This document shows, piece after piece, positions 1-64,000 of a DNA stretch of 64,000 bases (within the stretch, counting starts at the first letter, position 1; each line of letters starts with the position of its first letter). The notes under the pieces are model-generated. The model was not told the origin of the DNA and ran no database searches. It worked only from the letters and a program-made list of their open reading frames with translations. The stretch is from Hydrogenovibrio marinus. Its GTDB lineage: Bacteria > Pseudomonadota > Gammaproteobacteria > Thiomicrospirales > Thiomicrospiraceae. The DNA lies in NCBI RefSeq assembly GCF_013340845.1, contig NZ_AP020335.1:1922001-1986000 (forward strand), given 5' to 3'. The position numbers and the translations under genes were made by a program.

Positions 1-105
1 GAGTAAAAATGCCTCAATTAACTGATTGATGCCGTCAATAATTGGCGCAAACCAACGCTTTAAGAATTGCCCAGAAAGATCATGTCGTTCACAATATATG
101 TTCAT
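1..105 (-). CDS. Partial unknown protein, N-terminal 35 codons, cut by window edge
   Basis: A minus-strand frame opens with ATG at 105 and stays open to base 1, giving 35 residues that begin MNIYCERHDL and continue to the edge. I do not recognise the family. It lies back to back with the plus-strand gene starting at 122, so both would share a 16-bp gap. That is tight for two promoters, and one of the two starts may therefore be wrong. Only the missing downstream part could settle whether it is real. Confidence 0.35.
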   Translation of the reverse strand, partial: MNIYCERHDLSGQFLKRWFAPIIDGINQLIEAFLL

Positions 106-121
106 CTAAGCGAGCATTGTC

Positions 122-823
122 ATGAAGCAGGATTTCAACAAAATTGAACTATACAGCAGCCCTAAACTCCAAGTACACCAACTGGCTGACTCAGCACGCA
201 GCAATAACACCATTTCATTTGAAATTAGTTACCAAGCTGAAAATCTCAGATTGGTTATTACTCACTTGCCTTCGTTCTCAGTCGCACTTATTAATAGCAA
301 AGGCGATGAAATCTTCGCCAGCCAACCGGATTGTAAGCTCAATATAGAAGACCTTGAACTATGGGTAGTTATCGAAGTTCTGATCATTTGGGGTGGATAT
401 TTGGCCGGTATTGAGTTGAAACGGGTTCCTCTAGATAAAGACATGGCTTGGGAACTGATTGAGAATGAAGAAGAACAGATCGATTTGTTTGTGGTAGATG
501 AGTGTATGCAGGTAAAGGGCTTAACTGGACGGTTTTTTGATGTGTTAACCGATGATTTTGGTGATGGGCTATATAATGACACAACTCGGGGTTATCAGGT
601 ACTATCAGCAATTCAGCTGCTAAGAATGCGGCTATCTCCACAAGTCAATAACATCGCTATTATCCGTCACAAACTAGCCCCTCCGCAGATACGTGAGTAT
701 TACGAGCTAATAACGTCAAACTCGCTGCTACAGCAGTACTTTTACCCCTATTCAAGTAAATTTAAGCCGGAGAACTTTCTTTCCATTACAGACCTCTCAC
801 CTTCAATGGCAATAGGTGGATAG
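122..823 (+). CDS. Hypothetical protein, 233 aa
   Basis: This is an open frame of 233 codons with a plausible mix of hydrophobic and acidic residues and no recognised domain. It has no signal peptide and no clear membrane helix, although residues 80-95 are hydrophobic (a VVIEVLIIWGGY stretch). Its last 21 bases overlap the tail of the convergent integrase remnant. No good ribosome-binding site precedes the ATG, so the start is uncertain. It sits at the outer end of the mobile island and I cannot assign a function. Confidence 0.5.
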   Translation: MKQDFNKIELYSSPKLQVHQLADSARSNNTISFEISYQAENLRLVITHLPSFSVALINSKGDEIFASQPDCKLNIEDLELWVVIEVLIIWGGYLAGIELKRVPLDKDMAWELIENEEEQIDLFVVDECMQVKGLTGRFFDVLTDDFGDGLYNDTTRGYQVLSAIQLLRMRLSPQVNNIAIIRHKLAPPQIREYYELITSNSLLQQYFYPYSSKFKPENFLSITDLSPSMAIGG

Positions 824-1713
824 CTTACCAACCGCGTCTCGCTTGCTTTGATTCCCTCTAAAGTCATACCTAACCGTGGTAGAAACATCCTCGTGCCCTG
901 CCATCTGTCTCACCACATTAATATCTACCCCGTTGTTGAGTAGATCGGTAATATAGGTTCTACGCAGGTCATGTGGTGAAAATGCCGATATACCCGCCTC
1001 TTCTGCCATAGCCTTAAATATAGCGGTGATCCCTGCTGATGTTAGTGATGACTGCACCTTCCCCGCCTTAGTCACCTTTCTAAACACAGAACCGTCGTCT
1101 TTAAGCACGTTTAACCATCGTTGAATACTCTGGCTAGTTTCTCGGGGTAGATACACCTCTCGATTCTTTCTACCCTTTCCCTGCTCAACGTGCACAACTC
1201 GCGCTTTGACGTCAATATCAGCGACTTTTAAGCCGATCAATTCACTTGCCCTCAAACCACCTGTTATCGCTACCAACAACAGTGCTGTATCGCGTAAACG
1301 CCTGTTTCCTGACCATGCTGATTGCATACTGCCAAGAGCTTCTTTACCTCTGTTTGCGTCAAACTTCGACCTTTTCTAACACCATCACCTCGCACCCGTT
1401 TGATGGCTTTAATACGCTCTAAGTCTTCAGCATTCATCTGGTACATATTAAATGCCGTTTGTGCTAACCCTTTCAACCCAGACAGGGCTAGATTGACAGA
1501 TGCCACCGAGTAACCTTTGGCCACTAGGGCGGTTTTCAGCTGAGTGACGCGAGTGAAGTTTAGCGATTGCCAAGGATAGCTTTCAGCTGTTTGTCCGTCT
1601 AAAATCGCGGCACATTTATTCAATAGGCTGATCAGCCCTTTTCTACCTGATGGGGCTAGCGTATAGATATATGTTTGGAAGATACTGGGGGATTCAGATA
1701 TGACATGCTTCAT
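803..1713 (-). pseudogene. Tyrosine recombinase/integrase, frameshifted
   Basis: Two overlapping minus-strand frames together form one phage-type integrase. The first (from ATG 1713, preceded by GGAGAG) holds the SAM-like N-terminal core-binding domain and reaches KKLLAV. The second carries the catalytic domain: arginine in GLRASEL, lysine in the GKGRKNREV hairpin, HDLRRTY, GHEDVS and tyrosine in VRYDFR. Adding one base near 1305-1325 would join them into about 300 residues, so a single-base deletion is likely. All catalytic residues survive in the second half. It could be a dead gene, a sequencing error or two subunits; a dead gene is simplest. It marks the left part of the island as mobile DNA. 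Confidence 0.8.
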
Positions 1714-1755
1714 GACTGTTCTCTCCATATAATGCATATTAAACAAAGTAATAAT

Positions 1756-2241
1756 TTAGATAAAACCGCGTTTAGCGAGTGATACATAGTCATTACCGCC
1801 CACAACCAGGTGATCCAATAAACGTACTTCAACCAACTCTAATGCATCATTGATTCGCTTGGTGATGTCTTTGTCGCATTGGCTAGGGGTTGCATCACCA
1901 CTAGGATGGTTATGCACACAAATGACGGCTGCAGCATTGCAAGACAGAGCTTGTTTGACGATTTCACGAGGGTAAATACGCGCTTCATTCACCGTCCCTC
2001 TAAACAGCTCTTCAAACAGCAAAACCCTATGCTGGTTATCCAAAAACAAGCAACCAAACACCTCTTGCTCGTACCCTGCTAATAAATGCACAAAGTACTC
2101 GTGTGCTAAGTCTGGTGACGTTAGCTCTACCCCTCTCTCAAACTTCTTAGCGATGAGAGCTCTAGCAAAGCTCAAAATGTCATCCTCTGATACTTCACCT
2201 CTAACGCGGTAAGCATTCTTCGTTTTGATGAAGGGTTTCAT
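1756..2241 (-). CDS. radC: RadC/JAB-domain protein
   Basis: 161 residues matching the C-terminal JAMM metalloprotease-fold domain of RadC. The HNHPSGDATPS segment near residues 110-120 supplies the metal-binding histidines, followed by an aspartate in CDKDI, and the conserved LLDHLVVGG tail is present. The N-terminal helix-hairpin-helix region of chromosomal RadC is missing, as is usual for the short versions on mobile elements. Despite the name, a repair role for RadC is not established, and its biochemical activity is unclear. The start ATG follows GGAGG and overlaps the stop of the upstream peptidase-like gene by four bases, so the two are co-translated. It is likely island cargo. Confidence 0.85.
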   Translation of the reverse strand: MKPFIKTKNAYRVRGEVSEDDILSFARALIAKKFERGVELTSPDLAHEYFVHLLAGYEQEVFGCLFLDNQHRVLLFEELFRGTVNEARIYPREIVKQALSCNAAAVICVHNHPSGDATPSQCDKDITKRINDALELVEVRLLDHLVVGGNDYVSLAKRGFI

Positions 2242-2774
2242 GTGGCACCTCCCTGTTCAATGAAGTAAACGGTTTCAGGGTCGATTTCATAGCGACCACC
2301 GCGCCTATAGCTAAAAGAGGTAATGGAAGCGGTTTTCTTGTGCGTGCTGTCAAAGAAAAACACTCTCCCTGCCTCTATCTTGTATATCAACGTCCAATGT
2401 AGAGGGGTGCAAAACAAGATCAGTCGTTGATGCGGGCGCTCGCTCAAATAGCGATGAAACAGGTTGAAAACTTGGTTCAAACCTCTCGGTTTATTAGGTA
2501 ACAAAGGCTTACTAAACTTGAGGGGAAACTTATGCCGGTAATACCCTCTTTGCAACCCCTTATCAATCACATAATCAAGCTGCTGATCGTCCATGCCATA
2601 CGTCAATAATTCATCAAGCTGCCATTGCTGTTGAAATGTGTTTAAAAGCGCGAGCTTTAAACGTCTGCGCTTAACTGCGCCATCATATAAATACGCTACG
2701 GCATTCACTAAACTGTATATGCCACACAAATTATCCAAGTCTCCTTGGATAGAAGGGTTAACTATCGTTGTCAT
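2238..2774 (-). CDS. Papain-like cysteine peptidase-fold protein
   Basis: 178 residues from ATG 2774, chosen over the longer frame (to 2858) because GGAG lies six bases upstream. The layout is that of a papain-like or C39-like fold: a glutamine followed by DNLCGIYSLVNA (Q, then CG on a helix) near residue 17, a central helical part, then LHWTLIY (His) and FFFDSTHK (Asp) near residues 130-150. These would be the oxyanion Gln, Cys, His and Asp of a catalytic site. I infer a protease, deamidase or related activity; the family is not one I can name. It overlaps radC by four bases, so the two probably act together in the island. Confidence 0.6.
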   Translation of the reverse strand: MTTIVNPSIQGDLDNLCGIYSLVNAVAYLYDGAVKRRRLKLALLNTFQQQWQLDELLTYGMDDQQLDYVIDKGLQRGYYRHKFPLKFSKPLLPNKPRGLNQVFNLFHRYLSERPHQRLILFCTPLHWTLIYKIEAGRVFFFDSTHKKTASITSFSYRRGGRYEIDPETVYFIEQGGAT

Positions 2775-2976
2775 GATCAACTCCATGCAAACTGAATGGC
2801 TTGCATGAATTTCGCGCACAGCAAAACCTCCAGAGTTAACTGGATCGCAAACCAACATGTTTTTAGGTAAAAAAATAGATAGCTGGTTTAGAACAAACCA
2901 ACCATTTTGAAATGACTGAAATTTTCAGTTATTGATAGCTTAACACAGGGCAATGAAAAGGTCAAGCTATTGATAT

Positions 2977-3480
2977 TTAAGGGTTTTCTATAATATTAAC
3001 TATTGCTTTAATAGGAAGCATAAGCGTCATAGAATCCATTGGCGACTCAACAAAACCATACCTCAGATAAAAAGCCTTAGCTTGATCAGACAAGGCATGC
3101 ACTAACAGTGCTTTTACACCCGCTTCTTGTGCAACTCTATATACACGAAGCAGCACATCTTTAAGCATCCCCGCACCAATACCACTACCCTGCATCGTGA
3201 CATCAACAGCCAGGCGACCCAGCACCATAACAGGCACAGGGTCTGGTGCGTTTCTAGCTATAGTCGAAGGCGCAAGGTTTCTTTCCACGCTTCCTGTCGC
3301 CAGCGCATAATACCCCACGACACAATCACCTGAAACCACCACAAAGGTACGACTACCACCGTCTTTTTGGTTTTTCAAAGCCCGTTTCTTTAACCAGTGA
3401 TTCAACAATTCATTGCCACAATCGAATTGGCTAATATCAAATATCTCAGTTAATGGCTGTGGGGCGTTTAATGTTCCCAA
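2977..3480 (-). CDS. tacT: GNAT acetyltransferase toxin, TacT/AtaT type
   Basis: 167 residues with the GNAT fold. The N-terminus NAPQPLTEIFDISQFDCG and the following LNHWL are typical of TacT-family toxins, which acetylate the amino group of aminoacyl-tRNA and stop translation. The acetyl-CoA-binding loop is seen as VTMQGSGIGAGML near residue 95, and FYLRYGF near residue 140 is the conserved tyrosine region. The start is a TTG codon that gives the usual family length. It overlaps the upstream antitoxin gene by 13 bases. The toxin role is known for the family; the precise target tRNA here is not visible. Confidence 0.88.
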   Translation of the reverse strand: MGTLNAPQPLTEIFDISQFDCGNELLNHWLKKRALKNQKDGGSRTFVVVSGDCVVGYYALATGSVERNLAPSTIARNAPDPVPVMVLGRLAVDVTMQGSGIGAGMLKDVLLRVYRVAQEAGVKALLVHALSDQAKAFYLRYGFVESPMDSMTLMLPIKAIVNIIENP

Positions 3481-3731
3481 GGAGATGGTCTCTTTAATAA
3501 AGCTTCCAATCGACTTGTTTCTACAGGTGCGTCAAGGGCTGCTTCAAACGCTTGAAACCCTTTTTCATCCAATTGAAACAACCGCTGATCCAAAAGCACG
3601 TCTTGCGCTTCTTTACACGCAACATTCAAAATAAATGCCGTTCTATCCATGCTCAAGGCATCAGCGGCTTTAGTCAGTAAAGCTCTTTGAGAGTCATCTA
3701 CTCGCATATTAATAGATGCAGTTTTAGACAT
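3468..3731 (-). CDS. tacA: DUF1778 antitoxin, TacA type
   Basis: 87 residues with an N-terminal ribbon-helix-helix (SKTASINMRVDDSQRALLTKAADAL) and an acidic, amphipathic C-terminal tail that in this family wraps the toxin (KGFQAFEAALDAP). It is the first gene of the toxin-antitoxin pair and overlaps tacT. In known pairs the antitoxin, alone or with the toxin, represses its own promoter. The perfect inverted repeat 30 bp upstream fits that. Confidence is high because both partners are of the expected size and order. Confidence 0.88.
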   Translation of the reverse strand: MSKTASINMRVDDSQRALLTKAADALSMDRTAFILNVACKEAQDVLLDQRLFQLDEKGFQAFEAALDAPVETSRLEALLKRPSPWEH

Positions 3732-3760
3732 ATTCCCTCCCTATCTGTATTCACATTTAA

Positions 3761-3786
3761 TATACAACGTGTAGTCATTGTATACA
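3761..3786 (-). promoter_or_regulatory. Operator of the tacA-tacT operon
   Basis: TATACAA and TTGTATA form a perfect inverted repeat (3761-3767 and 3778-3784) with a 10-bp spacer, and the right arm extends into the palindrome TGTATACA. It lies 30 bp upstream of tacA, where a ribbon-helix-helix repressor would bind. The assignment is inferred from position and symmetry. Confidence 0.6.
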
Positions 3787-3819
3787 CAATAACCACACAA
3801 CTCAATACAAATTAGTCAA

Positions 3820-4197
3820 TTACATTTGGTCCAGAAGGGAAATAACGGATTTTTGCTGCTCTAATGACAATTTAGACCATACCTGAGTAAGTCGCTGGGT
3901 TAGCTCATGATCAGCTACAACCGAATAGGTCGCAGCTTCACTTTGAACGATTAACGCAGCCATTTCAGGAGTACAACTAGCGAAAAACCAACTGATTGGG
4001 GTACGGGTAATATAGGCAATATTGAACAGATGGGTAACATTGATTTTATTAGTCCCACGCTCATAACGTGAGAGCTGTTGTTGAGAGATACCGACTTTTT
4101 CCGACAACTCTGCTGCCGTCAAACCTAGCTCCTTTCGTCGAATTTGGATTTTCTTGCCTATACTTTTATCGACCTCCGTTACCGCTAGTTTTGCCAT
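3820..4197 (-). CDS. XRE-family transcriptional regulator
   Basis: 125 residues from ATG 4197; a GTG nine bases upstream is possible, but GGTGGG just before the ATG favours the shorter form. The N-terminal part is a lambda-repressor-type helix-turn-helix (KIQIRRKELGLTAAELSEKVGISQQQLSRYERGTNKI, residues 15-49). The C-terminal half is helical with no known ligand domain and ends LEQQKSVISLLDQM. Proteins of this kind are common in alphaproteobacterial and island settings as single-gene regulators. It is divergent from the GIY-YIG/WYL operon, about 120 bp away, so it may control that operon, itself or both. Confidence 0.8.
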   Translation of the reverse strand: MAKLAVTEVDKSIGKKIQIRRKELGLTAAELSEKVGISQQQLSRYERGTNKINVTHLFNIAYITRTPISWFFASCTPEMAALIVQSEAATYSVVADHELTQRLTQVWSKLSLEQQKSVISLLDQM

Positions 4198-4318
4198 CCC
4201 ACCCACTCAACTCAGTTTTACCTAATAAGTGGAATTTTCAACCATGTATACTCTTGTATGAATATCCATAACTAACTACAATCAAGGTTTTACTCTTTTA
4301 TAGTCAAAAAGGGACGGC

Positions 4319-4813
4319 ATGACAAACTTTACTTGGGCTCACAAAGACGAAATAGACATTCAGGCCACTATTGACTGGTCAAGCCCCATTACTCATGACA
4401 TGCTTCATTCAGGACTGAGTGACTATGACGAAACTGCTCACTTCTATGCAATTATTGCACTAGACAATAAAGAATGGTGGTGCTATTACATAGGCAAAGT
4501 TTACAAACAAACTGTAAGCCAGAGACACAAGAACAAAGACCATAAAATCAAGCTAGAACAGCTCAAAAAAGCTTTCCCTAACAAAACATGGCACTTAACA
4601 CTTGGAAAACTTTCAGGAGACTTTCAAATCAACGAAAAGAACATTGATGAAATTGAATCACTCCTAATCTACAGTCATTGGCATGAAGAGAATATTAATC
4701 AAAAAAAAATAAACCGCTTTTTATCTTCTCGCAGCATACAAATCAACAACGAAGGCTTCTCAGAACCCTTCTACCCTTCAGTAGCTTATGGCGTCATGTT
4801 GGAAAATGTTTAA
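4319..4813 (+). CDS. GIY-YIG-like nuclease domain protein
   Basis: 164 residues. From residue 42 the pattern matches a GIY-YIG endonuclease: FYAII (residues 42-46) for the first motif, YYIGK (56-60) for the second, an arginine at 69 in TVSQRHK, a glutamate at 113 in DEIESLLIY that would bind the metal, and an asparagine at 127 in ENINQKK. The first 40 residues are an extra segment with no known domain. Such domains nick or cut DNA in repair, homing and restriction. The stop overlaps the start of the WYL gene (TAATG), so the two are translationally coupled. A defence or island-maintenance nuclease is the likeliest reading; this is inference from motifs alone. Confidence 0.6.
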   Translation: MTNFTWAHKDEIDIQATIDWSSPITHDMLHSGLSDYDETAHFYAIIALDNKEWWCYYIGKVYKQTVSQRHKNKDHKIKLEQLKKAFPNKTWHLTLGKLSGDFQINEKNIDEIESLLIYSHWHEENINQKKINRFLSSRSIQINNEGFSEPFYPSVAYGVMLENV

Positions 4814-5811
4814 TGCCTTCTCCATTTTTTCGCAAAATACAAACATTAAAGCTCATACCACAACACCCCTCTAAAACAAGCGCTTTACAACTATTATCAG
4901 AACTAAAAACTCAGGGGTTTACAGTTGAAATCAGGCAAGTTCAACGTGATCTTAATACCCTATCTCAGTTATTTGAAATTGAAAACGATGGCAATAAAGA
5001 TATTCCTGGCTGGTATTGGAAAAAGGAAGCCGAAAAACTGGAGTTACCGCAAATGGAACTACCCGTTGCACTAAGCTTTCAGCTAAGTGAACACTATCTA
5101 AGTAAGCTTTATCCTCATGCTGTTATGCAACACCTATCACCATACTTTAAACTATCTCAGAAACTATTGTCCTCGATGGACTCCCCTCTTTCTACTTGGT
5201 CAAACAAAGTGAAGTTGATTTCACGAAATCAACCACTGATTGCACCAATCATCTCCGAGTCTGTTTTAAATTCAGCATACATTGCTCTTTTATCGGACAC
5301 TCTGATACACGCAACATACAAAGCAGTCCTACAAGAAAAGAAGGAATATGAATTAGCACCTAAAGCTATGGTTGTAGTTGATCAAGTGATTTACTTAGTT
5401 GCAGAAAATTTAGCCAGCAATAACCTTCAACACTTCGCACTGCATCGCTTTTCACAAATAAAAAACACAGACAAACCAATCCATCAAGACAAATCCTTTT
5501 CTCTAGATGACTACATGAGTGAGGGGAACTTTGAATACCTATATACCAACAACCCAACAATCCAACTTAAGTTATTGGTCACCGAGAAGGCCGCATACCA
5601 CCTAGATGAATTAAAGCTATCTGATGATCAAACGATTGTGCCATTCGATGATGAGTTTTTAGTTACAGCAACCGTTAAAAACACCGATCAACTTCGCTGG
5701 TGGATTTTAAGTTACGGTGATTATGTTGAAGTCCTAGAACCCGAATCCTTAAGGGACGAGTTTGCTGAAACGGCAGACATCCTCTATCACATCTATCACC
5801 ATAACAACTAA
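4813..5811 (+). CDS. WYL-domain transcriptional regulator
   Basis: 332 residues with an N-terminal winged helix (RKIQTLKLIPQHPSKTSALQLLSELKTQG, then RQVQRDLNTLS, residues 7-51). A WYL domain follows around residues 165-225 (ELAPKAMVVVDQVIYLVAEN, then LHRFSQI), and a WCX-like C-terminal part contains LRWWILSYGDYVEVLEP near residues 295-312. WYL proteins bind nucleic acid or nucleotide ligands and commonly regulate phage-defence genes. It is co-translated with the GIY-YIG gene and may control the operon as well as the two genes downstream. There is no sign of truncation. Confidence 0.85.
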   Translation: MPSPFFRKIQTLKLIPQHPSKTSALQLLSELKTQGFTVEIRQVQRDLNTLSQLFEIENDGNKDIPGWYWKKEAEKLELPQMELPVALSFQLSEHYLSKLYPHAVMQHLSPYFKLSQKLLSSMDSPLSTWSNKVKLISRNQPLIAPIISESVLNSAYIALLSDTLIHATYKAVLQEKKEYELAPKAMVVVDQVIYLVAENLASNNLQHFALHRFSQIKNTDKPIHQDKSFSLDDYMSEGNFEYLYTNNPTIQLKLLVTEKAAYHLDELKLSDDQTIVPFDDEFLVTATVKNTDQLRWWILSYGDYVEVLEPESLRDEFAETADILYHIYHHNN

Positions 5812-5812
5812 A

Positions 5813-5827
5813 CGTCATAACATGACG
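5813..5827 (+). promoter_or_regulatory. Perfect short palindrome behind the WYL gene
   Basis: CGTCAT-AAC-ATGACG directly follows the WYL stop codon. It has no run of T behind it, so it is a poor terminator. It lies about 80 bp before the next gene and could be an operator, for example for the WYL protein. The function is a guess. Confidence 0.35.
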
Positions 5828-5905
5828 CCACCTACGCCTTTCCCTCTAATCAAACATTCTCATTTCACATAGAATTGAGGTGTCTCTTAAATAAGGAAAT
5901 ATCTC

Positions 5906-6238
5906 ATGATCAGAGTAACAGCTGAATATACCGAAAACCGAAACGAAAAAATAATCTTCGACGTCAAGCTAGACGAGAAAAACAAACCTATTTCAATGCT
6001 TATTTTTGGATATGCTCTCGAAGGCGAAAATAGCCATCAAACATGGCCTTTTGTGATCGAGCCGAACAATTCATCAGCCAGCATAAACTGGGGAGCAGGG
6101 GTTGAAGGAGAACGCTCCACCATTAATATTTTTGAAAAAGAAATAACACTTCACAATTACTTTACACGCACTGACATGAACGACCACTCCCACCTTGATG
6201 AGTACACCTACAAAATTGTAAAAATCGATCATTTGTAA
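5906..6238 (+). CDS. Unknown 110-aa protein, likely all-beta
   Basis: 110 residues preceded by an AAGGAAAT ribosome-binding site. The sequence alternates short hydrophobic and polar stretches (KIIFDVKLDE, SMLIFGYAL, TWPFVIEP, STINIF, EITLHNYF, YTYKIVKI), which suggests a beta-rich fold. I recognise no family and see no signal peptide or membrane segment. It stands 32 bp ahead of the FtsZ-like gene on the same strand, so the two probably form a unit and may work as partners. Confidence 0.65.
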   Translation: MIRVTAEYTENRNEKIIFDVKLDEKNKPISMLIFGYALEGENSHQTWPFVIEPNNSSASINWGAGVEGERSTINIFEKEITLHNYFTRTDMNDHSHLDEYTYKIVKIDHL

Positions 6239-6270
6239 CTTCTGACAAAGGCCAAAAAGGAAGAGCAACA

Positions 6271-7011
6271 ATGATTTTTCGCTCGAAATACAAGCTGCCT
6301 TGCATCTTGATCTTAGGTGCTGAAAAACAAGTTGAGAGTTTGCTTTCATTCGCCAGAACCAACAACATTCAAGGCATAAATTTTATTAAGGCTTACTCAG
6401 ACAAGCATAATCTTCAAACCACAAAAATAAATAAACATATAGACCTTTTGTTTGTCGCTCCTTCTAATCAGGAAGAGTCTACTTTCCAAACAAAATACCT
6501 TTCTGAGGCCACAAGACTAGACATTGTTTCCGTTTCATTTGATTCTGAATCCCAGAGAAATAAAAGCTGGCAAACAAACCATCGTCAAATTACTTTTCTA
6601 AAAGAGGATCGATTATTAGTGCATGAGATATTTGGCATATTCTGCCACTCACTATTGAATAGTTCAGATACAGAATTTCGGCTAGATGATCTTCATAAGC
6701 TATACCAAAACAGTCAAGGGTGGACTAAATCAATTGCTTCAATTAGCAGATCGTATGGTAACGACAAGGGAAAGGAATGTATGTCTCATACACTCACAAA
6801 ATTGAATGGCATACTGAACAATAGAAAAATATTGGGCTTGTTAATTCGCATAACCACAAACCCTCAATTTTCTTTAACACAATTTAATAGCACTTTTGAG
6901 CCCTTTGACGGTTCTACGATGTTTAGTTCTGTGACTGAATTCATTATGAATACCCACACAAACAAGTCTTCAGACGATAAAATTGAAATCCTTATACTTG
7001 TAGGATTTTGA
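6271..7011 (+). CDS. Degenerate FtsZ/tubulin-like protein lacking the GTP-binding loops
   Basis: 246 residues that can be aligned by eye along FtsZ. Residues 11-16 match the first strand, but the GGGG loop reads AEKQ. Residues 35-48 (GINFIKAYSDKHNL) match GVEFFAVNTDAQAL of E. coli FtsZ. Residues 57-70 (IDLLFVAPSNQEES) match the ADMVFIAAG strand, with the GGGTGTG signature replaced. HSLLNSSDTEFRLDDLHKLY resembles the T7-loop region, and the last 60 residues (ILGLLIRIT ... IEILILVGF) match the FtsZ C-terminal domain (GVLVNIT ... LRVTVVATG). About 70-130 residues of GTPase domain are missing relative to FtsZ. It should not bind GTP in the usual way. An FtsZ-interacting or pseudo-GTPase role is inference. 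Confidence 0.65.
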   Translation: MIFRSKYKLPCILILGAEKQVESLLSFARTNNIQGINFIKAYSDKHNLQTTKINKHIDLLFVAPSNQEESTFQTKYLSEATRLDIVSVSFDSESQRNKSWQTNHRQITFLKEDRLLVHEIFGIFCHSLLNSSDTEFRLDDLHKLYQNSQGWTKSIASISRSYGNDKGKECMSHTLTKLNGILNNRKILGLLIRITTNPQFSLTQFNSTFEPFDGSTMFSSVTEFIMNTHTNKSSDDKIEILILVGF

Positions 7012-7106
7012 ATTCTTTAAGTAGTGTTTACCACTCATTTTTAATCATTATAAAATCGCTAAAAAGTGTCTGGTAAATTATTGGCAGTCAATAAAATATA
7101 TCGGAA

Positions 7107-7781
7107 CTACTTACCAAATCTTTGAGATGAAGCTGAAAAAAACTGAAGTAACTTATTACTCACCGGCAATAAATATATATTCTCAAGCGAGCTTAAGTCC
7201 CAGTTTTTTTGAATATGTTCATCAATCAATTGATCCAACTCGTCAATCCAATTTTTTCTTAAATTCACTAAATATGGACAATTCAGATTTAATAGATTGA
7301 TTGTGTAATTAGCTCGACTTGTTTCACCATCGTCTAATGATAGGCTGGCAACAACTCGCCCATCTGAAAGATACGAAAAAAATTTAAAACAATTAACATC
7401 TAGCGGTGAAATAAATAATGCTGCACTATATTTACTCGATTTTGCATGCCCTCCAAACCTATCCTGTTGTCCAAAACTAGAATTATGAAGATCGTCACTA
7501 GATAGCGCACTCATTACAAGATTGTTATAATCAAATGTTTGAGTAGGAAATTGACTTTTTGGTTTAACATGCTCAATATGAGAATCTAAACTATTTAAAT
7601 CTGGCCGAATCTCTGAATAAGCACACAAACCTTCTTGTTCATCTGTTAAGCGAACGTTTAGCCTTAATTTATCACCAAAAGATTTCCAGCGACTTTTAGC
7701 TAATGCAGCAGTTACAGGAGGCGTCATATTTGCTTGTGATAATCGATACCCACCTGAACCCGTTTTGTGGATAAACCTCAT
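7107..7781 (-). CDS. ptuB: HNH endonuclease of a Septu-type pair (PtuB-like)
   Basis: 224 residues with an HNH nuclease core: a cysteine in GLCAYSEI (residue 53), the signature HIEHVKPKS (about residues 68-76), and an asparagine in YNNLVMS (about residues 85-91). The layout matches HNH proteins found next to PtuA ATPases, in type I Septu and in some retrons. In characterised systems the HNH subunit degrades DNA or tRNA when the ATPase complex senses infection. Its start overlaps the stop of the ATPase gene (TAATG), so translation is coupled. It runs convergent to the FtsZ-like gene. No retron reverse transcriptase is nearby. Confidence 0.8.
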   Translation of the reverse strand: MRFIHKTGSGGYRLSQANMTPPVTAALAKSRWKSFGDKLRLNVRLTDEQEGLCAYSEIRPDLNSLDSHIEHVKPKSQFPTQTFDYNNLVMSALSSDDLHNSSFGQQDRFGGHAKSSKYSAALFISPLDVNCFKFFSYLSDGRVVASLSLDDGETSRANYTINLLNLNCPYLVNLRKNWIDELDQLIDEHIQKNWDLSSLENIYLLPVSNKLLQFFSASSQRFGK

Positions 7782-9181
7782 TACCCCTTATCCTTTGCTA
7801 GAAAATTTTGACGGTTAATGCTCCGCTCTATTTTTTGCAATTGTGGATGAGTAGGATGAAGTTTCATTGTTAGTGTATTTAAAAGCTGCCTAGCTTCATC
7901 AGATTCATACCTTCCTTGGTCAACTAAATTAGTTAATCTTTCTAAGGCTTCTTTTTCAGCAACAGGTGGAATCGGATCAACCCCCATAATCGCCTGCAAA
8001 ACATCATTGCTGGGTTCTCCATAAGAGTATGCATTTGGTTCCGCCGCTACAGAACCATTTTCAGACTCACCTAATACCCTTATACACTCTTTAGGAATGG
8101 TTGAAAGCACTTGGGGACTATGAGTAGTGACGATAAACTGCAAATTGGGAAAAGCCTCTTGCAGCCCTCCAAGAATTCTTTGTTGCCATTGGGGATGCAA
8201 AAACATATCTACTTCATCAATAAGAACGACACCCGATGATTTTGTTGCAGCGTCGAGACCTAAATGAGGGTTAAGCTTTATACAGCGAAATGCAATATCA
8301 GACACTAGAACAACAATATTGCGAATTCCGTCACTCAACATATCCAATGGTAATGAACCATATTTATCATGAACCATAACCAATTTCTGTTGATGACGAG
8401 AACTATATTGAAGGTCTTTCCAGCCCGTAGTTTTTTGGGTAATTTTGTTAACCGCTTCTTGAATGACGAAAATCGTATTTCTTAGTGATATATAATCAGC
8501 TTCATTTATAAAGTTAGAATACTCTTCTCCACTTTCCATACGTTCAATCTGTACTTCACGGTAGCTTCTAAATACCCAAGCATACCAATCTTCGAACTGT
8601 TTATAACTGGATGTAGCAGTCAAACAATCTCGATATCCCCAAAAGCGTGAAAAAACAGCTTTATTCAGCTTTTTGTCTACTACTTTTGCTGTATATCGAC
8701 CTTGATACCATAAGCGACCCGTTCCCAAATATACCACAACAGGCAAATCTACAGTTGTGGGACCCTCTTCATTGCGGACAAGGTGCTCTAACTCCTTGCC
8801 AATTTCTGTTATGAGCTTCGCTGAACGATCAGACTTGGTGTTTGTGCCCAACTTTGTTTTTTCTCTATATTGAACCCATTCTAGAGATTCACTCAACAAC
8901 GTCCCCTTGGCTATAATTTTTGAAGGGACAACTGTTTCCATGTTTTTATCTGCCTTCAACTCCTGCCTAACATCATCTATTTGAATAGTCGCAGACTTAC
9001 CTGCTTGGCTGCCCAAATCAAAAGCCTTCACATAAGGCCAAATAGAAATTCTAGCCGCATCCAAAAGAGTTGTTTTTCCCCCACCATTTGACGCGACTAA
9101 CACAGTCAACGTTTCATGGAAATCGATTGATAGACTTTTAAAACAACGGAAATTTTCTAATGAAATGGAGTCTATATGCAT
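7781..9181 (-). CDS. ptuA: AAA/ABC-type ATPase of a Septu-type pair (PtuA-like)
   Basis: 466 residues. The N-terminus ISLENFRCFKSLSIDF is typical of SMC/RecF-like ATPases. The Walker A motif is ASNGGGKTTLL (residues 29-39), the signature-like segment is LDMLSDGIRNIV (about residue 285), Walker B is VVLIDEVDMFLHP (about residue 322), and the H-loop is VTTHSPQVL (about residue 352). The C-terminal 80 residues are helical. The family forms multimers that sense phage and activate the HNH partner. The gene stands first in a two-gene operon next to the island integrase; the 155 bp upstream hold no reverse transcriptase, so stand-alone Septu fits better than a retron module. Confidence 0.85.
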   Translation of the reverse strand: MHIDSISLENFRCFKSLSIDFHETLTVLVASNGGGKTTLLDAARISIWPYVKAFDLGSQAGKSATIQIDDVRQELKADKNMETVVPSKIIAKGTLLSESLEWVQYREKTKLGTNTKSDRSAKLITEIGKELEHLVRNEEGPTTVDLPVVVYLGTGRLWYQGRYTAKVVDKKLNKAVFSRFWGYRDCLTATSSYKQFEDWYAWVFRSYREVQIERMESGEEYSNFINEADYISLRNTIFVIQEAVNKITQKTTGWKDLQYSSRHQQKLVMVHDKYGSLPLDMLSDGIRNIVVLVSDIAFRCIKLNPHLGLDAATKSSGVVLIDEVDMFLHPQWQQRILGGLQEAFPNLQFIVTTHSPQVLSTIPKECIRVLGESENGSVAAEPNAYSYGEPSNDVLQAIMGVDPIPPVAEKEALERLTNLVDQGRYESDEARQLLNTLTMKLHPTHPQLQKIERSINRQNFLAKDKG

Positions 9182-9336
9182 GATAGTTTGATCTTTCGGA
9201 AAAATAATTTATTAAATACGCATGTGATTCAAATAGAAAATCAACATCAAAACTAACATGCTACAGTAAAGATAAAATAAAACAAATTTTTAAATAACGG
9301 TCCGCAAATAACATAAGCTCTATCATAAAAAATTCA

Positions 9337-10659
9337 TTACTCATTAATAACGATATCATACAAACGATCACACCACTTTTGCAGCCACTCTTTTGCCTCT
9401 TCTTCATAGTGGTGAAGATCATAAGTCCCTTCAATACCTTTTTTAGCGTGCCCTAAAATCGCTTCGCTAACTTCTCTGGGGCATCTAAGCTTTGCCAACT
9501 GTGTCCTAACAGTTCTTCGCAAGTCATGAGGAGCCCAACACTCTACACCAAGATCTACACCATTCCTTCGAGCCCAATAAAGTTGCTGTGAAAGCTGCTT
9601 TTGATCAAGTGCTCTATCTAGCGGCTTTCCTTGAGGGCTTCTTGCACAAAAAACAAAACTAGAAACTTTTTCCATTTTATTCAACAAAGACATTGCTTGA
9701 CTGGAAAGCTGGACATTCCGAGATGAGCCCGACTTTGTTTCCGCCAAATGAATGGTTGCTTCATTAAAATTAATGTCTTGCCATTTGATCTGACACACCT
9801 CCCCTGTCCGCATACCAGTCATAAGAGACAGCAACATGACACCTTTTGCATTAGGTGAAATATGCTGGGCTTTAGGCAGTTTCTGCCAAAGGGCTCTTAT
9901 TTCTTGTTCGGATAAAACTCTTTGCCTTTTCGAGTTAGATACTTTGACACCTGAATCTTTGATCCGAGTTTTTATCTCAGGGCATGGATTTTGAAAGTTT
10001 GGGGGAAGTTTGTCGTTAGAAATTGCGAACCTATAAGCTAAGTTCAACTCTCTAAGAACATTACCTGCCTGAACATTAGACCCTCTTGCAATGATCTGAT
10101 CAACCATTTGTTTAACTTCAATCAATGGAGTTTCAGATACAGGCATATCTCCCAGAACTCGAACAACGTCACCATATAAGGTTCTTCGCACTTCTTTTTG
10201 TCCCTTTTCCTTTCTACTACCACTGATAATCTTTTTATTACCTTTCCTATCAGGTTCAGAATATCTGTCCTCAACTTTTCCAGTCAAATAGAGTTCAACC
10301 ATTGCACGAAAGGTAAAGTTAAGTTTATCTGCCTCACGCATAGCTTCAAGCTCTACCTTCCTAGCGTCCTCTTCTCGATCAATTAAATATTGCTGGGGAT
10401 CATAACCACTCGCACGCAATGCTTTAAACTCTTGTAACTTTTCACGTGCTTTTGCAAGGCTCATATCAGGATAAACACCCAATACCAATTGCTTCATTTT
10501 GCCTTCAAAGTTCTTGTAGCGATAAATAAAAGATGTCGCACGAGATGTCCTCTTAACTCTGAGACCCAAATAATCTCCAGAGTCTGTTAAAACGTCTCCT
10601 GTCTTCATGTTTTTAACAGCGATCGCTGATAGTGGTTTTTTGGTAGAATGGGCAACCAA
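9337..10659 (-). CDS. int: DUF4102-type tyrosine integrase of the island
   Basis: 440 residues with the arm-binding DUF4102 domain at the N-terminus (residues 8-90, LSAIAVKNMKTGDVLTD ... LGVYPDMSLAKAREK), a core-binding domain and a catalytic domain. Catalytic residues seen are arginine in TGMRTGEVCQIKW, HDLRRTVRTQL, GHAKKGIEGTYDLH with the nucleophilic tyrosine. The start is TTG behind GAGGT with seven-base spacing; no ATG occurs until residue 18. Integrases of this family usually sit at one end of the island beside the attachment site. Here the end faces mutS, so the junction is probably within the 218 bp between the two genes. Confidence 0.92.
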   Translation of the reverse strand: MVAHSTKKPLSAIAVKNMKTGDVLTDSGDYLGLRVKRTSRATSFIYRYKNFEGKMKQLVLGVYPDMSLAKAREKLQEFKALRASGYDPQQYLIDREEDARKVELEAMREADKLNFTFRAMVELYLTGKVEDRYSEPDRKGNKKIISGSRKEKGQKEVRRTLYGDVVRVLGDMPVSETPLIEVKQMVDQIIARGSNVQAGNVLRELNLAYRFAISNDKLPPNFQNPCPEIKTRIKDSGVKVSNSKRQRVLSEQEIRALWQKLPKAQHISPNAKGVMLLSLMTGMRTGEVCQIKWQDINFNEATIHLAETKSGSSRNVQLSSQAMSLLNKMEKVSSFVFCARSPQGKPLDRALDQKQLSQQLYWARRNGVDLGVECWAPHDLRRTVRTQLAKLRCPREVSEAILGHAKKGIEGTYDLHHYEEEAKEWLQKWCDRLYDIVINE

Positions 10660-10759
10660 TGTAATGACCTCAATAACAGTATTTTTTTGAAACCTACGAC
10701 AGCAAGTAGTATTTCAATTATTAGACAATTTACTAGGCATTATAAGATAAAAAACCGAA

Positions 10760-10783
10760 AACTGTTACGCCAACTGTTACGCC
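10760..10783. repeat. Tandem 12-bp repeat between int and mutS
   Basis: ACTGTTACGCCA is present twice in direct tandem, about 100 bp upstream of the integrase start codon and about 95 bp before mutS. Short direct repeats beside an integrase gene are often arm sites for integrase or excisionase. This one may belong to the island attachment region. The rest of the gap is AT-rich, with a weak promoter-like pair (TTTACG, 16 bp, TATAGA at 10796-10823) facing mutS. Confidence 0.5.
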
Positions 10784-10877
10784 ATATTTTGAGATTTTAC
10801 GGGTTTTCATGAAACTTTATAGAACCAACAGAAACTACAAAAACAGAATTTAATTAATATAAATCAATAACTTATTT

Positions 10878-13511
10878 ATGAAAAATACCGAAAAATCAAC
10901 CCCAAAAAATCAGTCGCACACCCCAATGATGCAGCAATACTTGGCAGTCAAAGCCGAGCACCCGAATCATCTTCTGTTTTATCGGATGGGCGATTTTTAT
11001 GAACTCTTCCACGAAGATGCCAAAAAGGCTTCAGAGCTACTCGACATTACCCTGACCGCCAGAGGAAAATCCGGCGGCGAACCGATTCCTATGGCGGGAA
11101 TTCCCCATCATTCGGCAGACGGTTATTTGGCAAAGCTGGTCAAACTGGGTGAATCGGTCGCTATCTGCGAGCAAGTGGGCGACCCGGCAACCTCAAAAGG
11201 CCCCGTGGAACGTAAAGTAGTTCGCATCATCACCCCTGGAACCTTGGTTGAAGATGCTTTGCTTGAAGACAAGGCAGAGAATTTACTGTGCGCGATTGTC
11301 CAGAGTGAAACGGCAACCGACGCTCAATATGGTTTGGTTTATCTTGATGTTGCCAGTGGTCGATTTGAAGGCACCATGATCGCCGATCAAGAAGCTCTCA
11401 ACTCGGAAGTGGAGCGCCTAAAACCTGCTGAAATCATCTTGCCTGATGACCCACTTTTTAAACAAAACTTGCCAGAAACCATTCGCAACAGACCCAACCT
11501 GGTAGATTTTCCTGCCTGGCACTTTGAACCTGAGAGCTCACGCAAACGCCTGCTAAAACAATTCGGCACCAAAGACTTGGTCGCTTTTGGCTGCAATGAT
11601 TTACCGACATTGATTGCTGCGGCTGGTGGAATTATTCAATACGCCCAGTCGATGCTGCAAAACGACTTGGTACATGTGCAAAGCTTACATACTTACCAAC
11701 AAGATGACACGCTCATTCTAGATGCCAACAGTCGTCGCAACCTTGAGTTGGATACCAACCTTAGCGGTGGCACCCACAACACTCTGTTTGCCATTCTCGA
11801 CAAAACAGCAACCGCTATGGGCAGCCGTCTACTCAAACGTTGGATCAATCAACCTCTGAGAGATCAAGCAAAACTAAATGCAAGATTAGATGCCATTGAA
11901 TCCCTGTTGACGAGCTACCAAGCCGACGCATTTCGTGAGCTGCTCAAACCTATTGGCGATCTTGAACGTATTCTCAGCCGCGTTTCACTTTACTCAGCGC
12001 GCCCAAGAGATTTAATGCACTTGGGTCGCTCGTTGTTACAACTACCAGAGCTACAGAAACTCCTGACTGAACAATCAGCTGACAGATGGCAAGCGCTTGC
12101 CAAGACACTCGGACTTTACCCTGAGCTAGCTGAAACGTTGGATAAAGCTTTGGTTGAATCCCCACCGATGCTGATGCGAGACGGCGGTGTATTTGCCGAG
12201 GGTTATGATGCCGAACTGGATGAGTTGCGTAACTTAAAAACACAAGCAGGCGACTATCTGCTGGCACTGGAAGAGCGTGAGAAAGAGCGCACCGGCATCT
12301 CAACATTAAAAGTCGGCTACAACCGTGTACATGGCTATTACATTGAAGTCAGTAAACTGCAATCTGACAAAGTGCCGATGGACTACCAGCGCCGCCAAAC
12401 CTTGAAAGGTCAAGAGCGTTATATCACCCCGGAACTTAAAACTTTTGAAGATAAAGTGCTGAGTGCAAATGAAAAAGCCCTCGCCAGAGAAAAATGGCTT
12501 TACCAACAATTGTTGGAAGCCATCAATGCCGAATTGCGCCCTTTACAGGCAACAGCAGGCGCTTTGGCAGAAATTGACGTCCTAGTTAACTTGGCTCGCC
12601 AAGCAAATGCTTTAAACCTTAACCGCCCGCAACTGACTGACGCGCCGGAAATCAGCATTATCAAAGGACGCCATTTAACGGTTGAAGCCCTGTCTTCGCA
12701 ACCGTTTATTCCTAACGATACCTGTTTTGACGAGCAGCGTCGCTTACAGATCATCACGGGGCCCAACATGGGCGGGAAATCGACTTTCATGCGTCAAACC
12801 GCGCTCATCGCTATTTTGGCTTATATGGGTTCTTATGTCCCCGCAGAATCTGCCAGGTTGGGGTCCATTGACCGGATATTTACGCGAATCGGCGCATCGG
12901 ATGACCTGACTTCCGGACGTTCGACCTTCATGGTAGAAATGACGGAAACCGCCAACATCCTGCACCATGCAACCGAAAACTCACTAATATTGATGGATGA
13001 AGTCGGTCGAGGCACCTCCACCTTTGATGGCTTGGCATTGGCTTGGGCGATAGCGGAACAAATGGCGAGTAAGATTAAAGGTTACTGTCTGTTCGCAACC
13101 CATTACTTTGAGCTCACTACCCTGAATGAGCAATATGACAATGTCATCAACATTCACTTAGATGCTGTCGAATATCAAGACAGTATTGTTTTCTTGCATC
13201 AGGTGCAGGAAGGCCCCGCTTCTCAAAGTTATGGTTTACAGGTAGCCGCATTGGCCGGTGTCCCTAAAGCGGTTATCGACATTGCGAAGCAACAGCTGAC
13301 ACGTTTGGAAAATCAAACCTTGGTTAATGCGCCTGTAGCACAGTCGGCAAACAACTCACCTCAGGCGCAAGTTGATATGTTTGCCTATGCGCCGGATCCT
13401 GCAATGGAAAATATTGCGGAACAGCTACAAAACTGCCATCCGGATGAAATGACGCCCAAAATGGCGTTGGAAAAACTCTACGAGCTGAAAGAACTCCTGT
13501 CCGACAAGTAA
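10878..13511 (+). CDS. mutS: DNA mismatch repair protein MutS
   Basis: 877 residues, close to the usual length of about 850. The mismatch-binding domain contains [11 protein letters not shown] (residues 34-44, with the stacking Phe and contacting Glu); connector, lever and clamp regions follow. The ATPase has Walker [15 protein letters not shown] (about residue 632), Walker [17 protein letters not shown] and the following FATHYFEL. The C-terminus ends in a helix-turn-helix-like tetramer segment. MutS recognises mismatches and recruits MutL. No clear ribosome-binding site precedes the ATG, and the upstream DNA belongs to the island. The coding sequence carries two copies of the dispersed CCAGGTTGG repeat (11493-11510, 12847-12863). 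Confidence 0.98.
11493..11510 (-). repeat. Dispersed repeat copy inside mutS (one mismatch)
   Basis: On the plus strand it reads CCCAACCTGGTAGATTTT, one base different from the copies at 16881 and 21216 (CAGATTTT). It lies within codons for NRPNLVDF and leaves the protein intact. Confidence 0.7.
12847..12863 (+). repeat. Dispersed repeat copy inside mutS
   Basis: AATCTGCCAGGTTGGGG, a full match to the intergenic copies, within the codons for ESARLGS just after the ATPase Walker A region. Its place in a conserved coding region shows the repeat is tolerated inside genes. Confidence 0.85.
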
Positions 13512-13512
13512 G

Positions 13513-14814
13513 TTAACAGTCTTTACAGTCTTGGACTTGCGTCAGGCGGTTTCGCCCTTGATTTTTGGACTCATAAAGGGCGATATCCACCTGCTTCAAC
13601 ACCCCTTTGACATCAACGGGTGGACAGAGATCAGAATGGTATAAACCACCGCTCAGTGTCAATTTCAGTTGCGCACCATCTACCGGGAAAGGATGCTCCT
13701 CAACCGCTTTTATAATATCCATCGCTTTCGCCAAGCTGTTTTCCAAAGGCGTCCGACTCAGTAAGACGACAAACTCTTCGCCCCCGGCTCGGTAAACCTT
13801 GTCATCATATCTGACACCTTGTTTCAGTTGCATCGCGACCTCTATCAACACCAAATCGCCGACATCGTGCCCATAATTGTCGTTTACCCTCTTGAACCAA
13901 TCGACATCAAACATCAAAATCGCAAATGGAACCTGTTGGCTAAAATAATCATTGATGGCGTTTTCGATGTCTTCTTCCATGTTCAGCCGGTTCAGCAACC
14001 CCGTCAGTGCATCATGTTGCGCCAGTTTCTCCAGTTTGGAATTCGCCTCTTCCAGATGAGAAGTTCGTAACGCCACCAACTCCTGTAAAGACGCCATGGT
14101 TCGCGCTTCGGATTCGTTGAGTTGGACAATTTTCCTGACCATCGGTTTGAAGATAAACACCACTTCCAGAATCAAGACTATGAGTGTCAGAATCCAGTTA
14201 AACCATTCTATCTGCTGCACTTTGGTGAGCTTTTGCTCACCCTCTTTCTGGTATTCATGTACCACCAAGTTCAGATCATGCAGCAGGCTTTCAGACAAAC
14301 CATTGATGTTGCTTAACACCTCCCGCGCGGCAACCTTGTCATTTTCTTTCTCCAACATGCGAGCAAGGGCAACATAGTCATCAACGCGCTTCGCTAAATC
14401 CATTTTTCCAAAATACATCTCGTGAATGGCGGGAGAAAGTGTCTCGAACTCTTCATTTTTGATATGACCGGTAGACAGGCGCTGATTCGCCAAAGCCATC
14501 TCTTGAGCACTTTTTTCCAACGCGTTCATGAGAAAAGCGGCTGAATGCTGACATTTGTCGAGATGGTCGAATCGTTTAAGATACAATCGGTGAGCATCAA
14601 GGGCAATATGCTGGCTCAGCATACGTTGACGACCGGAAATATTGACGATTAATGCAGTATCATAAGAGCGGGAAAGTGCTGACTTAAGGGCGTAGTAAGC
14701 TGTCGTTGAGAGAAACGCAATCAAACTGATGGCAATAACATAACGTATCGTAATGTTATTTTCGAGTTTTCGAATATCCAATTGCCACATGCCCACAGCC
14801 TTATAAAACTTCAA
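13513..14814 (-). CDS. Membrane diguanylate cyclase with PilJ-like sensor
   Basis: 433 residues; an internal ATG at MWQLDIRKL may be the true start. Order of parts: membrane helix at about 25-45 (YVIAISLIAFLSTTAYYAL), a periplasmic PilJ/type IV pili methyl-accepting-like helical domain with the typical ISGRQRMLSQHIALDA, a second helix at about 205-225, a coiled coil, then a GGDEF domain (residues 265-425). The active-site loop reads AGGEEF, an allowed variant, and DALTGLLNR and FDVDWFKRVND are present. It should make cyclic di-GMP in response to an unknown signal. It ends one base from the mutS stop, tail to tail, with no terminator between. Confidence 0.92.
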   Translation of the reverse strand: MKFYKAVGMWQLDIRKLENNITIRYVIAISLIAFLSTTAYYALKSALSRSYDTALIVNISGRQRMLSQHIALDAHRLYLKRFDHLDKCQHSAAFLMNALEKSAQEMALANQRLSTGHIKNEEFETLSPAIHEMYFGKMDLAKRVDDYVALARMLEKENDKVAAREVLSNINGLSESLLHDLNLVVHEYQKEGEQKLTKVQQIEWFNWILTLIVLILEVVFIFKPMVRKIVQLNESEARTMASLQELVALRTSHLEEANSKLEKLAQHDALTGLLNRLNMEEDIENAINDYFSQQVPFAILMFDVDWFKRVNDNYGHDVGDLVLIEVAMQLKQGVRYDDKVYRAGGEEFVVLLSRTPLENSLAKAMDIIKAVEEHPFPVDGAQLKLTLSGGLYHSDLCPPVDVKGVLKQVDIALYESKNQGRNRLTQVQDCKDC

Positions 14815-15066
14815 GGAAAAAAGAGTCTCGGCGTTGAGGCTACACAGCTTCCATTATGAAGAAGCTCGGTAAATGTGTCTATGATTTTTTACTTAGACTA
14901 ATACAGCAACCTCTCAACCATATGAAGTCAATAACGCCTGAAAACCGCAAAAAATTCCATTTCATGTGCAATTACATTAATATTTGCTAATTTAATTTTG
15001 ACCATGATTTCACAATAAAATAGAAGACCCACCAACGTTGGTCGAAAAATGTTGGAGAGAAATATT

Positions 15067-15930
15067 ATGCAAGCGATGATTATCGACATCACACAAGAAA
15101 ATTTTGAACAAATGGTCGTGCAAAACTCTATGCATGTGCCTGTTTTGGTAGACTTTTGGGCGCCTTGGTGCGGACCATGTAAACAGATTATGCCAGTGCT
15201 GGAAAAGCTAGCACATGATTTGGCAGGACGTTTTATCCTCGCAAAAATCAATACCGAAGAACAAACCGAGCTGGCGAATCAATTTCAAATTCGCAGCATT
15301 CCGTCATTTAAAATCTATCATCAAGGACAACTTGTCGAAGAACTGCAAGGGGCACAACCTGTCAGCGCCTTCCAAGCTGCCTTGGAACCCTACCTCAAAG
15401 CCGACCCGTCGGAAGAACTGAGACTACAGGCACATGATGCGTTTGCGCAAGGGCAATATGACCAAGCCATCCTACTGCTGGGTGAAGCATCAAAAGCCAA
15501 TCCAAACAACTTCCGCGTCCACTTGGATCTATGCAAAATGTATTTCCAAAGCGGGCACTTGGAACAAGCGCAAAACCTACTGGAAAAATTACCGGATGAA
15601 GCCAAGGAATCCCAAGATGGGAAATCTCTAATGGCATTGTTCAAATTTACCAAAATCGTTGCAGAAGTCGGCAGCCTGGAAGAGATTCAGGCGCGTTTAG
15701 CCGCAGACCAAAACGACTGCGAGGCACTCTATGGGCTTTCCGGTTATTTGATGTTGAACAACGATCCGGAAAATGCCATGCAAGCGCTTCTCAAACTCTT
15801 CATGATTGACAGAAGCTATGGCGACAACCTTGCACAAAAAACCTTGATTGAGATTTTCGAGCTGCTACAACAAGACCATCCTGAGTTGGTCAAAGCCTAC
15901 CGCCGCAAGCTTCAAAACTTGATGTTCTAA
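15067..15930 (+). CDS. cnoX: CnoX-type chaperedoxin (thioredoxin plus TPR domain)
   Basis: 287 residues from ATG 15067, which is preceded by GGAGAG; an ATG 18 bases upstream lacks such a site. Residues 1-108 form a thioredoxin domain with the CGPC motif in FWAPWCGPCKQI. Residues 120-285 are TPR-like helical repeats. E. coli CnoX (YbbN), the closest known relative, holds unfolded proteins under hypochlorous acid stress and hands them to GroEL and DnaK. The active site retains both cysteines, unlike the SXXC site of E. coli CnoX, so this version may keep oxidoreductase activity. The DUF5718 gene follows 58 bp later. Confidence 0.92.
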   Translation: MQAMIIDITQENFEQMVVQNSMHVPVLVDFWAPWCGPCKQIMPVLEKLAHDLAGRFILAKINTEEQTELANQFQIRSIPSFKIYHQGQLVEELQGAQPVSAFQAALEPYLKADPSEELRLQAHDAFAQGQYDQAILLLGEASKANPNNFRVHLDLCKMYFQSGHLEQAQNLLEKLPDEAKESQDGKSLMALFKFTKIVAEVGSLEEIQARLAADQNDCEALYGLSGYLMLNNDPENAMQALLKLFMIDRSYGDNLAQKTLIEIFELLQQDHPELVKAYRRKLQNLMF

Positions 15931-15988
15931 CTACTTGGGCTTTAAGAGCCAGACGTTAACCAAAACACAGGAATTTAAAGACGCTCAC

Positions 15989-16846
15989 ATGATGCAATTA
16001 TCAACAAAAACACTCAAAACACTACCCGTATTTGGTATCGCCGGTAACTTTGCCGAACATCTATCACAGGCCGGTGAAGATGCTGATTTCGTCAACGTGA
16101 AAACCGCTGAGGCACATGCTCCGAAAGGGATGTTTCCCATCTATCTTCCGGGTTTTGACTCCTTTGTGGGTACCTTTCCACTTTCTTCCGAAGAGTTGGT
16201 TGCAGACTTTTCGCAAATGCAAAACCTGCAATTGGAGCCAGAAGTTTGCCTGCTATTAGATGTTGAGTATCAAAACGACCAAGTTCACCGTTTGACGCCA
16301 AAAGCTTTCACGGCCTTCAATGACTGTTCCATCCGCAGACCCAATGCCCGCAAAATCAGCGAAAAGAAAAACTGGGGAGCCTCTTCAACCGGCATCGGCG
16401 GAGACTGGATTGCGATAGATAATCTTTCGGAAAACGGCAAGCTGGACAACTACCACATCGCATCGATGATTCGCCGTGATAATAAAGTTCTGGCTTACGG
16501 TGTTGACAGCCCGGTCGTCGGTTACCAATACTTTCACGAGAAGCTGTTGAACTGGATTACGTCAACCCTTAACACTCAACCGGATTTTGGTCCTCTGGAA
16601 GCGCTACATAGCTATCTGGTGGAAATCGATTACCCAACCCAAATCATCGTCACACTGGGTGCGACACGCTACACACCATTTGGGGAAACGGGATATTTGA
16701 AGTCAGGAGACGAACTGGCCGTGTATGTTTATGATGCAAAACAAACCAGTGAGGCCAACGTCATTGAACACTTCACGCATCATGCAAACCAACCTTTTGA
16801 GTCAGGTTGTTTCTTGCGCCAATGGGTAAAAGATATTTCTGCTTAA
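15989..16846 (+). CDS. DUF5718 family protein
   Basis: About 285 residues from ATG 15989 or 15992; the longer frame begins with TTG inside the intergenic gap and is unlikely. I recognise the sequence as DUF5718, found in sulfur-oxidising gammaproteobacteria and Campylobacterota. The PLSSEELVADFSQMQNLQLEPEVCLLLDV segment resembles fumarylacetoacetate-hydrolase-like proteins, and the C-terminal part contains VTLGATRYTPFGE, which also fits that fold. The biochemical role is unknown. It probably shares a transcript with cnoX, and the hairpin formed by two dispersed repeats follows six bases after the stop. Confidence 0.75.
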   Translation: MMQLSTKTLKTLPVFGIAGNFAEHLSQAGEDADFVNVKTAEAHAPKGMFPIYLPGFDSFVGTFPLSSEELVADFSQMQNLQLEPEVCLLLDVEYQNDQVHRLTPKAFTAFNDCSIRRPNARKISEKKNWGASSTGIGGDWIAIDNLSENGKLDNYHIASMIRRDNKVLAYGVDSPVVGYQYFHEKLLNWITSTLNTQPDFGPLEALHSYLVEIDYPTQIIVTLGATRYTPFGETGYLKSGDELAVYVYDAKQTSEANVIEHFTHHANQPFESGCFLRQWVKDISA

Positions 16847-16851
16847 AAAAA

Positions 16852-16900
16852 TACCAGGTTGGGGTTACCTTCAGAGGCACCCCAACCTGGCAGATTTTAT
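16852..16900. terminator. Terminator hairpin built from two inverted copies of the dispersed repeat
   Basis: TACCAGGTTGGGG (16852-16864) and CCCCAACCTGGCAGATTTTAT (16880-16900) face each other, giving an 11-bp GC-rich stem plus flanking pairs around a 15-base loop and ending in a short T run. It lies between the convergent genes for the DUF5718 protein and the DUF1704 fusion and could stop both transcripts. Confidence 0.8.
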
Positions 16901-16921
16901 GTAACCAGATTTAGCTAAAGA

Positions 16922-18916
16922 CTAGTCGCCGCAGGCCAGCAGATATTCCAAAATCGGATTCGGCAACACACCCATATCTTTTTGCAGATACATCGGCAAG
17001 TAAGTCGGTTCGGCAACCATCCCTCTTTCAATCATCTCTTGGATGGTATTCAGATAGTGGAAGCTGGTCTTACCAACATACAGCGGCGTCAAGTTGTGGT
17101 TTTTGTAGATACGCAACGCGTCCTTCAACCCTCGCAAATACAAGAAGTCTTTGGTAAACCCACCTCCGCGATAAACGCGTGCAGTCAAGCGAAAAGCCTC
17201 ATCCTTATCCAACCCGTAGTCGTCCATCAACGCTTTGAAAGTATATGAAAAATCATAATGCTTCACCATCATGTTCACGGCAATCACGCGCAATGCCAAG
17301 GTTTGCAGACGCGGTAGGTTCAAGTTACCCGTCATAAACTCTGCCAAAATCGCCAAACCTTCTTGAGTGTAAGTATTGCCCGGCAAGCCAAGTTTGAAGA
17401 CCTTTAACTGCTGTTTGTTGGCGTTATAAGTCGTCACCATATGCACACCCAGTTCATGGTGGATAAGTGCGTCCAACTCCATATCATTCATCCGCATCGA
17501 TTTGTTGATGAGGATGGTTTTCTTACCGTTGTCGACCATCGCAGAGGCAATGATCTTATCCGTCACTTCAACATGACAGTGAATGTTGTAGTCATCCAAG
17601 GCTTTCATGAAGCGTTCTTTAGCTTGTTTGGCGTCAATACTGCGCTCGGCAAACTCTTCAAATGGCTTGGCATAGAGTAGAAAATGCGCCAGCTCAATAT
17701 CTTCATCACTCGGTTCGCCATAGTAGCGTAAAGAGTTATAAAGGAACTTGTCGGTACCCACGGTCGTCAACAGGTCAATCTTGGTGGCGTAAGCATCAAT
17801 GACGTCACGGTACATCTGCTGGATTGAGATATCCTTCACCGATGCTTCCGGCAACTTATACAGCTTTTCTCGGAACTCGAACGGGTTGATTTCCAACTGA
17901 CGATAAGTGAAGTCAGGCTCGTAGTTAAACCCTTTCGCAAAGAAGCGCTTTTTCTCACGCACGATGTTTTTCGGGTTGATATAGGCAAGCGTCTCGATGC
18001 CTTTACACAAACGGTGTAATTTGGCATCCAACTTCTCGACATTCGGGTCGATTTCCGACGACAGCATTTCAGTTTTACGCTTAGGCGTCTTTGGCTTATG
18101 TTGCTTGGCGAAAAACAATGCCGTGTTCAAAAAGCGTTCTTTCAACTCTGCTTTCAAGGTATCCAACACCAGTGGATAAGGCTCGCCGCTTTGTTCATCC
18201 ATGAAGACCTTTTTCACTTCAGTCGGCAAAGCTAGCGTGTTTTTGAAATTGTTTTTAACGAAAGTCGCCAGATACCCTCGCCCCCAGAACACTTCGTTAA
18301 TGGCCGAGCGAGAAGAAATATTAGGCAATTCGATGGAATTCAATGAATGATTCCAATGCTGGATGACTTTATCCCAACGTACCGAATCAAGCTGCTCGGT
18401 ACCGATATTGAAAACCGGTGGTTCTTGACCTTCCATACGCAAATAATTGTAGGAATGCATGTCATAAACCAAACAGTTACCGTGGCGTTTTTCGGTTTTT
18501 TTAATCAACGCGCCCAAAATACGATAGAACAAAGCATGCTTATCCAAGCTACGTTGTTTGACGTCTTCAGACAAAGGCGTTTGCCAAACCTGTTTACCCC
18601 AAGCTTCTTCATACACGCAGTTTTCCGGCGCACGGTTCAGGTCGTATTCATAGCGAGAATCTAACGCGGTGATGGTGATTGGCATGGAGGCAATCATCTC
18701 ACCTGTAAAAGGGTCTTCTTCAAACAAGCGCTCAGACTCATTCAACGTGCACAAATCGACCAACTCATCTCTCAGTTGATGTCCATCATGGATGGCAGCA
18801 CAAATGAAGAAACCGTAATCTTCTATTTTGATTTCAAGCAGATTTTCTACACGGGCATGGAACAACTTTCCTTTATCTATGGCTTTTAAACAAGCTTTTT
18901 CGCTCCATTCAAACAT
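16922..18916 (-). CDS. N-formylglutamate amidohydrolase / DUF1704 QEGLA-motif fusion
   Basis: 664 residues. The N-terminal part (about 40-245) resembles N-formylglutamate amidohydrolase, with AAIHDGHQLRDEL and VYDMHSYNY as metal-site motifs. The C-terminal part (about 290-650) is the flavohaemoglobin-expression-modulating QEGLA family (DUF1704), a zinc-peptidase fold with HHELGVH (about residue 485) and TQEGLA (about residue 515). Eukaryotic MATCAP tubulin tyrosine carboxypeptidases share DUF1704. It overlaps the upstream ATP-grasp ligase gene by eight bases. I infer a peptide ligase and hydrolase unit acting on an unknown small peptide or protein tail; the product is not known. Confidence 0.85.
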   Translation of the reverse strand: MFEWSEKACLKAIDKGKLFHARVENLLEIKIEDYGFFICAAIHDGHQLRDELVDLCTLNESERLFEEDPFTGEMIASMPITITALDSRYEYDLNRAPENCVYEEAWGKQVWQTPLSEDVKQRSLDKHALFYRILGALIKKTEKRHGNCLVYDMHSYNYLRMEGQEPPVFNIGTEQLDSVRWDKVIQHWNHSLNSIELPNISSRSAINEVFWGRGYLATFVKNNFKNTLALPTEVKKVFMDEQSGEPYPLVLDTLKAELKERFLNTALFFAKQHKPKTPKRKTEMLSSEIDPNVEKLDAKLHRLCKGIETLAYINPKNIVREKKRFFAKGFNYEPDFTYRQLEINPFEFREKLYKLPEASVKDISIQQMYRDVIDAYATKIDLLTTVGTDKFLYNSLRYYGEPSDEDIELAHFLLYAKPFEEFAERSIDAKQAKERFMKALDDYNIHCHVEVTDKIIASAMVDNGKKTILINKSMRMNDMELDALIHHELGVHMVTTYNANKQQLKVFKLGLPGNTYTQEGLAILAEFMTGNLNLPRLQTLALRVIAVNMMVKHYDFSYTFKALMDDYGLDKDEAFRLTARVYRGGGFTKDFLYLRGLKDALRIYKNHNLTPLYVGKTSFHYLNTIQEMIERGMVAEPTYLPMYLQKDMGVLPNPILEYLLACGD

Positions 18917-19937
18917 CTTTCATTGCCTCTAAAAACTCGGCTTTACGGGCGGAGATATTACGTTTACGTTTGGCGACACTTTCAACAAAATCAATAATTT
19001 TCGTTTGCAGTTTGACGCGGTTCAATTTGTTGATACGCATGATTCCGCCAGGACTGAGAACATTAACTTCAATCAGCTTACCGTTGATGACGTCGATCCC
19101 CACAAAGTACAAACCATCACGCACCAATTTTGGTCCAATCAATCGACAAAGGTCTTTTTCAGTTTGCGTTAAGTGGTGTTTTTGTACCGTACCACCAGCA
19201 TGAACATTTGAGCGCAAATCACCCGTTGCTGGCACACGCTTCATCGCGCCGATGGCTTGGCCATTCAACATCAAGATACGTACATCGCCTTGATCGGCAC
19301 CTTCTACATATTCCTGCAAAATGACGTAATTGCCTTTTTCACTACTGTTGATATAAAAATCCAACAGCGAAGAGAAACTGGCAACGGCTTGTTTTTCGAC
19401 CATGATGACACCATGACCACCATAACCGTCCAGCGGTTTCATAATCATTTTTCCTGACTCGGAATTTTTCAAGACCGACTCAAGATATTCCGGTGTTTTC
19501 GACACATAGGTCTTAGGAATAAAACGGTTATCAGGGTCGTCAAAAGAACTGGTGTATAGCTTGTTGTTGGCAATACGCAAGCCATCAATATCGTTCATGA
19601 TAAAAACGTCGTCACGCACCGAATCCAAGAAGTTCAACGCTGTCACATTCAACGGCGGGTTGGAGCGCATGATAATGGCATCAAACCCCGCCAAGGGTAA
19701 TTTCACCTTGCGGAACTTCGCTTTCTTATAGAACGTGACGATTTTAGCCGGTGTCGGTTCATGCTGATCAAACACTTGGCAGAAAGCCATGGCAGTCGAC
19801 TCACGCATGGTCAGGTTGTGTACCGTCGCCAATGCCACTGTGTGTCCTCTGGAGACGCATTCATGCACCATGCGTATGGTGGAATCCGTTTCCGGTTCTA
19901 CTTTTTCCCAAGGGTACATAATAAATAGAATATTCAC
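18909..19937 (-). CDS. ATP-grasp ligase, glutathione synthetase-like
   Basis: 342 residues from GTG 19937, preceded by GGAGG nine bases upstream; the longer frame lacks a ribosome-binding site. The N-terminus NILFIMYPWEKVEPETDSTIRMVHECVSRGH resembles GshB. The ATP-grasp core shows MIMKPLDGYGGHGVIMV, ILQEYVEGADQGDVRILMLNG and GIDVINGKLIEVNVLSPGG. The family joins a carboxylate to an amine with ATP. It could be a true glutathione synthetase, but no glutamate-cysteine ligase is adjacent and its constant partner is the DUF1704 fusion, so another peptide product is possible. The genes overlap by eight bases and are surely one operon. Confidence 0.85.
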   Translation of the reverse strand: MNILFIMYPWEKVEPETDSTIRMVHECVSRGHTVALATVHNLTMRESTAMAFCQVFDQHEPTPAKIVTFYKKAKFRKVKLPLAGFDAIIMRSNPPLNVTALNFLDSVRDDVFIMNDIDGLRIANNKLYTSSFDDPDNRFIPKTYVSKTPEYLESVLKNSESGKMIMKPLDGYGGHGVIMVEKQAVASFSSLLDFYINSSEKGNYVILQEYVEGADQGDVRILMLNGQAIGAMKRVPATGDLRSNVHAGGTVQKHHLTQTEKDLCRLIGPKLVRDGLYFVGIDVINGKLIEVNVLSPGGIMRINKLNRVKLQTKIIDFVESVAKRKRNISARKAEFLEAMKDV

Positions 19938-20009
19938 GTGGCACTGCCTCCAATTTGTGAATCGACCGACTAAAAACCCAGCTTGAAACCGCTTTATTTC
20001 AGGGCTCAA

Positions 20010-20189
20010 AATATCGTGGCGATATTACCTGAAAGCGTTTCAAAAGGTAAGCGAAATATCGCGTCTTTTACTTATTTTCATCCATTTGTCATCTAGCCTG
20101 ATGCAAGCAGAATTTCACTTGCCTTTAGACGTTTTACATGCAGAATGAAAAGTATCAATTTGCGGCCGAATTTTGAGATCAATATCGCA
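20010..20189. promoter_or_regulatory. Cluster of AATATCG half-sites in the 300-bp divergent gap
   Basis: The gap 19938-20312 holds the promoters of the ATP-grasp operon and the DMT exporter. It contains AATATCG-TGG-CGATATT (20010-20026, perfect palindrome), a further AATATCGC at 20055-20062 that pairs with GCGATATT, and another AATATCGC at 20181-20188. Repeated half-sites of one word suggest binding by a dimeric regulator. I see no coding region here. Confidence 0.5.
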
Positions 20190-20312
20190 CTTTTTACTTC
20201 ACGTTGTCACGAACGTTTTTTTATGACATTTACCTTATCACTACAATCTGATGACGACAAATAGAAAATCCTTACCATTATTTATATCACTTTCCCTTGG
20301 CAGGGTTGTGTG

Positions 20313-21197
20313 ATGCACTCTGACTTTGCGAACACCAGCCCTCAAAGAAAAGGAGAGTTCTTCGCTTTGAGCCTGACTTTTATCGAAGCCTGGTTTCCAA
20401 TTTTCGCAACCTTTACCGTCACGGCATTAGGTCCACTGCACGCTTATTTTTATAGCTTGGTAATCGCTTCTGTCGCTTTAATTTTCTGGTGGTTATTCAG
20501 AAAACGACAGCGGGAAATCTTTAACAAAGAAGCATATTTCTCTTTGTTTATGATCTGCATGCTGATTACGACGTTATTCGCCCTAGTCTTTCTCGGGCTA
20601 CGCTACACCTCTGCTAACAATGTCGCCATCATCCTATTTCTGCAAATTCTGTTCACTTATCTTTTTCTTGGAAGACGGCAAGGAGAAACCCTCAACCTGC
20701 CTCATAGTCTCGGTGTCATCCTGATGACTCTCGGCGCTGTTCTGGTACTTTTCCCAAAACACTTCAGCCTACATATTGGGGATGCCATGGTTTTAGGGGC
20801 GGCGATTATCGCGCCTTTCGTCAACCTATACCAAAAGCGTGCGCGACGTCATGTATCAAGTGAAACAATTTTGCTGACACGCTCCATTTTGGCATTACCG
20901 TTCATTTATCTTCTTGCGATTATTTTCGAGCCATCACCTAGCTGGCAACTCGTCCAAAGCCAATGGATTTGGCTATTGCTGACAGGCACATTGGTGTTTG
21001 TTGTTGCCAAGATTCTCTGGGTAGAAGCGGTCTTTCTATTACCCATCACCAAGGTCAACGCTCTTTTCGCCCTGGCTCCTTTGATGACAATAGGCTTATC
21101 CTACTGGGTACTTGACCAAGCACCAACCTTATCTCAATTGATTGGTGTCTTTCCGATATTGATAGGCGGCTATCTCATTACCCGTCGGGTTGCATAA
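20313..21197 (+). CDS. EamA/DMT-family transporter
   Basis: 294 residues from ATG 20313 (a GTG lies directly before it). About ten hydrophobic helices run from residue 20 to 292 in two fivefold halves typical of the drug/metabolite superfamily; a conserved pattern such as LRYTSANNVAIILFLQILFTYLFLG appears in the first half and ITKVNALFALAPLMTIGLSYW in the second. It sits in the inner membrane and probably exports an amino acid or other small metabolite, but the substrate cannot be read from the sequence. It stands alone between the AATATCG cluster and a weak hairpin. Confidence 0.9.
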   Translation: MHSDFANTSPQRKGEFFALSLTFIEAWFPIFATFTVTALGPLHAYFYSLVIASVALIFWWLFRKRQREIFNKEAYFSLFMICMLITTLFALVFLGLRYTSANNVAIILFLQILFTYLFLGRRQGETLNLPHSLGVILMTLGAVLVLFPKHFSLHIGDAMVLGAAIIAPFVNLYQKRARRHVSSETILLTRSILALPFIYLLAIIFEPSPSWQLVQSQWIWLLLTGTLVFVVAKILWVEAVFLLPITKVNALFALAPLMTIGLSYWVLDQAPTLSQLIGVFPILIGGYLITRRVA

Positions 21198-21214
21198 CGG
21201 GCAAATGCGCAGCA

Positions 21215-21238
21215 CCCCCAACCTGGCAGATTTTATCC
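21215..21238 (-). repeat. Dispersed repeat copy, intergenic
   Basis: CCCCCAACCTGGCAGATTTT follows the DMT gene as a single copy. It is directly followed by a small hairpin (CCATG-TTTATT-CATGG, 21237-21252, then TTTT) that could serve as a weak terminator. Confidence 0.8.
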
Positions 21239-21315
21239 ATGTTTATTCATGGTTTTCTGGTAAACGATTAAGCTAAAATAGAATCAATTCACTTTAATCC
21301 AAGGCAAACATAGTC

Positions 21316-21900
21316 ATGAATAAAATGATCTTTCGTTCCTCATTTATCGGCGGGCTTTTCACTTCGTTACTGTTACTATCTGGCTGCTCCATGATTCAGG
21401 TCAGTCAAGATTACGACCCTAAAGCAGATTTCACACAGTTGCATAGTTACCAGTGGCTACCGGCAGACATGCAAACCAAACCCAAAGCGAGTGATTTTGA
21501 AAAAACCAACCCCCTGATTGCCAAACGCATTGAAACCGCTTTAGTGCATGAATTAAGCTTGAAAGGACAATCGATTGTCGACAAAGGTGCGGATGCCTAT
21601 ATTACCTACCACATCAGCTCTATGTCTAAAATTCGTTCCAGCCCGGTCACAACCTCTATCGGCTTTGGAACAGGCATGGGCAGTGGTGTGTACACTGGCT
21701 TTGGATTTCAAACAGGTAGCGATGTCGAACAGTACCAAGAAGGACAATTGATCGTTGATGTGCTCAGCTTAAAAGGGCAATTATTGTGGCGCGGTACCAG
21801 CTCTACACCACTGGAAGATCACTCTACACCAGAAGAAACCACCCAACTGGTCAATGAAATCATGCAAAAATTGATGGCGCAATATCCACCAAAGAAATAA
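21316..21900 (+). CDS. DUF4136 outer-membrane-type lipoprotein
   Basis: 194 residues. The signal peptide ends in a lipobox (LLLLSGCS, cysteine at about residue 24), so the mature protein is lipid-anchored. The rest fits DUF4136: SQDYDPKADFTQLHSYQW at the start, ITYHISSMSK in the middle, and a glycine-rich SIGFGTGMGSGVYTGFGF stretch followed by EGQLIVDVLSLKGQLLWRGT. The function of the family is unknown; members are periplasm-facing envelope proteins. It has its own promoter region after the repeat at 21215 and is convergent with chrA. Confidence 0.88.
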   Translation: MNKMIFRSSFIGGLFTSLLLLSGCSMIQVSQDYDPKADFTQLHSYQWLPADMQTKPKASDFEKTNPLIAKRIETALVHELSLKGQSIVDKGADAYITYHISSMSKIRSSPVTTSIGFGTGMGSGVYTGFGFQTGSDVEQYQEGQLIVDVLSLKGQLLWRGTSSTPLEDHSTPEETTQLVNEIMQKLMAQYPPKK

Positions 21901-21912
21901 TGATTTAGACAA

Positions 21913-23280
21913 TCAGAAAATCAAGGTGACCAAGCCTAGCGCGGCGCTAAGCAGAATCACCTGAATAAAACCCCAGTTTTTCCAAAACAACAGCCCTATC
22001 GCCAGCGCACTGATGCCGATTGCGATGGGGTCAACTGCCAGCCAGCCCTCAAGATTTTCAAAAAGTTTAGGAGCATGCGGCCAAAAGACGTGATACCCGA
22101 AAAATACCGCAAGGTTTAACATCACACCAACCAATGCCGCACTGATTGCCATCAACAACCCTTTTAGCTTTGTGTTTTCACGCCCAGCTTCCACCAAAGG
22201 CGCTCCAGCCAAAATCAGCAGAAAAGAAGGTAAGAAACTGAAGAACGTGACCACGCCTGCCGCCAAAAGTCCGTTTAAGAACGGCGACAAGGTCGGCAAC
22301 GTTTCTTGCCCCCAGCCTCCGACAAAACCAATAAAGGTAACAATCATAATGAGTGGCCCCGGTGTTGTTTCACCCAATGCTAAACCATCCATCATCTGTG
22401 GTGCAGTTAACCAAGAAAAATGCTCAACCGCGCCTTGATAAACATAAGGCAAAACCGCATAGGCGCCACCAAACGTCAGCCAAGCGGCCTTGGTGAAAAA
22501 CCATCCCATTTGCACCAGTGCTGAATTAACATCGCCAGTCCATACAATTAACCCTGCCATGGCTGAAGCCCAGAGAGCCAAGCCCAGTAATACGACATGA
22601 AACAGTTTCCGCCAGTGGAATTTGGTGTGCGCCAATACCGTATCATCGTCTATCAACGCCTTCTCACTACTGTCTCCTACAACTGTAGCGGTCGGCTTAG
22701 CTTCTAAAATACGCGGGGAAACAACGCTCATTACCAATGCTATGGCTAGTGCTGACAGCATAATCAAAGGGAAAGGTAAATTGAAAACAGCAATGGCGAC
22801 AAACGCCCCTATTGCCAACCACCATAAGGCAGCATGATGCAGTACTCGGCTTGCCAGACGATAAACGGCAACCACGACAATCGCAAAAACCGCGGGCTTA
22901 ATGCCGTAGAAAATAGCGGTTATCCACGCCAAATGACCATAAGTCAAATAGACCCAACTGAGGAAAACCAATAGGAAAAACGCCGGCAAGATAAATAGCA
23001 GACCAGCAGCAATTCCACCGACCGTACCATGCATCAACCACCCCATATAGGTCGCAAGCTGTTGGGCTTCTGGCCCGGGAAGCAGCATGGTGTAATTCAA
23101 CGCATTTAGAAAGCGCTTTTCTGAAACCCATCGACGCCTTTCCACCAACTCTTGATACATCAAACTGATTTGCCCCGCTGGCCCACCAAAACTGATCAAT
23201 CCTAGCTTCAACCAGTACAGCAAAGCCGTCAGAAAGGGAATCATCGGTTTAGCATTGGAAGCTTGTGTTGGCTGTGACAT
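21913..23280 (-). CDS. chrA: Chromate transporter ChrA, long-chain type
   Basis: About 455 residues from ATG 23280 (MSQPTQ); the frame is open further upstream, but that part runs through a dispersed repeat and has no membrane-protein character. Two homologous halves are present: ISFGGPAGQISLMYQELVERRRW with LPGPEAQQLATYMGW in the first, and TFGGAYAVLPYVYQ with DGLALGETTPGPLIM in the second. This is the long CHR family, which exports chromate or, more generally, sulfate-like oxyanions by proton antiport. A sulfur oxidiser could use it for sulfate, but that is a guess. The start is uncertain by a few codons. Confidence 0.9.
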   Translation of the reverse strand: MSQPTQASNAKPMIPFLTALLYWLKLGLISFGGPAGQISLMYQELVERRRWVSEKRFLNALNYTMLLPGPEAQQLATYMGWLMHGTVGGIAAGLLFILPAFFLLVFLSWVYLTYGHLAWITAIFYGIKPAVFAIVVVAVYRLASRVLHHAALWWLAIGAFVAIAVFNLPFPLIMLSALAIALVMSVVSPRILEAKPTATVVGDSSEKALIDDDTVLAHTKFHWRKLFHVVLLGLALWASAMAGLIVWTGDVNSALVQMGWFFTKAAWLTFGGAYAVLPYVYQGAVEHFSWLTAPQMMDGLALGETTPGPLIMIVTFIGFVGGWGQETLPTLSPFLNGLLAAGVVTFFSFLPSFLLILAGAPLVEAGRENTKLKGLLMAISAALVGVMLNLAVFFGYHVFWPHAPKLFENLEGWLAVDPIAIGISALAIGLLFWKNWGFIQVILLSAALGLVTLIF

Positions 23281-23363
23281 CTTGCGGTACAACATTAAAA
23301 TCAAATTGTTTGTTATTTTAAACGATAAAAGTGACGCCTTCGTTACGAGAACATCACTAGAAG

Positions 23364-23384
23364 AAAATCTGCCAGGTTGGGGGA
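23364..23384 (+). repeat. Dispersed repeat copy, intergenic
   Basis: AAAATCTGCCAGGTTGGGGG, the longest form of the repeat with the AAAATCT flank. It lies in the 230-bp gap between the divergent chrA and D-lactate dehydrogenase-like genes, upstream of the true chrA start. Confidence 0.85.
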
Positions 23385-23514
23385 TATTTTTCTTTCTTAC
23401 CGCAAAGATTAAGGTGGGCGTTGTCATCAAAAACTGCTTTAATAGAAAATCCTAAAACACACGAAAGTGGCGATACAGCTCCTATCAAAATCACAGACGC
23501 ATCGGAGAAAACTC

Positions 23515-24507
23515 ATGAAACTGGCTTTTTTCAGCACCACCAAAACCGATAAACGCTTGTTTGATTCCGCCAAAAAGAACTACGATGTGGAAATCGACTA
23601 CTTCGAACACCATTTATCAGAAAAAACCGTTGCCTTGGCGCAACCTTATGATGCCGTTTGTGTCTTTGTGAATGATGACGTGACAGATAAGGTGATTGCC
23701 AAACTTCATGACTATGGCATTCGTTTGATTCTATTACGCTGTGCGGGTTTCAACCAAGTGGATATCGCGGCGGCCAATCAACACGGCATGACGGTACTGC
23801 GTGTTCCCGACTACTCACCTATGGCGGTTGCAGAGCATGCCTTGGCAATGATGATGAGTTTAAACCGCAAAACCTACAAAGCCTATAACCGCGTTCGTGA
23901 CAGCAACTTCTCGTTGGAAGGATTACTTGGCTTCGATATGTTTAATAAAACCGCTGGTGTAGTTGGAACGGGGCATATCGGTTATCACATGGCACGCATC
24001 CTGAAAGGGCTTGGATTAGAGGTGCTGGCTTATGACGTCAAACAAAACCCGGAAGTCTTAGCACTTGGCGTAAAGTATGTGAATTTGGATACGCTTTATG
24101 CAAAGTCTGACGTCATTTCACTACATGTTCCGTTGTTCAAGGAAACCCACCATCTCATCAACGAGCAATCCATCGCCAAAATGAAATCAGGAGTGATGAT
24201 TATCAACACCAGTCGTGGCGGGATATTGGATGCTAGTGCCGTAGTGGATGCATTGAAATCGGGTCAAATCGGTTATTTGGGGATTGATGTTTATGAGCAG
24301 GAAGCAGACTTGTTTTTTGAAGATCGCTCAGAGCAAATCATTCAAGACGACCTCTTTGAACGCTTACTCATGTTTCCGAATGTACTGGTCACCGCGCATC
24401 AGGGTTTCTACACCAAAGAAGCGCTATGTCATATCGTTGAAACAACGTTGGATAATTTGAAGCGTTTCAAAAAAGAAACAATATTGGTTGGCAATCAAGT
24501 GAAATAG
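23515..24507 (+). CDS. ldhA: D-2-hydroxyacid dehydrogenase, D-lactate type
   Basis: 330 residues from ATG 23515, preceded by GGAGA; a longer frame from 23467 has no such site. The NAD-binding fold carries GVVGTGHIGYHMARIL (about residue 146), the substrate arginine is in NTSRGGILD (about 230), the glutamate in DVYEQEADLFFED (about 264) and the catalytic histidine in TAHQGFYT (about 295). The sequence is close to E. coli LdhA, with the typical ADLFFEDRS segment. It reduces pyruvate to D-lactate, or possibly another 2-oxoacid. A strong terminator follows, shared with the convergent htpG. Confidence 0.92.
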   Translation: MKLAFFSTTKTDKRLFDSAKKNYDVEIDYFEHHLSEKTVALAQPYDAVCVFVNDDVTDKVIAKLHDYGIRLILLRCAGFNQVDIAAANQHGMTVLRVPDYSPMAVAEHALAMMMSLNRKTYKAYNRVRDSNFSLEGLLGFDMFNKTAGVVGTGHIGYHMARILKGLGLEVLAYDVKQNPEVLALGVKYVNLDTLYAKSDVISLHVPLFKETHHLINEQSIAKMKSGVMIINTSRGGILDASAVVDALKSGQIGYLGIDVYEQEADLFFEDRSEQIIQDDLFERLLMFPNVLVTAHQGFYTKEALCHIVETTLDNLKRFKKETILVGNQVK

Positions 24508-24527
24508 CTTTCACTCGCCAAGAAACA

Positions 24528-24553
24528 AAAAAAGGGCTCCAAGGAGCCCTTTT
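24528..24553. terminator. Bidirectional Rho-independent terminator
   Basis: AAAAGGGCTCC-AA-GGAGCCCTTTT is a perfect stem with A run before and T run after, between the convergent ldhA and htpG. Confidence 0.93.
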
Positions 24554-24573
24554 AGTTGTCTAGCGGAAGTGCC

Positions 24574-26466
24574 TTAAATGACTTCTGCCAACAAGCTATT
24601 CATACGCTTGATGAAGTCTGCCGGACGTTCCAACTGATCGCCCTCAGCGAGCTGAGCTTGCTCAAGCAAGAACAACGACCATTCTTTTACCTTATCTTCC
24701 GCATCAATTGCCTCAAGCTTTTTCACCAGAGGATGCGTCGGATTCAGCTCAAGAACAGGTTTCTGCTTAGGCATCGCTTGCCCCATCTGCTCCATGATTC
24801 TCGCCATATGGGCAGACATATCGCCTTCTGCACTCACAACACAAGCAGGAGAATCTGTCAGACGATGCGTAATACGCACATCAGAAACCAAGTCTTCAAT
24901 CGCCGTTTTGACCTTTTCAGTAATCGCTTCACGCGCTTTCTTGTCTTCCTCGGTCAATTCGGCTTCATCTTCCGCTTCAAACTCTTTCAAGTCCGCAGAG
25001 GTGATAGACTTCAATTGCTTGCCGTCAAACTCAGTCAAATGGGCCACTAACCACTCGTCAATGCGATCGGTCAGCAACAACACCTCAATACCCTTTTTAC
25101 GGAACATTTCAAGGTGAGGGCTACCTGACGCCGCTGCATAGCTATCACCCGTAATAAAGTAGATCGCTTGCTGATCTTCTTTCATACGGTCGACATAGTC
25201 TTGCAAAGAGACACGCTGCTCTTGTGTTGAAGACTCATGTGTTGTGGTGAACCTTAGCAACTTAGCAATCTTCTCTTTATTGGCATAATCTTCAATGACG
25301 CCTTCTTTCATGACGTTACCGAACTGATCCCAGAAAGTATTGAAATCGGTTTGATCTTCCTCCTTCGCCATTTTTTCCAAGCTGTCCAATACACGTTTAA
25401 CAGATGCAGAACGAATCTTATCGACCACCTTGTTGCTTTGTAGGATTTCACGTGACACGTTCAAAGGCAAATCATTTGAATCAATCACACCACGAACAAA
25501 GCGTAAATAAGCAGGCAATAGGTTTTCAGCGTCATCCATGATGAACACACGCTTCACATAGAGCTTCAATCCATAACGGCGATCACGGTCATACAAGTCA
25601 AATGGCGCACGTTTTGGAACATACAACAAAGAGGTATATTCCAACGTTCCTTCCACTTTGTTGTGAAGTGTCGTCAAAGGGGTTTCAAAATCATGTGAAA
25701 GGGTTTGATAGAAGTTGTTATACTCTTCATCCGTCAACTCAGACTTTGGCTGAGTCCAAATCGCAGTCGCCTTATTGACCTGCTCCAGTGACTTTTCACC
25801 GTTTGGCTTACCTTCATCATCAAGCTCTTCTTTCCACATCTTGATTGGGAAGTTGATATGGTCAGAATAGGTCGTGATGATATTTTTCAGGCGGAAGTCG
25901 CTCAGGAACTCATCCATATCTTCTTTCAAATGCAGGGTGATTTCGGTTCCCTTAGTGTCTTTCTCAATGGTTTCGAGTGTGTACTCGCCTTCACCATCAG
26001 ATTCCCAACGGGTTGCATTGGCTTTATCATCCCCCGCTCGACGCGTGTTCAAGGTAACCTTATCTGCAACAATAAACGATGCATAGAAACCAACCCCGAA
26101 CTGACCAATCAAATGGCTGTCTTTTGCCTGATCACCAGACAGGTTTTCCAAAAACTTCTTCGTCCCTGAGTTGGCAATCGTACCGATGTTGGCAATAACC
26201 TCGTCACGCGTCATGCCGATACCGTTATCGGAAATCGTCACAGTGCGCGCATCTTTGTCAAAATCAACCAAAATGGACAGCTCAGATTCACCTTCGGTCA
26301 AGGCATCATTAGAAACTGACTCGAATCTCAACTTATCCAAAGCATCGGAAGCGTTAGAGACTAACTCTCTCAAAAAGATTTCTTTATTACTGTAAAGGGC
26401 GTGAATCATCAACTTCAGCAGCTGATTGACTTCTGTTTGAAAGGCATGAGTTTCGGTATGACTCAT
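24574..26466 (-). CDS. htpG: Molecular chaperone HtpG (Hsp90)
   Basis: 630 residues, the usual size. It starts with [41 protein letters not shown], the Bergerat-fold ATP pocket, followed by [12 protein letters not shown] and [12 protein letters not shown]. The middle domain has the catalytic arginine region in NVSREILQ, and the C-terminal dimerisation domain ends [10 protein letters not shown]. HtpG refolds or stabilises cytoplasmic clients together with DnaK. It stands as a single gene with terminators at both ends. The sequence before the start, with GGAGAAC, is an ordinary ribosome-binding site; no sigma-32 promoter was clear to me. Confidence 0.98.
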
Positions 26467-26560
26467 TCTATCGTTCTCCTAATTTTACGATTTCATCAAT
26501 GATTGTTTTAAGCTCTTAGTTAAGTAAGGTTCATCCTGTTTTTTTCAAGAGCCAAAAACA

Positions 26561-26590
26561 AAAAAAGCGCAGAAAACTGCGCTTTTTTTA
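26561..26590 (-). terminator. Rho-independent terminator behind the DUF302-like gene
   Basis: AAAAAAGCGCAG-AAAA-CTGCGCTTTTTT forms a six-base-pair GC-rich stem flanked by A and T runs. On the minus strand it follows the gene ending at 26608; read the other way it could also insulate the htpG promoter. Confidence 0.88.
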
Positions 26591-26607
26591 GGTTTCAACC
26601 CTGATAA

Positions 26608-27498
26608 TTATTTATCAGCTACTTTTTCCAAAGCGTCTTTAATTTCATCAGGTGCATTCGCGATAGACATAAAACTACCTGAACCCATCATTGATAGACT
26701 TGGCCAGTTAATTGCAATACGGAATTTACCGTTCAGAGCAACCGCCTTATCACCAACAACTAGAATCTCATATGGCAAGTGCGCTGCATGAGAATGGCCT
26801 GATCCATCGATTTGTGACAGGATGTTTTTATCCGCACCTTCACCTTTAGAAATCGCAACACCGAATACAGTTGATTTTGCATCAGGGATATCAATACGGT
26901 AAACCTTAGTCACACCTGCTTTGCCAGCAGCCAAGGCTTTTTCGATAGTATCAACCGCTTGTTGATGCGAATCATAATCTTCCAACTCATCAACATCATC
27001 AAAATAAGGCATCATGAATTTGTAGTGGTAATCTCTCAAATCACCTTCGCTCAAAGCTTCATCGGCACCGAAAGTTGCTTGGTTACCCAAAGCTTTTTCC
27101 ATAGCTGCTTGGATAGGCGCAACATCACCTTTCATTTTGTAAACATTCCACATGTAGGTTGGGTTGGTATAGGAAACTTCTGTATTACCACCGCGCTTAA
27201 CAATAGAAACTCTTTCCATTGCACCAAACGCACCATTTTTAGATTGTGCTGCCAACGCTTTTAAAGCGTCATTAGTGACTACAACAACTTGAACATCAGC
27301 AGTTGGGCTATAAGAACCAACTACCTGAAAACCGTTTTCGGTCAGAGCTGATTTTGCTTTATCTGCTGCTGCATCAACTGAATCAGAAGTTGTCGAACCC
27401 AAGATGAATGGCATATACGAAGCAGCCATTGCAGCGGTTGAGCTAATCATTAGCGCTGCTGAGATGGCCAGTGCAGACCAAAGAGATTTCAATTTCAT
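26608..27498 (-). CDS. Periplasmic DUF302-like protein
   Basis: 296 residues. An N-terminal signal peptide (LWSALAISAALMISSTAAMAAS, cleavage near 25) directs it to the periplasm. The mature part has a DUF302-like start (DKAKSALTENGFQVVGSYSPTADVQVVVVTND). It also has an internal YHYKFMMPYFDDVDELEDYDSH stretch rich in acidic residues and histidine, and a GSGHSHAAHLPYEILV segment with three histidines that might bind metal. I do not know a role; homologues occur in sulfur-oxidising and other proteobacteria. It is a single-gene unit with a good ribosome-binding site and its own terminator. Confidence 0.7.
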   Translation of the reverse strand: MKLKSLWSALAISAALMISSTAAMAASYMPFILGSTTSDSVDAAADKAKSALTENGFQVVGSYSPTADVQVVVVTNDALKALAAQSKNGAFGAMERVSIVKRGGNTEVSYTNPTYMWNVYKMKGDVAPIQAAMEKALGNQATFGADEALSEGDLRDYHYKFMMPYFDDVDELEDYDSHQQAVDTIEKALAAGKAGVTKVYRIDIPDAKSTVFGVAISKGEGADKNILSQIDGSGHSHAAHLPYEILVVGDKAVALNGKFRIAINWPSLSMMGSGSFMSIANAPDEIKDALEKVADK

Positions 27499-27591
27499 GT
27501 TTACCTGTCCCTAATATAATTATTTAATGAAGAAGTCTTATTGTGAGGAATCGTTAGGTAAATTCAAAATTCAAATTATTTATGTGTAAAT

Positions 27592-27617
27592 AAGCGCTAG
27601 TAAAGCCAGTAGCGCTT
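27592..27617. promoter_or_regulatory. Perfect 8-bp inverted repeat upstream of the DUF302-like gene
   Basis: AAGCGCTA (27592-27599) and TAGCGCTT (27610-27617) are separated by 10 bp, about 95 bp upstream of the gene start at 27498 and 27 bp after the cheZ terminator. There is no T run, so an operator is more likely than a terminator. Confidence 0.45.
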
Positions 27618-27643
27618 GTCACGCTTACTTTAAAACAGCAGAC

Positions 27644-27674
27644 TCAAAAAAACCGCATTTCTGCGGTTTCTTTA
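27644..27674 (-). terminator. Terminator of the cheD-cheA-cheZ operon
   Basis: AAAAAAACCGCA-TTTC-TGCGGTTTCTTT, six-pair stem with A and T flanks, 20 bp beyond the cheZ stop on the minus strand. Confidence 0.88.
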
Positions 27675-27694
27675 ATAAAATGCATATATAAACC

Positions 27695-28261
27695 CTAGAA
27701 AAATTCAATTTCTTCCTCTTCTTCTTCCTCTGCATGCATTCTGTTTCGCATGCGTTCTTTCATCTCGTTAATCGCATCTTCAGCAGGCATACCTTTATCA
27801 AAGATCAGTTCGAACAACTCTTCTTCTTCTCTCATAGTAGTACCTTTACGAACACTTTCTTTAAATGCTTGCCACTGAGCTTCATCCTGCGCATGCATTT
27901 CGTGAGAGACAATATCCGCCAAACCAGACAAACCTTGAGAAACATGATCCAGCCTTTGACTCAACTTATCGTAAAACTGGAAAGCAATAATGGCTTGCTG
28001 CATCTTCATAGCCAACTCATTGGTTTGCAACAACAAAGATGCATTATGCTCTTCCATGCCTTCTATATCTTCAGCCATTTCAGCAATCAATCTGCTGGAA
28101 GCTTCGATTCCTTCAATGTGTTTACTCATAAAAGAAAAGGAATCGATCAAGGTATTAACAGAGTTATCACCATCGGTGATTGATAGTTCTATCTGAGCAA
28201 CAGATAAATTCAAAACCATTATGGTTTCTTGAACTTCTTTCGCCCCAAGTGCATACGACAT
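27695..28261 (-). CDS. cheZ: CheZ-like chemotaxis phosphatase
   Basis: 188 residues, almost wholly helical. The segment QAIIAFQFYDKLSQRLDHV (about residues 92-110) carries the D-x-x-x-Q pair that in CheZ positions water and magnesium to strip phosphate from CheY. The C-terminus is a strongly acidic tail ending EEEEEEEIEFF, placed like the CheY-binding peptide of E. coli CheZ. It is the last gene after cheA. It would end the tumble or reversal signal; the cheY gene itself is not in this window. The length is slightly below E. coli CheZ (214). Confidence 0.82.
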   Translation of the reverse strand: MSYALGAKEVQETIMVLNLSVAQIELSITDGDNSVNTLIDSFSFMSKHIEGIEASSRLIAEMAEDIEGMEEHNASLLLQTNELAMKMQQAIIAFQFYDKLSQRLDHVSQGLSGLADIVSHEMHAQDEAQWQAFKESVRKGTTMREEEELFELIFDKGMPAEDAINEMKERMRNRMHAEEEEEEEIEFF

Positions 28262-28298
28262 AGAGTTCTCTTTTTATATTTTTTTCAACAATTCATTA

Positions 28299-30404
28299 TC
28301 AAGCAGCGCTATGCTGCAGGCTTCCACCCTTATGCCCTGACAGGGTTTCGGAAATATCCAGAATCAAAGATACGGTACCATCCCCAAGGATTGTTGCTCC
28401 AGCAATGCTGTTGACTTTCATATAGTTACTTTCCAGTGATTTGATAACCACTTGCTGTTGGCCTAAAAGGTCGTCTACGAAAATACCCGCTCTTTCACCG
28501 TTATCTTCAACCACAACCAATAGCCCCGATTCTAAATCGGTTCTTGCATCTTCAACACCCAACTTCTCGTGAAGTCGAATAACAGGAATATAGTTATCTC
28601 TAAGTTTATAAAGCTCGGTTTGCCCTGCAATTCCTTTCACAAGTGACTTATCAACTTGGATAGACTCGACAATGGATACCAACGGGAACACATACGTTTC
28701 GGAACCGACTTTAGCAAGCTGACCATCTAGGATAGCCAATGTCAGTGGTAGACGAATGGTAAAGATACTTCCCTTGCCAAGCTCAGTTTTAACCTCAACA
28801 GAACCGCCAAGCCCTCGAATGTTTCGACGCACCACATCCATACCGACGCCACGTCCTGAAATATCGCTCACGACATCTGCCGTAGAGAAGCCCGGGTGGA
28901 AAATCAAGTCAACAATCTCTTGTTCAGACAAATGTTGTCCTTCTTCGATAACGCCTTTTTCAACTGCTTTTTGATATACCTTATCCGCATTGATCCCAGC
29001 ACCATCATCTGTGATTTGGATCAGGATGTTACCACCTTGGTGGAAAGCGGCCATCTTAACGGTTCCTGTTCTTGGTTTTCCAGCTGCTTCTCGGACATCC
29101 GGCGCTTCAATACCGTGGTCAATTGAGTTTCTCACGATGTGAACCAATGGATCCGTCAAGGCTTCCAACATGGTTTTATCCAGCTCAGTACCTTCACCTT
29201 CCATTACCAATTCAATTGATTTACCAAGCTTCTGGCTCACATCATGCACGATACGAGGCATACGATTGAACGCAAAACTTACTGGTAACATACGGATGTT
29301 CATGACACTTTCCTGAAGGTCTCGCGTATGTCTTTCCAAATGCGTCAAACCTTCTTTCAACTTATCAATCCATTCAGTATTATCTCCGCCTTGTTCTGCT
29401 TGCTCCCCAAACTGGCTAAGCATTGACTGCGTAATAACCAACTCACCAACAAGGTTCACCATTTGGTCAATCTTACTCAAGTCAACACGAATAGAGCTGT
29501 CTTGCTTCGGAGCCACTGCCTTGGCAGCAGTAGCTTTCTTGGCGGTCGGCGCTGCCGCAGGAGTTGTTTCTGCTTTTGGTACTGGCGCAGCAGAAAGAGC
29601 TGGCTCTTGTGTTACAGCAACTTCGGCCACAGCTGAAACATCCGGCTCTGAAACTGCCGCAGTAGAAGCAGGCTTGTGATATTTGATTTCAGCGCCATCA
29701 CCATCAATCCACTCAAAAACTTCTCTAATGTCATCTTCTTGAATATTGTCGCCTGACAACTCAAGCGTCCATTTCAAATAAAGTTTTTCGGGATCTAGGT
29801 CGTTGATGTCAGGTAACGAAGAATCATCTACGATGGCGTTAAGAGAACCCAAGGTTTCAAGTTCTCTAAAAATACGAATAGGTTCATTACCTGTTTGTAG
29901 CAATTCTGTTTCTGGAATAAGTTCAAGTTTCCAAGTACCTTGTCCTGCTTCTTGCACGGTAACAGGTTCACTGGCTGCTGCTTGAGTTGGCTCAGCAGAA
30001 GACCCGTCTGAACTGGTACCCAAAATACGTTCAAGCTCAGCCTGAACTTCAGCGGCACGCTCTTCATCGATGGTTTCATGGTTTTGCAAACGCGTCATCA
30101 TGTCTCGTAGAACATCGACCGCTTGAAGCATGACATCGTTTGCTTCTTGAGTGACTTGGCGACGTCCATCACGCATTTCGTCAAGAAGCGTTTCCAAGAC
30201 GTGCGTGAAATCGATGATTTCGGTAAAGCCGAAAGTACCACTACCACCCTTGATTGAGTGCGCCGCACGGAAGATTTCATTGATTTTCTCGTTATCAGGT
30301 TCGCCAGGAGGTAGTTCCAGCAACCCTGCTTCCATTACATCCAGACCTTCAAAACTCTCTTCTAGATAAGTTTGACGAAACGTCTCCATCATATCCATAG
30401 TCAT
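28299..30404 (-). CDS. cheA: Chemotaxis histidine kinase CheA
   Basis: 701 residues with the full set of domains: Hpt (1-120) with the phosphorylated histidine in AAHSIKGGSGTFG, a P2-like segment (about 155-250, WKLELIPETELLQ ... LYLKWTLELSG), an alanine-rich linker, dimerisation helices (about 300-370), an HATPase with DHGIEAPDVREAAGK, DDGAGIN and DISGRGVGMDVV, and a CheW-like C-terminus (LPLTLAILDGQLAKVG ... SLILDISETL). It phosphorylates CheY and CheB in the receptor array. AGGA stands eight bases before the third codon, so the second ATG may be the real start. The gene lies between cheD and cheZ in one transcript. Confidence 0.96.
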   Translation of the reverse strand: MTMDMMETFRQTYLEESFEGLDVMEAGLLELPPGEPDNEKINEIFRAAHSIKGGSGTFGFTEIIDFTHVLETLLDEMRDGRRQVTQEANDVMLQAVDVLRDMMTRLQNHETIDEERAAEVQAELERILGTSSDGSSAEPTQAAASEPVTVQEAGQGTWKLELIPETELLQTGNEPIRIFRELETLGSLNAIVDDSSLPDINDLDPEKLYLKWTLELSGDNIQEDDIREVFEWIDGDGAEIKYHKPASTAAVSEPDVSAVAEVAVTQEPALSAAPVPKAETTPAAAPTAKKATAAKAVAPKQDSSIRVDLSKIDQMVNLVGELVITQSMLSQFGEQAEQGGDNTEWIDKLKEGLTHLERHTRDLQESVMNIRMLPVSFAFNRMPRIVHDVSQKLGKSIELVMEGEGTELDKTMLEALTDPLVHIVRNSIDHGIEAPDVREAAGKPRTGTVKMAAFHQGGNILIQITDDGAGINADKVYQKAVEKGVIEEGQHLSEQEIVDLIFHPGFSTADVVSDISGRGVGMDVVRRNIRGLGGSVEVKTELGKGSIFTIRLPLTLAILDGQLAKVGSETYVFPLVSIVESIQVDKSLVKGIAGQTELYKLRDNYIPVIRLHEKLGVEDARTDLESGLLVVVEDNGERAGIFVDDLLGQQQVVIKSLESNYMKVNSIAGATILGDGTVSLILDISETLSGHKGGSLQHSAA

Positions 30405-30409
30405 CTTCC

Positions 30410-30985
30410 TCAGAACAGTTCGACATCACCCTCAACAGGTTTCGATCCAATATTATTAATATAACGACTTTCTTCTGCAGCCAGAGTTTGATTGTGCATA
30501 GCATTCAACCTTCTTACCCTAACCCTTCCAGTCGTTGGATAGTACAAAATTTTTCTCGGGTAGACATCTCCGATATCTTGAGAAACAATTTTGAACCCTT
30601 CCGTATAGATATAGTCAAAAGCAAAGCCAATGTTGTACCAACCAATGTTGGTTTTTGAGCTCATAATTCGCCCACCACCAAACAGCTTAAACTCTAATCT
30701 TTCACGCCTTGCTCCTAGATTTAGCAAAGCATTAACAAGATTTTCCATCGCGTAGTTGCCATAACGGTTAGCGTCCGATAACTCTGAAGCGCCTGCAGCA
30801 TTTTTGTCCATGGGTAGCATGAAGTGATTCATCCCACCGACACCAGTAACCGGATCCCTAACACACGCAGAAATACAAGAACCTAATACTGTCTCGATGC
30901 GTTCATTCTCCTTGGTGACATAGAACTCTCCCGGAAGAATTTTATAAGTGGTTATCCCTTCAGCTGGATCAACGCTTTTTTGCAT
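30410..30985 (-). CDS. cheD: Chemoreceptor glutamine deamidase CheD
   Basis: 191 residues. The catalytic cysteine and histidine are seen in TVLGSCISACVRDP and GMNHFMLP, and the family motif KLFGGGRIMSSKTNIGWYN follows. CheD deamidates glutamines of chemoreceptors and tunes their coupling to CheA. It opens the run cheD-cheA-cheZ; the gap to cheA is five bases. No cheB, cheR, cheW or cheY occurs within the window, so those must be encoded elsewhere. Confidence 0.94.
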   Translation of the reverse strand: MQKSVDPAEGITTYKILPGEFYVTKENERIETVLGSCISACVRDPVTGVGGMNHFMLPMDKNAAGASELSDANRYGNYAMENLVNALLNLGARRERLEFKLFGGGRIMSSKTNIGWYNIGFAFDYIYTEGFKIVSQDIGDVYPRKILYYPTTGRVRVRRLNAMHNQTLAAEESRYINNIGSKPVEGDVELF

Positions 30986-31081
30986 AGAATTTTTTGGCTA
31001 TCTTGTCATGAAAAACAATTAAAATTTTTATAAGACAATACTCGCATTTATTCTCAACGGAGGCAAGTCTTAGTTGCAACT

Positions 31082-31582
31082 CTATTCGTTTTTATCGATT
31101 TGTTTTTCCGCTTTAGCAGCCATTCTTTTTTGCTTGAAAAAATGCTTTATCAATTGACTGGCTTCATCCTTTAAAACACCAAATTCAACTTCCACATCAT
31201 GATTGAGTTCTGGATGCTGAACAAGGTTTATCAAACTGCCCGCTGCGCCAGTTCTTGGATCCTCAGTAGCAATCACCAAACGAGAGATTCTGCCATGAAT
31301 CAATGCCCCTGCACACATTGGACAAGGCTCCAAGGTGACATATAAGGTCAGACCAGGCATTCGATAGTTTTTGATTTTTTGACCGGCGTTACGTAGCGCA
31401 ACCACTTCTGCATGTGCTGTAGGATCATGTGATTGTATTGTTTGATTCCAGCCTTCAGCTATCAAACCGTTGTCATCAACCAATACTGCACCAACAGGAA
31501 CCTCTCCTTGAGACTCTGCTATCTTGGCTAACTCTAATGCGCGGTGCATCCAAAAAATATCTTGTTCTAAACTGGCACTCAA
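31082..31582 (-). CDS. tadA: tRNA adenosine deaminase TadA
   Basis: 166 residues with the cytidine-deaminase fold. The zinc site is HAEVVALR and PCPMCAGAL; EVPVGAVLVDD and GWNQTIQSHDPTAHAE match E. coli TadA. It converts adenosine 34 to inosine in tRNA-Arg(ACG). The only start that gives the family N-terminus (SLEQDIFWMHRALELAK) is a TTG at 31582, with AAAGG about ten bases upstream; an internal ATG at the tenth codon would truncate a conserved helix. A terminator separates it from guaA, so it probably has its own promoter. Confidence 0.95.
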   Translation of the reverse strand: MSASLEQDIFWMHRALELAKIAESQGEVPVGAVLVDDNGLIAEGWNQTIQSHDPTAHAEVVALRNAGQKIKNYRMPGLTLYVTLEPCPMCAGALIHGRISRLVIATEDPRTGAAGSLINLVQHPELNHDVEVEFGVLKDEASQLIKHFFKQKRMAAKAEKQIDKNE

Positions 31583-31605
31583 AGAAACTAAACCTTTTTA
31601 CTGAC

Positions 31606-31634
31606 GAAAAAAAAGGATGCTAGACATCCTTTCT
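31606..31634 (-). terminator. Rho-independent terminator behind guaA
   Basis: On the minus strand AAAGGATG-TCTAG-CATCCTTT is followed by a run of eight T, directly after the guaA stop and before tadA. Confidence 0.92.
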
Positions 31635-31641
31635 CTTTTCA

Positions 31642-33222
31642 TTACTCCCACTCAATAGTCGCTGGGGGCTTACTTGAAATATCGTAGGTAACCCGCGTAA
31701 TTCGAGGGATTTCATTAATGATACGATTGGATACCTTTTCCAGGAAATCGTAAGGCAAATGCGCCCATCGAGCCGTCATGAAGTCAATGGTTTCAACTGC
31801 ACGCAATGCAACAACATAGTCATAGCGTCTTGCATCACCAACAACCCCAACGGATTTAACGGGTAAGAAAACCGTAAATGCTTGTGACGTTTTGTCATAC
31901 AAGTCCGCTGCGCGAAGCTCTTCGATGAAGATATGATCCGCCAAGCGTAAAATATCCGCATATTCTTTTTTCACTTCACCCAAAATACGAACACCAAGGC
32001 CTGGACCTGGGAAAGGATGACGATAAACCATATCATGTGGCAATCCTAACGCGACACCAAGCTTTCTAACTTCATCTTTAAAAAGTTCTCTTAAAGGTTC
32101 AAGCAACTCCAACTTCATATCTTCAGGTAAGCCACCCACATTGTGATGAGATTTGATGACTTTTGCCTTACCTGTTTTAGAACCTGCCGACTCGATAACA
32201 TCTGGATAAATCGTGCCTTGAGCTAACCATTTTACTGAAGTCAATTTCGCCGATTCCTGGTCAAACATTTCAATGAATGCATGACCAATAATTTTACGCT
32301 TCGCTTCAGGGTCTGCTTCGCCTTCAAGCTGCTTCATAAAGTATTCTTCAGCATCAACACGGATAACCTTGATTCCCATGTTTTCAGCGAACATTGCCAT
32401 CACCTGATCACCTTCCTGATGACGAAGCAAGCCGTGATCAACAAAAACACAGGTCAGTTGGTCGCCGATAGCTTTGTGTAATAGAGCAGCAACCACGGAA
32501 GAATCAACGCCACCTGAAAGTCCTAATAAAACTTCATCGTCACCAACTTGCTCACGGATACGAGTGATACTGTCTTCAATAATGTTTGTCGTTGTCCATA
32601 GTTTTTCACATCCACACAAATCAACAACAAAACGTTCAAGCATACGCGCACCTTGCTTGGTATGCGTCACTTCAGGGTGGAATTGAATGCCATAGAAATT
32701 TTTAGATTCATTCGCCATCCCAGCAATTGGGCAATTGCCTGTAGAAGCCATCAGAACAAACCCTTCTGGCATGACATCTACTCTATCGCCATGAGACATC
32801 CAAACATCTAGCATGCCATACCCTTCAGGCGTGACATGGTCCTCAATATCTTTAAGCAGTTTGGTGTGACCACGCGCACGCACTTGGGCATAGCCATATT
32901 CATGTTCATCTGCATGAATCACTTTACCGCCCAACTGCTCTGCCATGGTCTGCATACCATAACAAATACCCAATACAGGAAGTCCCAGTTCAAACACAAC
33001 TTCTGGTGCTTTTGGCGCATCGTCACCAATAACGGTTTCAGGGCCACCAGAAAGAATAATCCCTTTGGCATTGAAGCTGGTAATCGCTTCATCATCAACA
33101 TCCCATGGTTCCACTTCACAGTAGACACCGATTTCACGAATTCTACGTGCGATTAACTGTGTGTACTGAGAACCAAAATCCAAGATTAAGATGCGGTCTG
33201 AATGAATATTGTGTTCGGCCAT
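31642..33222 (-). CDS. guaA: GMP synthase (glutamine-hydrolysing)
   Basis: 526 residues. The amidotransferase domain has [11 protein letters not shown] with the catalytic cysteine and FHPEVTHT with the histidine; the ATP-pyrophosphatase has [17 protein letters not shown]; the C-terminal dimerisation domain ends [18 protein letters not shown]-like. It turns XMP, ATP and glutamine into GMP. It follows guaB in the same direction as in E. coli; the 88-bp gap holds a perfect 12-bp hairpin that may lower read-through. Confidence 0.98.
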
Positions 33223-33274
33223 AGGTAATTAATTCCACTTAAGCGATAAAGAGATAAGAGTTTTAGATTTGAAA

Positions 33275-33302
33275 GAAACGTCAAACCAAAGTTTGACGTT
33301 TC
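33275..33302. terminator. Perfect 12-bp hairpin between guaB and guaA
   Basis: GAAACGTCAAAC and GTTTGACGTTTC pair with a CAAA loop. On the minus strand it is followed by TTTCAAATC, a weak T stretch. It could be a partial terminator or attenuator, or protect the guaB transcript end. Confidence 0.6.
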
Positions 33303-33310
33303 CAAAATGT

Positions 33311-34777
<1,467 letters not shown>

Positions 34778-34987
34778 TCACCTTACAACTTATATAGCCT
34801 CTAAATCTATTTCGAAAACAAGTCGAAACAGAACGTGCCTTTTATGCCATCGAACCTATTTATAACAACCGACATAAATTTGATAGATAAAATCAAAGCC
34901 TTATAAGGAAAAGCTCTAACCTTTGGTTTATCATACAAAATGTTGGCAAAACTAGGCGACAGCACTATTAAATAAAAAATAGTGTAC

Positions 34988-35017
34988 ATTATATAGGGTT
35001 GATACCCTGCCGGTAAA
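34988..35017 (-). promoter_or_regulatory. Candidate sigma-70 promoter of guaB
   Basis: On the minus strand TTTACC (35012-35017), an 18-bp spacer and a perfect TATAAT (34988-34993). The GGGT-TGAT-ACCC palindrome overlaps the spacer and might bind a regulator. Confidence 0.45.
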
Positions 35018-35078
35018 CTGAATAAGTTATTAGATTCATTTATTTGTTAAAAAATGTTTTATGGGCAAATTCATGATT

Positions 35079-35106
35079 TTTACTTTAAATCGCGAAAATT
35101 TATGAT
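35079..35106 (+). promoter_or_regulatory. Candidate sigma-70 promoter of the SoxK-like lipoprotein gene
   Basis: TTTACT (35079-35084), 16-bp spacer, TATGAT (35101-35106), about 65 bp before the start codon. Confidence 0.45.
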
Positions 35107-35171
35107 TAGAATAAGACCGGCTTAAAACTTTTTAATAAATAAATTAAGCTATCTATCTTGGAGGATTCGGA

Positions 35172-35507
35172 ATGAAAAAACTATTTGTTGGTGCGGCTGT
35201 CATCACAACTTTAACACTAGGTGCATGTTCAAGCATGCCATCAAAATCAATGTCTTACGATGACGTTGTCGCTCAAGCAACTGCTCAACACGCTAAAGCT
35301 AAAAAAATGGGTGATGTTTGGCAACAAAAGAAAATGAAACAACCATACGTTGACACTTACCTAGCTGAAGCTGCTGAAGCTAAGAAGAAAGGTGACGATG
35401 CAAAAGCAATGGAACTTGCTCAAGAAGCTCTAAAAACAGCTAACGCTGAAGTAAATCAGATGGAAAAATATGCTGATTTACAACCAGCTTGGATTCCTAA
35501 CAAGTAA
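35172..35507 (+). CDS. Small lipoprotein, SoxXA-binding protein (SoxK)-like
   Basis: 111 residues with signal peptide and lipobox LTLGACSS (cysteine at about 19). The mature part is a helical, lysine- and alanine-rich sequence: VVAQATAQHAKAKKMGDVWQQ, then YLAEAAEAKKKGDDAKAMELAQEALKTA. That pattern (an AKA-x-G-x-W segment, then GD-x-x-A-x-x-LA) matches SoxXA-binding proteins, which enhance the SoxXA cytochrome in thiosulfate oxidation. The perfect GGAGG site, restricted codon use and strong terminator suggest high expression. No other sox gene is adjacent, so the SoxK assignment is tentative; an Lpp-like structural lipoprotein is the alternative. Confidence 0.6.
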   Translation: MKKLFVGAAVITTLTLGACSSMPSKSMSYDDVVAQATAQHAKAKKMGDVWQQKKMKQPYVDTYLAEAAEAKKKGDDAKAMELAQEALKTANAEVNQMEKYADLQPAWIPNK

Positions 35508-35525
35508 TCACTTGTTAGAAGTTAA

Positions 35526-35556
35526 TAAAAAAACCGGCTTTCGCCGGTTTTTTTAT
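35526..35556. terminator. Strong Rho-independent terminator
   Basis: AAAAAAACCGGC-TTTC-GCCGGTTTTTTT, six-pair GC stem. It ends the lipoprotein transcript and overlaps the last codons of the convergent permease gene. Confidence 0.95.
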
Positions 35557-36221
35557 TTCCCTTTTAAAAATTCGTCATCATCAAAGCAACTGACCCACTG
35601 CGGCTTTAAAATCACCAACGTCAAGATCACCAACCCATTAGCAAACGCTTCAGGAATGACCATCATTGGAATGTAAGGCAAGAACGATTGCGTTAGCTTC
35701 TCCGTTTCGTGCAAACCACCCAACCACATAACCGCTGCCGCAGCCAAAAGCACAGCAAAAGTACTGGCCGCCGCGGCAAAGAAGGCGTTAAAAAGCACAA
35801 AAACAAAGAAATGCCTTTCTAGATATCGATATGCTAGTACCGCCATGATCCAAGAGATGGACACCGGAATGACTGCCATGAGCACCGCATTCATACCAAA
35901 CATCATCGCCCCAGACTTCCCCATAAGCGTCACGCCAACTAATGCCAAGGACGCCGAAAACAATGCAAACTGAGGTCCAAACATTAACGTCACTGCCGTA
36001 ACCAATAACACATGGAAGCTCAATCCATCACCAATTGAAGCGCTTGATATCCATAAAAAAAACAGGATAACAGTTGTTCCAATAAAAACATGCTGCGCCT
36101 CAGAGTCTCCCTTTATCTTATGCCATGGCGCCGTTCGAATACTCCAGATGATTGCCAATGCAAAAAGCATCCAACCTATGCCAATCCAAAAAAGAGAAAA
36201 ATGTCCGTCAGGTAAATTCAA
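35553..36221 (-). CDS. CbiM-like energy-coupling-factor permease
   Basis: 222 residues with about six membrane helices. The N-terminus MNLPDGHFS and the later GDGLSFHVLLVTAVTLMFGPQFALFS and IPEAFANGLVI fit the CbiM family, which takes up cobalt or nickel. The second residue, a metal-ligand histidine in classical CbiM, is asparagine here, as in many gammaproteobacterial versions whose substrate is less clear. No CbiN, CbiQ or ATPase gene is next to it. A hydrogenase- or urease-related nickel role is possible but not shown. Confidence 0.82.
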   Translation of the reverse strand: MNLPDGHFSLFWIGIGWMLFALAIIWSIRTAPWHKIKGDSEAQHVFIGTTVILFFLWISSASIGDGLSFHVLLVTAVTLMFGPQFALFSASLALVGVTLMGKSGAMMFGMNAVLMAVIPVSISWIMAVLAYRYLERHFFVFVLFNAFFAAAASTFAVLLAAAAVMWLGGLHETEKLTQSFLPYIPMMVIPEAFANGLVILTLVILKPQWVSCFDDDEFLKGK

Positions 36222-36338
36222 TTATCTCTCCTTTAAATAATAGGGTTAATTTTGTACTCTATTTTTATATCTTACTGAGATTTGAAGCAAAATAGATTAT
36301 TATTTGCCACCTGATATAACTTAAACCAAGCTTTGAAC

Positions 36339-36746
36339 ATGTTGCCATTTAAAATACTTTTTGCCTTTTTATATGATTTATTACTGCTCTGCTCAGTATG
36401 GTTTGTGGCAGCGATACCATTCGTTGTATGGCAAGGAGAAAACCTGCAAAATTCATCTTCTTCCATGCTCGGCTTTCAGGTTTATCTACTCGCCATTACC
36501 TATGTGTACCTAACGTACTTTTGGACACAGTCAGGCCAGACTCCGGGACTCAGAACCTGGAAGCTAAGACTCATAACGCAAAACAATACCCTACTAACTA
36601 GAACTGAAGCCAACCTACGCTTCCTCACAGGTATTTTGTTATGGCCTATTGGCTGGATTGGGCTTTTCCTACCGAGCAACCATCAAACACTTCAGGATAG
36701 AATCGCTAAAACGCAAATCCTCCCAGTTTCAGAAAAAAATTTATAA
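36339..36746 (+). CDS. RDD-family membrane protein
   Basis: 135 residues from ATG 36339; the frame is open two codons upstream to a TTG. Three hydrophobic helices are present. The first reads FAFLYDLLLLCSVWF with the aspartate of the RDD motif, the loop GQTPGLRTWKLRLI is the conserved one, and LQDRIAKT lies near the C-terminus. The family has no firm function; members are small inner-membrane proteins often linked to ion tolerance. It directly precedes serB (18 bp) and is probably co-transcribed. Confidence 0.85.
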   Translation: MLPFKILFAFLYDLLLLCSVWFVAAIPFVVWQGENLQNSSSSMLGFQVYLLAITYVYLTYFWTQSGQTPGLRTWKLRLITQNNTLLTRTEANLRFLTGILLWPIGWIGLFLPSNHQTLQDRIAKTQILPVSEKNL

Positions 36747-36764
36747 ATTACGGACAGAGACGAC

Positions 36765-37598
36765 ATGCTAATTATTCACACAAATCATCTTAGTCAAACG
36801 CAGACTCAAGAAATCGAATCTATATTAGGTTCCACACCTTACGCTGTGGCAAGCCATTATCAAGTTAATATTGACTCGCCAAATATGTCCTCTGTTCAAG
36901 AATTAAGTGACAACCTGAAAATAGACATTAACCTTTTACCTAAAGGGTTCACTCCGTCAACAGCAAAGCTGGTCATTAGCGACATGGATTCGACTTTAAT
37001 CGGTATTGAGTGTGTTGATGAAATTGCCGATATGATGAACTTAAAACCTCAAGTCTCCGCCATCACAGAAGCGGCGATGCGTGGTGAGCTGAACTTTGAA
37101 AGTTCACTTACACAACGAGTAGCGCTGTTAAATGGGCTATCGGAAACTGCTTTGCAGAAAGTTTATGACGAACGTCTATTCCTTAATCCAGGTGCAGAAG
37201 AATGGCTTAATGGGCTAAAAAACCGAAAAATACCTTTCGCTCTAGTATCAGGCGGGTTCACCTATTTCACAGACAGGCTAAAAGAACAGCTAGACATTCA
37301 ATTCACACGCTCCAACCATCTGGAAATCGTTGAAGGTCAACTCACTGGAAAAATAGTTGGCGGCATTATCGGTGCTGAAGCGAAAGCTTATTTTCTTCAA
37401 GAATTGTGTGATGTACTAAGCATCAATTTAGACCAAGCGATTGCTATCGGCGACGGTGCAAATGACTTGCTAATGATGAATGAAGCGGGTCTAAGCATCG
37501 CATATCATGCAAAACCTGCCGTTCAGGAAAAGGCAAACACAAGCCTTAACTACAGTGGCTTAGATAAAGTACTAGATTTCATCAACGCGGAAATTTAA
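36765..37598 (+). CDS. serB: Phosphoserine phosphatase
   Basis: 277 residues. A short N-terminal ACT-like segment (residues 1-65) precedes the HAD phosphatase core with SDMDSTLIGIECVDEIA (nucleophile Asp), LVSGGFTYFTDRL, and GDGANDLLMM for the metal-binding motif. It removes phosphate from O-phosphoserine in the last step of serine synthesis. It is a member of the SerB family at normal length and is followed by a bidirectional terminator. Confidence 0.96.
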   Translation: MLIIHTNHLSQTQTQEIESILGSTPYAVASHYQVNIDSPNMSSVQELSDNLKIDINLLPKGFTPSTAKLVISDMDSTLIGIECVDEIADMMNLKPQVSAITEAAMRGELNFESSLTQRVALLNGLSETALQKVYDERLFLNPGAEEWLNGLKNRKIPFALVSGGFTYFTDRLKEQLDIQFTRSNHLEIVEGQLTGKIVGGIIGAEAKAYFLQELCDVLSINLDQAIAIGDGANDLLMMNEAGLSIAYHAKPAVQEKANTSLNYSGLDKVLDFINAEI

Positions 37599-37607
37599 AA
37601 GCCCATA

Positions 37608-37632
37608 AAAAAAGCCCGCAAAAGCGGGCTCA
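37608..37632. terminator. Bidirectional terminator between serB and pstB
   Basis: AAAGCCCGC-AAAA-GCGGGCT, a seven-pair stem; the T run of the minus strand (seven T) is stronger, so it best serves pstB. Confidence 0.9.
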
Positions 37633-37656
37633 AAGCACAAAATTATTAGAAATCTG

Positions 37657-38448
37657 TTAACCAAACTTACCGGTAATATAGTTATTGGTTTGTTGTTCTT
37701 TAGGGTTAGTAAACATCACATCAGTGTCGTTAAACTCAACCAAATCCCCTAGATACATAAACGCGGTGTAATCGGAAATACGAGATGCCTGTTGCATGTT
37801 ATGCGTTACGATTGCAATGCTGTATTTCTCTTTCAAACCTAGAATCATTTCTTCAATCGCCAACGTTGAAATAGGGTCAAGTGCAGATGTTGGCTCATCA
37901 AACAACATCAAATCAGGCTTCAGAGCAACAACACGCGTAATGCACAAACGTTGTTGCTGACCACCCGACAAACCCCTAGCATCTTGATGCAATCTATCTT
38001 TTACTTCATTCCAAAGTGCTGCGTCCTGCAAAGACTTAACGATAATTTCTTCAAGATCATTCTTATTTTTGATCCCTGCGATGCGCAAACCATAAGCTAT
38101 GTTTTCATAAATCGTCATCGGAAAAGGTGTTGGCTTTTGGAAAATCATCCCCACTCTTTGACGCAATGCAATAAAGTCGTTTTCTTTTTTAATATCCAAA
38201 ATGTTCCCAATCGAACCATCTTGGTTCTTCAGTTTGATAGCGCCTTCATAGCGACATCCTGGATATAGGTCGTGAATGCGATTCATGGCTCTTAGCAATG
38301 TTGATTTACCACATCCACTAGGACCGATTAGAGCTGTAATGTGATTTTCTTTAATTGGAAGATTAATGTTTTTCAATGAAGGATTTTCAGCTTTAGGATA
38401 AGTAAAGCTAAAATCCTGAATTTCCATAATATTGGCAATATCTTTCAC
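37657..38448 (-). CDS. pstB: Phosphate ABC transporter ATP-binding protein
   Basis: 263 residues. Walker [15 protein letters not shown], the signature [12 protein letters not shown], Walker [14 protein letters not shown] and the H-loop THNMQQA are all present. A GTG at 38448, with AAGG upstream, is the likely start; an ATG eight codons in is the alternative. With PstA and PstC it drives high-affinity phosphate uptake. It is the last gene of pstSCAB; phoU is not next to it. Confidence 0.97.
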
Positions 38449-38460
38449 GCTAAAAACCTT

Positions 38461-39270
38461 TTAATGATGCTTTTCACGAATAATGTATCTTCCCAACAGA
38501 TTGAGAATCAATACGAAGAATGTTAGAACCAGTGCAGCTGCCCAAGCCAACTGAACCATCTTATCGTCCGGCATAGTAGCCAAGTTATAAATCGAGACCG
38601 TTATTGACGGGAAAGTATCACTCAAATCCGTTGACCAATACACACTTGAACCACTGGTATACAAAAGAGGTGCTGTCTCACCGACTACACGGGCAAATGC
38701 TAGAATCAATCCAGTTACGATACCAACCTTTGCCGCTCTTAAGATAATATTTACGATGACATGGTATTTCGATGCACCGATAGCAATCCCTGCTTCTCTC
38801 AACTCGGTAGGCACTAAGCTCAACATGTCGTCTGTTGCACGCACAACAATGGGTAACATCATAACAAATAGAGCGAACACGCCCGCCCAACCAGCCGTAT
38901 GACCTGTCGGCATAACCACAACAGCATAAACAAAGGTACCGATAACGATAGATGGTGCCGACATCATAACATCTGACAAGTCACGGATAAAATCGGCGTA
39001 CTTGCTACCATTGCTATATTCCTGCAGGTAAATCCCAGCCATAATCCCAATTGGAATACCAATAATTGTTGCCAAACCTGCTAGCACAAACTGTCCAAAC
39101 AACAGATTTCGAATACCATTGTTAATCAAATCATGTGTAAAGATATATGGTGAAAGCGCCTCAGAGCCTTTAATAATTAGCGTAATCAATATCCAGCCAA
39201 GAAATACCAATCCAATAATTGCCGCAAGGCTAGACAGACCCAAAACTAGTTTATTTATCCACAATCTCAT
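38461..39270 (-). CDS. pstA: Phosphate ABC transporter permease PstA
   Basis: 269 residues, six membrane helices. The EAA-type cytoplasmic loop is LREAGIAIGASKYHVIVNIILRAAKVGIVTGLILAFAR. It stands one base after the pstC stop, so translation is coupled. It forms the membrane channel together with PstC. Confidence 0.95.
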   Translation of the reverse strand: MRLWINKLVLGLSSLAAIIGLVFLGWILITLIIKGSEALSPYIFTHDLINNGIRNLLFGQFVLAGLATIIGIPIGIMAGIYLQEYSNGSKYADFIRDLSDVMMSAPSIVIGTFVYAVVVMPTGHTAGWAGVFALFVMMLPIVVRATDDMLSLVPTELREAGIAIGASKYHVIVNIILRAAKVGIVTGLILAFARVVGETAPLLYTSGSSVYWSTDLSDTFPSITVSIYNLATMPDDKMVQLAWAAALVLTFFVLILNLLGRYIIREKHH

Positions 39271-39271
39271 G

Positions 39272-40288
39272 TTATTTGCCTCTTCTCAAGAAGTAGTGTT
39301 TCGCCGTAAAGATTACGATGAAGCTGACAACGAACAGAATCAATGACAAGTAGAACAGAGATGCCAAGCTCAGACCACTAGATTCTGAGAAGTTATTTGC
39401 CAATACTACTGGGATGGAGTTGGTTGGGTCTGTAACAGACTTCGCAAATTCAAAGACTCCACCAATAACAAAGGCGACCGCCATTGTTTCACCCAGCGCA
39501 CGGCCTAATGAAATAATAATTGAACCGATTATGCCCGCCTTGGCATAAGGAAACACAACATCTTTAATCACTTCAAACTTAGTAGCGCCCACAGCATAAG
39601 CAGCTTCTTTTAATACATCTGGAGTAGTGTTGATTGCATCACGACTCAAAGCAGCCATAAATGGAATGACCATTACGCCAAGCACTAGACCCGCTACCAA
39701 CAAAGATACTGAATGCCCACCAAAAATCGAGGCAATGAATGGACCAAAATAGAACAAGCCCCACATACCATAAATAATACTCGGAATGGCTGCAAGCAAC
39801 TCAATAGCAACCCCTACAGGCTTAGAAATAGCTGGCGCAGCAATTTCTGATAGGAAAATGGCGATCCCCATTGCAAGCGGAACGGCAAACAATAAGGCAA
39901 TAATAGTTGAAAAAACAGTTCCGACGATTGCAACCGCACCACCAAACACTTCTTTTGTTGGCGAGTTACTGATAACACCATCGTCATCACCAACATTAAC
40001 ACCATCGTCGTCGTCAACATTAACACCATCGTCGCCGACATTGATACCACCATCTAAATGAGCATCAGGTGCACTAGACTGTGAGGCTTGTTGAGCAGGT
40101 TTTTGGTCAGAAGAGGAAGGCGTTTCAACTGGAACATCAACACCCCAACGAGCGTCAATCAAGAACTTCGCCCCAAACTCTTCAATAGCAGGCTTTGCCG
40201 AAATATAGAGAGTCACAAGTGTCGAGACTAAAACAACAAAGACCAGACTCGCACTAATCTGGGAGAGCCTTGCAAATATTTTTTCCAT
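39272..40288 (-). CDS. pstC: Phosphate ABC transporter permease PstC, with acidic repeat insertion
   Basis: 338 residues with six membrane helices and the EAA loop LKEAAYAVGATKFEVIKDVVFPYAKAGIIGSIII. The first periplasmic loop (about residues 50-110) is longer than in E. coli PstC and carries an Asp/Gly/Val-rich repeat (residues 79-106: GINVGDDGVNV, DDDDGVNVG, DDDGVI). The loop is also rich in Ser, Gln and Pro. The repeat is encoded by tandem 21-24-bp units and could vary in number. The function of the insertion is unknown. ATG follows AGGGCGG; pstS lies 210 bp upstream. Confidence 0.94.
   Translation of the reverse strand: MEKIFARLSQISASLVFVVLVSTLVTLYISAKPAIEEFGAKFLIDARWGVDVPVETPSSSDQKPAQQASQSSAPDAHLDGGINVGDDGVNVDDDDGVNVGDDDGVISNSPTKEVFGGAVAIVGTVFSTIIALLFAVPLAMGIAIFLSEIAAPAISKPVGVAIELLAAIPSIIYGMWGLFYFGPFIASIFGGHSVSLLVAGLVLGVMVIPFMAALSRDAINTTPDVLKEAAYAVGATKFEVIKDVVFPYAKAGIIGSIIISLGRALGETMAVAFVIGGVFEFAKSVTDPTNSIPVVLANNFSESSGLSLASLFYLSLILFVVSFIVIFTAKHYFLRRGK
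39974..40051 (-). repeat. Tandem 21-24-bp repeats within pstC
   Basis: Three units beginning ACACCATCGTC on the plus strand (39975-39998, 39999-40022, 40023-40043), then a partial one. They differ by a few bases and keep frame. They encode the acidic loop of PstC. Confidence 0.8.
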
Positions 40289-40458
40289 AACCGCCCTAAT
40301 TTTTTCTTTGACTTTAAAAGTGTTTAAATTCTAGAGGATAAAACCATCATGTCAACATCCAAGAGCGGCATAACATCCATAATGCCTGCAAGGTAAATCT
40401 GTTTAGAACCCTTGTAAAAGAAGATATTGGCCGCTTTTACAAAGACTCTAAAAACATA

Positions 40459-40476
40459 GTGCCCACTTAGGGGCAC
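40459..40476 (-). terminator. Weak hairpin between pstS and pstC
   Basis: GTGCCC and GGGCAC pair around six bases, 23 bp after the pstS stop; the minus strand continues TATGTTTTTAG. Such a partial terminator would give more pstS than pstCAB mRNA, a common arrangement in binding-protein operons. Confidence 0.55.
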
Positions 40477-40498
40477 CATATTTTAGAGAACTAAGATA

Positions 40499-41491
40499 TT
40501 ACTTGATACCTTTAGAAGCCCAGTAACCGTAGATCTTTTCTTTTACGCTTTTTGGCAGTGGAACGTAACCTAGATCTGCAGCAGCTTTATCACCATGCTC
40601 ATAAGAATATCTGAAGAAGTCAGTTACTTCTTTGTTTTTCTTAGAGTCGTTTGGTAGCAAAATGAAAGTTGCAGCTACCATTGGGTATGCATTTTCAGGA
40701 TATGCAATGATAGAGTAGAAATCTTTCTTAGGATCTAGACTAGCATGACCAGCAGCAGCGATAAAGTTATCAACTGTAGGTGCGTAGAACTTACCACCTT
40801 GACCTTGAACAGTCGCCATTTCTAGACCGTTTTTCTTAGCATCAGCATAATCTACATAACCAATTGAGTAAGGGTTAGTTTTGATTGCAGTTGAAACACC
40901 GAAGTTACCTTTACCAGCAATACGGTTTTCCATAGGCCAGTTGATTGCTTTTTTCGCACCAAACTCTTTGTTCCAAGTTTTGTTCATCTTCGCCAAGTAA
41001 TAAGAGAAGTTGAAAGTTGTACCAGACTTGTCAGAACGGTGAACGAAAAGGATTTTTTTGTGTGGTAGGCTAGCACTTGGGTTGTCATGCTTTAGAGAAG
41101 CGTCATCCCAGTACTTGATGTGACCCATAACGATACCTGAAATAGACTTTTCAGAAAGTTTTAGGCTGCTAACACCAGGAATGTTGTAAGAGAAAGTGAT
41201 TGCGCCAACAACTGTTGGATACATGTAAAGACCGCTTTTGTGAAGTTGAGATGGCTTCAAAGGCGCATCAGAACCACCGAAATCAACGTGGCGAGCAGTG
41301 ATTTCTTTAATACCAGTACCAGAACCAGTTGGTGAATAGTTTACTTTATTGCCTGTAGCATTATAGTATTCTGAAATCCACGCTTTATATACTGGATATG
41401 GGAAAGAAGCTCCTGTGCCTTCAATAGTAGAAGCAAAAGCTGTTGTTGTCATACTTGCAGCTAATGCCGCAGTCGCTAATAGTTTTTTCAC
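40499..41491 (-). CDS. pstS: Phosphate-binding protein PstS
   Basis: 330 residues with a cleavable signal peptide (LLATAALAASMTTTAFAST). The mature start TIEGTGASFPYPVYKAWISEY and the later YSPTGSGTGIKEI, FGGSDAPL and HRSDKSGTTFNF are the phosphate-binding segments of PstS. The start is GTG behind AGGAG. It is the first gene of the pst operon and is preceded by a Pho box. It captures phosphate in the periplasm and passes it to PstCA. Codon use suggests high expression. Confidence 0.97.
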   Translation of the reverse strand: MKKLLATAALAASMTTTAFASTIEGTGASFPYPVYKAWISEYYNATGNKVNYSPTGSGTGIKEITARHVDFGGSDAPLKPSQLHKSGLYMYPTVVGAITFSYNIPGVSSLKLSEKSISGIVMGHIKYWDDASLKHDNPSASLPHKKILFVHRSDKSGTTFNFSYYLAKMNKTWNKEFGAKKAINWPMENRIAGKGNFGVSTAIKTNPYSIGYVDYADAKKNGLEMATVQGQGGKFYAPTVDNFIAAAGHASLDPKKDFYSIIAYPENAYPMVAATFILLPNDSKKNKEVTDFFRYSYEHGDKAAADLGYVPLPKSVKEKIYGYWASKGIK

Positions 41492-41588
41492 GATATTCTC
41501 CTAAAAGGAATTGGCTTTAATTGTTGGTCCCCTTAATTGGCGACTAACTCAACGGAGGGAATATTAGCAAACCCCCTTTAGCCTTTTT

Positions 41589-41606
41589 ACTACACTTTTA
41601 TGACAT
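41589..41606 (-). promoter_or_regulatory. PhoB-binding Pho box of the pst operon
   Basis: On the minus strand ATGTCATAAAAGTGTAGT matches the consensus CTGTCATAWAWCTGTMAY at most positions (both TGTCATA-like and TGT half-sites). It lies about 98 bp upstream of pstS. A second, weaker TGTCAT-like word follows further upstream. Confidence 0.7.
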
Positions 41607-41660
41607 TTTTTTTGCCCAAAAATGACTAGAAGAATTTATTTTTTCGCGCCAAAGCGGAGA

Positions 41661-41680
41661 CAGGCTGATCCAGCCTGCCC
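41661..41680 (-). terminator. Hairpin behind the SoxH-like gene
   Basis: CAGGCTG-ATC-CAGCCTG (41661-41677), a perfect seven-pair stem, 34 bp after the stop of the minus-strand hydrolase gene. It lacks a T run, so termination may be inefficient. Confidence 0.5.
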
Positions 41681-41710
41681 CACCACAATGGACGCCAAAA
41701 AAATCATCCC

Positions 41711-42715
41711 TTAGAACATCGATTGCTCATACTCTTTAATGGCAACCACAATAAATTTTCCCAAGGTACTTTGATAGCCTGACCACTGGCTAGCCACATT
41801 TTTCATAAATGGCTCTACCATGATTTTAGGCTTCATTTCAAAATCTGACAAACCTTCATCATAGTATTTAGCGGTGTTTTTATAGATGGTTTCCATAAAT
41901 TCTTTACCATCCAAAATCAACTGCTTGCCTTCATGCTTACCATGACCCGGAATATACTGATTCACAGGTAGGCTTAAAACACTGTCCAAGCCGGCGATTG
42001 TTCCTTTATAAGAACCATCTTCCATATTGGCGATACGACGCATAACCATATCCCCCATATAAATCGTCTTATCTTCAACCACTTCAACCGCCACGTCAGA
42101 CTCGGTGTGCATACGTCCAAAGTGGTGGACCTTCAAAGTCACGCCTCCCATTCCAAACACTTCACCCCCCTTCAGGGTTTGATTCGGAATCGTTACTACT
42201 GTCCCGGTAATTTTGTTGTCGGTGTTTCTTTGCATAAAATCAAACCAGAACTTCCCACCATCTGTTTTCAATACTTTTTGCACCGCTTCATGAGAGTAAA
42301 GCTTAACATCTTGATTGGCTGCGACAAACGCGTGATTCCCCAGCCAGTGATCTCCGTGATAATGGGTGTTAATCACCATTACAACAGGCTTGTCAGTCAC
42401 TTTTTTGATTTGTCGTAAAATCATTTCACCGATCTGAACAGAACTACCAGTATCAATCACCACAACCCCTTTTGGCGTTACCACGAAACCTGGGTTACTA
42501 AACATCCCATAGTTTTCTGGCGAAGGTGATGACCCCAGTGCTGGAATGTAATAACAGTGATCAGACACTTTCACTGCATCAACATCAGGCACTTTAGGGC
42601 CTTTAAATTCCATACTAGCATGAACATAAAGAGGTGTCATTGCGGACAAACCGACCAATGAAGCACTTCCCCATAACGTCTTTTTCAGAAGATTACGACG
42701 TGACATTTGTTCCAT
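41711..42715 (-). CDS. Tat-exported metallo-beta-lactamase-fold hydrolase, SoxH-like
   Basis: 334 residues from ATG 42715, preceded by AAGGAG; a longer frame to 43147 would overlap sufE and has no site. The N-terminus has a twin-arginine signal (MSRRNLLKKTLWGSASLVGLSA). The zinc motif is THYHGDHWLGN, with further histidines in FGRMHTES and YIPGHGKH. This resembles SoxH and the quinoprotein-relay zinc metallohydrolases of sulfur oxidisers. The substrate is unknown. The operon neighbours do not help: pst genes lie downstream, and sufE is divergent. Confidence 0.85.
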   Translation of the reverse strand: MEQMSRRNLLKKTLWGSASLVGLSAMTPLYVHASMEFKGPKVPDVDAVKVSDHCYYIPALGSSPSPENYGMFSNPGFVVTPKGVVVIDTGSSVQIGEMILRQIKKVTDKPVVMVINTHYHGDHWLGNHAFVAANQDVKLYSHEAVQKVLKTDGGKFWFDFMQRNTDNKITGTVVTIPNQTLKGGEVFGMGGVTLKVHHFGRMHTESDVAVEVVEDKTIYMGDMVMRRIANMEDGSYKGTIAGLDSVLSLPVNQYIPGHGKHEGKQLILDGKEFMETIYKNTAKYYDEGLSDFEMKPKIMVEPFMKNVASQWSGYQSTLGKFIVVAIKEYEQSMF

Positions 42716-42919
42716 GTTTTTCTCCTTAAAAACTTTCATTTCTTTTTTGTTGTTTTTATTTTTAATATCAGATGAAACGATAAAACATTTTCCATCTATT
42801 TTTAAATCAATCTTATTTATTTTGCGCAAATCAAAAACCAACCAGCAAAACCAGTACGACACATCCATTTCTACTTTTTGATAGAATAGCCATTTTGAAA
42901 AACTACACTCCATTTCCTT

Positions 42920-43351
42920 ATGAACTATCAACCCGCAGAAAAAAGCATTGCTGACATACAAGCCGATTTGGTCAAGCGCTTCACCCACTTCGACAACTGG
43001 AAGGATCGCTACAAATACCTCATCGACATGGGCAAAACCCTTCAAGGTATGCCAGACGAGTTTAAAACTGAAGAAAACCGAATTCACGGCTGTCAGTCCC
43101 AAGTATGGATTTACATTGAGGAACATGATGGGCATCTCTATATGCAAGCCACATCAGATGCTGCAATCGTTGCCGGGCTAATTGCCTTACTGCTCAAAGT
43201 CTACCAAGGCAGAACCCCTCAAGAAATCAGCGAAGCGCCTCTTGGCTTCTTGGCTGAAATCGGCCTGATACAACACCTATCTGCCAACCGATCCACTGGG
43301 CTATATCACATGATTAAACGCATACAATCCGAAGCGCAATCAAGAATATAG
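42920..43351 (+). CDS. sufE: SufE family sulfur acceptor
   Basis: 143 residues. The sulfur-accepting cysteine lies in RIHGCQSQVW (about residue 59), and the SufE pattern KYLIDMGKTLQGMP and ISEAPLGFLAEIGLIQHLSANRSTGLYHMIKRI is clear. SufE takes persulfide from the SufS desulfurase and activates it for iron-sulfur assembly. Here it is alone, with no suf genes nearby. It may also serve CsdA (CsdE type). The gene has its own terminator. Confidence 0.94.
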   Translation: MNYQPAEKSIADIQADLVKRFTHFDNWKDRYKYLIDMGKTLQGMPDEFKTEENRIHGCQSQVWIYIEEHDGHLYMQATSDAAIVAGLIALLLKVYQGRTPQEISEAPLGFLAEIGLIQHLSANRSTGLYHMIKRIQSEAQSRI

Positions 43352-43373
43352 ACAACTTTCTAGGCCTTCTCAT

Positions 43374-43403
43374 AAAAAAACCGGCAGATGCCGGTTTTTT
43401 TTT
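43374..43403. terminator. Bidirectional terminator between sufE and htpX
   Basis: AAAAAACCGGC-AGAT-GCCGGTTTTTTTTT, five-pair GC stem with long A and T runs. Confidence 0.93.
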
Positions 43404-43423
43404 CGCTAACTATTTAATGAGAA

Positions 43424-44320
43424 TTATGCGATTTTCAATTGCGCTTGTGCTGTGTTTTCCAAAACAGCAATACGCTCTTCCAAAGGTGGGTGAGACATAA
43501 ATAACTGCCCCAATTTAGAAGGACCTGCTGAAATCCCAAATGCTGCCATTTGATCTGGCAACTCACCTGGATGCATGGTTTGCAATCTACGTAGAGCTGC
43601 AATCATGTTTTCCTTGCCAGCCAAGTAAGCACCACCGTTATCCGCATGGAATTCCCTAACACGTGAGAACCACATCGCAACGATACTTGCCAGAATACCG
43701 AATAGAATCTGAGCAATGAAATCAACGGCAATGAATGTAAAGCTCATACCTTCTTCTTCATTCTTAAGAATCACGCGGTCAACAATGTAAGCCACGATTT
43801 TCGCAAAGAAGATTACAAAGGTGTTCAATACACCTTGCAACAGGGCCATTGTTACCATGTCGCCGTTTGCAACGTGCGCCACCTCATGCCCAAGAACCGC
43901 TCTTACTTCGTTCTTCTGCATGTTACGCATCAAACCGGTAGATACCGCAACCATTGATGAGTTCTTTGTCATCCCAGTTGCAAAAGCGTTAGGTTCTGGT
44001 GAGTCATAGATAGCCACTTCAGGCATACCGATGTTCGCTTTTTGTGCAAACTCACAAACCGTTTCGACCAACCATTGCTCATCAGCATTACGTGGTTGTT
44101 CGATAACTTGAGCACCCACAGACATTTTTGCCAACCACTTTGACATTGCCAAAGAGATAAAAGAACCCGCAAAACCAAACACCAAAGCAAAGATGAATAG
44201 ATTTTTCAGATCCAAGCCTTGGCTATTCATATAGCCTTTGACACCCAACAAATTCAGGGTGATCATTGCCACCGCAATGACGGCAAAGTTCATTAATAAA
44301 AACAGACCAATACGTTTCAT
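43424..44320 (-). CDS. htpX: Membrane metalloprotease HtpX
   Basis: 298 residues from ATG 44320, behind GGAGG. Two membrane helices lie at the N-terminus and two in the middle; the zinc site is AVLGHEVAHVANGD with a later EFHADNGGAYLAG glutamate. HtpX degrades damaged inner-membrane proteins with its active site in the cytoplasm, together with FtsH. The sequence is close to E. coli HtpX at the usual length. No obvious heat-shock promoter was seen. Confidence 0.96.
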   Translation of the reverse strand: MKRIGLFLLMNFAVIAVAMITLNLLGVKGYMNSQGLDLKNLFIFALVFGFAGSFISLAMSKWLAKMSVGAQVIEQPRNADEQWLVETVCEFAQKANIGMPEVAIYDSPEPNAFATGMTKNSSMVAVSTGLMRNMQKNEVRAVLGHEVAHVANGDMVTMALLQGVLNTFVIFFAKIVAYIVDRVILKNEEEGMSFTFIAVDFIAQILFGILASIVAMWFSRVREFHADNGGAYLAGKENMIAALRRLQTMHPGELPDQMAAFGISAGPSKLGQLFMSHPPLEERIAVLENTAQAQLKIA

Positions 44321-44485
44321 CGAAACCTCCATTAGACTACAAACGTCCACTTTTTAGACATTGTGAACTTGTTATTTAAAGCGTATTTAATGGCTACTAT
44401 AAGGTTTTTTTATGCTCTTTCAAGAGAAAAAGAAGAAAGAGTCAGACTTTTTTAAGAATTAAACCCTAGGGTTTAACCAAGCACG

Positions 44486-44515
44486 CCAACCTGGCAAAAA
44501 TCTACCAGGTTGGGG
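44486..44515. repeat. Inverted pair of the dispersed repeat between htpX and gatB
   Basis: GCCAACCTGGCAAAAA (44486-44500, only the nine-base core on the left arm) and TACCAGGTTGGGG (44503-44515) face each other. They form a nine-pair hairpin about 20 bp after the gatB stop on the minus strand, so it may also terminate gatCAB. Confidence 0.8.
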
Positions 44516-44535
44516 TTAGCATTATGCGTGGAAAA

Positions 44536-45963
44536 TTAGGATAGCTTGCGCTTCAATATCTCATTAACCTGACCAGGATTTGCCTGACCTTGAGACACTT
44601 TCATCACTTGCCCGACAAAATAGCCAAACATCTTATCTTGACCATTTCGATAGGCTTCAACTTGTGCAGTATTTGCTGCTAAAACCTCATCGACTAAAGC
44701 TTCGATTGCTGATGAATCGGTGATTTGCTTCAATCCTTTTGCCGTAATAATTTCATCCGCGGAGCCTTCTTGGTTCCACATCGCATCAAACACTTGCTTG
44801 GCAATTTTTCCAGAAATGGTGTTATCTTGAATACGCGCCAACAAACCAGCCAAAGCTTCAGCAGACACCGGAGATTCATTAATATCGATACCTTGCTGAT
44901 TCAAGGATTTAGACAATTCTCCCATGACCCAGTTTGCACTCATTTTCGCATCTTTGGAATGCGAAACCACAGCTTCAAAGTATTCTGCCATCGCTCTTGA
45001 ACCGGTCAAGAAGCTAGCATCATAATCAGACAATCCGAACTCGGACACATAACGTGCACGTTTAGCTCCTGGCAACTCCGGCATTTCGGCACGAATCGCC
45101 TCGATATCCTCATCAGTTACCACGACGGGTAATAAATCAGGACACGGGAAATAACGGTAATCGTTCGCCTCTTCTTTTGCACGCATAGAACGTGTTTCAT
45201 TCTTTTCAGAGTCGTACAAACGAGTTTCCTGTACAACTTTACCGCCAGATTCAAGAATTTCGATTTGACGAGCGATCTCATATTCAATCGCCTGTTCGAT
45301 AAACTTGAATGAGTTGATATTTTTCAGCTCAGCACGTGTTCCGAAAGGCGTTCCAGGCTTATGGATAGATACGTTCGAGTCAACACGGAATGAACCTTCC
45401 TGCATATTGCCATCACAAATACCAAGATACTGAACCAACTCATGCATCTTGCGAGCATAAGCCACCGCTTCCTGCGCTGAACGCATATCTGGTTCAGAAA
45501 CAATTTCCAACAATGGTGTCCCAGCACGGTTCAAGTCAATGCCCGTTTGACCAGGAAACGCGTCATGAACCGACTTACCAGCATCTTCTTCCAAGTGCGC
45601 ACGTGTAATACCAATTTTTTTGGTTTCACCATCCACTTCTATTTCCAAAACGCCACCTTTATCAACAATTGGGTAGCTAAACTGTGAGGTCTGATACCCT
45701 TTCGGCAAATCTGGATAAAAATAGTTCTTACGGTCGAAAACTGATCTGCGTCCAATCGTCGCACCAACCGCCAAACCAAAACGAATTGCCTTAGGCAACA
45801 CCGCCTTGTTCAACACAGGCAATTGACCCGGCATCCCTAAATCCAATAAGTTTGCCTGGGTGTTTGGTTCCGCACCATAAGCAATGGAAGAACCTGAAAA
45901 AATCTTTGTATTTGTATTGAGCTGAGCATGAATCTCAAGACCGATAACCACTTCCCAAGTCAT
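44536..45963 (-). CDS. gatB: Asp/Glu-tRNA amidotransferase subunit B
   Basis: 475 residues from ATG 45963, behind AGGAGG; an upstream GTG is within the same frame. [31 protein letters not shown], and REVISEPD-like SEPDMRS segments mark GatB; the C-terminal YqeY-like tail ends [16 protein letters not shown]. With GatA and GatC it converts Glu-tRNA(Gln) or Asp-tRNA(Asn) to the amide forms. The presence of the complex suggests the organism lacks an asparaginyl- or glutaminyl-tRNA synthetase. It ends the gatC-gatA-gatB operon. Confidence 0.97.
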
Positions 45964-45972
45964 GACCACCTC

Positions 45973-47427
45973 CTATTGATATGCTTCCGGCATTTGCTCA
46001 TGCCAGGAAGTCACTTGTTGAAATTGATGAGCAACATTTAGCAGCTTGCCTTCAGAGTGGTAAGTACCAATCAAGTGCAACCCTACCGGTAGACCTTCCG
46101 AAAATCCTGCTGGGATCGACATTGCCGGCAACCCTGCCAAATTGACTGGAATCGTATAAAGGTCGGCCAAATACATACTGATTGGATCATCTGATTTTTC
46201 ACCAATGTTAAATGCTGGTGTTGGGGCAACTGGCCCAACAATCACATCACACTGTTCAAATGCTTTAATGAAATCATCGCGCACCATGCGGCGTAGTTTC
46301 TGCGCTTTCAGATAATAAGCATCATAATAACCTTCAGACAACGCATAAGCTCCAACCATAATTCGGCGTTTTACTTCCGCACCAAATCCTTCAGAACGTG
46401 AGCGCATATACAAGTCACTCAAATCTTTTGGATTTTCACAACGATGTCCATAACGTACACCATCGAAACGAGACAGGTTCGAAGATGCTTCCGCTGGCGC
46501 CAGTACATAATAAGCAGGCACCGCTAAATCCTTATTCGGCAAGCTGACTTCGACAATATCAGCACCCTGCTGACGTAAAACCTCAATAGCAGCTTTCGTG
46601 ACATCTGACACAGATGCATCAAGCCCTTCACCAAAGTATTCCTTCGGCACACCAACTCTCAAACCTTTCAAAGATTCAGCCAACCGAGTCGTGTAATCCG
46701 GCTTTTCTTGTTCAAGACTCGTTGAGTCTTTGGCATCAAACCCAGACATAGCATCCAACAACCAAGCAGCATCTTCGGCGCTACGCGACATAGGGCCACC
46801 TTGGTCAAAACTAGAAGCGTAAGCGATCATCCCATAACGAGACACTGCACCGTAAGTCGGCTTAATACCCGTAATTCCACAGAATGAAGCCGGTTGTCGA
46901 ATAGATCCCCCCGTATCGGTACCTGTTGCCAAAGGCGCAAGACCTGCAGCAATCACCGCCGCAGAACCGCCGGACGAACCACCTGGAACAGCATTTAACC
47001 TCCATGGATTTTTGGTTGGACCATAATAACTACTTTCAGAAGATGATCCCATCGCAAACTCATCCATATTGGTTTTACCCAAGATAGGCATTCCAACAGC
47101 CTTAAGTTTTTCCACGACCGTCGCATCATAGGGCGCGACAAAATTATGTAGCATTTTCGAGCCACAGGATGTCTTCACACCATCGATACAAAAAATATCT
47201 TTATGCGCAACAGGAATACCTGTTAACAGTGAGCCTTCACCCTTATCCAACATTTCATCGGCTTTTTTTGCCATCTCAATCGCCAACTCCGGCGTAACGG
47301 TGATATATGCATTCAAATCACCATCATATTTTTCAATACGATCCAAATAGTGCTGAGTCAAAGCAACACTGGTAATTTCTCTGGCTTGGAGCTTTTCACT
47401 CATTTGTTTAATGGAAAGTCTATGCAT
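45973..47427 (-). CDS. gatA: Asp/Glu-tRNA amidotransferase subunit A
   Basis: 484 residues of the amidase-signature family. The catalytic lysine lies in [12 protein letters not shown], the Gly/Ser-rich loop is [34 protein letters not shown]. It supplies ammonia from glutamine to GatB. The gap to gatC is three bases and to gatB nine, so the operon is tight. Confidence 0.97.
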
Positions 47428-47430
47428 AAC

Positions 47431-47718
47431 TTACTCAATCACCTGTGGCACTAAATACATTCCACCTTCTGCCGAAGGTGCAATTTTTTGATACTTATCT
47501 CTATTGTTGCTTTCGGTCACAACATCTTCACGTAAACGCTGTACTTGGTCTAATGGGTGAGACATCGGCTCAACACCATCCGTATTGACCGCTTGCATCT
47601 GCGCAAAAAGATCTAAAATATTACTCAACTTATCAGCAACCTGATCGACTTCCTGCTCAGAAACAGAAATGGCTGCTAAACGCGAGATTTTGTTAACATC
47701 ATCTTTTCCGATGGACAC
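47431..47718 (-). CDS. gatC: Asp/Glu-tRNA amidotransferase subunit C
   Basis: 95 residues. KISRLAAISVSEQEVDQVADKLSNILDLFAQMQAVNTDGVEPMSHPL is the typical GatC pattern. It braces GatA and GatB. The start is GTG with GAGGAG upstream. It opens the operon, divergent from mreB; the 290-bp gap between them has two ATAAAATGG words (about 47862 and 47892) on the mreB side and no gene. Confidence 0.95.
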   Translation of the reverse strand: MSIGKDDVNKISRLAAISVSEQEVDQVADKLSNILDLFAQMQAVNTDGVEPMSHPLDQVQRLREDVVTESNNRDKYQKIAPSAEGGMYLVPQVIE

Positions 47719-47992
47719 TGATAAAACTCCTCACAACAAGCGCACAAACACTAAAGAATGTACACCAAAAATTTCACTGAAAAAAATTCCTATTAAATTA
47801 CCACATTTCGGCTTTTCTAAAAAGAGACAGCTCCTTTTTTCTATAAAAAAATCAGATATAAAATGGTGACTTTTTTCAGTGAGTTTGTTATAAAATGGCT
47901 CAATCTCGTTTAGTGGGACAGCCGGACAGGATTGCCGGTCTTTTAGGGTATTCATAAATACATTTAATACCTTAATATCCCTTCGTTTCTAG

Positions 47993-49057
<1,065 letters not shown>

Positions 49058-49080
49058 TTTCCACGCTTAACAACTAACAA

Positions 49081-49151
49081 GGTTCGGCTCAATGTATTTG
49101 TTTAATTTAAATCTATTAGATTTAACTCAACGATAACCAAGGAGTCGAACC
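49081..49151 (+). promoter_or_regulatory. Structured mreB-mreC leader that can cover the mreC ribosome-binding site
   Basis: GGTTCGGCTC (49081-49090) pairs with GAGTCGAACC (49142-49151) at nine of ten positions. Inside lies the perfect hairpin TTAAATCT-ATT-AGATTTAA (49107-49125). The right arm includes part of the AAGGAG ribosome-binding site (49139-49144) and ends at the mreC start codon. That layout would let the RNA limit mreC translation or respond to a signal; this is inference from pairing alone. Confidence 0.6.
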
Positions 49152-50030
49152 ATTAACCTCAGCACAACCTCTCCACAAAAAGAAGGGTCTCAGTACCTCT
49201 TATTTTTTGTCCTGTGCATCGCGCTGATGGTTATGGATCACTACAGCCATTTTCTTATTAATTTCCGTGCTCTACTATTAACAACCATTGACCCTATTGA
49301 ACGGGCAGCAACTATCCCTCTTAGCACATACCAGTATTTCCAGCAGGACTTCAAAACAGTAGAAGACCTTAAAAAACGCAATCAACAGCTAGCAACTGAA
49401 AACCTGCTCTTAAAGGCAAGACAACAACAACTGAATAAACTTCAGCATGAAGTGTCACGTTTGAATTTGCTGTTAGGCACTGCCAGCCAAATGTCTACTT
49501 CGGATGTGCAAATTGCCAACATCAAATACTATAACCTATCTCCTTACTCTCAGTTTTTCACGCTGGACAAAGGATCCCTCGATGGCGTTAAACTCCACCA
49601 AGCTGTAATTGATGCCAAGGGGCTCATCGGACAAATTACCTCGGTGACTCCGACAACTTCTAGAGTTCAACTTATTACCGACTCTGACATCCAGATTCCA
49701 GTTCGCATACAACGCACTGGACAACGAGGCATTTTGACAGGAATGGGACAATCCCAACTATCACTACAGTTCATCCCTAACACAAGCTCTATTAAAATCG
49801 GCGATATCATCGAAACCTCTGGCCTAGGCAATGTTTATCCTAACGGCTACCCTGTCGCCACTGTCAGCAGCATCAATACCCTGAAAGATCAACCCTATTA
49901 CGAAATTATGGCCGACCCTGTTGCAGACATCAATTTGGCCGACAAAGTTCTAATTCTTTCTCCGGTTAAAAACCCAAGTATAGACGTTCATATCGACACC
50001 AAACTGAATGGAACTGCCGCAGATGAGTGA
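49152..50030 (+). CDS. mreC: Rod-shape protein MreC, probable ATT start
   Basis: 292 residues if it starts at ATT 49152. The frame is open from 49137 to 50030 but has no ATG, GTG or TTG before the ATG at 49227, which would cut away most of the membrane helix (YLLFFVLCIALMVMD). AAGGAG stands seven bases before the ATT. Residues 14-32 form the helix, then a coiled coil (DFKTVEDLKKRNQQLATENLLLKARQQQL) and the beta domains (LDKGSLDGVKLHQAVIDAKGLIGQI, IGDIIETSGLGNVYPNGYPVATV). MreC links MreB to PBP2. Rare start codons are known to keep expression low. Confidence 0.93.
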   Translation: MNLSTTSPQKEGSQYLLFFVLCIALMVMDHYSHFLINFRALLLTTIDPIERAATIPLSTYQYFQQDFKTVEDLKKRNQQLATENLLLKARQQQLNKLQHEVSRLNLLLGTASQMSTSDVQIANIKYYNLSPYSQFFTLDKGSLDGVKLHQAVIDAKGLIGQITSVTPTTSRVQLITDSDIQIPVRIQRTGQRGILTGMGQSQLSLQFIPNTSSIKIGDIIETSGLGNVYPNGYPVATVSSINTLKDQPYYEIMADPVADINLADKVLILSPVKNPSIDVHIDTKLNGTAADE

Positions 50031-50526
50031 TAAGGTTTTTTCTCTTAGTTTTTCCCATGTTAAGTGGCTTTTACTCTTCAGCTACTTAGCAGGACTCATT
50101 ATTGATAGTGCATTAAACTTCAGTTTTGCACTGCACTATGCCCCGCCAATTACACTGCTGCTACTATTGTTCTGGAGTTCGCAAATTTTAAACCAGACGC
50201 ATCTTTTTACAGCATTTGTTCTTGGGTTATTAAATGACGCTTCACTGAATACGCCCTTAGGCGCTCATGCTTTGTTATTCTTAACTGTCACATTCTTCAT
50301 GCTGCGAATACGCCTTAGGTTTAGAAGTTACCCTATGTGGCAACAATCAATTATCGTGGCTTTCTACATCCTGTTCTTCCAAGTTGCCGGCTGGTTTATT
50401 TTTCACCCGACACTCTCAGGAAACACACTACTCTATTACTGGCTAGAACCCATTTTTGCCATTGCGCTTTGGCCTTTGGTTTCCAACGTCATGCAGTCAC
50501 TGACTCAGAGGGCTTTATTCAAGTAA
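50023..50526 (+). CDS. mreD: Rod-shape protein MreD
   Basis: 167 residues with about five hydrophobic helices. The start is ATG 50023, overlapping the mreC stop by eight bases, so translation is coupled. The pattern GLLNDASLNTPLGAHALLFLTVTFFM is typical of MreD. It is an inner-membrane protein of the elongasome. A frame starting 15 bases earlier is possible but less likely. Confidence 0.93.
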   Translation: MSDKVFSLSFSHVKWLLLFSYLAGLIIDSALNFSFALHYAPPITLLLLLFWSSQILNQTHLFTAFVLGLLNDASLNTPLGAHALLFLTVTFFMLRIRLRFRSYPMWQQSIIVAFYILFFQVAGWFIFHPTLSGNTLLYYWLEPIFAIALWPLVSNVMQSLTQRALFK

Positions 50527-50532
50527 GCTCTC

Positions 50533-52356
50533 ATGCAACCAAGACGTAACAACTATCAATCAGAAAACGAAGTCAATCAGCAAAAATTGCTGTTTAGGGG
50601 GCGACTTTACTTCGCCTTAGGCTTTGTTATTGTCTTCTTTCTTGTCCTTTTTGGAAGAATGTCCTACCTACAGTGGCTGAACTACGACCACTACCATGCC
50701 ATGTCCGAAGGTAACCGTATTTCAGTTGAAGCGCTCCCACCGGTAAGAGGCAAAATCTATGATCGAAACAATGTACTACTTGCTGACAACCAGCCTGTAT
50801 TCGCGCTAAAGTTTTCCAAGGACAAAATCGATAATATTGACGCGACCATTAACCTTTTGAAAAAATTGCTGCCGGACATCCCTGACAGCAAATTGGAAAA
50901 GTTCTATAACCGTTTAAAAGTTGCCAGCAAATATCGCCCAATCTACTTGCCTTACAGCTTAAGTGAAAGTGAAGCCTCCGTCTTTGCGGCTAACAGCTAT
51001 CAGTTTTCAGGGGTCACCCTAACGGGCAAGCTAAAACGTATCTATCCGTTTGGTCCGGTTGCTGTGCATGCCATAGGCTATGTCGGCAAAATCAACCCTG
51101 CTGAAGTAAAGACCCTAAATGAATCTGACTATCAAGGTACCGATGTCATAGGAAAAACAGGCGTTGAACGCACTTATGAATCTGTACTGCATGGCAAACC
51201 TGGGCTACAACAAGTAGAAACCAATGCCAGAGGTAAAGTCATTCGTAAATTGGAGACAGAACCCGCCACCCCAGGAAAAGATATCCAACTGACTATCGAT
51301 ATCAGACTTCAAAAATTTATTGAAGAATATCTGGGCAACAAAAAAGCGGCAGTGGTTGTTATCGAGCCAAAAACAGGAGAAATCCTCGCCTATGTCAGCT
51401 CTCCTGGCTATGATCCTAACCTTTTTGTAGATGGAATCAGTAGCAAAAACTATTCTGCGCTACTCCACAACCCGTACAGACCTTTAATCAACCGTGTCAT
51501 TAATGGCCAGTACCCTCCGGGCTCAACCATCAAACCCTTTGTTGCACTATCTGCGATTGAAAATGGTGTTATCTCGCCTTACACCAAAATTTCTGACCCT
51601 GGGTATTTCGACTTCAAAAACCATCGTTACCGCGACTGGAAACGTGGCGGCCACGGATTGGTTGACATGAACAAAGCCATCACCGAATCTTGCGATACCT
51701 ATTTTTATGAGCTCAGCTTGAAAATGGGTATTCAAATGATTCACGACGACCTTTATCCTTTTGGTTTTGGCCACACAACAGGCATCGACCTACATGGAGA
51801 GTCCAGCGGAATCTTGCCCTCTAAAGAATGGAAGCGTGAAACCAAGAACAAACCATGGTTCAAGGGTGAAACCATCATTGCCGCCATCGGACAGGGTTAC
51901 TTCCTAGCAACACCGATACAGTTAGCAAAAGCGGTCGCAATCATGGCAAACCGAGGCAAAATCATTACCCCTCATTTACTAAAAGGTAAAGACATTGAGC
52001 CTCAACCTCAAATCTCAATTGAAAAAATCTCCAACTGGGAAAAAGTTATTAAAGGCATGATGAACGTCATGAGCAGCTACCATGGTACGGCTTACCGTTA
52101 TGCCAAGGATCTTCCATTTACTATAGCCGGCAAAACGGGTACCGCTCAGGTATTCAGTCTTGGTGACGAGGACTATGACGAAGAAAACATTAAAAAGACA
52201 CTCCGTGACCACTCGTTATTTATTGGCTTCGCCCCAGTGAAAAAACCTAAAATTGCGATAAGTGTTATTATTGAGAACTCAAGTGTGAAGGCTGCTCCTG
52301 TGGCTGTTGACATTGCGCGCTACTACCTCACACAACTGCACAAAGATGAATCCTGA
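50533..52356 (+). CDS. mrdA: Penicillin-binding protein 2 (elongasome transpeptidase)
   Basis: 607 residues: one N-terminal membrane helix (about 25-45), a dimerisation region with PPVRGKIYDRNNVLLADNQP, and the transpeptidase domain. Its three active-site motifs are PPGSTIKPF (nucleophile Ser), ESCDTYF, and AGKTGTAQVF. It crosslinks peptidoglycan during elongation, working with RodA. The rodA start overlaps its stop (TGATG). Confidence 0.97.
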   Translation: MQPRRNNYQSENEVNQQKLLFRGRLYFALGFVIVFFLVLFGRMSYLQWLNYDHYHAMSEGNRISVEALPPVRGKIYDRNNVLLADNQPVFALKFSKDKIDNIDATINLLKKLLPDIPDSKLEKFYNRLKVASKYRPIYLPYSLSESEASVFAANSYQFSGVTLTGKLKRIYPFGPVAVHAIGYVGKINPAEVKTLNESDYQGTDVIGKTGVERTYESVLHGKPGLQQVETNARGKVIRKLETEPATPGKDIQLTIDIRLQKFIEEYLGNKKAAVVVIEPKTGEILAYVSSPGYDPNLFVDGISSKNYSALLHNPYRPLINRVINGQYPPGSTIKPFVALSAIENGVISPYTKISDPGYFDFKNHRYRDWKRGGHGLVDMNKAITESCDTYFYELSLKMGIQMIHDDLYPFGFGHTTGIDLHGESSGILPSKEWKRETKNKPWFKGETIIAAIGQGYFLATPIQLAKAVAIMANRGKIITPHLLKGKDIEPQPQISIEKISNWEKVIKGMMNVMSSYHGTAYRYAKDLPFTIAGKTGTAQVFSLGDEDYDEENIKKTLRDHSLFIGFAPVKKPKIAISVIIENSSVKAAPVAVDIARYYLTQLHKDES

Positions 52357-53486
52357 TGAAGATTGAGCTGGACGTTAGAGAAAAAGTTTATCGCCGAAAC
52401 AAAGGCTGGCTGGAATCGTTTCATCTTGACGCCTGGTTATTGGCTGGCATCTTACTCCTTATGCTAGCCAGTAGCATGATTGTCTACAGTGCGTCCGGCG
52501 GAGACGCAGAAGTACTGCATCGCCATTTAGCTCGTGACGGCTTTGCCTTCTTATTGATGTTGCTATTTGCCCAAATCCCTCCAAATCTGATGCGTGTCTA
52601 CACGCCTTGGCTATTTTTGATCGGCATTATCATGCTGGCGAGTGTATTGCTCTTTGGAGAAATCGGCAAAGGCGCCCGTCGTTGGCTTGACCTTGGTTTC
52701 TTCCGTTTCCAACCTTCTGAACTGATGAAGCTGGTACTGCCACTCACCATTGCCTGGCTATTTGCGCACGACACCCTGCCACCACCAAACCGTAAAATGC
52801 TGGTCGGCATCATAATCGTGCTGTTCACAGCAGGCTTGATTATTGTTGAACCAGATTTAGGAACATCAATTCTTATCGCCATGAGTGGGCTCTTCGTTAT
52901 CTTTTTCGCGGGACTGTCCTGGCGCTTAATATTGTCCGCCATAGGTGTAGTTGCTGCCTCTTTACCTATCGTCTGGCATTTTTATATGTATGACTATCAA
53001 AAACAGCGGGTCATGACATTCTTGAACCCGGAATCTGACCCTTTAGGCAGTGGCTACCACATTATCCAGTCGAAAATCGCCATCGGCTCAGGCGGATTGG
53101 AAGGGAAAGGCTTTATGGGCAGCACCCAAGCTCACTTAGATTTCTTGCCAGAATCGACTACCGACTTTATTTTCTCTGTACTTGCCGAAGAGTTCGGGTT
53201 GGTTGGCGTCACTTCTCTTTTAATTCTTTACACACTCATTATTGGCAGAGGACTTTATATCGCATCGCAAGCACAAGACAACTTCGCACGACTTGCAGCT
53301 TCAAGTTTGGTGATGACACTATTTGTTTACGTGTTCGTCAATATTGGCATGGTGAGCGGTCTTTTACCCGTTGTGGGACTCCCACTACCATTAATCAGTT
53401 ATGGCGGAAGCTCGCTGGTAACGCTGATGATCAGTTTCGGCATACTGATGTCAATCCACACTCACAAAAAGCTACTGACTTCTTAA
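52356..53486 (+). CDS. rodA: Peptidoglycan glycosyltransferase RodA
   Basis: 376 residues with about ten membrane helices of the SEDS family. GEIGKGARRWLDLGFFRFQPSELMKL and VEPDLGTSIL, ESTTDFIFSVLAEEFG and GLPLPLISYGGSSL are the marker segments. It polymerises lipid II and pairs with PBP2. The operon continues with dacA after 140 bp, where a separate promoter may lie. Confidence 0.97.
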   Translation: MKIELDVREKVYRRNKGWLESFHLDAWLLAGILLLMLASSMIVYSASGGDAEVLHRHLARDGFAFLLMLLFAQIPPNLMRVYTPWLFLIGIIMLASVLLFGEIGKGARRWLDLGFFRFQPSELMKLVLPLTIAWLFAHDTLPPPNRKMLVGIIIVLFTAGLIIVEPDLGTSILIAMSGLFVIFFAGLSWRLILSAIGVVAASLPIVWHFYMYDYQKQRVMTFLNPESDPLGSGYHIIQSKIAIGSGGLEGKGFMGSTQAHLDFLPESTTDFIFSVLAEEFGLVGVTSLLILYTLIIGRGLYIASQAQDNFARLAASSLVMTLFVYVFVNIGMVSGLLPVVGLPLPLISYGGSSLVTLMISFGILMSIHTHKKLLTS

Positions 53487-53628
53487 TCCTTGTGAAGAAA
53501 TTTTTCTGTAAAAACTTAAGCCTATTTCAAACCTTACTAACCTTTAAGCGTAGGTAGTTTTGTGTTAAATTATGCGTCAAATTGTCGCTATGACTTTTAC
53601 ATTCATACTCAACTTTAAAAGATTCCCC

Positions 53629-54831
53629 ATGACAAAGCTTTTTAGTATTTTCCTCGCACTCTTGTTTGTTTCAACTAACAGTTTAGCGGATGCACCAGAA
53701 CCAACCCTGACAACAACAGTATCGCCTCCGATGCCGTATGTCATTCCATCTCCGCCAAAACTGGATGCCAAAGCTTATCTGGTCGTCGACTTTAATAGCG
53801 GCGCAGTGCTTGCCAGCTACAACGCTGATGACCGTATAGAACCTGCGAGTTTGACAAAAATCATGTCAGGCTATGTCATTCTTAGTGAGCTGAAAAACGG
53901 TAATATGTCTCTTGATGACATGGTGACCATTTCGCCAAAGGCATGGAAAATGCCTGGTTCGAAGATGTTTATTGAAGTTGGTCAGAAAGTATCAGTCGGC
54001 AACTTGATTAAAGGAATGGTCGTTCAATCGGGGAATGATGCAACCGTTGCCTTGGCTGAACATGTTGCAGGTAGTGAAAGCGTCTTTGTAGAAATTATGA
54101 ACAAATATGCCCAGATGCTGGGTATGACAGGCACGCACTTTGCAAATGCGACAGGCCTGCCTAATCCAGAACATTACAGTACCGCTACTGATTTGGCAAA
54201 AGTTGCAAAAGCACTGATCCAAAAATTTCCAGAAGACTACAAGTGGTACGACCAGAAGAAATTCACCTTCAATGGCATTACCCAATACAACCGTAATAAG
54301 CTGTTGTGGCAAGACCCTTCTGTGGATGGTTTAAAAACAGGTCATACCGAATCCGCAGGTTATTGCCTAGTGTCTTCTGCACACCGAAACGGCATGCGTA
54401 TTGTCTCTGTTGTGGTCGGCACCCCTTCGGCAGCAAAACGCGTTTCTGAAAGTCAAAAGTTGATCAACTATGCATTCCGTTTCTTTGAAACACATAAACT
54501 GTATTCCGCTGATCAACGCTTGCATGACGCACGTGTTTGGGAAGGCAAGCAAAACACGGTTGGCTTGAGCTTGGCAAATGATCTATACATCACCATTCCT
54601 CGTGGCCAGTATAAAAACCTGAAAATCGAAACGTCTATTAAGTCAGACATTCGCGCGCCAATCCAAAAAGGTCAGGTGTTAGGAGATCTACACGTTTCCC
54701 TGAACGGAAAGGTAGTTGCAGAGAGACCATTGGTTGCAACCAGTGAAATTGATGAAGGTTCTTTCTTCAAAAAGCTTATCGATCAAATCAAGCTACTTTT
54801 CCAAGCCCTGTTGAATTTCATAGGCTTGTAA
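53629..54831 (+). CDS. dacA: D-alanyl-D-alanine carboxypeptidase (PBP5/6 type)
   Basis: About 400 residues from ATG 53629, where a signal peptide begins (LFSIFLALLFVSTNSLADA). Motifs: EPASLTKIM (nucleophile), VQSGNDATV and DGLKTGHTESAGYC. The C-terminal domain ends with an amphipathic helix (FFKKLIDQIKLLFQALLNFIGL) that anchors the protein to the membrane surface. It trims the terminal D-Ala of peptidoglycan stems. The dat gene begins one base after its stop. Confidence 0.95.
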   Translation: MTKLFSIFLALLFVSTNSLADAPEPTLTTTVSPPMPYVIPSPPKLDAKAYLVVDFNSGAVLASYNADDRIEPASLTKIMSGYVILSELKNGNMSLDDMVTISPKAWKMPGSKMFIEVGQKVSVGNLIKGMVVQSGNDATVALAEHVAGSESVFVEIMNKYAQMLGMTGTHFANATGLPNPEHYSTATDLAKVAKALIQKFPEDYKWYDQKKFTFNGITQYNRNKLLWQDPSVDGLKTGHTESAGYCLVSSAHRNGMRIVSVVVGTPSAAKRVSESQKLINYAFRFFETHKLYSADQRLHDARVWEGKQNTVGLSLANDLYITIPRGQYKNLKIETSIKSDIRAPIQKGQVLGDLHVSLNGKVVAERPLVATSEIDEGSFFKKLIDQIKLLFQALLNFIGL

Positions 54832-54832
54832 T

Positions 54833-55702
54833 ATGCCGGAACAGATCGCCTTCTTAAATGGCGATTTTTTGCCTCTTGAAGAGGCAAAAATTTCGACTCA
54901 AGATCGCGGCTTTCTATTTGGGGATGGCATCTATGAAGTCATCCCTGTCTTCCAAAAAAAACTGTTTCAGCTTGACGCACACCTTGATAGGCTTCGCAAA
55001 AGCCTTACCGCCATTTCCATGCAAGACCCCTACTCGGATGAGCAATGGAAAGCCCTTTTAAATGATTTAGTAAACAGACATCCATGGAACGACCAGTTTA
55101 TCTACTTACAAGTCACTCGTGGCATTCAATGGGTGCGGGATCATACACCCGATAAAGACCTTACCCCTACCATTTATGCCTACTGCAACCCCTTAAAACC
55201 CGTTTCCGAAAGTATCCTGCAAAACGGCATCAAGATCGTTACCTTGGAAGACATTCGTTGGCTAAGATGCGACATAAAGGCCACCACTTTATTGCCGAAT
55301 GTCATGATGAAAATCGCCGCAAAGGAACAAGGTGCGGACGACGCCATTTTGATCGGTAGAGACGGTCAAATTTCAGAAGGAACGGCCAGCAATGTTTTCA
55401 TTGTCAAGGATGAGGTCTTACTCACCCCTCCTTTAAGTGATCGAATTCTTCCCGGCATTACTCGCATGATCATTGAAAAAATCGCAAATGACCATAGTAT
55501 TAAAGTCATTGAACAAACACTCACATTGGCAGACCTTGAAGCGGCAGATGAGATCTGGCTAACCAGCTCAACTAAGGACGCCTTGCCCGTTTGCTTGCTG
55601 AACAATGCCCCTGTAGGCAGTGGAAAACCAGGCCCGATTTGGCTTAAAATGCAATCTTATTTCGCACAAGCCAAACACTCGCTGATGCAAGCCGAACACT
55701 GA
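54833..55702 (+). CDS. dat: D-amino acid aminotransferase
   Basis: 289 residues of the class IV pyridoxal-phosphate family. QDRGFLFGDGIYEVIPVF is the N-terminal signature, the catalytic lysine lies in CDIKATTLLPNV, and ISEGTASNVFIV carries the cofactor-phosphate contacts. It makes D-alanine or D-glutamate from oxo acids for the cell wall, which suits its place directly behind dacA. A branched-chain aminotransferase is the other member of the fold but fits less well. Confidence 0.9.
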   Translation: MPEQIAFLNGDFLPLEEAKISTQDRGFLFGDGIYEVIPVFQKKLFQLDAHLDRLRKSLTAISMQDPYSDEQWKALLNDLVNRHPWNDQFIYLQVTRGIQWVRDHTPDKDLTPTIYAYCNPLKPVSESILQNGIKIVTLEDIRWLRCDIKATTLLPNVMMKIAAKEQGADDAILIGRDGQISEGTASNVFIVKDEVLLTPPLSDRILPGITRMIIEKIANDHSIKVIEQTLTLADLEAADEIWLTSSTKDALPVCLLNNAPVGSGKPGPIWLKMQSYFAQAKHSLMQAEH

Positions 55703-55726
55703 CCGACAATAAAAAAGGATAACAAC

Positions 55727-56011
55727 ATGACGGTTGATTTACATACTCCCGATAACGAGAGTCTGATTGAATTTCCATGCGACTATCAGCTTAAAGCCAT
55801 GGGACGCACATCGGAAACATTTATTGACACGGTTTTTGAAATTACCAAAAAGCATGCTCCAGATGTTACCAGAGAGAACATTCACCTAAAAGATTCCAAA
55901 GCCAGTCACTTTGTGTCGGTAAATATCACTTTCCACGCTACCAGCTTGGCGCAGCTACATGCCATCTATGGTGAACTCAAACAGCACCCTGAAGTGTTGA
56001 TGACACTCTAA
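55727..56011 (+). CDS. ybeD: DUF493 family protein YbeD
   Basis: 94 residues. IEFPCDYQLKAMGRTSETFIDTVFEITKKHAPDV and the C-terminal SVNITFHATSLAQLHAIYGELKQHPEVLMTL are typical of YbeD. The fold is ACT-like and the role is unknown; the gene is found between dacA and lipB in E. coli too, which supports the call. AAGGA precedes the ATG. Confidence 0.94.
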   Translation: MTVDLHTPDNESLIEFPCDYQLKAMGRTSETFIDTVFEITKKHAPDVTRENIHLKDSKASHFVSVNITFHATSLAQLHAIYGELKQHPEVLMTL

Positions 56012-56023
56012 AACTGTGTGACG

Positions 56024-56644
56024 ATGCCTTTCATCATCAAACACCTCGGCTTGCAACCCTACGACACCACGTGGGATGCCATGCAAGCCTTCACAAACAA
56101 TCGCACCCCTGATACCCAAGACGAACTTTGGGTGGTGCAACACCCACCTGTTTTCACTCAGGGTTTGAACGGCAAAGCGGAGCATTTGCTCAGCACCCAC
56201 CCCACCATTCCGCTCGTACAAACAGACAGAGGCGGACAAGTGACTTACCATGCTCCGGGGCAACTCATCATCTACATTCTGATGGACTTAAAACGCGCCA
56301 GGTTGGGGGCAAAAGACTTTGTTCACCGTATTGAAAATGCTTTGATTGCGTTGCTAAAAGAGCACTACCAACTTTCGGCAGAGGCCAGAACAGATGCACC
56401 GGGTGTTTATGTTGATGGCAGAAAAATCGCCTCTCTTGGTCTCAAGATTCGACAATTCCGTTCCTATCATGGCTTGGCACTCAATGTGGATATGGACTTG
56501 GAACCTTTCCACTGGATTAATCCCTGCGGATTGGTGGGCATGGAAATGACACAGCTTTCGGAACATGCAAACGAAATCGACTACGCCGCACTGGAAAACC
56601 AAGCCCTTGATATGCTGCGCTTACACCTTAGCAACACCAACTGA
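56024..56644 (+). CDS. lipB: Octanoyltransferase LipB
   Basis: 206 residues from ATG 56024 (a GTG two codons before is the alternative). VQHPPVFTQGLNGKAEHLL, RGGQVTYHAPGQLIIYILMDL, KIASLGLKIRQFRSYHGLALNV and the catalytic cysteine in INPCGLVGMEMTQL match LipB. It moves octanoate from acyl carrier protein to the lipoyl domains. The coding sequence holds a copy of the dispersed repeat at 56296-56310. It starts 12 bases after ybeD. Confidence 0.96.
   Translation: MPFIIKHLGLQPYDTTWDAMQAFTNNRTPDTQDELWVVQHPPVFTQGLNGKAEHLLSTHPTIPLVQTDRGGQVTYHAPGQLIIYILMDLKRARLGAKDFVHRIENALIALLKEHYQLSAEARTDAPGVYVDGRKIASLGLKIRQFRSYHGLALNVDMDLEPFHWINPCGLVGMEMTQLSEHANEIDYAALENQALDMLRLHLSNTN
56296..56310 (+). repeat. 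Dispersed repeat copy inside lipB
   Basis: CGCCAGGTTGGGGGC encodes the RARLGA segment of LipB. It lacks the AAAATCT flank but has the full eleven-base core. Confidence 0.8.
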
Positions 56645-56713
56645 TTCCGCGCAATCAATATCCCGTAATCGTCATTATTGTATAATAGCCAAAATTAACA
56701 CAGAACCTAGCTT

Positions 56714-57742
56714 ATGAGCGCACCAAACTTTCAAGAAATTCCTGTCAATCAAATTACCGGATTAACCAAAACATCTGACGAAGCTTCCTCGGACCTAAAA
56801 CAACGTCGAGAAGAAATGTCTAAGGGAGAATACAAAACAAAATCCCTTAAGCACAAGCCTGACCCTAGCGCACCAAAACTGAAAAAACCGACTTGGATTA
56901 AAGCCAAGCTTCCAGCCGCTCGTCATATCGGTCGTGTTAAAGAACTCAAAAACATCCTTCGTGAGCAAGGTCTCAACACCGTCTGTGAAGAAGCTTCTTG
57001 CCCAAACCTTGGAGAGTGCTTCGGCCACGGTACCGCTACTTTCATGATTATGGGTCACATCTGCACACGCAAGTGCCCTTTCTGCGATGTGACACACGGC
57101 AGACCAAAAGCATTGGACAAAAACGAGCCTCAGCACCTTGCAGAGACAATAGAAGCGATGAAGCTAAACTATATTGTTATCACCTCGGTAGACCGAGATG
57201 ATTTAAGGGATGGCGGAGCCACGCACTTCCGCAACTGCATAGCCGAGATTCGTCAACGTACACCGGAAGTGAAAATTGAGACCCTCGTGCCAGATTTCCG
57301 CGGCAGACTTACCACTGCATTAGAGACTCTGAGCACGCAAGCACCAGACGTACTGAATCACAATCTGGAAACCATTCCCCGCCTCTACGAAGAAGCTCGC
57401 CCAGGTGCCGACTACCAAGCCTCATTGGATCTACTCAAACGATTCAAACAAATGAAACCGGAAACCACCACCAAATCCGGCTTAATGGTTGGGTTAGGCG
57501 AAACCATGGAAGAATTACTGGAAGTCATGCGCGATTTACGTGCGCATGATGTTGAAATGCTTACTGTCGGTCAATATTTACAACCATCTAACTTCCACCT
57601 GGCGGTTAAGAAATATTGGACACCGGATGAGTTCAAGGCTGTCGAGGAAGCCGGCTATGAAATGGGCTTTACCCATGTGGCATCCGGGCCGATGGTGCGC
57701 TCCTCGTACCATGCAGACTTACAGGCACAAGGGAAATTTTAA
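56714..57742 (+). CDS. lipA: Lipoyl synthase
   Basis: 342 residues, a radical SAM enzyme. [13 protein letters not shown] binds the auxiliary cluster and [10 protein letters not shown] the SAM cluster. It inserts two sulfur atoms into the octanoyl chain. The N-terminus is somewhat long (about 60 residues before LPAARHIGR). It follows lipB by 70 bp and overlaps hslO by one base. Confidence 0.97.
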
Positions 57743-58602
57743 TGAACACCATTAAACGTTTTTTGTTTAAAGACTTGGACATTCGCGGCCAACACCTGCA
57801 ACTGGACGATGTTTGGCAAAAGATGATTGAAGACCGCCACTACACGCCTGCATTGATTGAAGTGTTAGGCGAGTTAACCGCCATGACAATCATGATGGCA
57901 AACGGTCTCAAGCACCCTGGAAAAGTCATTATTCAAATCCAAGGCCAAGGCCCTGTAAACCTATTAGTAGTTGAAGCCACACATGAATTACAGATTCGCG
58001 GCGTCGCCAAAACCAACAGAGCATTGACCAATGAAAGCACTTTGGATGAGTTGTTGGGCGATGGTCAAATCCTAATGACCATGGAAAACACTCTAACTGA
58101 CTCCCTGTTCCAATCTTATGTCGATCGCGAAGGCAGTACCGTCACTGAAGCATTTGAAGCCTTCCTGACTCAATCTGAACAACTTCCATCAAAGCTTTGG
58201 CTAGCCGCTAACGAAAAAGGCATTGGCGGGGTTTTAATTCAGCAGATGCCGCCTTCTTCAAACAAAACCGAAGAAGAGACTGATGGTGACGGCTGGAACC
58301 GCATCAGCATGCTGACCGAAACCCTCACCACCGAAGAGTTGGTTTCGCTTGATTCAGAAACCCTACTCCACAGGCTATTCCACGAAGAAGTCATTGAGCT
58401 ATTTGAACCCAACACGGTCGAGTACAACTGCCCTCAAGATCCTGAACGCATTGAAATGATGATTCGCTCTCTAGGGGAAGCTGATGCCAGACAGCTTCTG
58501 GAAGAACAAGGGGAAATCGTCGTACACAACGAAATGTGCAACTTCCACTTGCGACTCACCAAAGAAGATATTGATCGCATCTTCGATACGACGGCACATT
58601 AA
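57742..58602 (+). CDS. hslO: Hsp33-family chaperone with an altered zinc site
   Basis: 286 residues of Hsp33. The N-terminal fold, the GELTAMTIMMANGLKHPGKVIIQIQG segment and VNLLVVEA are clear. In the C-terminal redox switch only two of the four zinc cysteines remain: C230 in YNCPQDP, where the usual CxC second cysteine is Q232, and C266 in NEMCNFH, where the usual CxxC first cysteine is N263. Zinc binding and oxidation switching are therefore probably lost or changed. The gene overlaps lipA by one base, an unusual neighbour, and ends at a repeat-built terminator. Confidence 0.93.
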   Translation: MNTIKRFLFKDLDIRGQHLQLDDVWQKMIEDRHYTPALIEVLGELTAMTIMMANGLKHPGKVIIQIQGQGPVNLLVVEATHELQIRGVAKTNRALTNESTLDELLGDGQILMTMENTLTDSLFQSYVDREGSTVTEAFEAFLTQSEQLPSKLWLAANEKGIGGVLIQQMPPSSNKTEEETDGDGWNRISMLTETLTTEELVSLDSETLLHRLFHEEVIELFEPNTVEYNCPQDPERIEMMIRSLGEADARQLLEEQGEIVVHNEMCNFHLRLTKEDIDRIFDTTAH

Positions 58603-58609
58603 ACCACCA

Positions 58610-58651
58610 CCCCAACCTGGCAGATTCTGCTAAAAATCTGCCAGGTTGGGG
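58610..58651. terminator. Terminator hairpin of two inverted repeat copies behind hslO
   Basis: CCCCAACCTGGCAGATT (58610-58626) and AATCTGCCAGGTTGGGG (58635-58651) are perfect inverted copies, with the loop CTGCTAAA between them. The stem is 17 pairs, the best of its type in the window. Confidence 0.85.
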
Positions 58652-58715
58652 CTAGCATCCTTACCTTACTCTTTACTTCACAGTTAGAGTCAACCGACTG
58701 CTATATAATGAAATC

Positions 58716-59255
58716 ATGAAACGTTACCTGCATTTAAAAGTCGTGCAAATCGGACGCAAAGTCAAACGCTCGCCTTTTCTCAACAAGTACTTCCCAAAGT
58801 TTAAAGACCCTGTCTATTGGGCAGGTGATCGCATGTCCTTTGCACGCGCAGGCTTTGTAGGTGCTTTTTGCATGATGCTACCTATACCCTTCCAAATGCT
58901 GCTGGGCTCAATCATCGCCTACTATGTTCGCGCCAACATTCCATTTGCAACCGCTTTGGCTTGGATTACCAACCCTTTAACCATGGGACCTATTTGGTAT
59001 GGCGGCTACCGTTTTGGTACTTGGGTATTGAACACCCCTTCTTCCGCAGAATTGGCTGGGCATGCCCAAAACATTCCAATCGCTTCGTCACAATGGTTTA
59101 GCGAAGTCTTCCCTACCATCTGGCAACCTTTCTTCCTTGGAAACGTAATGCTGGGCGTTATTTTCGGCTCAATCTTTTATGTTTTGATTGGCTACTTTCC
59201 CTACATCAAACGCTTTTTGGTTTGGGCCTTCTCTGTTCGCCACTCCAACTCCTAA
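58716..59255 (+). CDS. DUF2062 membrane protein
   Basis: 179 residues with three hydrophobic helices. SPFLNKYFPKFKDPVYWAGDRMSFARAGFVGAFCMMLPIPFQMLLGSIIAYYVRANIPFATALAWITNPLTMGPIWYGGYRFG is the typical DUF2062 pattern. The function is unknown; members are inner-membrane proteins. It stands alone between the repeat terminator and the AraC gene. Confidence 0.88.
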   Translation: MKRYLHLKVVQIGRKVKRSPFLNKYFPKFKDPVYWAGDRMSFARAGFVGAFCMMLPIPFQMLLGSIIAYYVRANIPFATALAWITNPLTMGPIWYGGYRFGTWVLNTPSSAELAGHAQNIPIASSQWFSEVFPTIWQPFFLGNVMLGVIFGSIFYVLIGYFPYIKRFLVWAFSVRHSNS

Positions 59256-59347
59256 CGCTAGCTACGCTAAGCAAAACGCGACACTTATCTTTTCTTTTTA
59301 GGTAAAAAACTCTAAAATGAAACAACTGCATTAACAATGAGTCCAAT

Positions 59348-60343
59348 ATGGCCCTAACCTTTTCCGCTCAAACGTCCAAGCTTTCTCTAAAACTGATTGA
59401 ATCCTACGGTATTAACCCAGCAGAGATTTTAAAAAAGTTACAGATTGATCCTAAAAGGTTGAATGACCCTAACGCTCGTTTGCCATATTCGACGTTGGAC
59501 GATATTTGGGCAGAGGCTGCAACACATATCCAAGACCCTGCATTTGGCTTAAAGGCCGTAGAGTGCTGGCACCCTTCACAAATGGGCGCTTTGGGCTATG
59601 CATGGCTTTCGAGCGAAAACCTTAAAAATGCTTTGGGGCGTTTTCAGCGTTACTCTCGCGTTGTCACCGAAGGTGCATATTTTGAGATCGAGGAAACACC
59701 AAAATATTTAAGCTTGATTTTGCATTATCGAAGTGTCGCAAGACAGTTGCCATATCGCACAGATGGATTCATGGCGATTATGCTTGCCATGTGCCGAGCG
59801 AACTTTGGTAAACATTTCCAACCAGCGGAAATTCACCTTAAGCATAGCGCTCCAGAAGATACCTCAGCGTTTGAAGAACTTTTCAAATGCCCGGTTTTCT
59901 TTGGCGCTAAAGACAACCGTTTCGTCATCCACATGAAAGATGCGCTGGAGATGTCCGAGGGCGCACAACCACAATTGGCAAAACTTCATGATCAGGTGAT
60001 GATTGAGTACCTAGCGAAAATGGATCGCAAAAATATTGTCGAGCAAGTGAAGTCCGAGATCATCAAACAATTGCCAAATGGCAATGTCACCGATACAACG
60101 GTTGGGCAAGCGTTACATATCAACGACAGAACCCTACAGAGACGCTTGAAAGAACAGAACACCACGTTCAAGACGCTAATGAACGAAGTAAGAGAAGATT
60201 TAGCGGCTACCTACATCAAGGACAGCAACCTATCTTTGAGTGAGATTTCGTTCCTGCTTGGATTTGGTAATATCAGCTCTTTTTCCCGCGCTTACAAACG
60301 TTGGACAGGCAAACCGCCAAGCCATCTTCGCGGCAGTGATTAA
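59348..60343 (+). CDS. AraC-family regulator with arabinose-binding-like N-terminus
   Basis: 331 residues. The N-terminal 190 residues belong to the AraC-associated ligand domain seen in OruR/ArgR-like regulators (WAEAATHIQDPAFGLKAVE, GALGYAWLSSENLKNALGRFQRYSRVV). The C-terminal double helix-turn-helix is clear (VGQALHINDRTLQRRLKEQNTTFKTLMNEVR and LSEISFLLGFGNISSFSRAYKRWTGKPPSHLR). The ligand and target genes are unknown. The gene ends about 70 bp before the tRNA-Pro gene. Confidence 0.92.
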   Translation: MALTFSAQTSKLSLKLIESYGINPAEILKKLQIDPKRLNDPNARLPYSTLDDIWAEAATHIQDPAFGLKAVECWHPSQMGALGYAWLSSENLKNALGRFQRYSRVVTEGAYFEIEETPKYLSLILHYRSVARQLPYRTDGFMAIMLAMCRANFGKHFQPAEIHLKHSAPEDTSAFEELFKCPVFFGAKDNRFVIHMKDALEMSEGAQPQLAKLHDQVMIEYLAKMDRKNIVEQVKSEIIKQLPNGNVTDTTVGQALHINDRTLQRRLKEQNTTFKTLMNEVREDLAATYIKDSNLSLSEISFLLGFGNISSFSRAYKRWTGKPPSHLRGSD

Positions 60344-60368
60344 TTAACAGTCTGCAACAGACAAAAGC

Positions 60369-60396
60369 TTGATAATTTCTAGCCGAACCCTATAAT
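60369..60396 (+). promoter_or_regulatory. Promoter of tRNA-Pro
   Basis: TTGATA (60369-60374), 16-bp spacer, perfect TATAAT (60391-60396), 15 bp before the tRNA. Confidence 0.7.
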
Positions 60397-60411
60397 ACAG
60401 TCTTCAATTTT

Positions 60412-60488
60412 CGGGGCATGGCTCAGCCTGGTAGAGCACCGTCATGGGGTGGCGGGGGTCGTAGGTTCAAATCCTACTGTCCCGACCA
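60412..60488 (+). tRNA. tRNA-Pro (anticodon GGG)
   Basis: 77 bases with the CCA end encoded. The acceptor stem pairs CGGGGCA with TGTCCCG, the D stem GCTC with GAGC, the anticodon stem CCGTC with GGCGG around ATGGGGT (anticodon GGG at positions 34-36), and the T stem GTAGG with CCTAC. It closely resembles E. coli proL. Its 3' end borders a second mobile region, so it probably serves as an attachment site. Confidence 0.96.
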
Positions 60489-60628
60489 ATTAAATATCTT
60501 TAATTTCAATAACTTAACTATTATACAATTTTTAATAAATTTTTTGTAGGTCACAAATGGGTCACAGCTGAGCACTACTTTTATAATCAATTACAGACAA
60601 TAGAATGCCTTCATATACAAGCAATGAA

Positions 60629-60850
60629 CTAAACCGTTAATGTGTTAACATGATCAGGCAAATTTTTAATTTGTAAAACCCATGCTTCCAGCTCTTCTAT
60701 CGAGTAGTAAACTCTCCTACCCAACTTTTTGAACGCAGGTGCAGGCAGACCAAATAACACACCACTTACTCTTGCAGCCCTAAGTGTAATCTCGGCACAC
60801 CCCAAAAATTCAGCTGCTTCTTTTGACGTTAAAAAACCATCGAATGCCAT
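60629..60850 (-). CDS. AlpA/excisionase-like helix-turn-helix protein
   Basis: 73 residues with a MerR-like helix-turn-helix (FLTSKEAAEFLGCAEITLRAARVSGVLFG ... FKKLGRRVYYSIEELEAWV) as in AlpA-type regulators and excisionases. ATG follows GGAG. Such genes control integrase in P4-like islands. It stands 140 bp behind tRNA-Pro, where the repeats GGTCACA-AATG-GGTCACA (60549-60567) are found. That supports an island end at the tRNA. Confidence 0.82.
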   Translation of the reverse strand: MAFDGFLTSKEAAEFLGCAEITLRAARVSGVLFGLPAPAFKKLGRRVYYSIEELEAWVLQIKNLPDHVNTLTV

Positions 60851-60870
60851 TTCATTCTCCTTTTTTATCT

Positions 60871-61041
60871 TCAGAGATAAAAGGGCGAAAAATAATTTGG
60901 AACCTGAATTCGCATCACAAAAATAAGCCGTTTTTTACAGGTTGTTTTTGCTGTTTCGTCTTTCACACTTTCAGTGTGTTTTTCTTCATGCGCTTGGTTT
61001 TTTTCTTTGGTTTGTGTTGCAACGTCTAGTTCATCTGACAT
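60871..61041 (-). CDS. Small unknown protein, 56 aa
   Basis: 56 residues from ATG 61041, preceded by GGAGA. The first 35 residues are charged and low in complexity (DVATQTKEKNQAHEEKHTESVKDETAK); the rest is basic and aromatic. The coding sequence contains the palindrome CACACT-TTC-AGTGTG (60964-60978). It has no known family and could be spurious. Confidence 0.4.
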   Translation of the reverse strand: MSDELDVATQTKEKNQAHEEKHTESVKDETAKTTCKKRLIFVMRIQVPNYFSPFYL

Positions 61042-61156
61042 CTTTGTTTCTCCGTTTTTGCATTTTTTAAAGCCAAACCCACGAAAAATGGGTTTAGATA
61101 AAAACACAAGGGAGAAATTTCAGTTGAATAGGGATTTTTTAGATTTGATAGAAATT

Positions 61157-61561
61157 TCAGCCAATCCAGTTTTGAAACCTTAAACCTTCGACACGTTCAA
61201 ATTCTTTTAGGTTATTGCTCACAAGAATAGCGCCAATACTTCTTGCGTGACCTGCTATGTGCAAATCATTGACACCAATCGTTTTGCCTTTTCTTTCTAA
61301 ATCGGCGCGAATATCACCGTAATGTGATGCCGCGTTTTCGTCATAATTTATGACATCCAAACGACTGCAAAAGTCTTCAACCGCTTTCAGGTTTTTGGCA
61401 ACATGCTTACTCTTTTCAACACCATGCAACAGTTCAGCAAGCGTAATAGAAGATATTGCGATATGTCCTGATGCCTCATTGAATCTTTCAAGAACCTCGA
61501 TTGGTCTACGCTTGATGACATAAATACAAATATTCGTGTCCAGTAAATACTTAATCATCAA
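61157..61561 (-). CDS. vapC: PIN-domain toxin VapC
   Basis: 134 residues. The acidic metal-site residues lie in YLLDTNICIYV (Asp), ITLAELLHGVEKS (Glu) and IGVNDLHIAGHARS (Asp), with SNNLKEF near the end. VapC cuts RNA, often initiator tRNA or the sarcin-ricin loop. It overlaps vapB by 11 bases. Confidence 0.93.
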   Translation of the reverse strand: MMIKYLLDTNICIYVIKRRPIEVLERFNEASGHIAISSITLAELLHGVEKSKHVAKNLKAVEDFCSRLDVINYDENAASHYGDIRADLERKGKTIGVNDLHIAGHARSIGAILVSNNLKEFERVEGLRFQNWIG

Positions 61562-61793
61562 ACGACTCTCTCAAAGCTTCTGTTTGTTCAGCACGTTCAT
61601 TCAAAAAATCATCTGAAACCGATGTTTCTGGATTTAAAAAGAAACTGTCCCATGTATTTTTTAACGGGCTAATAATTCGTTCTTTACCCACAACACGAAC
61701 AACAACTTTTTTTACTGAATCAGGAAAACGAACAGCAACGGGTAGGCGAACAGCTTGTGTTTTGTTGTTTTCAAAAACAGTTGCATTAATCAA
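61551..61793 (-). CDS. vapB: Antitoxin VapB
   Basis: 80 residues. The AbrB-like N-terminus (MINATVFENNKTQAVRLPVAVRFPDSVKKVVV) binds DNA; the acidic C-terminus (DFLNERAEQTEALRESFDD) holds the toxin. It is of the VagC/VapB type found with the 130-residue VapC. ATG follows GGAGG. The upstream AT-rich stretch 61811-61835 with TATATA and GTATATAC words is a likely operator. Confidence 0.9.
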   Translation of the reverse strand: MINATVFENNKTQAVRLPVAVRFPDSVKKVVVRVVGKERIISPLKNTWDSFFLNPETSVSDDFLNERAEQTEALRESFDD

Positions 61794-62026
61794 AATAGCA
61801 CCTCCAATATTAACTATATATTATAAGTATATACAAGAGAAAAGGTAAATACAATTACTACCCATTCCTTTTGGTTCGGTTGTTTTTTTTGGAAACACAT
61901 TTTAAGTGTAAGGAGTGAATGGAGTTGAAAAAACGGGCATCCACATTTTGTGATTGATGCCAACCATTAAATGCGGTTTTAGACTAGGTTGTAAGTTAAG
62001 TTTTTTTGTGGCCGGAATTGATACCT

Positions 62027-62317
62027 CTACGCCACAATGCGTTCAATTGCCACAAACTCCGCGCCTTTGGCTAAACTAGCTTCTTCCAATTCATAAGCCG
62101 CCTGCAAATTCGTCCAGAACTGTGCAGTGGTTCCCAGCGCTAAACCCAATCGTATGGCGGTATCCGCAGTAATCGAGCGCTTGCCATGAACTATCTCATT
62201 AATGCGGCGTGGCGGTACTTTCATTACCTTTGCCAGTTTATTTTGAGAAATCTGCAAAGGCTCTAAAAATTCTTCTAATAAAATCTCACCTGGGTGGATA
62301 TTGTCAATTCTGTTCAT
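62027..62317 (-). CDS. higA: HigA-type antitoxin
   Basis: 96 residues with a helix-turn-helix of the HigA family: HPGEILLEEFLEPLQISQNKLAKVMKVPPRRINEIVHGKRSITADTAIRLGLALGTTAQFWTNLQ. It follows higB by eight bases, in the toxin-first order of higBA. It binds its own promoter in known cases; the two palindromes upstream of higB fit. Confidence 0.93.
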   Translation of the reverse strand: MNRIDNIHPGEILLEEFLEPLQISQNKLAKVMKVPPRRINEIVHGKRSITADTAIRLGLALGTTAQFWTNLQAAYELEEASLAKGAEFVAIERIVA

Positions 62318-62325
62318 CTTTCCTC

Positions 62326-62607
62326 CTAGTGGTAATCCACAATCTCAACGTTTTGAACCTGTCCATCATTCCAAACAAAGCACACTCTCCACTGCTGGTT
62401 GATGCGGATGCTGTGCTGGCCGCTTCTGTCACCGCTCAATGTCTCCAGACGATTCGCCGGAGGAATAAGCAAATCCTCCAGAGTCAGAGCCGCATCAAGC
62501 ATACGCAACTTCATACGAGCTTTGCGCTGAATCGCTTGCGGTAATTTTTTGGAAAACTGGCCTTTAAATACCTTTTCAGCATCTTTGTCTTTAAACGTCT
62601 GAATCAT
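62326..62607 (-). CDS. higB: HigB-type RelE-fold toxin
   Basis: 93 residues: FKDKDAEKVFKGQFSKKLPQAIQRKARMKLRMLDAA, then LETLSGDRSGQHSIRINQQWRVCFVWNDG and VEIVDYH at the end, the standard HigB pattern. It cleaves mRNA on the ribosome. It is first in the operon and lies ten bases from the first operator. Confidence 0.93.
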   Translation of the reverse strand: MIQTFKDKDAEKVFKGQFSKKLPQAIQRKARMKLRMLDAALTLEDLLIPPANRLETLSGDRSGQHSIRINQQWRVCFVWNDGQVQNVEIVDYH

Positions 62608-62616
62608 GAGTTAATT

Positions 62617-62650
62617 ATAACGAGTATCGTTATATAACGCAATGCGTTAT
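62617..62650 (-). promoter_or_regulatory. Two adjacent perfect palindromes: higBA operators
   Basis: ATAACGA-GTA-TCGTTAT (62617-62633) and ATAACGCA-A-TGCGTTAT (62634-62650) lie side by side directly upstream of higB. Each has the ATAACG word in both arms. They should bind two HigA dimers and probably overlap the promoter. Confidence 0.75.
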
Positions 62651-62782
62651 AATTAATCAAGTATTGGCATTAATCACAAAATGGGGACACCAAAAAACAA
62701 GAAAGGGGATGTGTTTATTTTTTGGGAAAATATCGACATATCAGAGGGATATGTCGATTAAGTGGATATATTGAAACTCTTA

Positions 62783-63178
62783 CTACTTATCATCATTCCA
62801 TGAATAAGTTCCTAATGAAACATTAGGATCAGGATCTAACGGGTTATAAGATTTACTAAAATCTTCTTGTCTTTTTAGTTCTAAATAATGAATTTCCTTT
62901 TCAGTAAGTTCCGCTTTAGCTCCTTTAAAAAAAATTCCTATTAAAAATAGGAATATGACAGAAATAGCAATCCAAGCATAAATATGCTCAAGAAAGAAAT
63001 ACTCCATATCAAAGCCGCCAGAAGCGAAAGCATACACGATGAAATAAACAATAAACCCAGTCATAAATCCAGCCGCATTCAAAGCAGAATGATCTTCTTC
63101 CTCATAGACATCTTCTACATCTACAAACTGGTTGTTTGACTGAGATTGCTCCCAGTCTTTTGGTTTTAAATTTTCCAT
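62783..63178 (-). CDS. Unknown membrane protein, 131 aa
   Basis: 131 residues from ATG 63178, behind GGAGG. The N-terminal 35 residues are acidic and soluble, two hydrophobic helices follow (about 37-55 FMTGFIVYFIVYAFASG and 66-85 IYAWIAISVIFLFLIGIFF), and the C-terminal 45 residues are soluble with ELTEKEIHYLELKRQEDF. I know no family. It lies 58 bp behind the truncated low-complexity protein in the same direction and may share its transcript. It is probably island cargo. Confidence 0.65.
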   Translation of the reverse strand: MENLKPKDWEQSQSNNQFVDVEDVYEEEDHSALNAAGFMTGFIVYFIVYAFASGGFDMEYFFLEHIYAWIAISVIFLFLIGIFFKGAKAELTEKEIHYLELKRQEDFSKSYNPLDPDPNVSLGTYSWNDDK

Positions 63179-63236
63179 GGATACCTCCAAGCAATTGATT
63201 CACTAATACAAGGTTAATCCATTATTTAACTTTTTG

Positions 63237-64000
63237 TTAGGTTTTTCTAGGTGAAATAGGTTCTCTTGGATTATTCTGAGGCTCCGGCTCACCTTCAGTT
63301 CTAACTGTTTGCCCCGGATATTGCCCGGCGTTACTCGCCGCCGCTACTTCAGTTGGCTTACTTGGCTCTTGAGGTCTTTGTTCTCTTGATGCTGGTGTTT
63401 CCTGCGGCGCAGGAGGTGGAGCTGTTTGTTGGTTCATCATAGCTTCATCAGCTAGTTTAGCTGCTTCTTTCTTTGAGTATCCCGCTTGCTCATAGTTTGA
63501 GATCATCATATTTCTCGATGCATCAAGGTTTTGAGCTGTTTCGATAGGTGTTTCTGCCACTTTTGGACTATCATCTTTAGGTGTGGTAGGTGCTTCTTCC
63601 CAACTATTTTTCCCAACTATTGAAGTAGCTAAAGCTTTATTTTGAGAAACACCTTCTCCATTATTTGTAGCCTCTTTTACCTTGTCTTTTAGATTGGTTT
63701 GTTTAGGAGCATGACTTTGATTTGATGCAACTTCATTCTTAGTTGGTTGTCCCTTGGTCGCCACTTCTTTTTCTTTCTGTACCATTGGATGAAGAGCATT
63801 ACCAACTGCGGTTTGTACTGTACTTATATTTTTGCCAACTTGTTCAGAGGGACCTTTCTGCTGCAACTTAGCAGATTGTTTTGCATAGTCGGCAGCCAGT
63901 TTGTGTTCATTTGATTTATGTTCACCCGCAGGATCAGTGTAACCCTTCGGTTTTGTAACTGAAGTTTGCCCTTGCGACAATTTATATTGGTCAAAAAGTT
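63237..64000 (-). CDS. Partial low-complexity protein, cut by window edge
   Basis: At least 254 residues, open to the window edge; the apparent TTG start at 63980 is probably internal because the frame continues upstream (LFDQYK before LSQGQTS). The visible part is a hydrophilic C-terminal region rich in Gln, Lys, Ala, Pro and Glu. It includes QQKGPSEQVGKNISTVQTAVGNALHPMV in the middle and a Pro-rich end (TAPPPAPQETPASREQRPQEPSKP). Such tails occur on conjugation proteins such as TraG and on phage or effector proteins; I cannot decide. The N-terminal domain outside the window would be needed. Confidence 0.55.
   Translation of the reverse strand, partial: LFDQYKLSQGQTSVTKPKGYTDPAGEHKSNEHKLAADYAKQSAKLQQKGPSEQVGKNISTVQTAVGNALHPMVQKEKEVATKGQPTKNEVASNQSHAPKQTNLKDKVKEATNNGEGVSQNKALATSIVGKNSWEEAPTTPKDDSPKVAETPIETAQNLDASRNMMISNYEQAGYSKKEAAKLADEAMMNQQTAPPPAPQETPASREQRPQEPSKPTEVAAASNAGQYPGQTVRTEGEPEPQNNPREPISPRKT

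Follow-up and report, generated by a model that had tools for sequence, protein, structure and literature searches.

To our knowledge, few bacterial genes depend on AUU, AUC or AUA as start codons. The pcnB gene of Escherichia coli is said, in the title of a 2002 paper by Binns and Masters, to carry an AUU start that limits its translation, and the same codon opens mreC in the DNA considered here, a stretch of 64,000 nt from Hydrogenovibrio marinus (referred to below, at its whole length, as the window). Genes of one operon may also be linked by translational coupling through short leader or bridging open reading frames (ORFs), the stops of which lie near, or overlap, the next start, with translation of the upstream frame opening an RNA stem. 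The window is similar in that a short ORF stops near the mreC start and differs in that 34 nt separate the mreB stop from the start of this ORF.

The infC gene, which encodes IF3, resembles mreC in having a conserved non-canonical start. In this same genome infC starts on ATC (L220:1216-1218, contig C1), in the context AAGAGGATAAAACC ATC GCA GTT AGA, and between an upstream TAA and the conserved protein, a stretch that includes a purine-rich site ahead of the ATC, the reading frame contains no canonical codon; the organism therefore uses such starts. Autocontrol by IF3 in E. coli, and an ATC start of infC in Streptomyces, are described in PMC5472188. Since mreC does not encode IF3 there is, unlike for infC, no closed loop, and MreC would passively read IF3 activity.

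The same paper presents Streptomyces sigR, the GTC start of which is repressed by IF3 such that altering either the codon or IF3 raises SigR. A non-canonical start, preceded by an extensive Shine-Dalgarno (SD) sequence, keeps this operon gene below the level of its partner, as may be true of mreC, but sigR is the first gene of its pair and starts on GTC, whereas mreC lies behind mreB and starts on ATT, ATC or ATA; moreover, the IF3 effect was demonstrated for sigR while for mreC we infer it. In Staphylococcus aureus, cvfC1 and ccpN carry conserved AUU and AUA starts preceded by strong extended SD sequences, and yield about 10% of the AUG level in poor medium (PMC13009471). They share with mreC the combination of conserved start and strong SD, and differ in belonging to another phylum and in being other genes. 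Among the matches listed by full-text searches of PMC, a resource outside which most subscription papers lie, none described a non-canonical start for mreC; the gene is a new addition to this known group.

The reading that we favour, with a probability of about 0.7, is that MreC is throttled by an AUU start which IF3 should reject, and that lineage-specific hairpins and mini-ORFs tie mreC to the translation of mreB.

The mreC start codon in the window, the family and the class

The locus lies on the forward strand of the window. The mreB gene (48014..49057) has an ATG start and a TGA stop at 49055-49057 and scores above the cut-offs of NCBIfam NF010539 and TIGR00904; mreC (49152..50030) encodes 292 amino acids when read from ATT and exceeds the cut-off of the equivalog TIGR00219; and mreD (50023..50526), which starts on ATG and overlaps the end of mreC, exceeds that of TIGR03426. 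The MreC protein is 99% identical to that of Hydrogenovibrio sp. JE_KL2 (class Gammaproteobacteria). Given the mreB stop and the mreC ATT at 49152..49154, the gap is 94 nt, the length given in an earlier note on this DNA. That note had also assigned the ATT start, and the reading frame bears it out: a TAA at 49134-49136 is followed in frame by no ATG, GTG or TTG until 49227, which is within the hydrophobic N-terminal segment. When the protein is read from ATT, residue 16 aligns to position 14 of TIGR00219, near the beginning of the model.

Across the family, mreC starts on ATT or ATC in 30 of the 34 genomes examined, and 27 of these 30 lack any in-frame ATG, GTG or TTG from the upstream stop to 22 codons before the Asp that ends the membrane helix. 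When the 30 family loci outside genus g2 were aligned on this helix, an Ile codon was present at the start position in every one (13 ATT, 17 ATC), the codons just upstream being variable. As a control, mreB was read at 30 family loci, the window included, and showed ATG at the same place in 30/30. The four genomes of genus g2 (L065-L068) are canonical (by rule, ATG in three and TTG in one, the latter having ATG ATG immediately before the TTG). They also lack an SD match of 4 nt or more, and provide a natural comparison for start-codon exchange.

A broader survey covered 142 genomes of the class that do not belong to the family, in most cases with one or two sampled from each family, and starts were called by a position rule. 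It drew on 145 loci from 156 genomes with a match; of these loci, L104 and L146, with no usable helix anchor, and L216, which contains Ns, were dropped. The loci L003 and L004, from a separate search, did not enter the analysis. The calls were ATT 33, ATC 37, ATA 17, ATG 33, GTG 7, TTG 3 and none 12, giving 87/142 with ATT, ATC or ATA (hereafter ATH; AUU, AUC or AUA in the mRNA), 43 canonical and 12 uncalled. The position rule is imperfect, and in 25 of the 87 ATH calls a canonical codon is present somewhere in frame. Less dependent on the rule is the set of 62 of 142 genomes in which the frame, from the upstream stop to 22 codons ahead of the helix-end Asp, contains no canonical codon; in 60 of them ATH stands where expected or one codon earlier. 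Doubtful cases among the 62 are L211, with an ATG just inside the limit, and L163, whose ATC is oddly positioned. A nearby canonical codon also casts doubt on the ATH calls for L069, L071, L127, L166, L192 and L205. Fourteen additional class loci yielded four (L235, L236, L246 and L253) with ATH and no canonical codon.

The position itself is sharply marked. ATH occurs at the modal place, 28 codons before the helix-end Asp, in 70/140 loci, while the two codons that follow have it in 1/141 and 2/141; the next-highest nearby positions are -29 (16/137) and -25 (20/141), many of the latter corresponding to the Ile of a KPIF-like motif. This count used 141 loci, with L076, L096, L166 and L214 re-anchored and L140 left out, its anchor having been set later by hand for the 142. 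The common context of the ATH start is ATH AAA CCG CTG TTC, for which the E. coli counterpart is ATG AAG CCA ATT TTT.

The gene after mreC provided a second control, where the criterion was that some ORF of at least 120 codons near the mreC stop have a canonical start, and such a start was available at 53 of 54 loci. The single locus lacking one, L109 (G100), may have an unusual mreD start or a changed gene order. Outside the class, in other classes of the phylum, a canonical codon was found near the helix in 33/33 loci read, these being drawn from 74 genomes with a match, 13 among the best matches and 20 hand-picked across families. Taken together, the genome comparisons indicate that the ATT start of mreC is real, that it belongs to a pattern seen across the class, and that it is the finding worth following at this locus. 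The start codon, which the earlier note treated as a side matter, is the widely conserved part.

ATH starts are also linked to SD strength. Among the class genomes, an SD match of at least 4 nt precedes 63/87 ATH starts versus 19/43 canonical ones (Fisher p 0.002), and the SD duplex energies of the two groups differ with p 2e-6, both p values being guides only because the genomes are related. E. coli mreC has an ATG start with no recognisable SD site. A weak codon with a strong SD, or an ATG without one, would both give weak initiation, and this would fit selection for low MreC; the many gammaproteobacterial relatives that start mreC on AUU, AUC or AUA suggest that MreC output is deliberately low. 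E. coli could have masked the pattern, its lineage having AUG without a clear SD rather than a weak codon with a strong one.

Hairpin and mini-ORFs in the mreB-mreC gap

The gap RNA of the window folds into a hairpin, all parts of which lie on the forward strand. The arms of its outer stem are at 49081..49090 (GGTTCGGCTC) and 49142..49151 (GAGTCGAACC), as located by folding and, for the 5' arm, by two-sided changes in the related genome G004; a middle 5-bp helix pairs 49098..49102 with 49129..49133, and an inner hairpin pairs 49107..49114 with 49118..49125, both being found by folding and by pair alignment. In the earlier note the outer stem was described as 10 bases with one mismatch, and both arms do lie where it placed them, but the supposed mismatch at 49087/49145 is a G-U pair and hence 10/10 outer positions pair in RNA. 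The perfect 8-base inner hairpin that it described was recovered with all 8 pairs. The folding energy is -28.7 kcal/mol against -18.6 +/- 3.1 in shuffled sequences (z -3.27), with 0/200 shuffles as good, and the energy calculation that the note had proposed as a check thus yields a real, stable hairpin; for the gap folded alone with 12 further bases, z is -4.48 (60 shuffles).

Two related species (G001 and G004) share this hairpin, which is present in 3/11 of the genus genomes examined, the window included. In the three-sequence alignment 98.6% of cells are paired, a single cell being unpaired, and sliding the partners lowers pairing to 26-52%. All ten outer pairs are kept, with compensatory changes. 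Among the three species, two pairs of the outer stem and one of the inner hairpin have changed on both sides, a result reached by 15/500 shuffles, and the absence of compensatory changes which, according to the note, would have spoken against a functional fold is therefore not what the relatives display. In a simulation of random change, all ten outer pairs were kept with a probability of 0.098 when only transitions were allowed and 0.002 with any substitution; because retention is not very unlikely under transitions only, the covariation claim rests on the two-sided changes. Coming from three sequences only, the covariation support for the hairpin may be rated as moderate. The hairpin is real and confined to close relatives, and its function is moderately supported. 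Beyond these three species there is a hairpin tendency, not a single conserved structure.

Within the hairpin, though absent from the earlier note, lies a 14-codon ORF (MYLFNLNLLDLTQR-stop, 49092..49136, forward strand), the stop of which (49134-49136) is also the in-frame upstream stop of mreC and ends 2 nt before the AAGGAG of the mreC SD. An AAGG at 49079..49082 on the same strand, 9 nt before the ATG, is a possible ribosome-binding site for it, and both this motif and its spacing recur in G001 and G004, where the ORF has the same length, with codons substituted and no indels. When gaps of 30-200 nt were scanned, leaving out longer gaps and shorter ones (including that of G008, at 22 nt), 10/10 of those tested in the genus contained an ORF, 6 codons or longer, that ends between -20 and +30 nt of the mreC start, against 1.9 +/- 1.2 expected from shuffled gaps. 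Five of the ten show a bridging form, with an ATG 1-2 nt after the mreB stop, where 0.13 are expected, and the bridging ORF stops overlapping the mreC start codon in G003, G007 and G009 and 7 nt into mreC in G002 and G010. These five sister species lack the window hairpin. In the family outside the genus, a mini-ORF was found in 1/12 and the bridging form in 0/12 of the gaps tested; in the class, there is a small excess of both (23/76 versus 15.6 +/- 3.0 expected, and 7/84 versus 3.2 for the bridging form).

The mini-ORF may, nevertheless, be a chance ORF, such that only the ATH start and a partial sequestration of the ribosome-binding site matter, and we regard this as a serious contender, if on balance the less probable view. 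The gap is A+T-rich, conservation of the peptide does not extend from one species group to another, and 11/12 of the tested family genomes outside the genus have no mini-ORF. Against this stand the excess over expectation within the genus, for the bridging form in particular, and the constant length in three species in the face of substitutions. Because the peptides differ between groups, it is the geometry rather than the peptide that would matter. The limits of the mini-ORF scan were set after the sequences had been seen, and the ten genus genomes, which are related and not independent, form about five groups by eye; for these reasons we put coupling of mreC to mreB translation through the mini-ORF at about even odds or slightly better. 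With 34 nt between the mreB stop and the mini-ORF ATG, the window is a less certain case of reinitiation than the sister species are. In E. coli K-12 MG1655 (L089), too, a 25-codon ORF (MQAGEVSVYPAWSDTRIRITYEANF) opens with an ATG 4 nt past the mreB stop and ends 17 nt into mreC; the gap of this strain folds with z -2.39.

Rather less probable is an intercistronic element for mRNA stability or processing, such as an RNase III/E site, by which mreCD would be protected or set apart, translation control being secondary. Stable hairpins are common in the gap within the family, 9/17 gaps of 40-300 nt folding with z below -2, and at least one of them, in G029, lies upstream of the ribosome-binding site and leaves it uncovered. 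According to PMC13192273, the mreB-mreC gap of Cupriavidus metallidurans has a large stem-loop that two mutations improve, which would also be consistent with such an element. The tendency is only modest in the class outside the family (14/70 with z below -2), however, and in the window the last base of the outer 3' arm directly precedes the mreC start codon, an exact placement that a pure stability element would not need. Two gaps of 227 and 223 nt, L151 (G154) and L165 (G195), fold with z -6.5 and -5.9 (60 shuffles) before mreC genes that start on ATG or GTG, and these long-gap folds are possibly separate RNA elements.

The hairpin could alternatively be a switch in its own right, a thermosensor or a protein-binding operator, hiding the mreC site until a signal arrives, with the ATT incidental. 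The stable fold, the compensatory changes and the 7-nt spacer between SD and start, which is wholly paired, are in accordance with this possibility. The SD, AAGGAG (49139..49144, forward strand), lies 7 nt before the ATT, and the 3' arm takes in GAG (49142-49144), so that the stem covers part of the motif as the earlier note had said, but only that half of it; the ATT is mostly free in the window fold (0.16 paired). Mean pairing of AAGGAG is 0.61, and 74/100 controls with shuffled upstream sequence pair it as much or more, while for G001 and G004 43/100 and 89/100 controls are at least as high. The further proposal of the note, that the hairpin can hide the mreC ribosome-binding site, is accordingly not borne out by folding in the window. 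Hiding of the SD beyond chance was rejected here and held for four genus members without the window hairpin (G009, G002, G010 and G003), in which the SD is 95-99% paired and only 3-6/100 shuffles reach that level. Among 30 family loci the SD is unusually paired in 8 (at most 6/100 controls) and unusually open in 5 (at least 93/100), and therefore follows no common rule of pairing. With the hairpin limited to three of the genus genomes examined, and ATT or ATC conserved where it is absent, an independent switch is improbable.

Known elements were sought as well. Rfam models run against 46000-52000, with E up to 5, gave no hit at the gathering score, the only match being SNORD70 (24.5 bits versus a gathering score of 50, E 2.8), and a known RNA family, leader or riboswitch was rejected on this basis. 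Neither an intrinsic terminator (a stem followed by a T run) nor a promoter or tRNA was found in the gap, and a repeated element was rejected, since a 321-base stretch matches the genome once at E 0.001 or better.

A possible throttle on MreC synthesis

That MreC arises through frameshifting or readthrough out of mreB, or begins at a non-ATH codon, is an alternative that draws on the rarity of non-canonical starts and is very improbable, given gaps of 11-114 nt with all three remainders modulo 3 (28/30 family loci, where the mreB stop was found), the stop that lies in frame 15 nt before the ATT of the window, and the invariant Ile codon behind variable codons at the family loci outside g2; frameshift or readthrough was rejected.

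On the favoured reading, that a weak start codon throttles MreC, ribosomes would finish mreB and some would restart at the mini-ORF, run through and open the stem, and stop on or beside the mreC ribosome-binding site. The strong SD would then hold the small subunit, and the AUU, as an expected target of IF3, would let only part of the subunits initiate. If IF3 discriminates against the ATH codon of mreC as it does for infC, each mreBCD mRNA would therefore give much less MreC than MreB, and a low level of MreC would be predicted, as would a control of the MreC to MreB ratio, which the earlier note had suggested. In this Hydrogenovibrio lineage, the hairpin of the close relatives additionally encloses the spacer and half of the SD. 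Five sister species lack this hairpin yet have the bridging mini-ORF, so that what all of them share would be the coupling of mreC to mreB translation, with the ATH codon acting as the main throttle.

The full picture, in which an AUU, AUC or AUA start of MreC, a component of the wall-elongation machinery, lets shape control throughout the Gammaproteobacteria read IF3 and ribosome status directly, and in which Hydrogenovibrio has added a hairpin and a mini-cistron chaining mreC to mreB, is put forward tentatively and at somewhat under even odds. If it is true, the elongation of the wall would be bound to the status of initiation factors through a morphogene start that many families have kept, and there would be a simple handle on how MreC stays low relative to MreB. 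Gene finders confined to ATG, GTG and TTG must then misplace the mreC start in such genomes; here their first candidate would be at 49227, inside the hydrophobic N-terminal segment.
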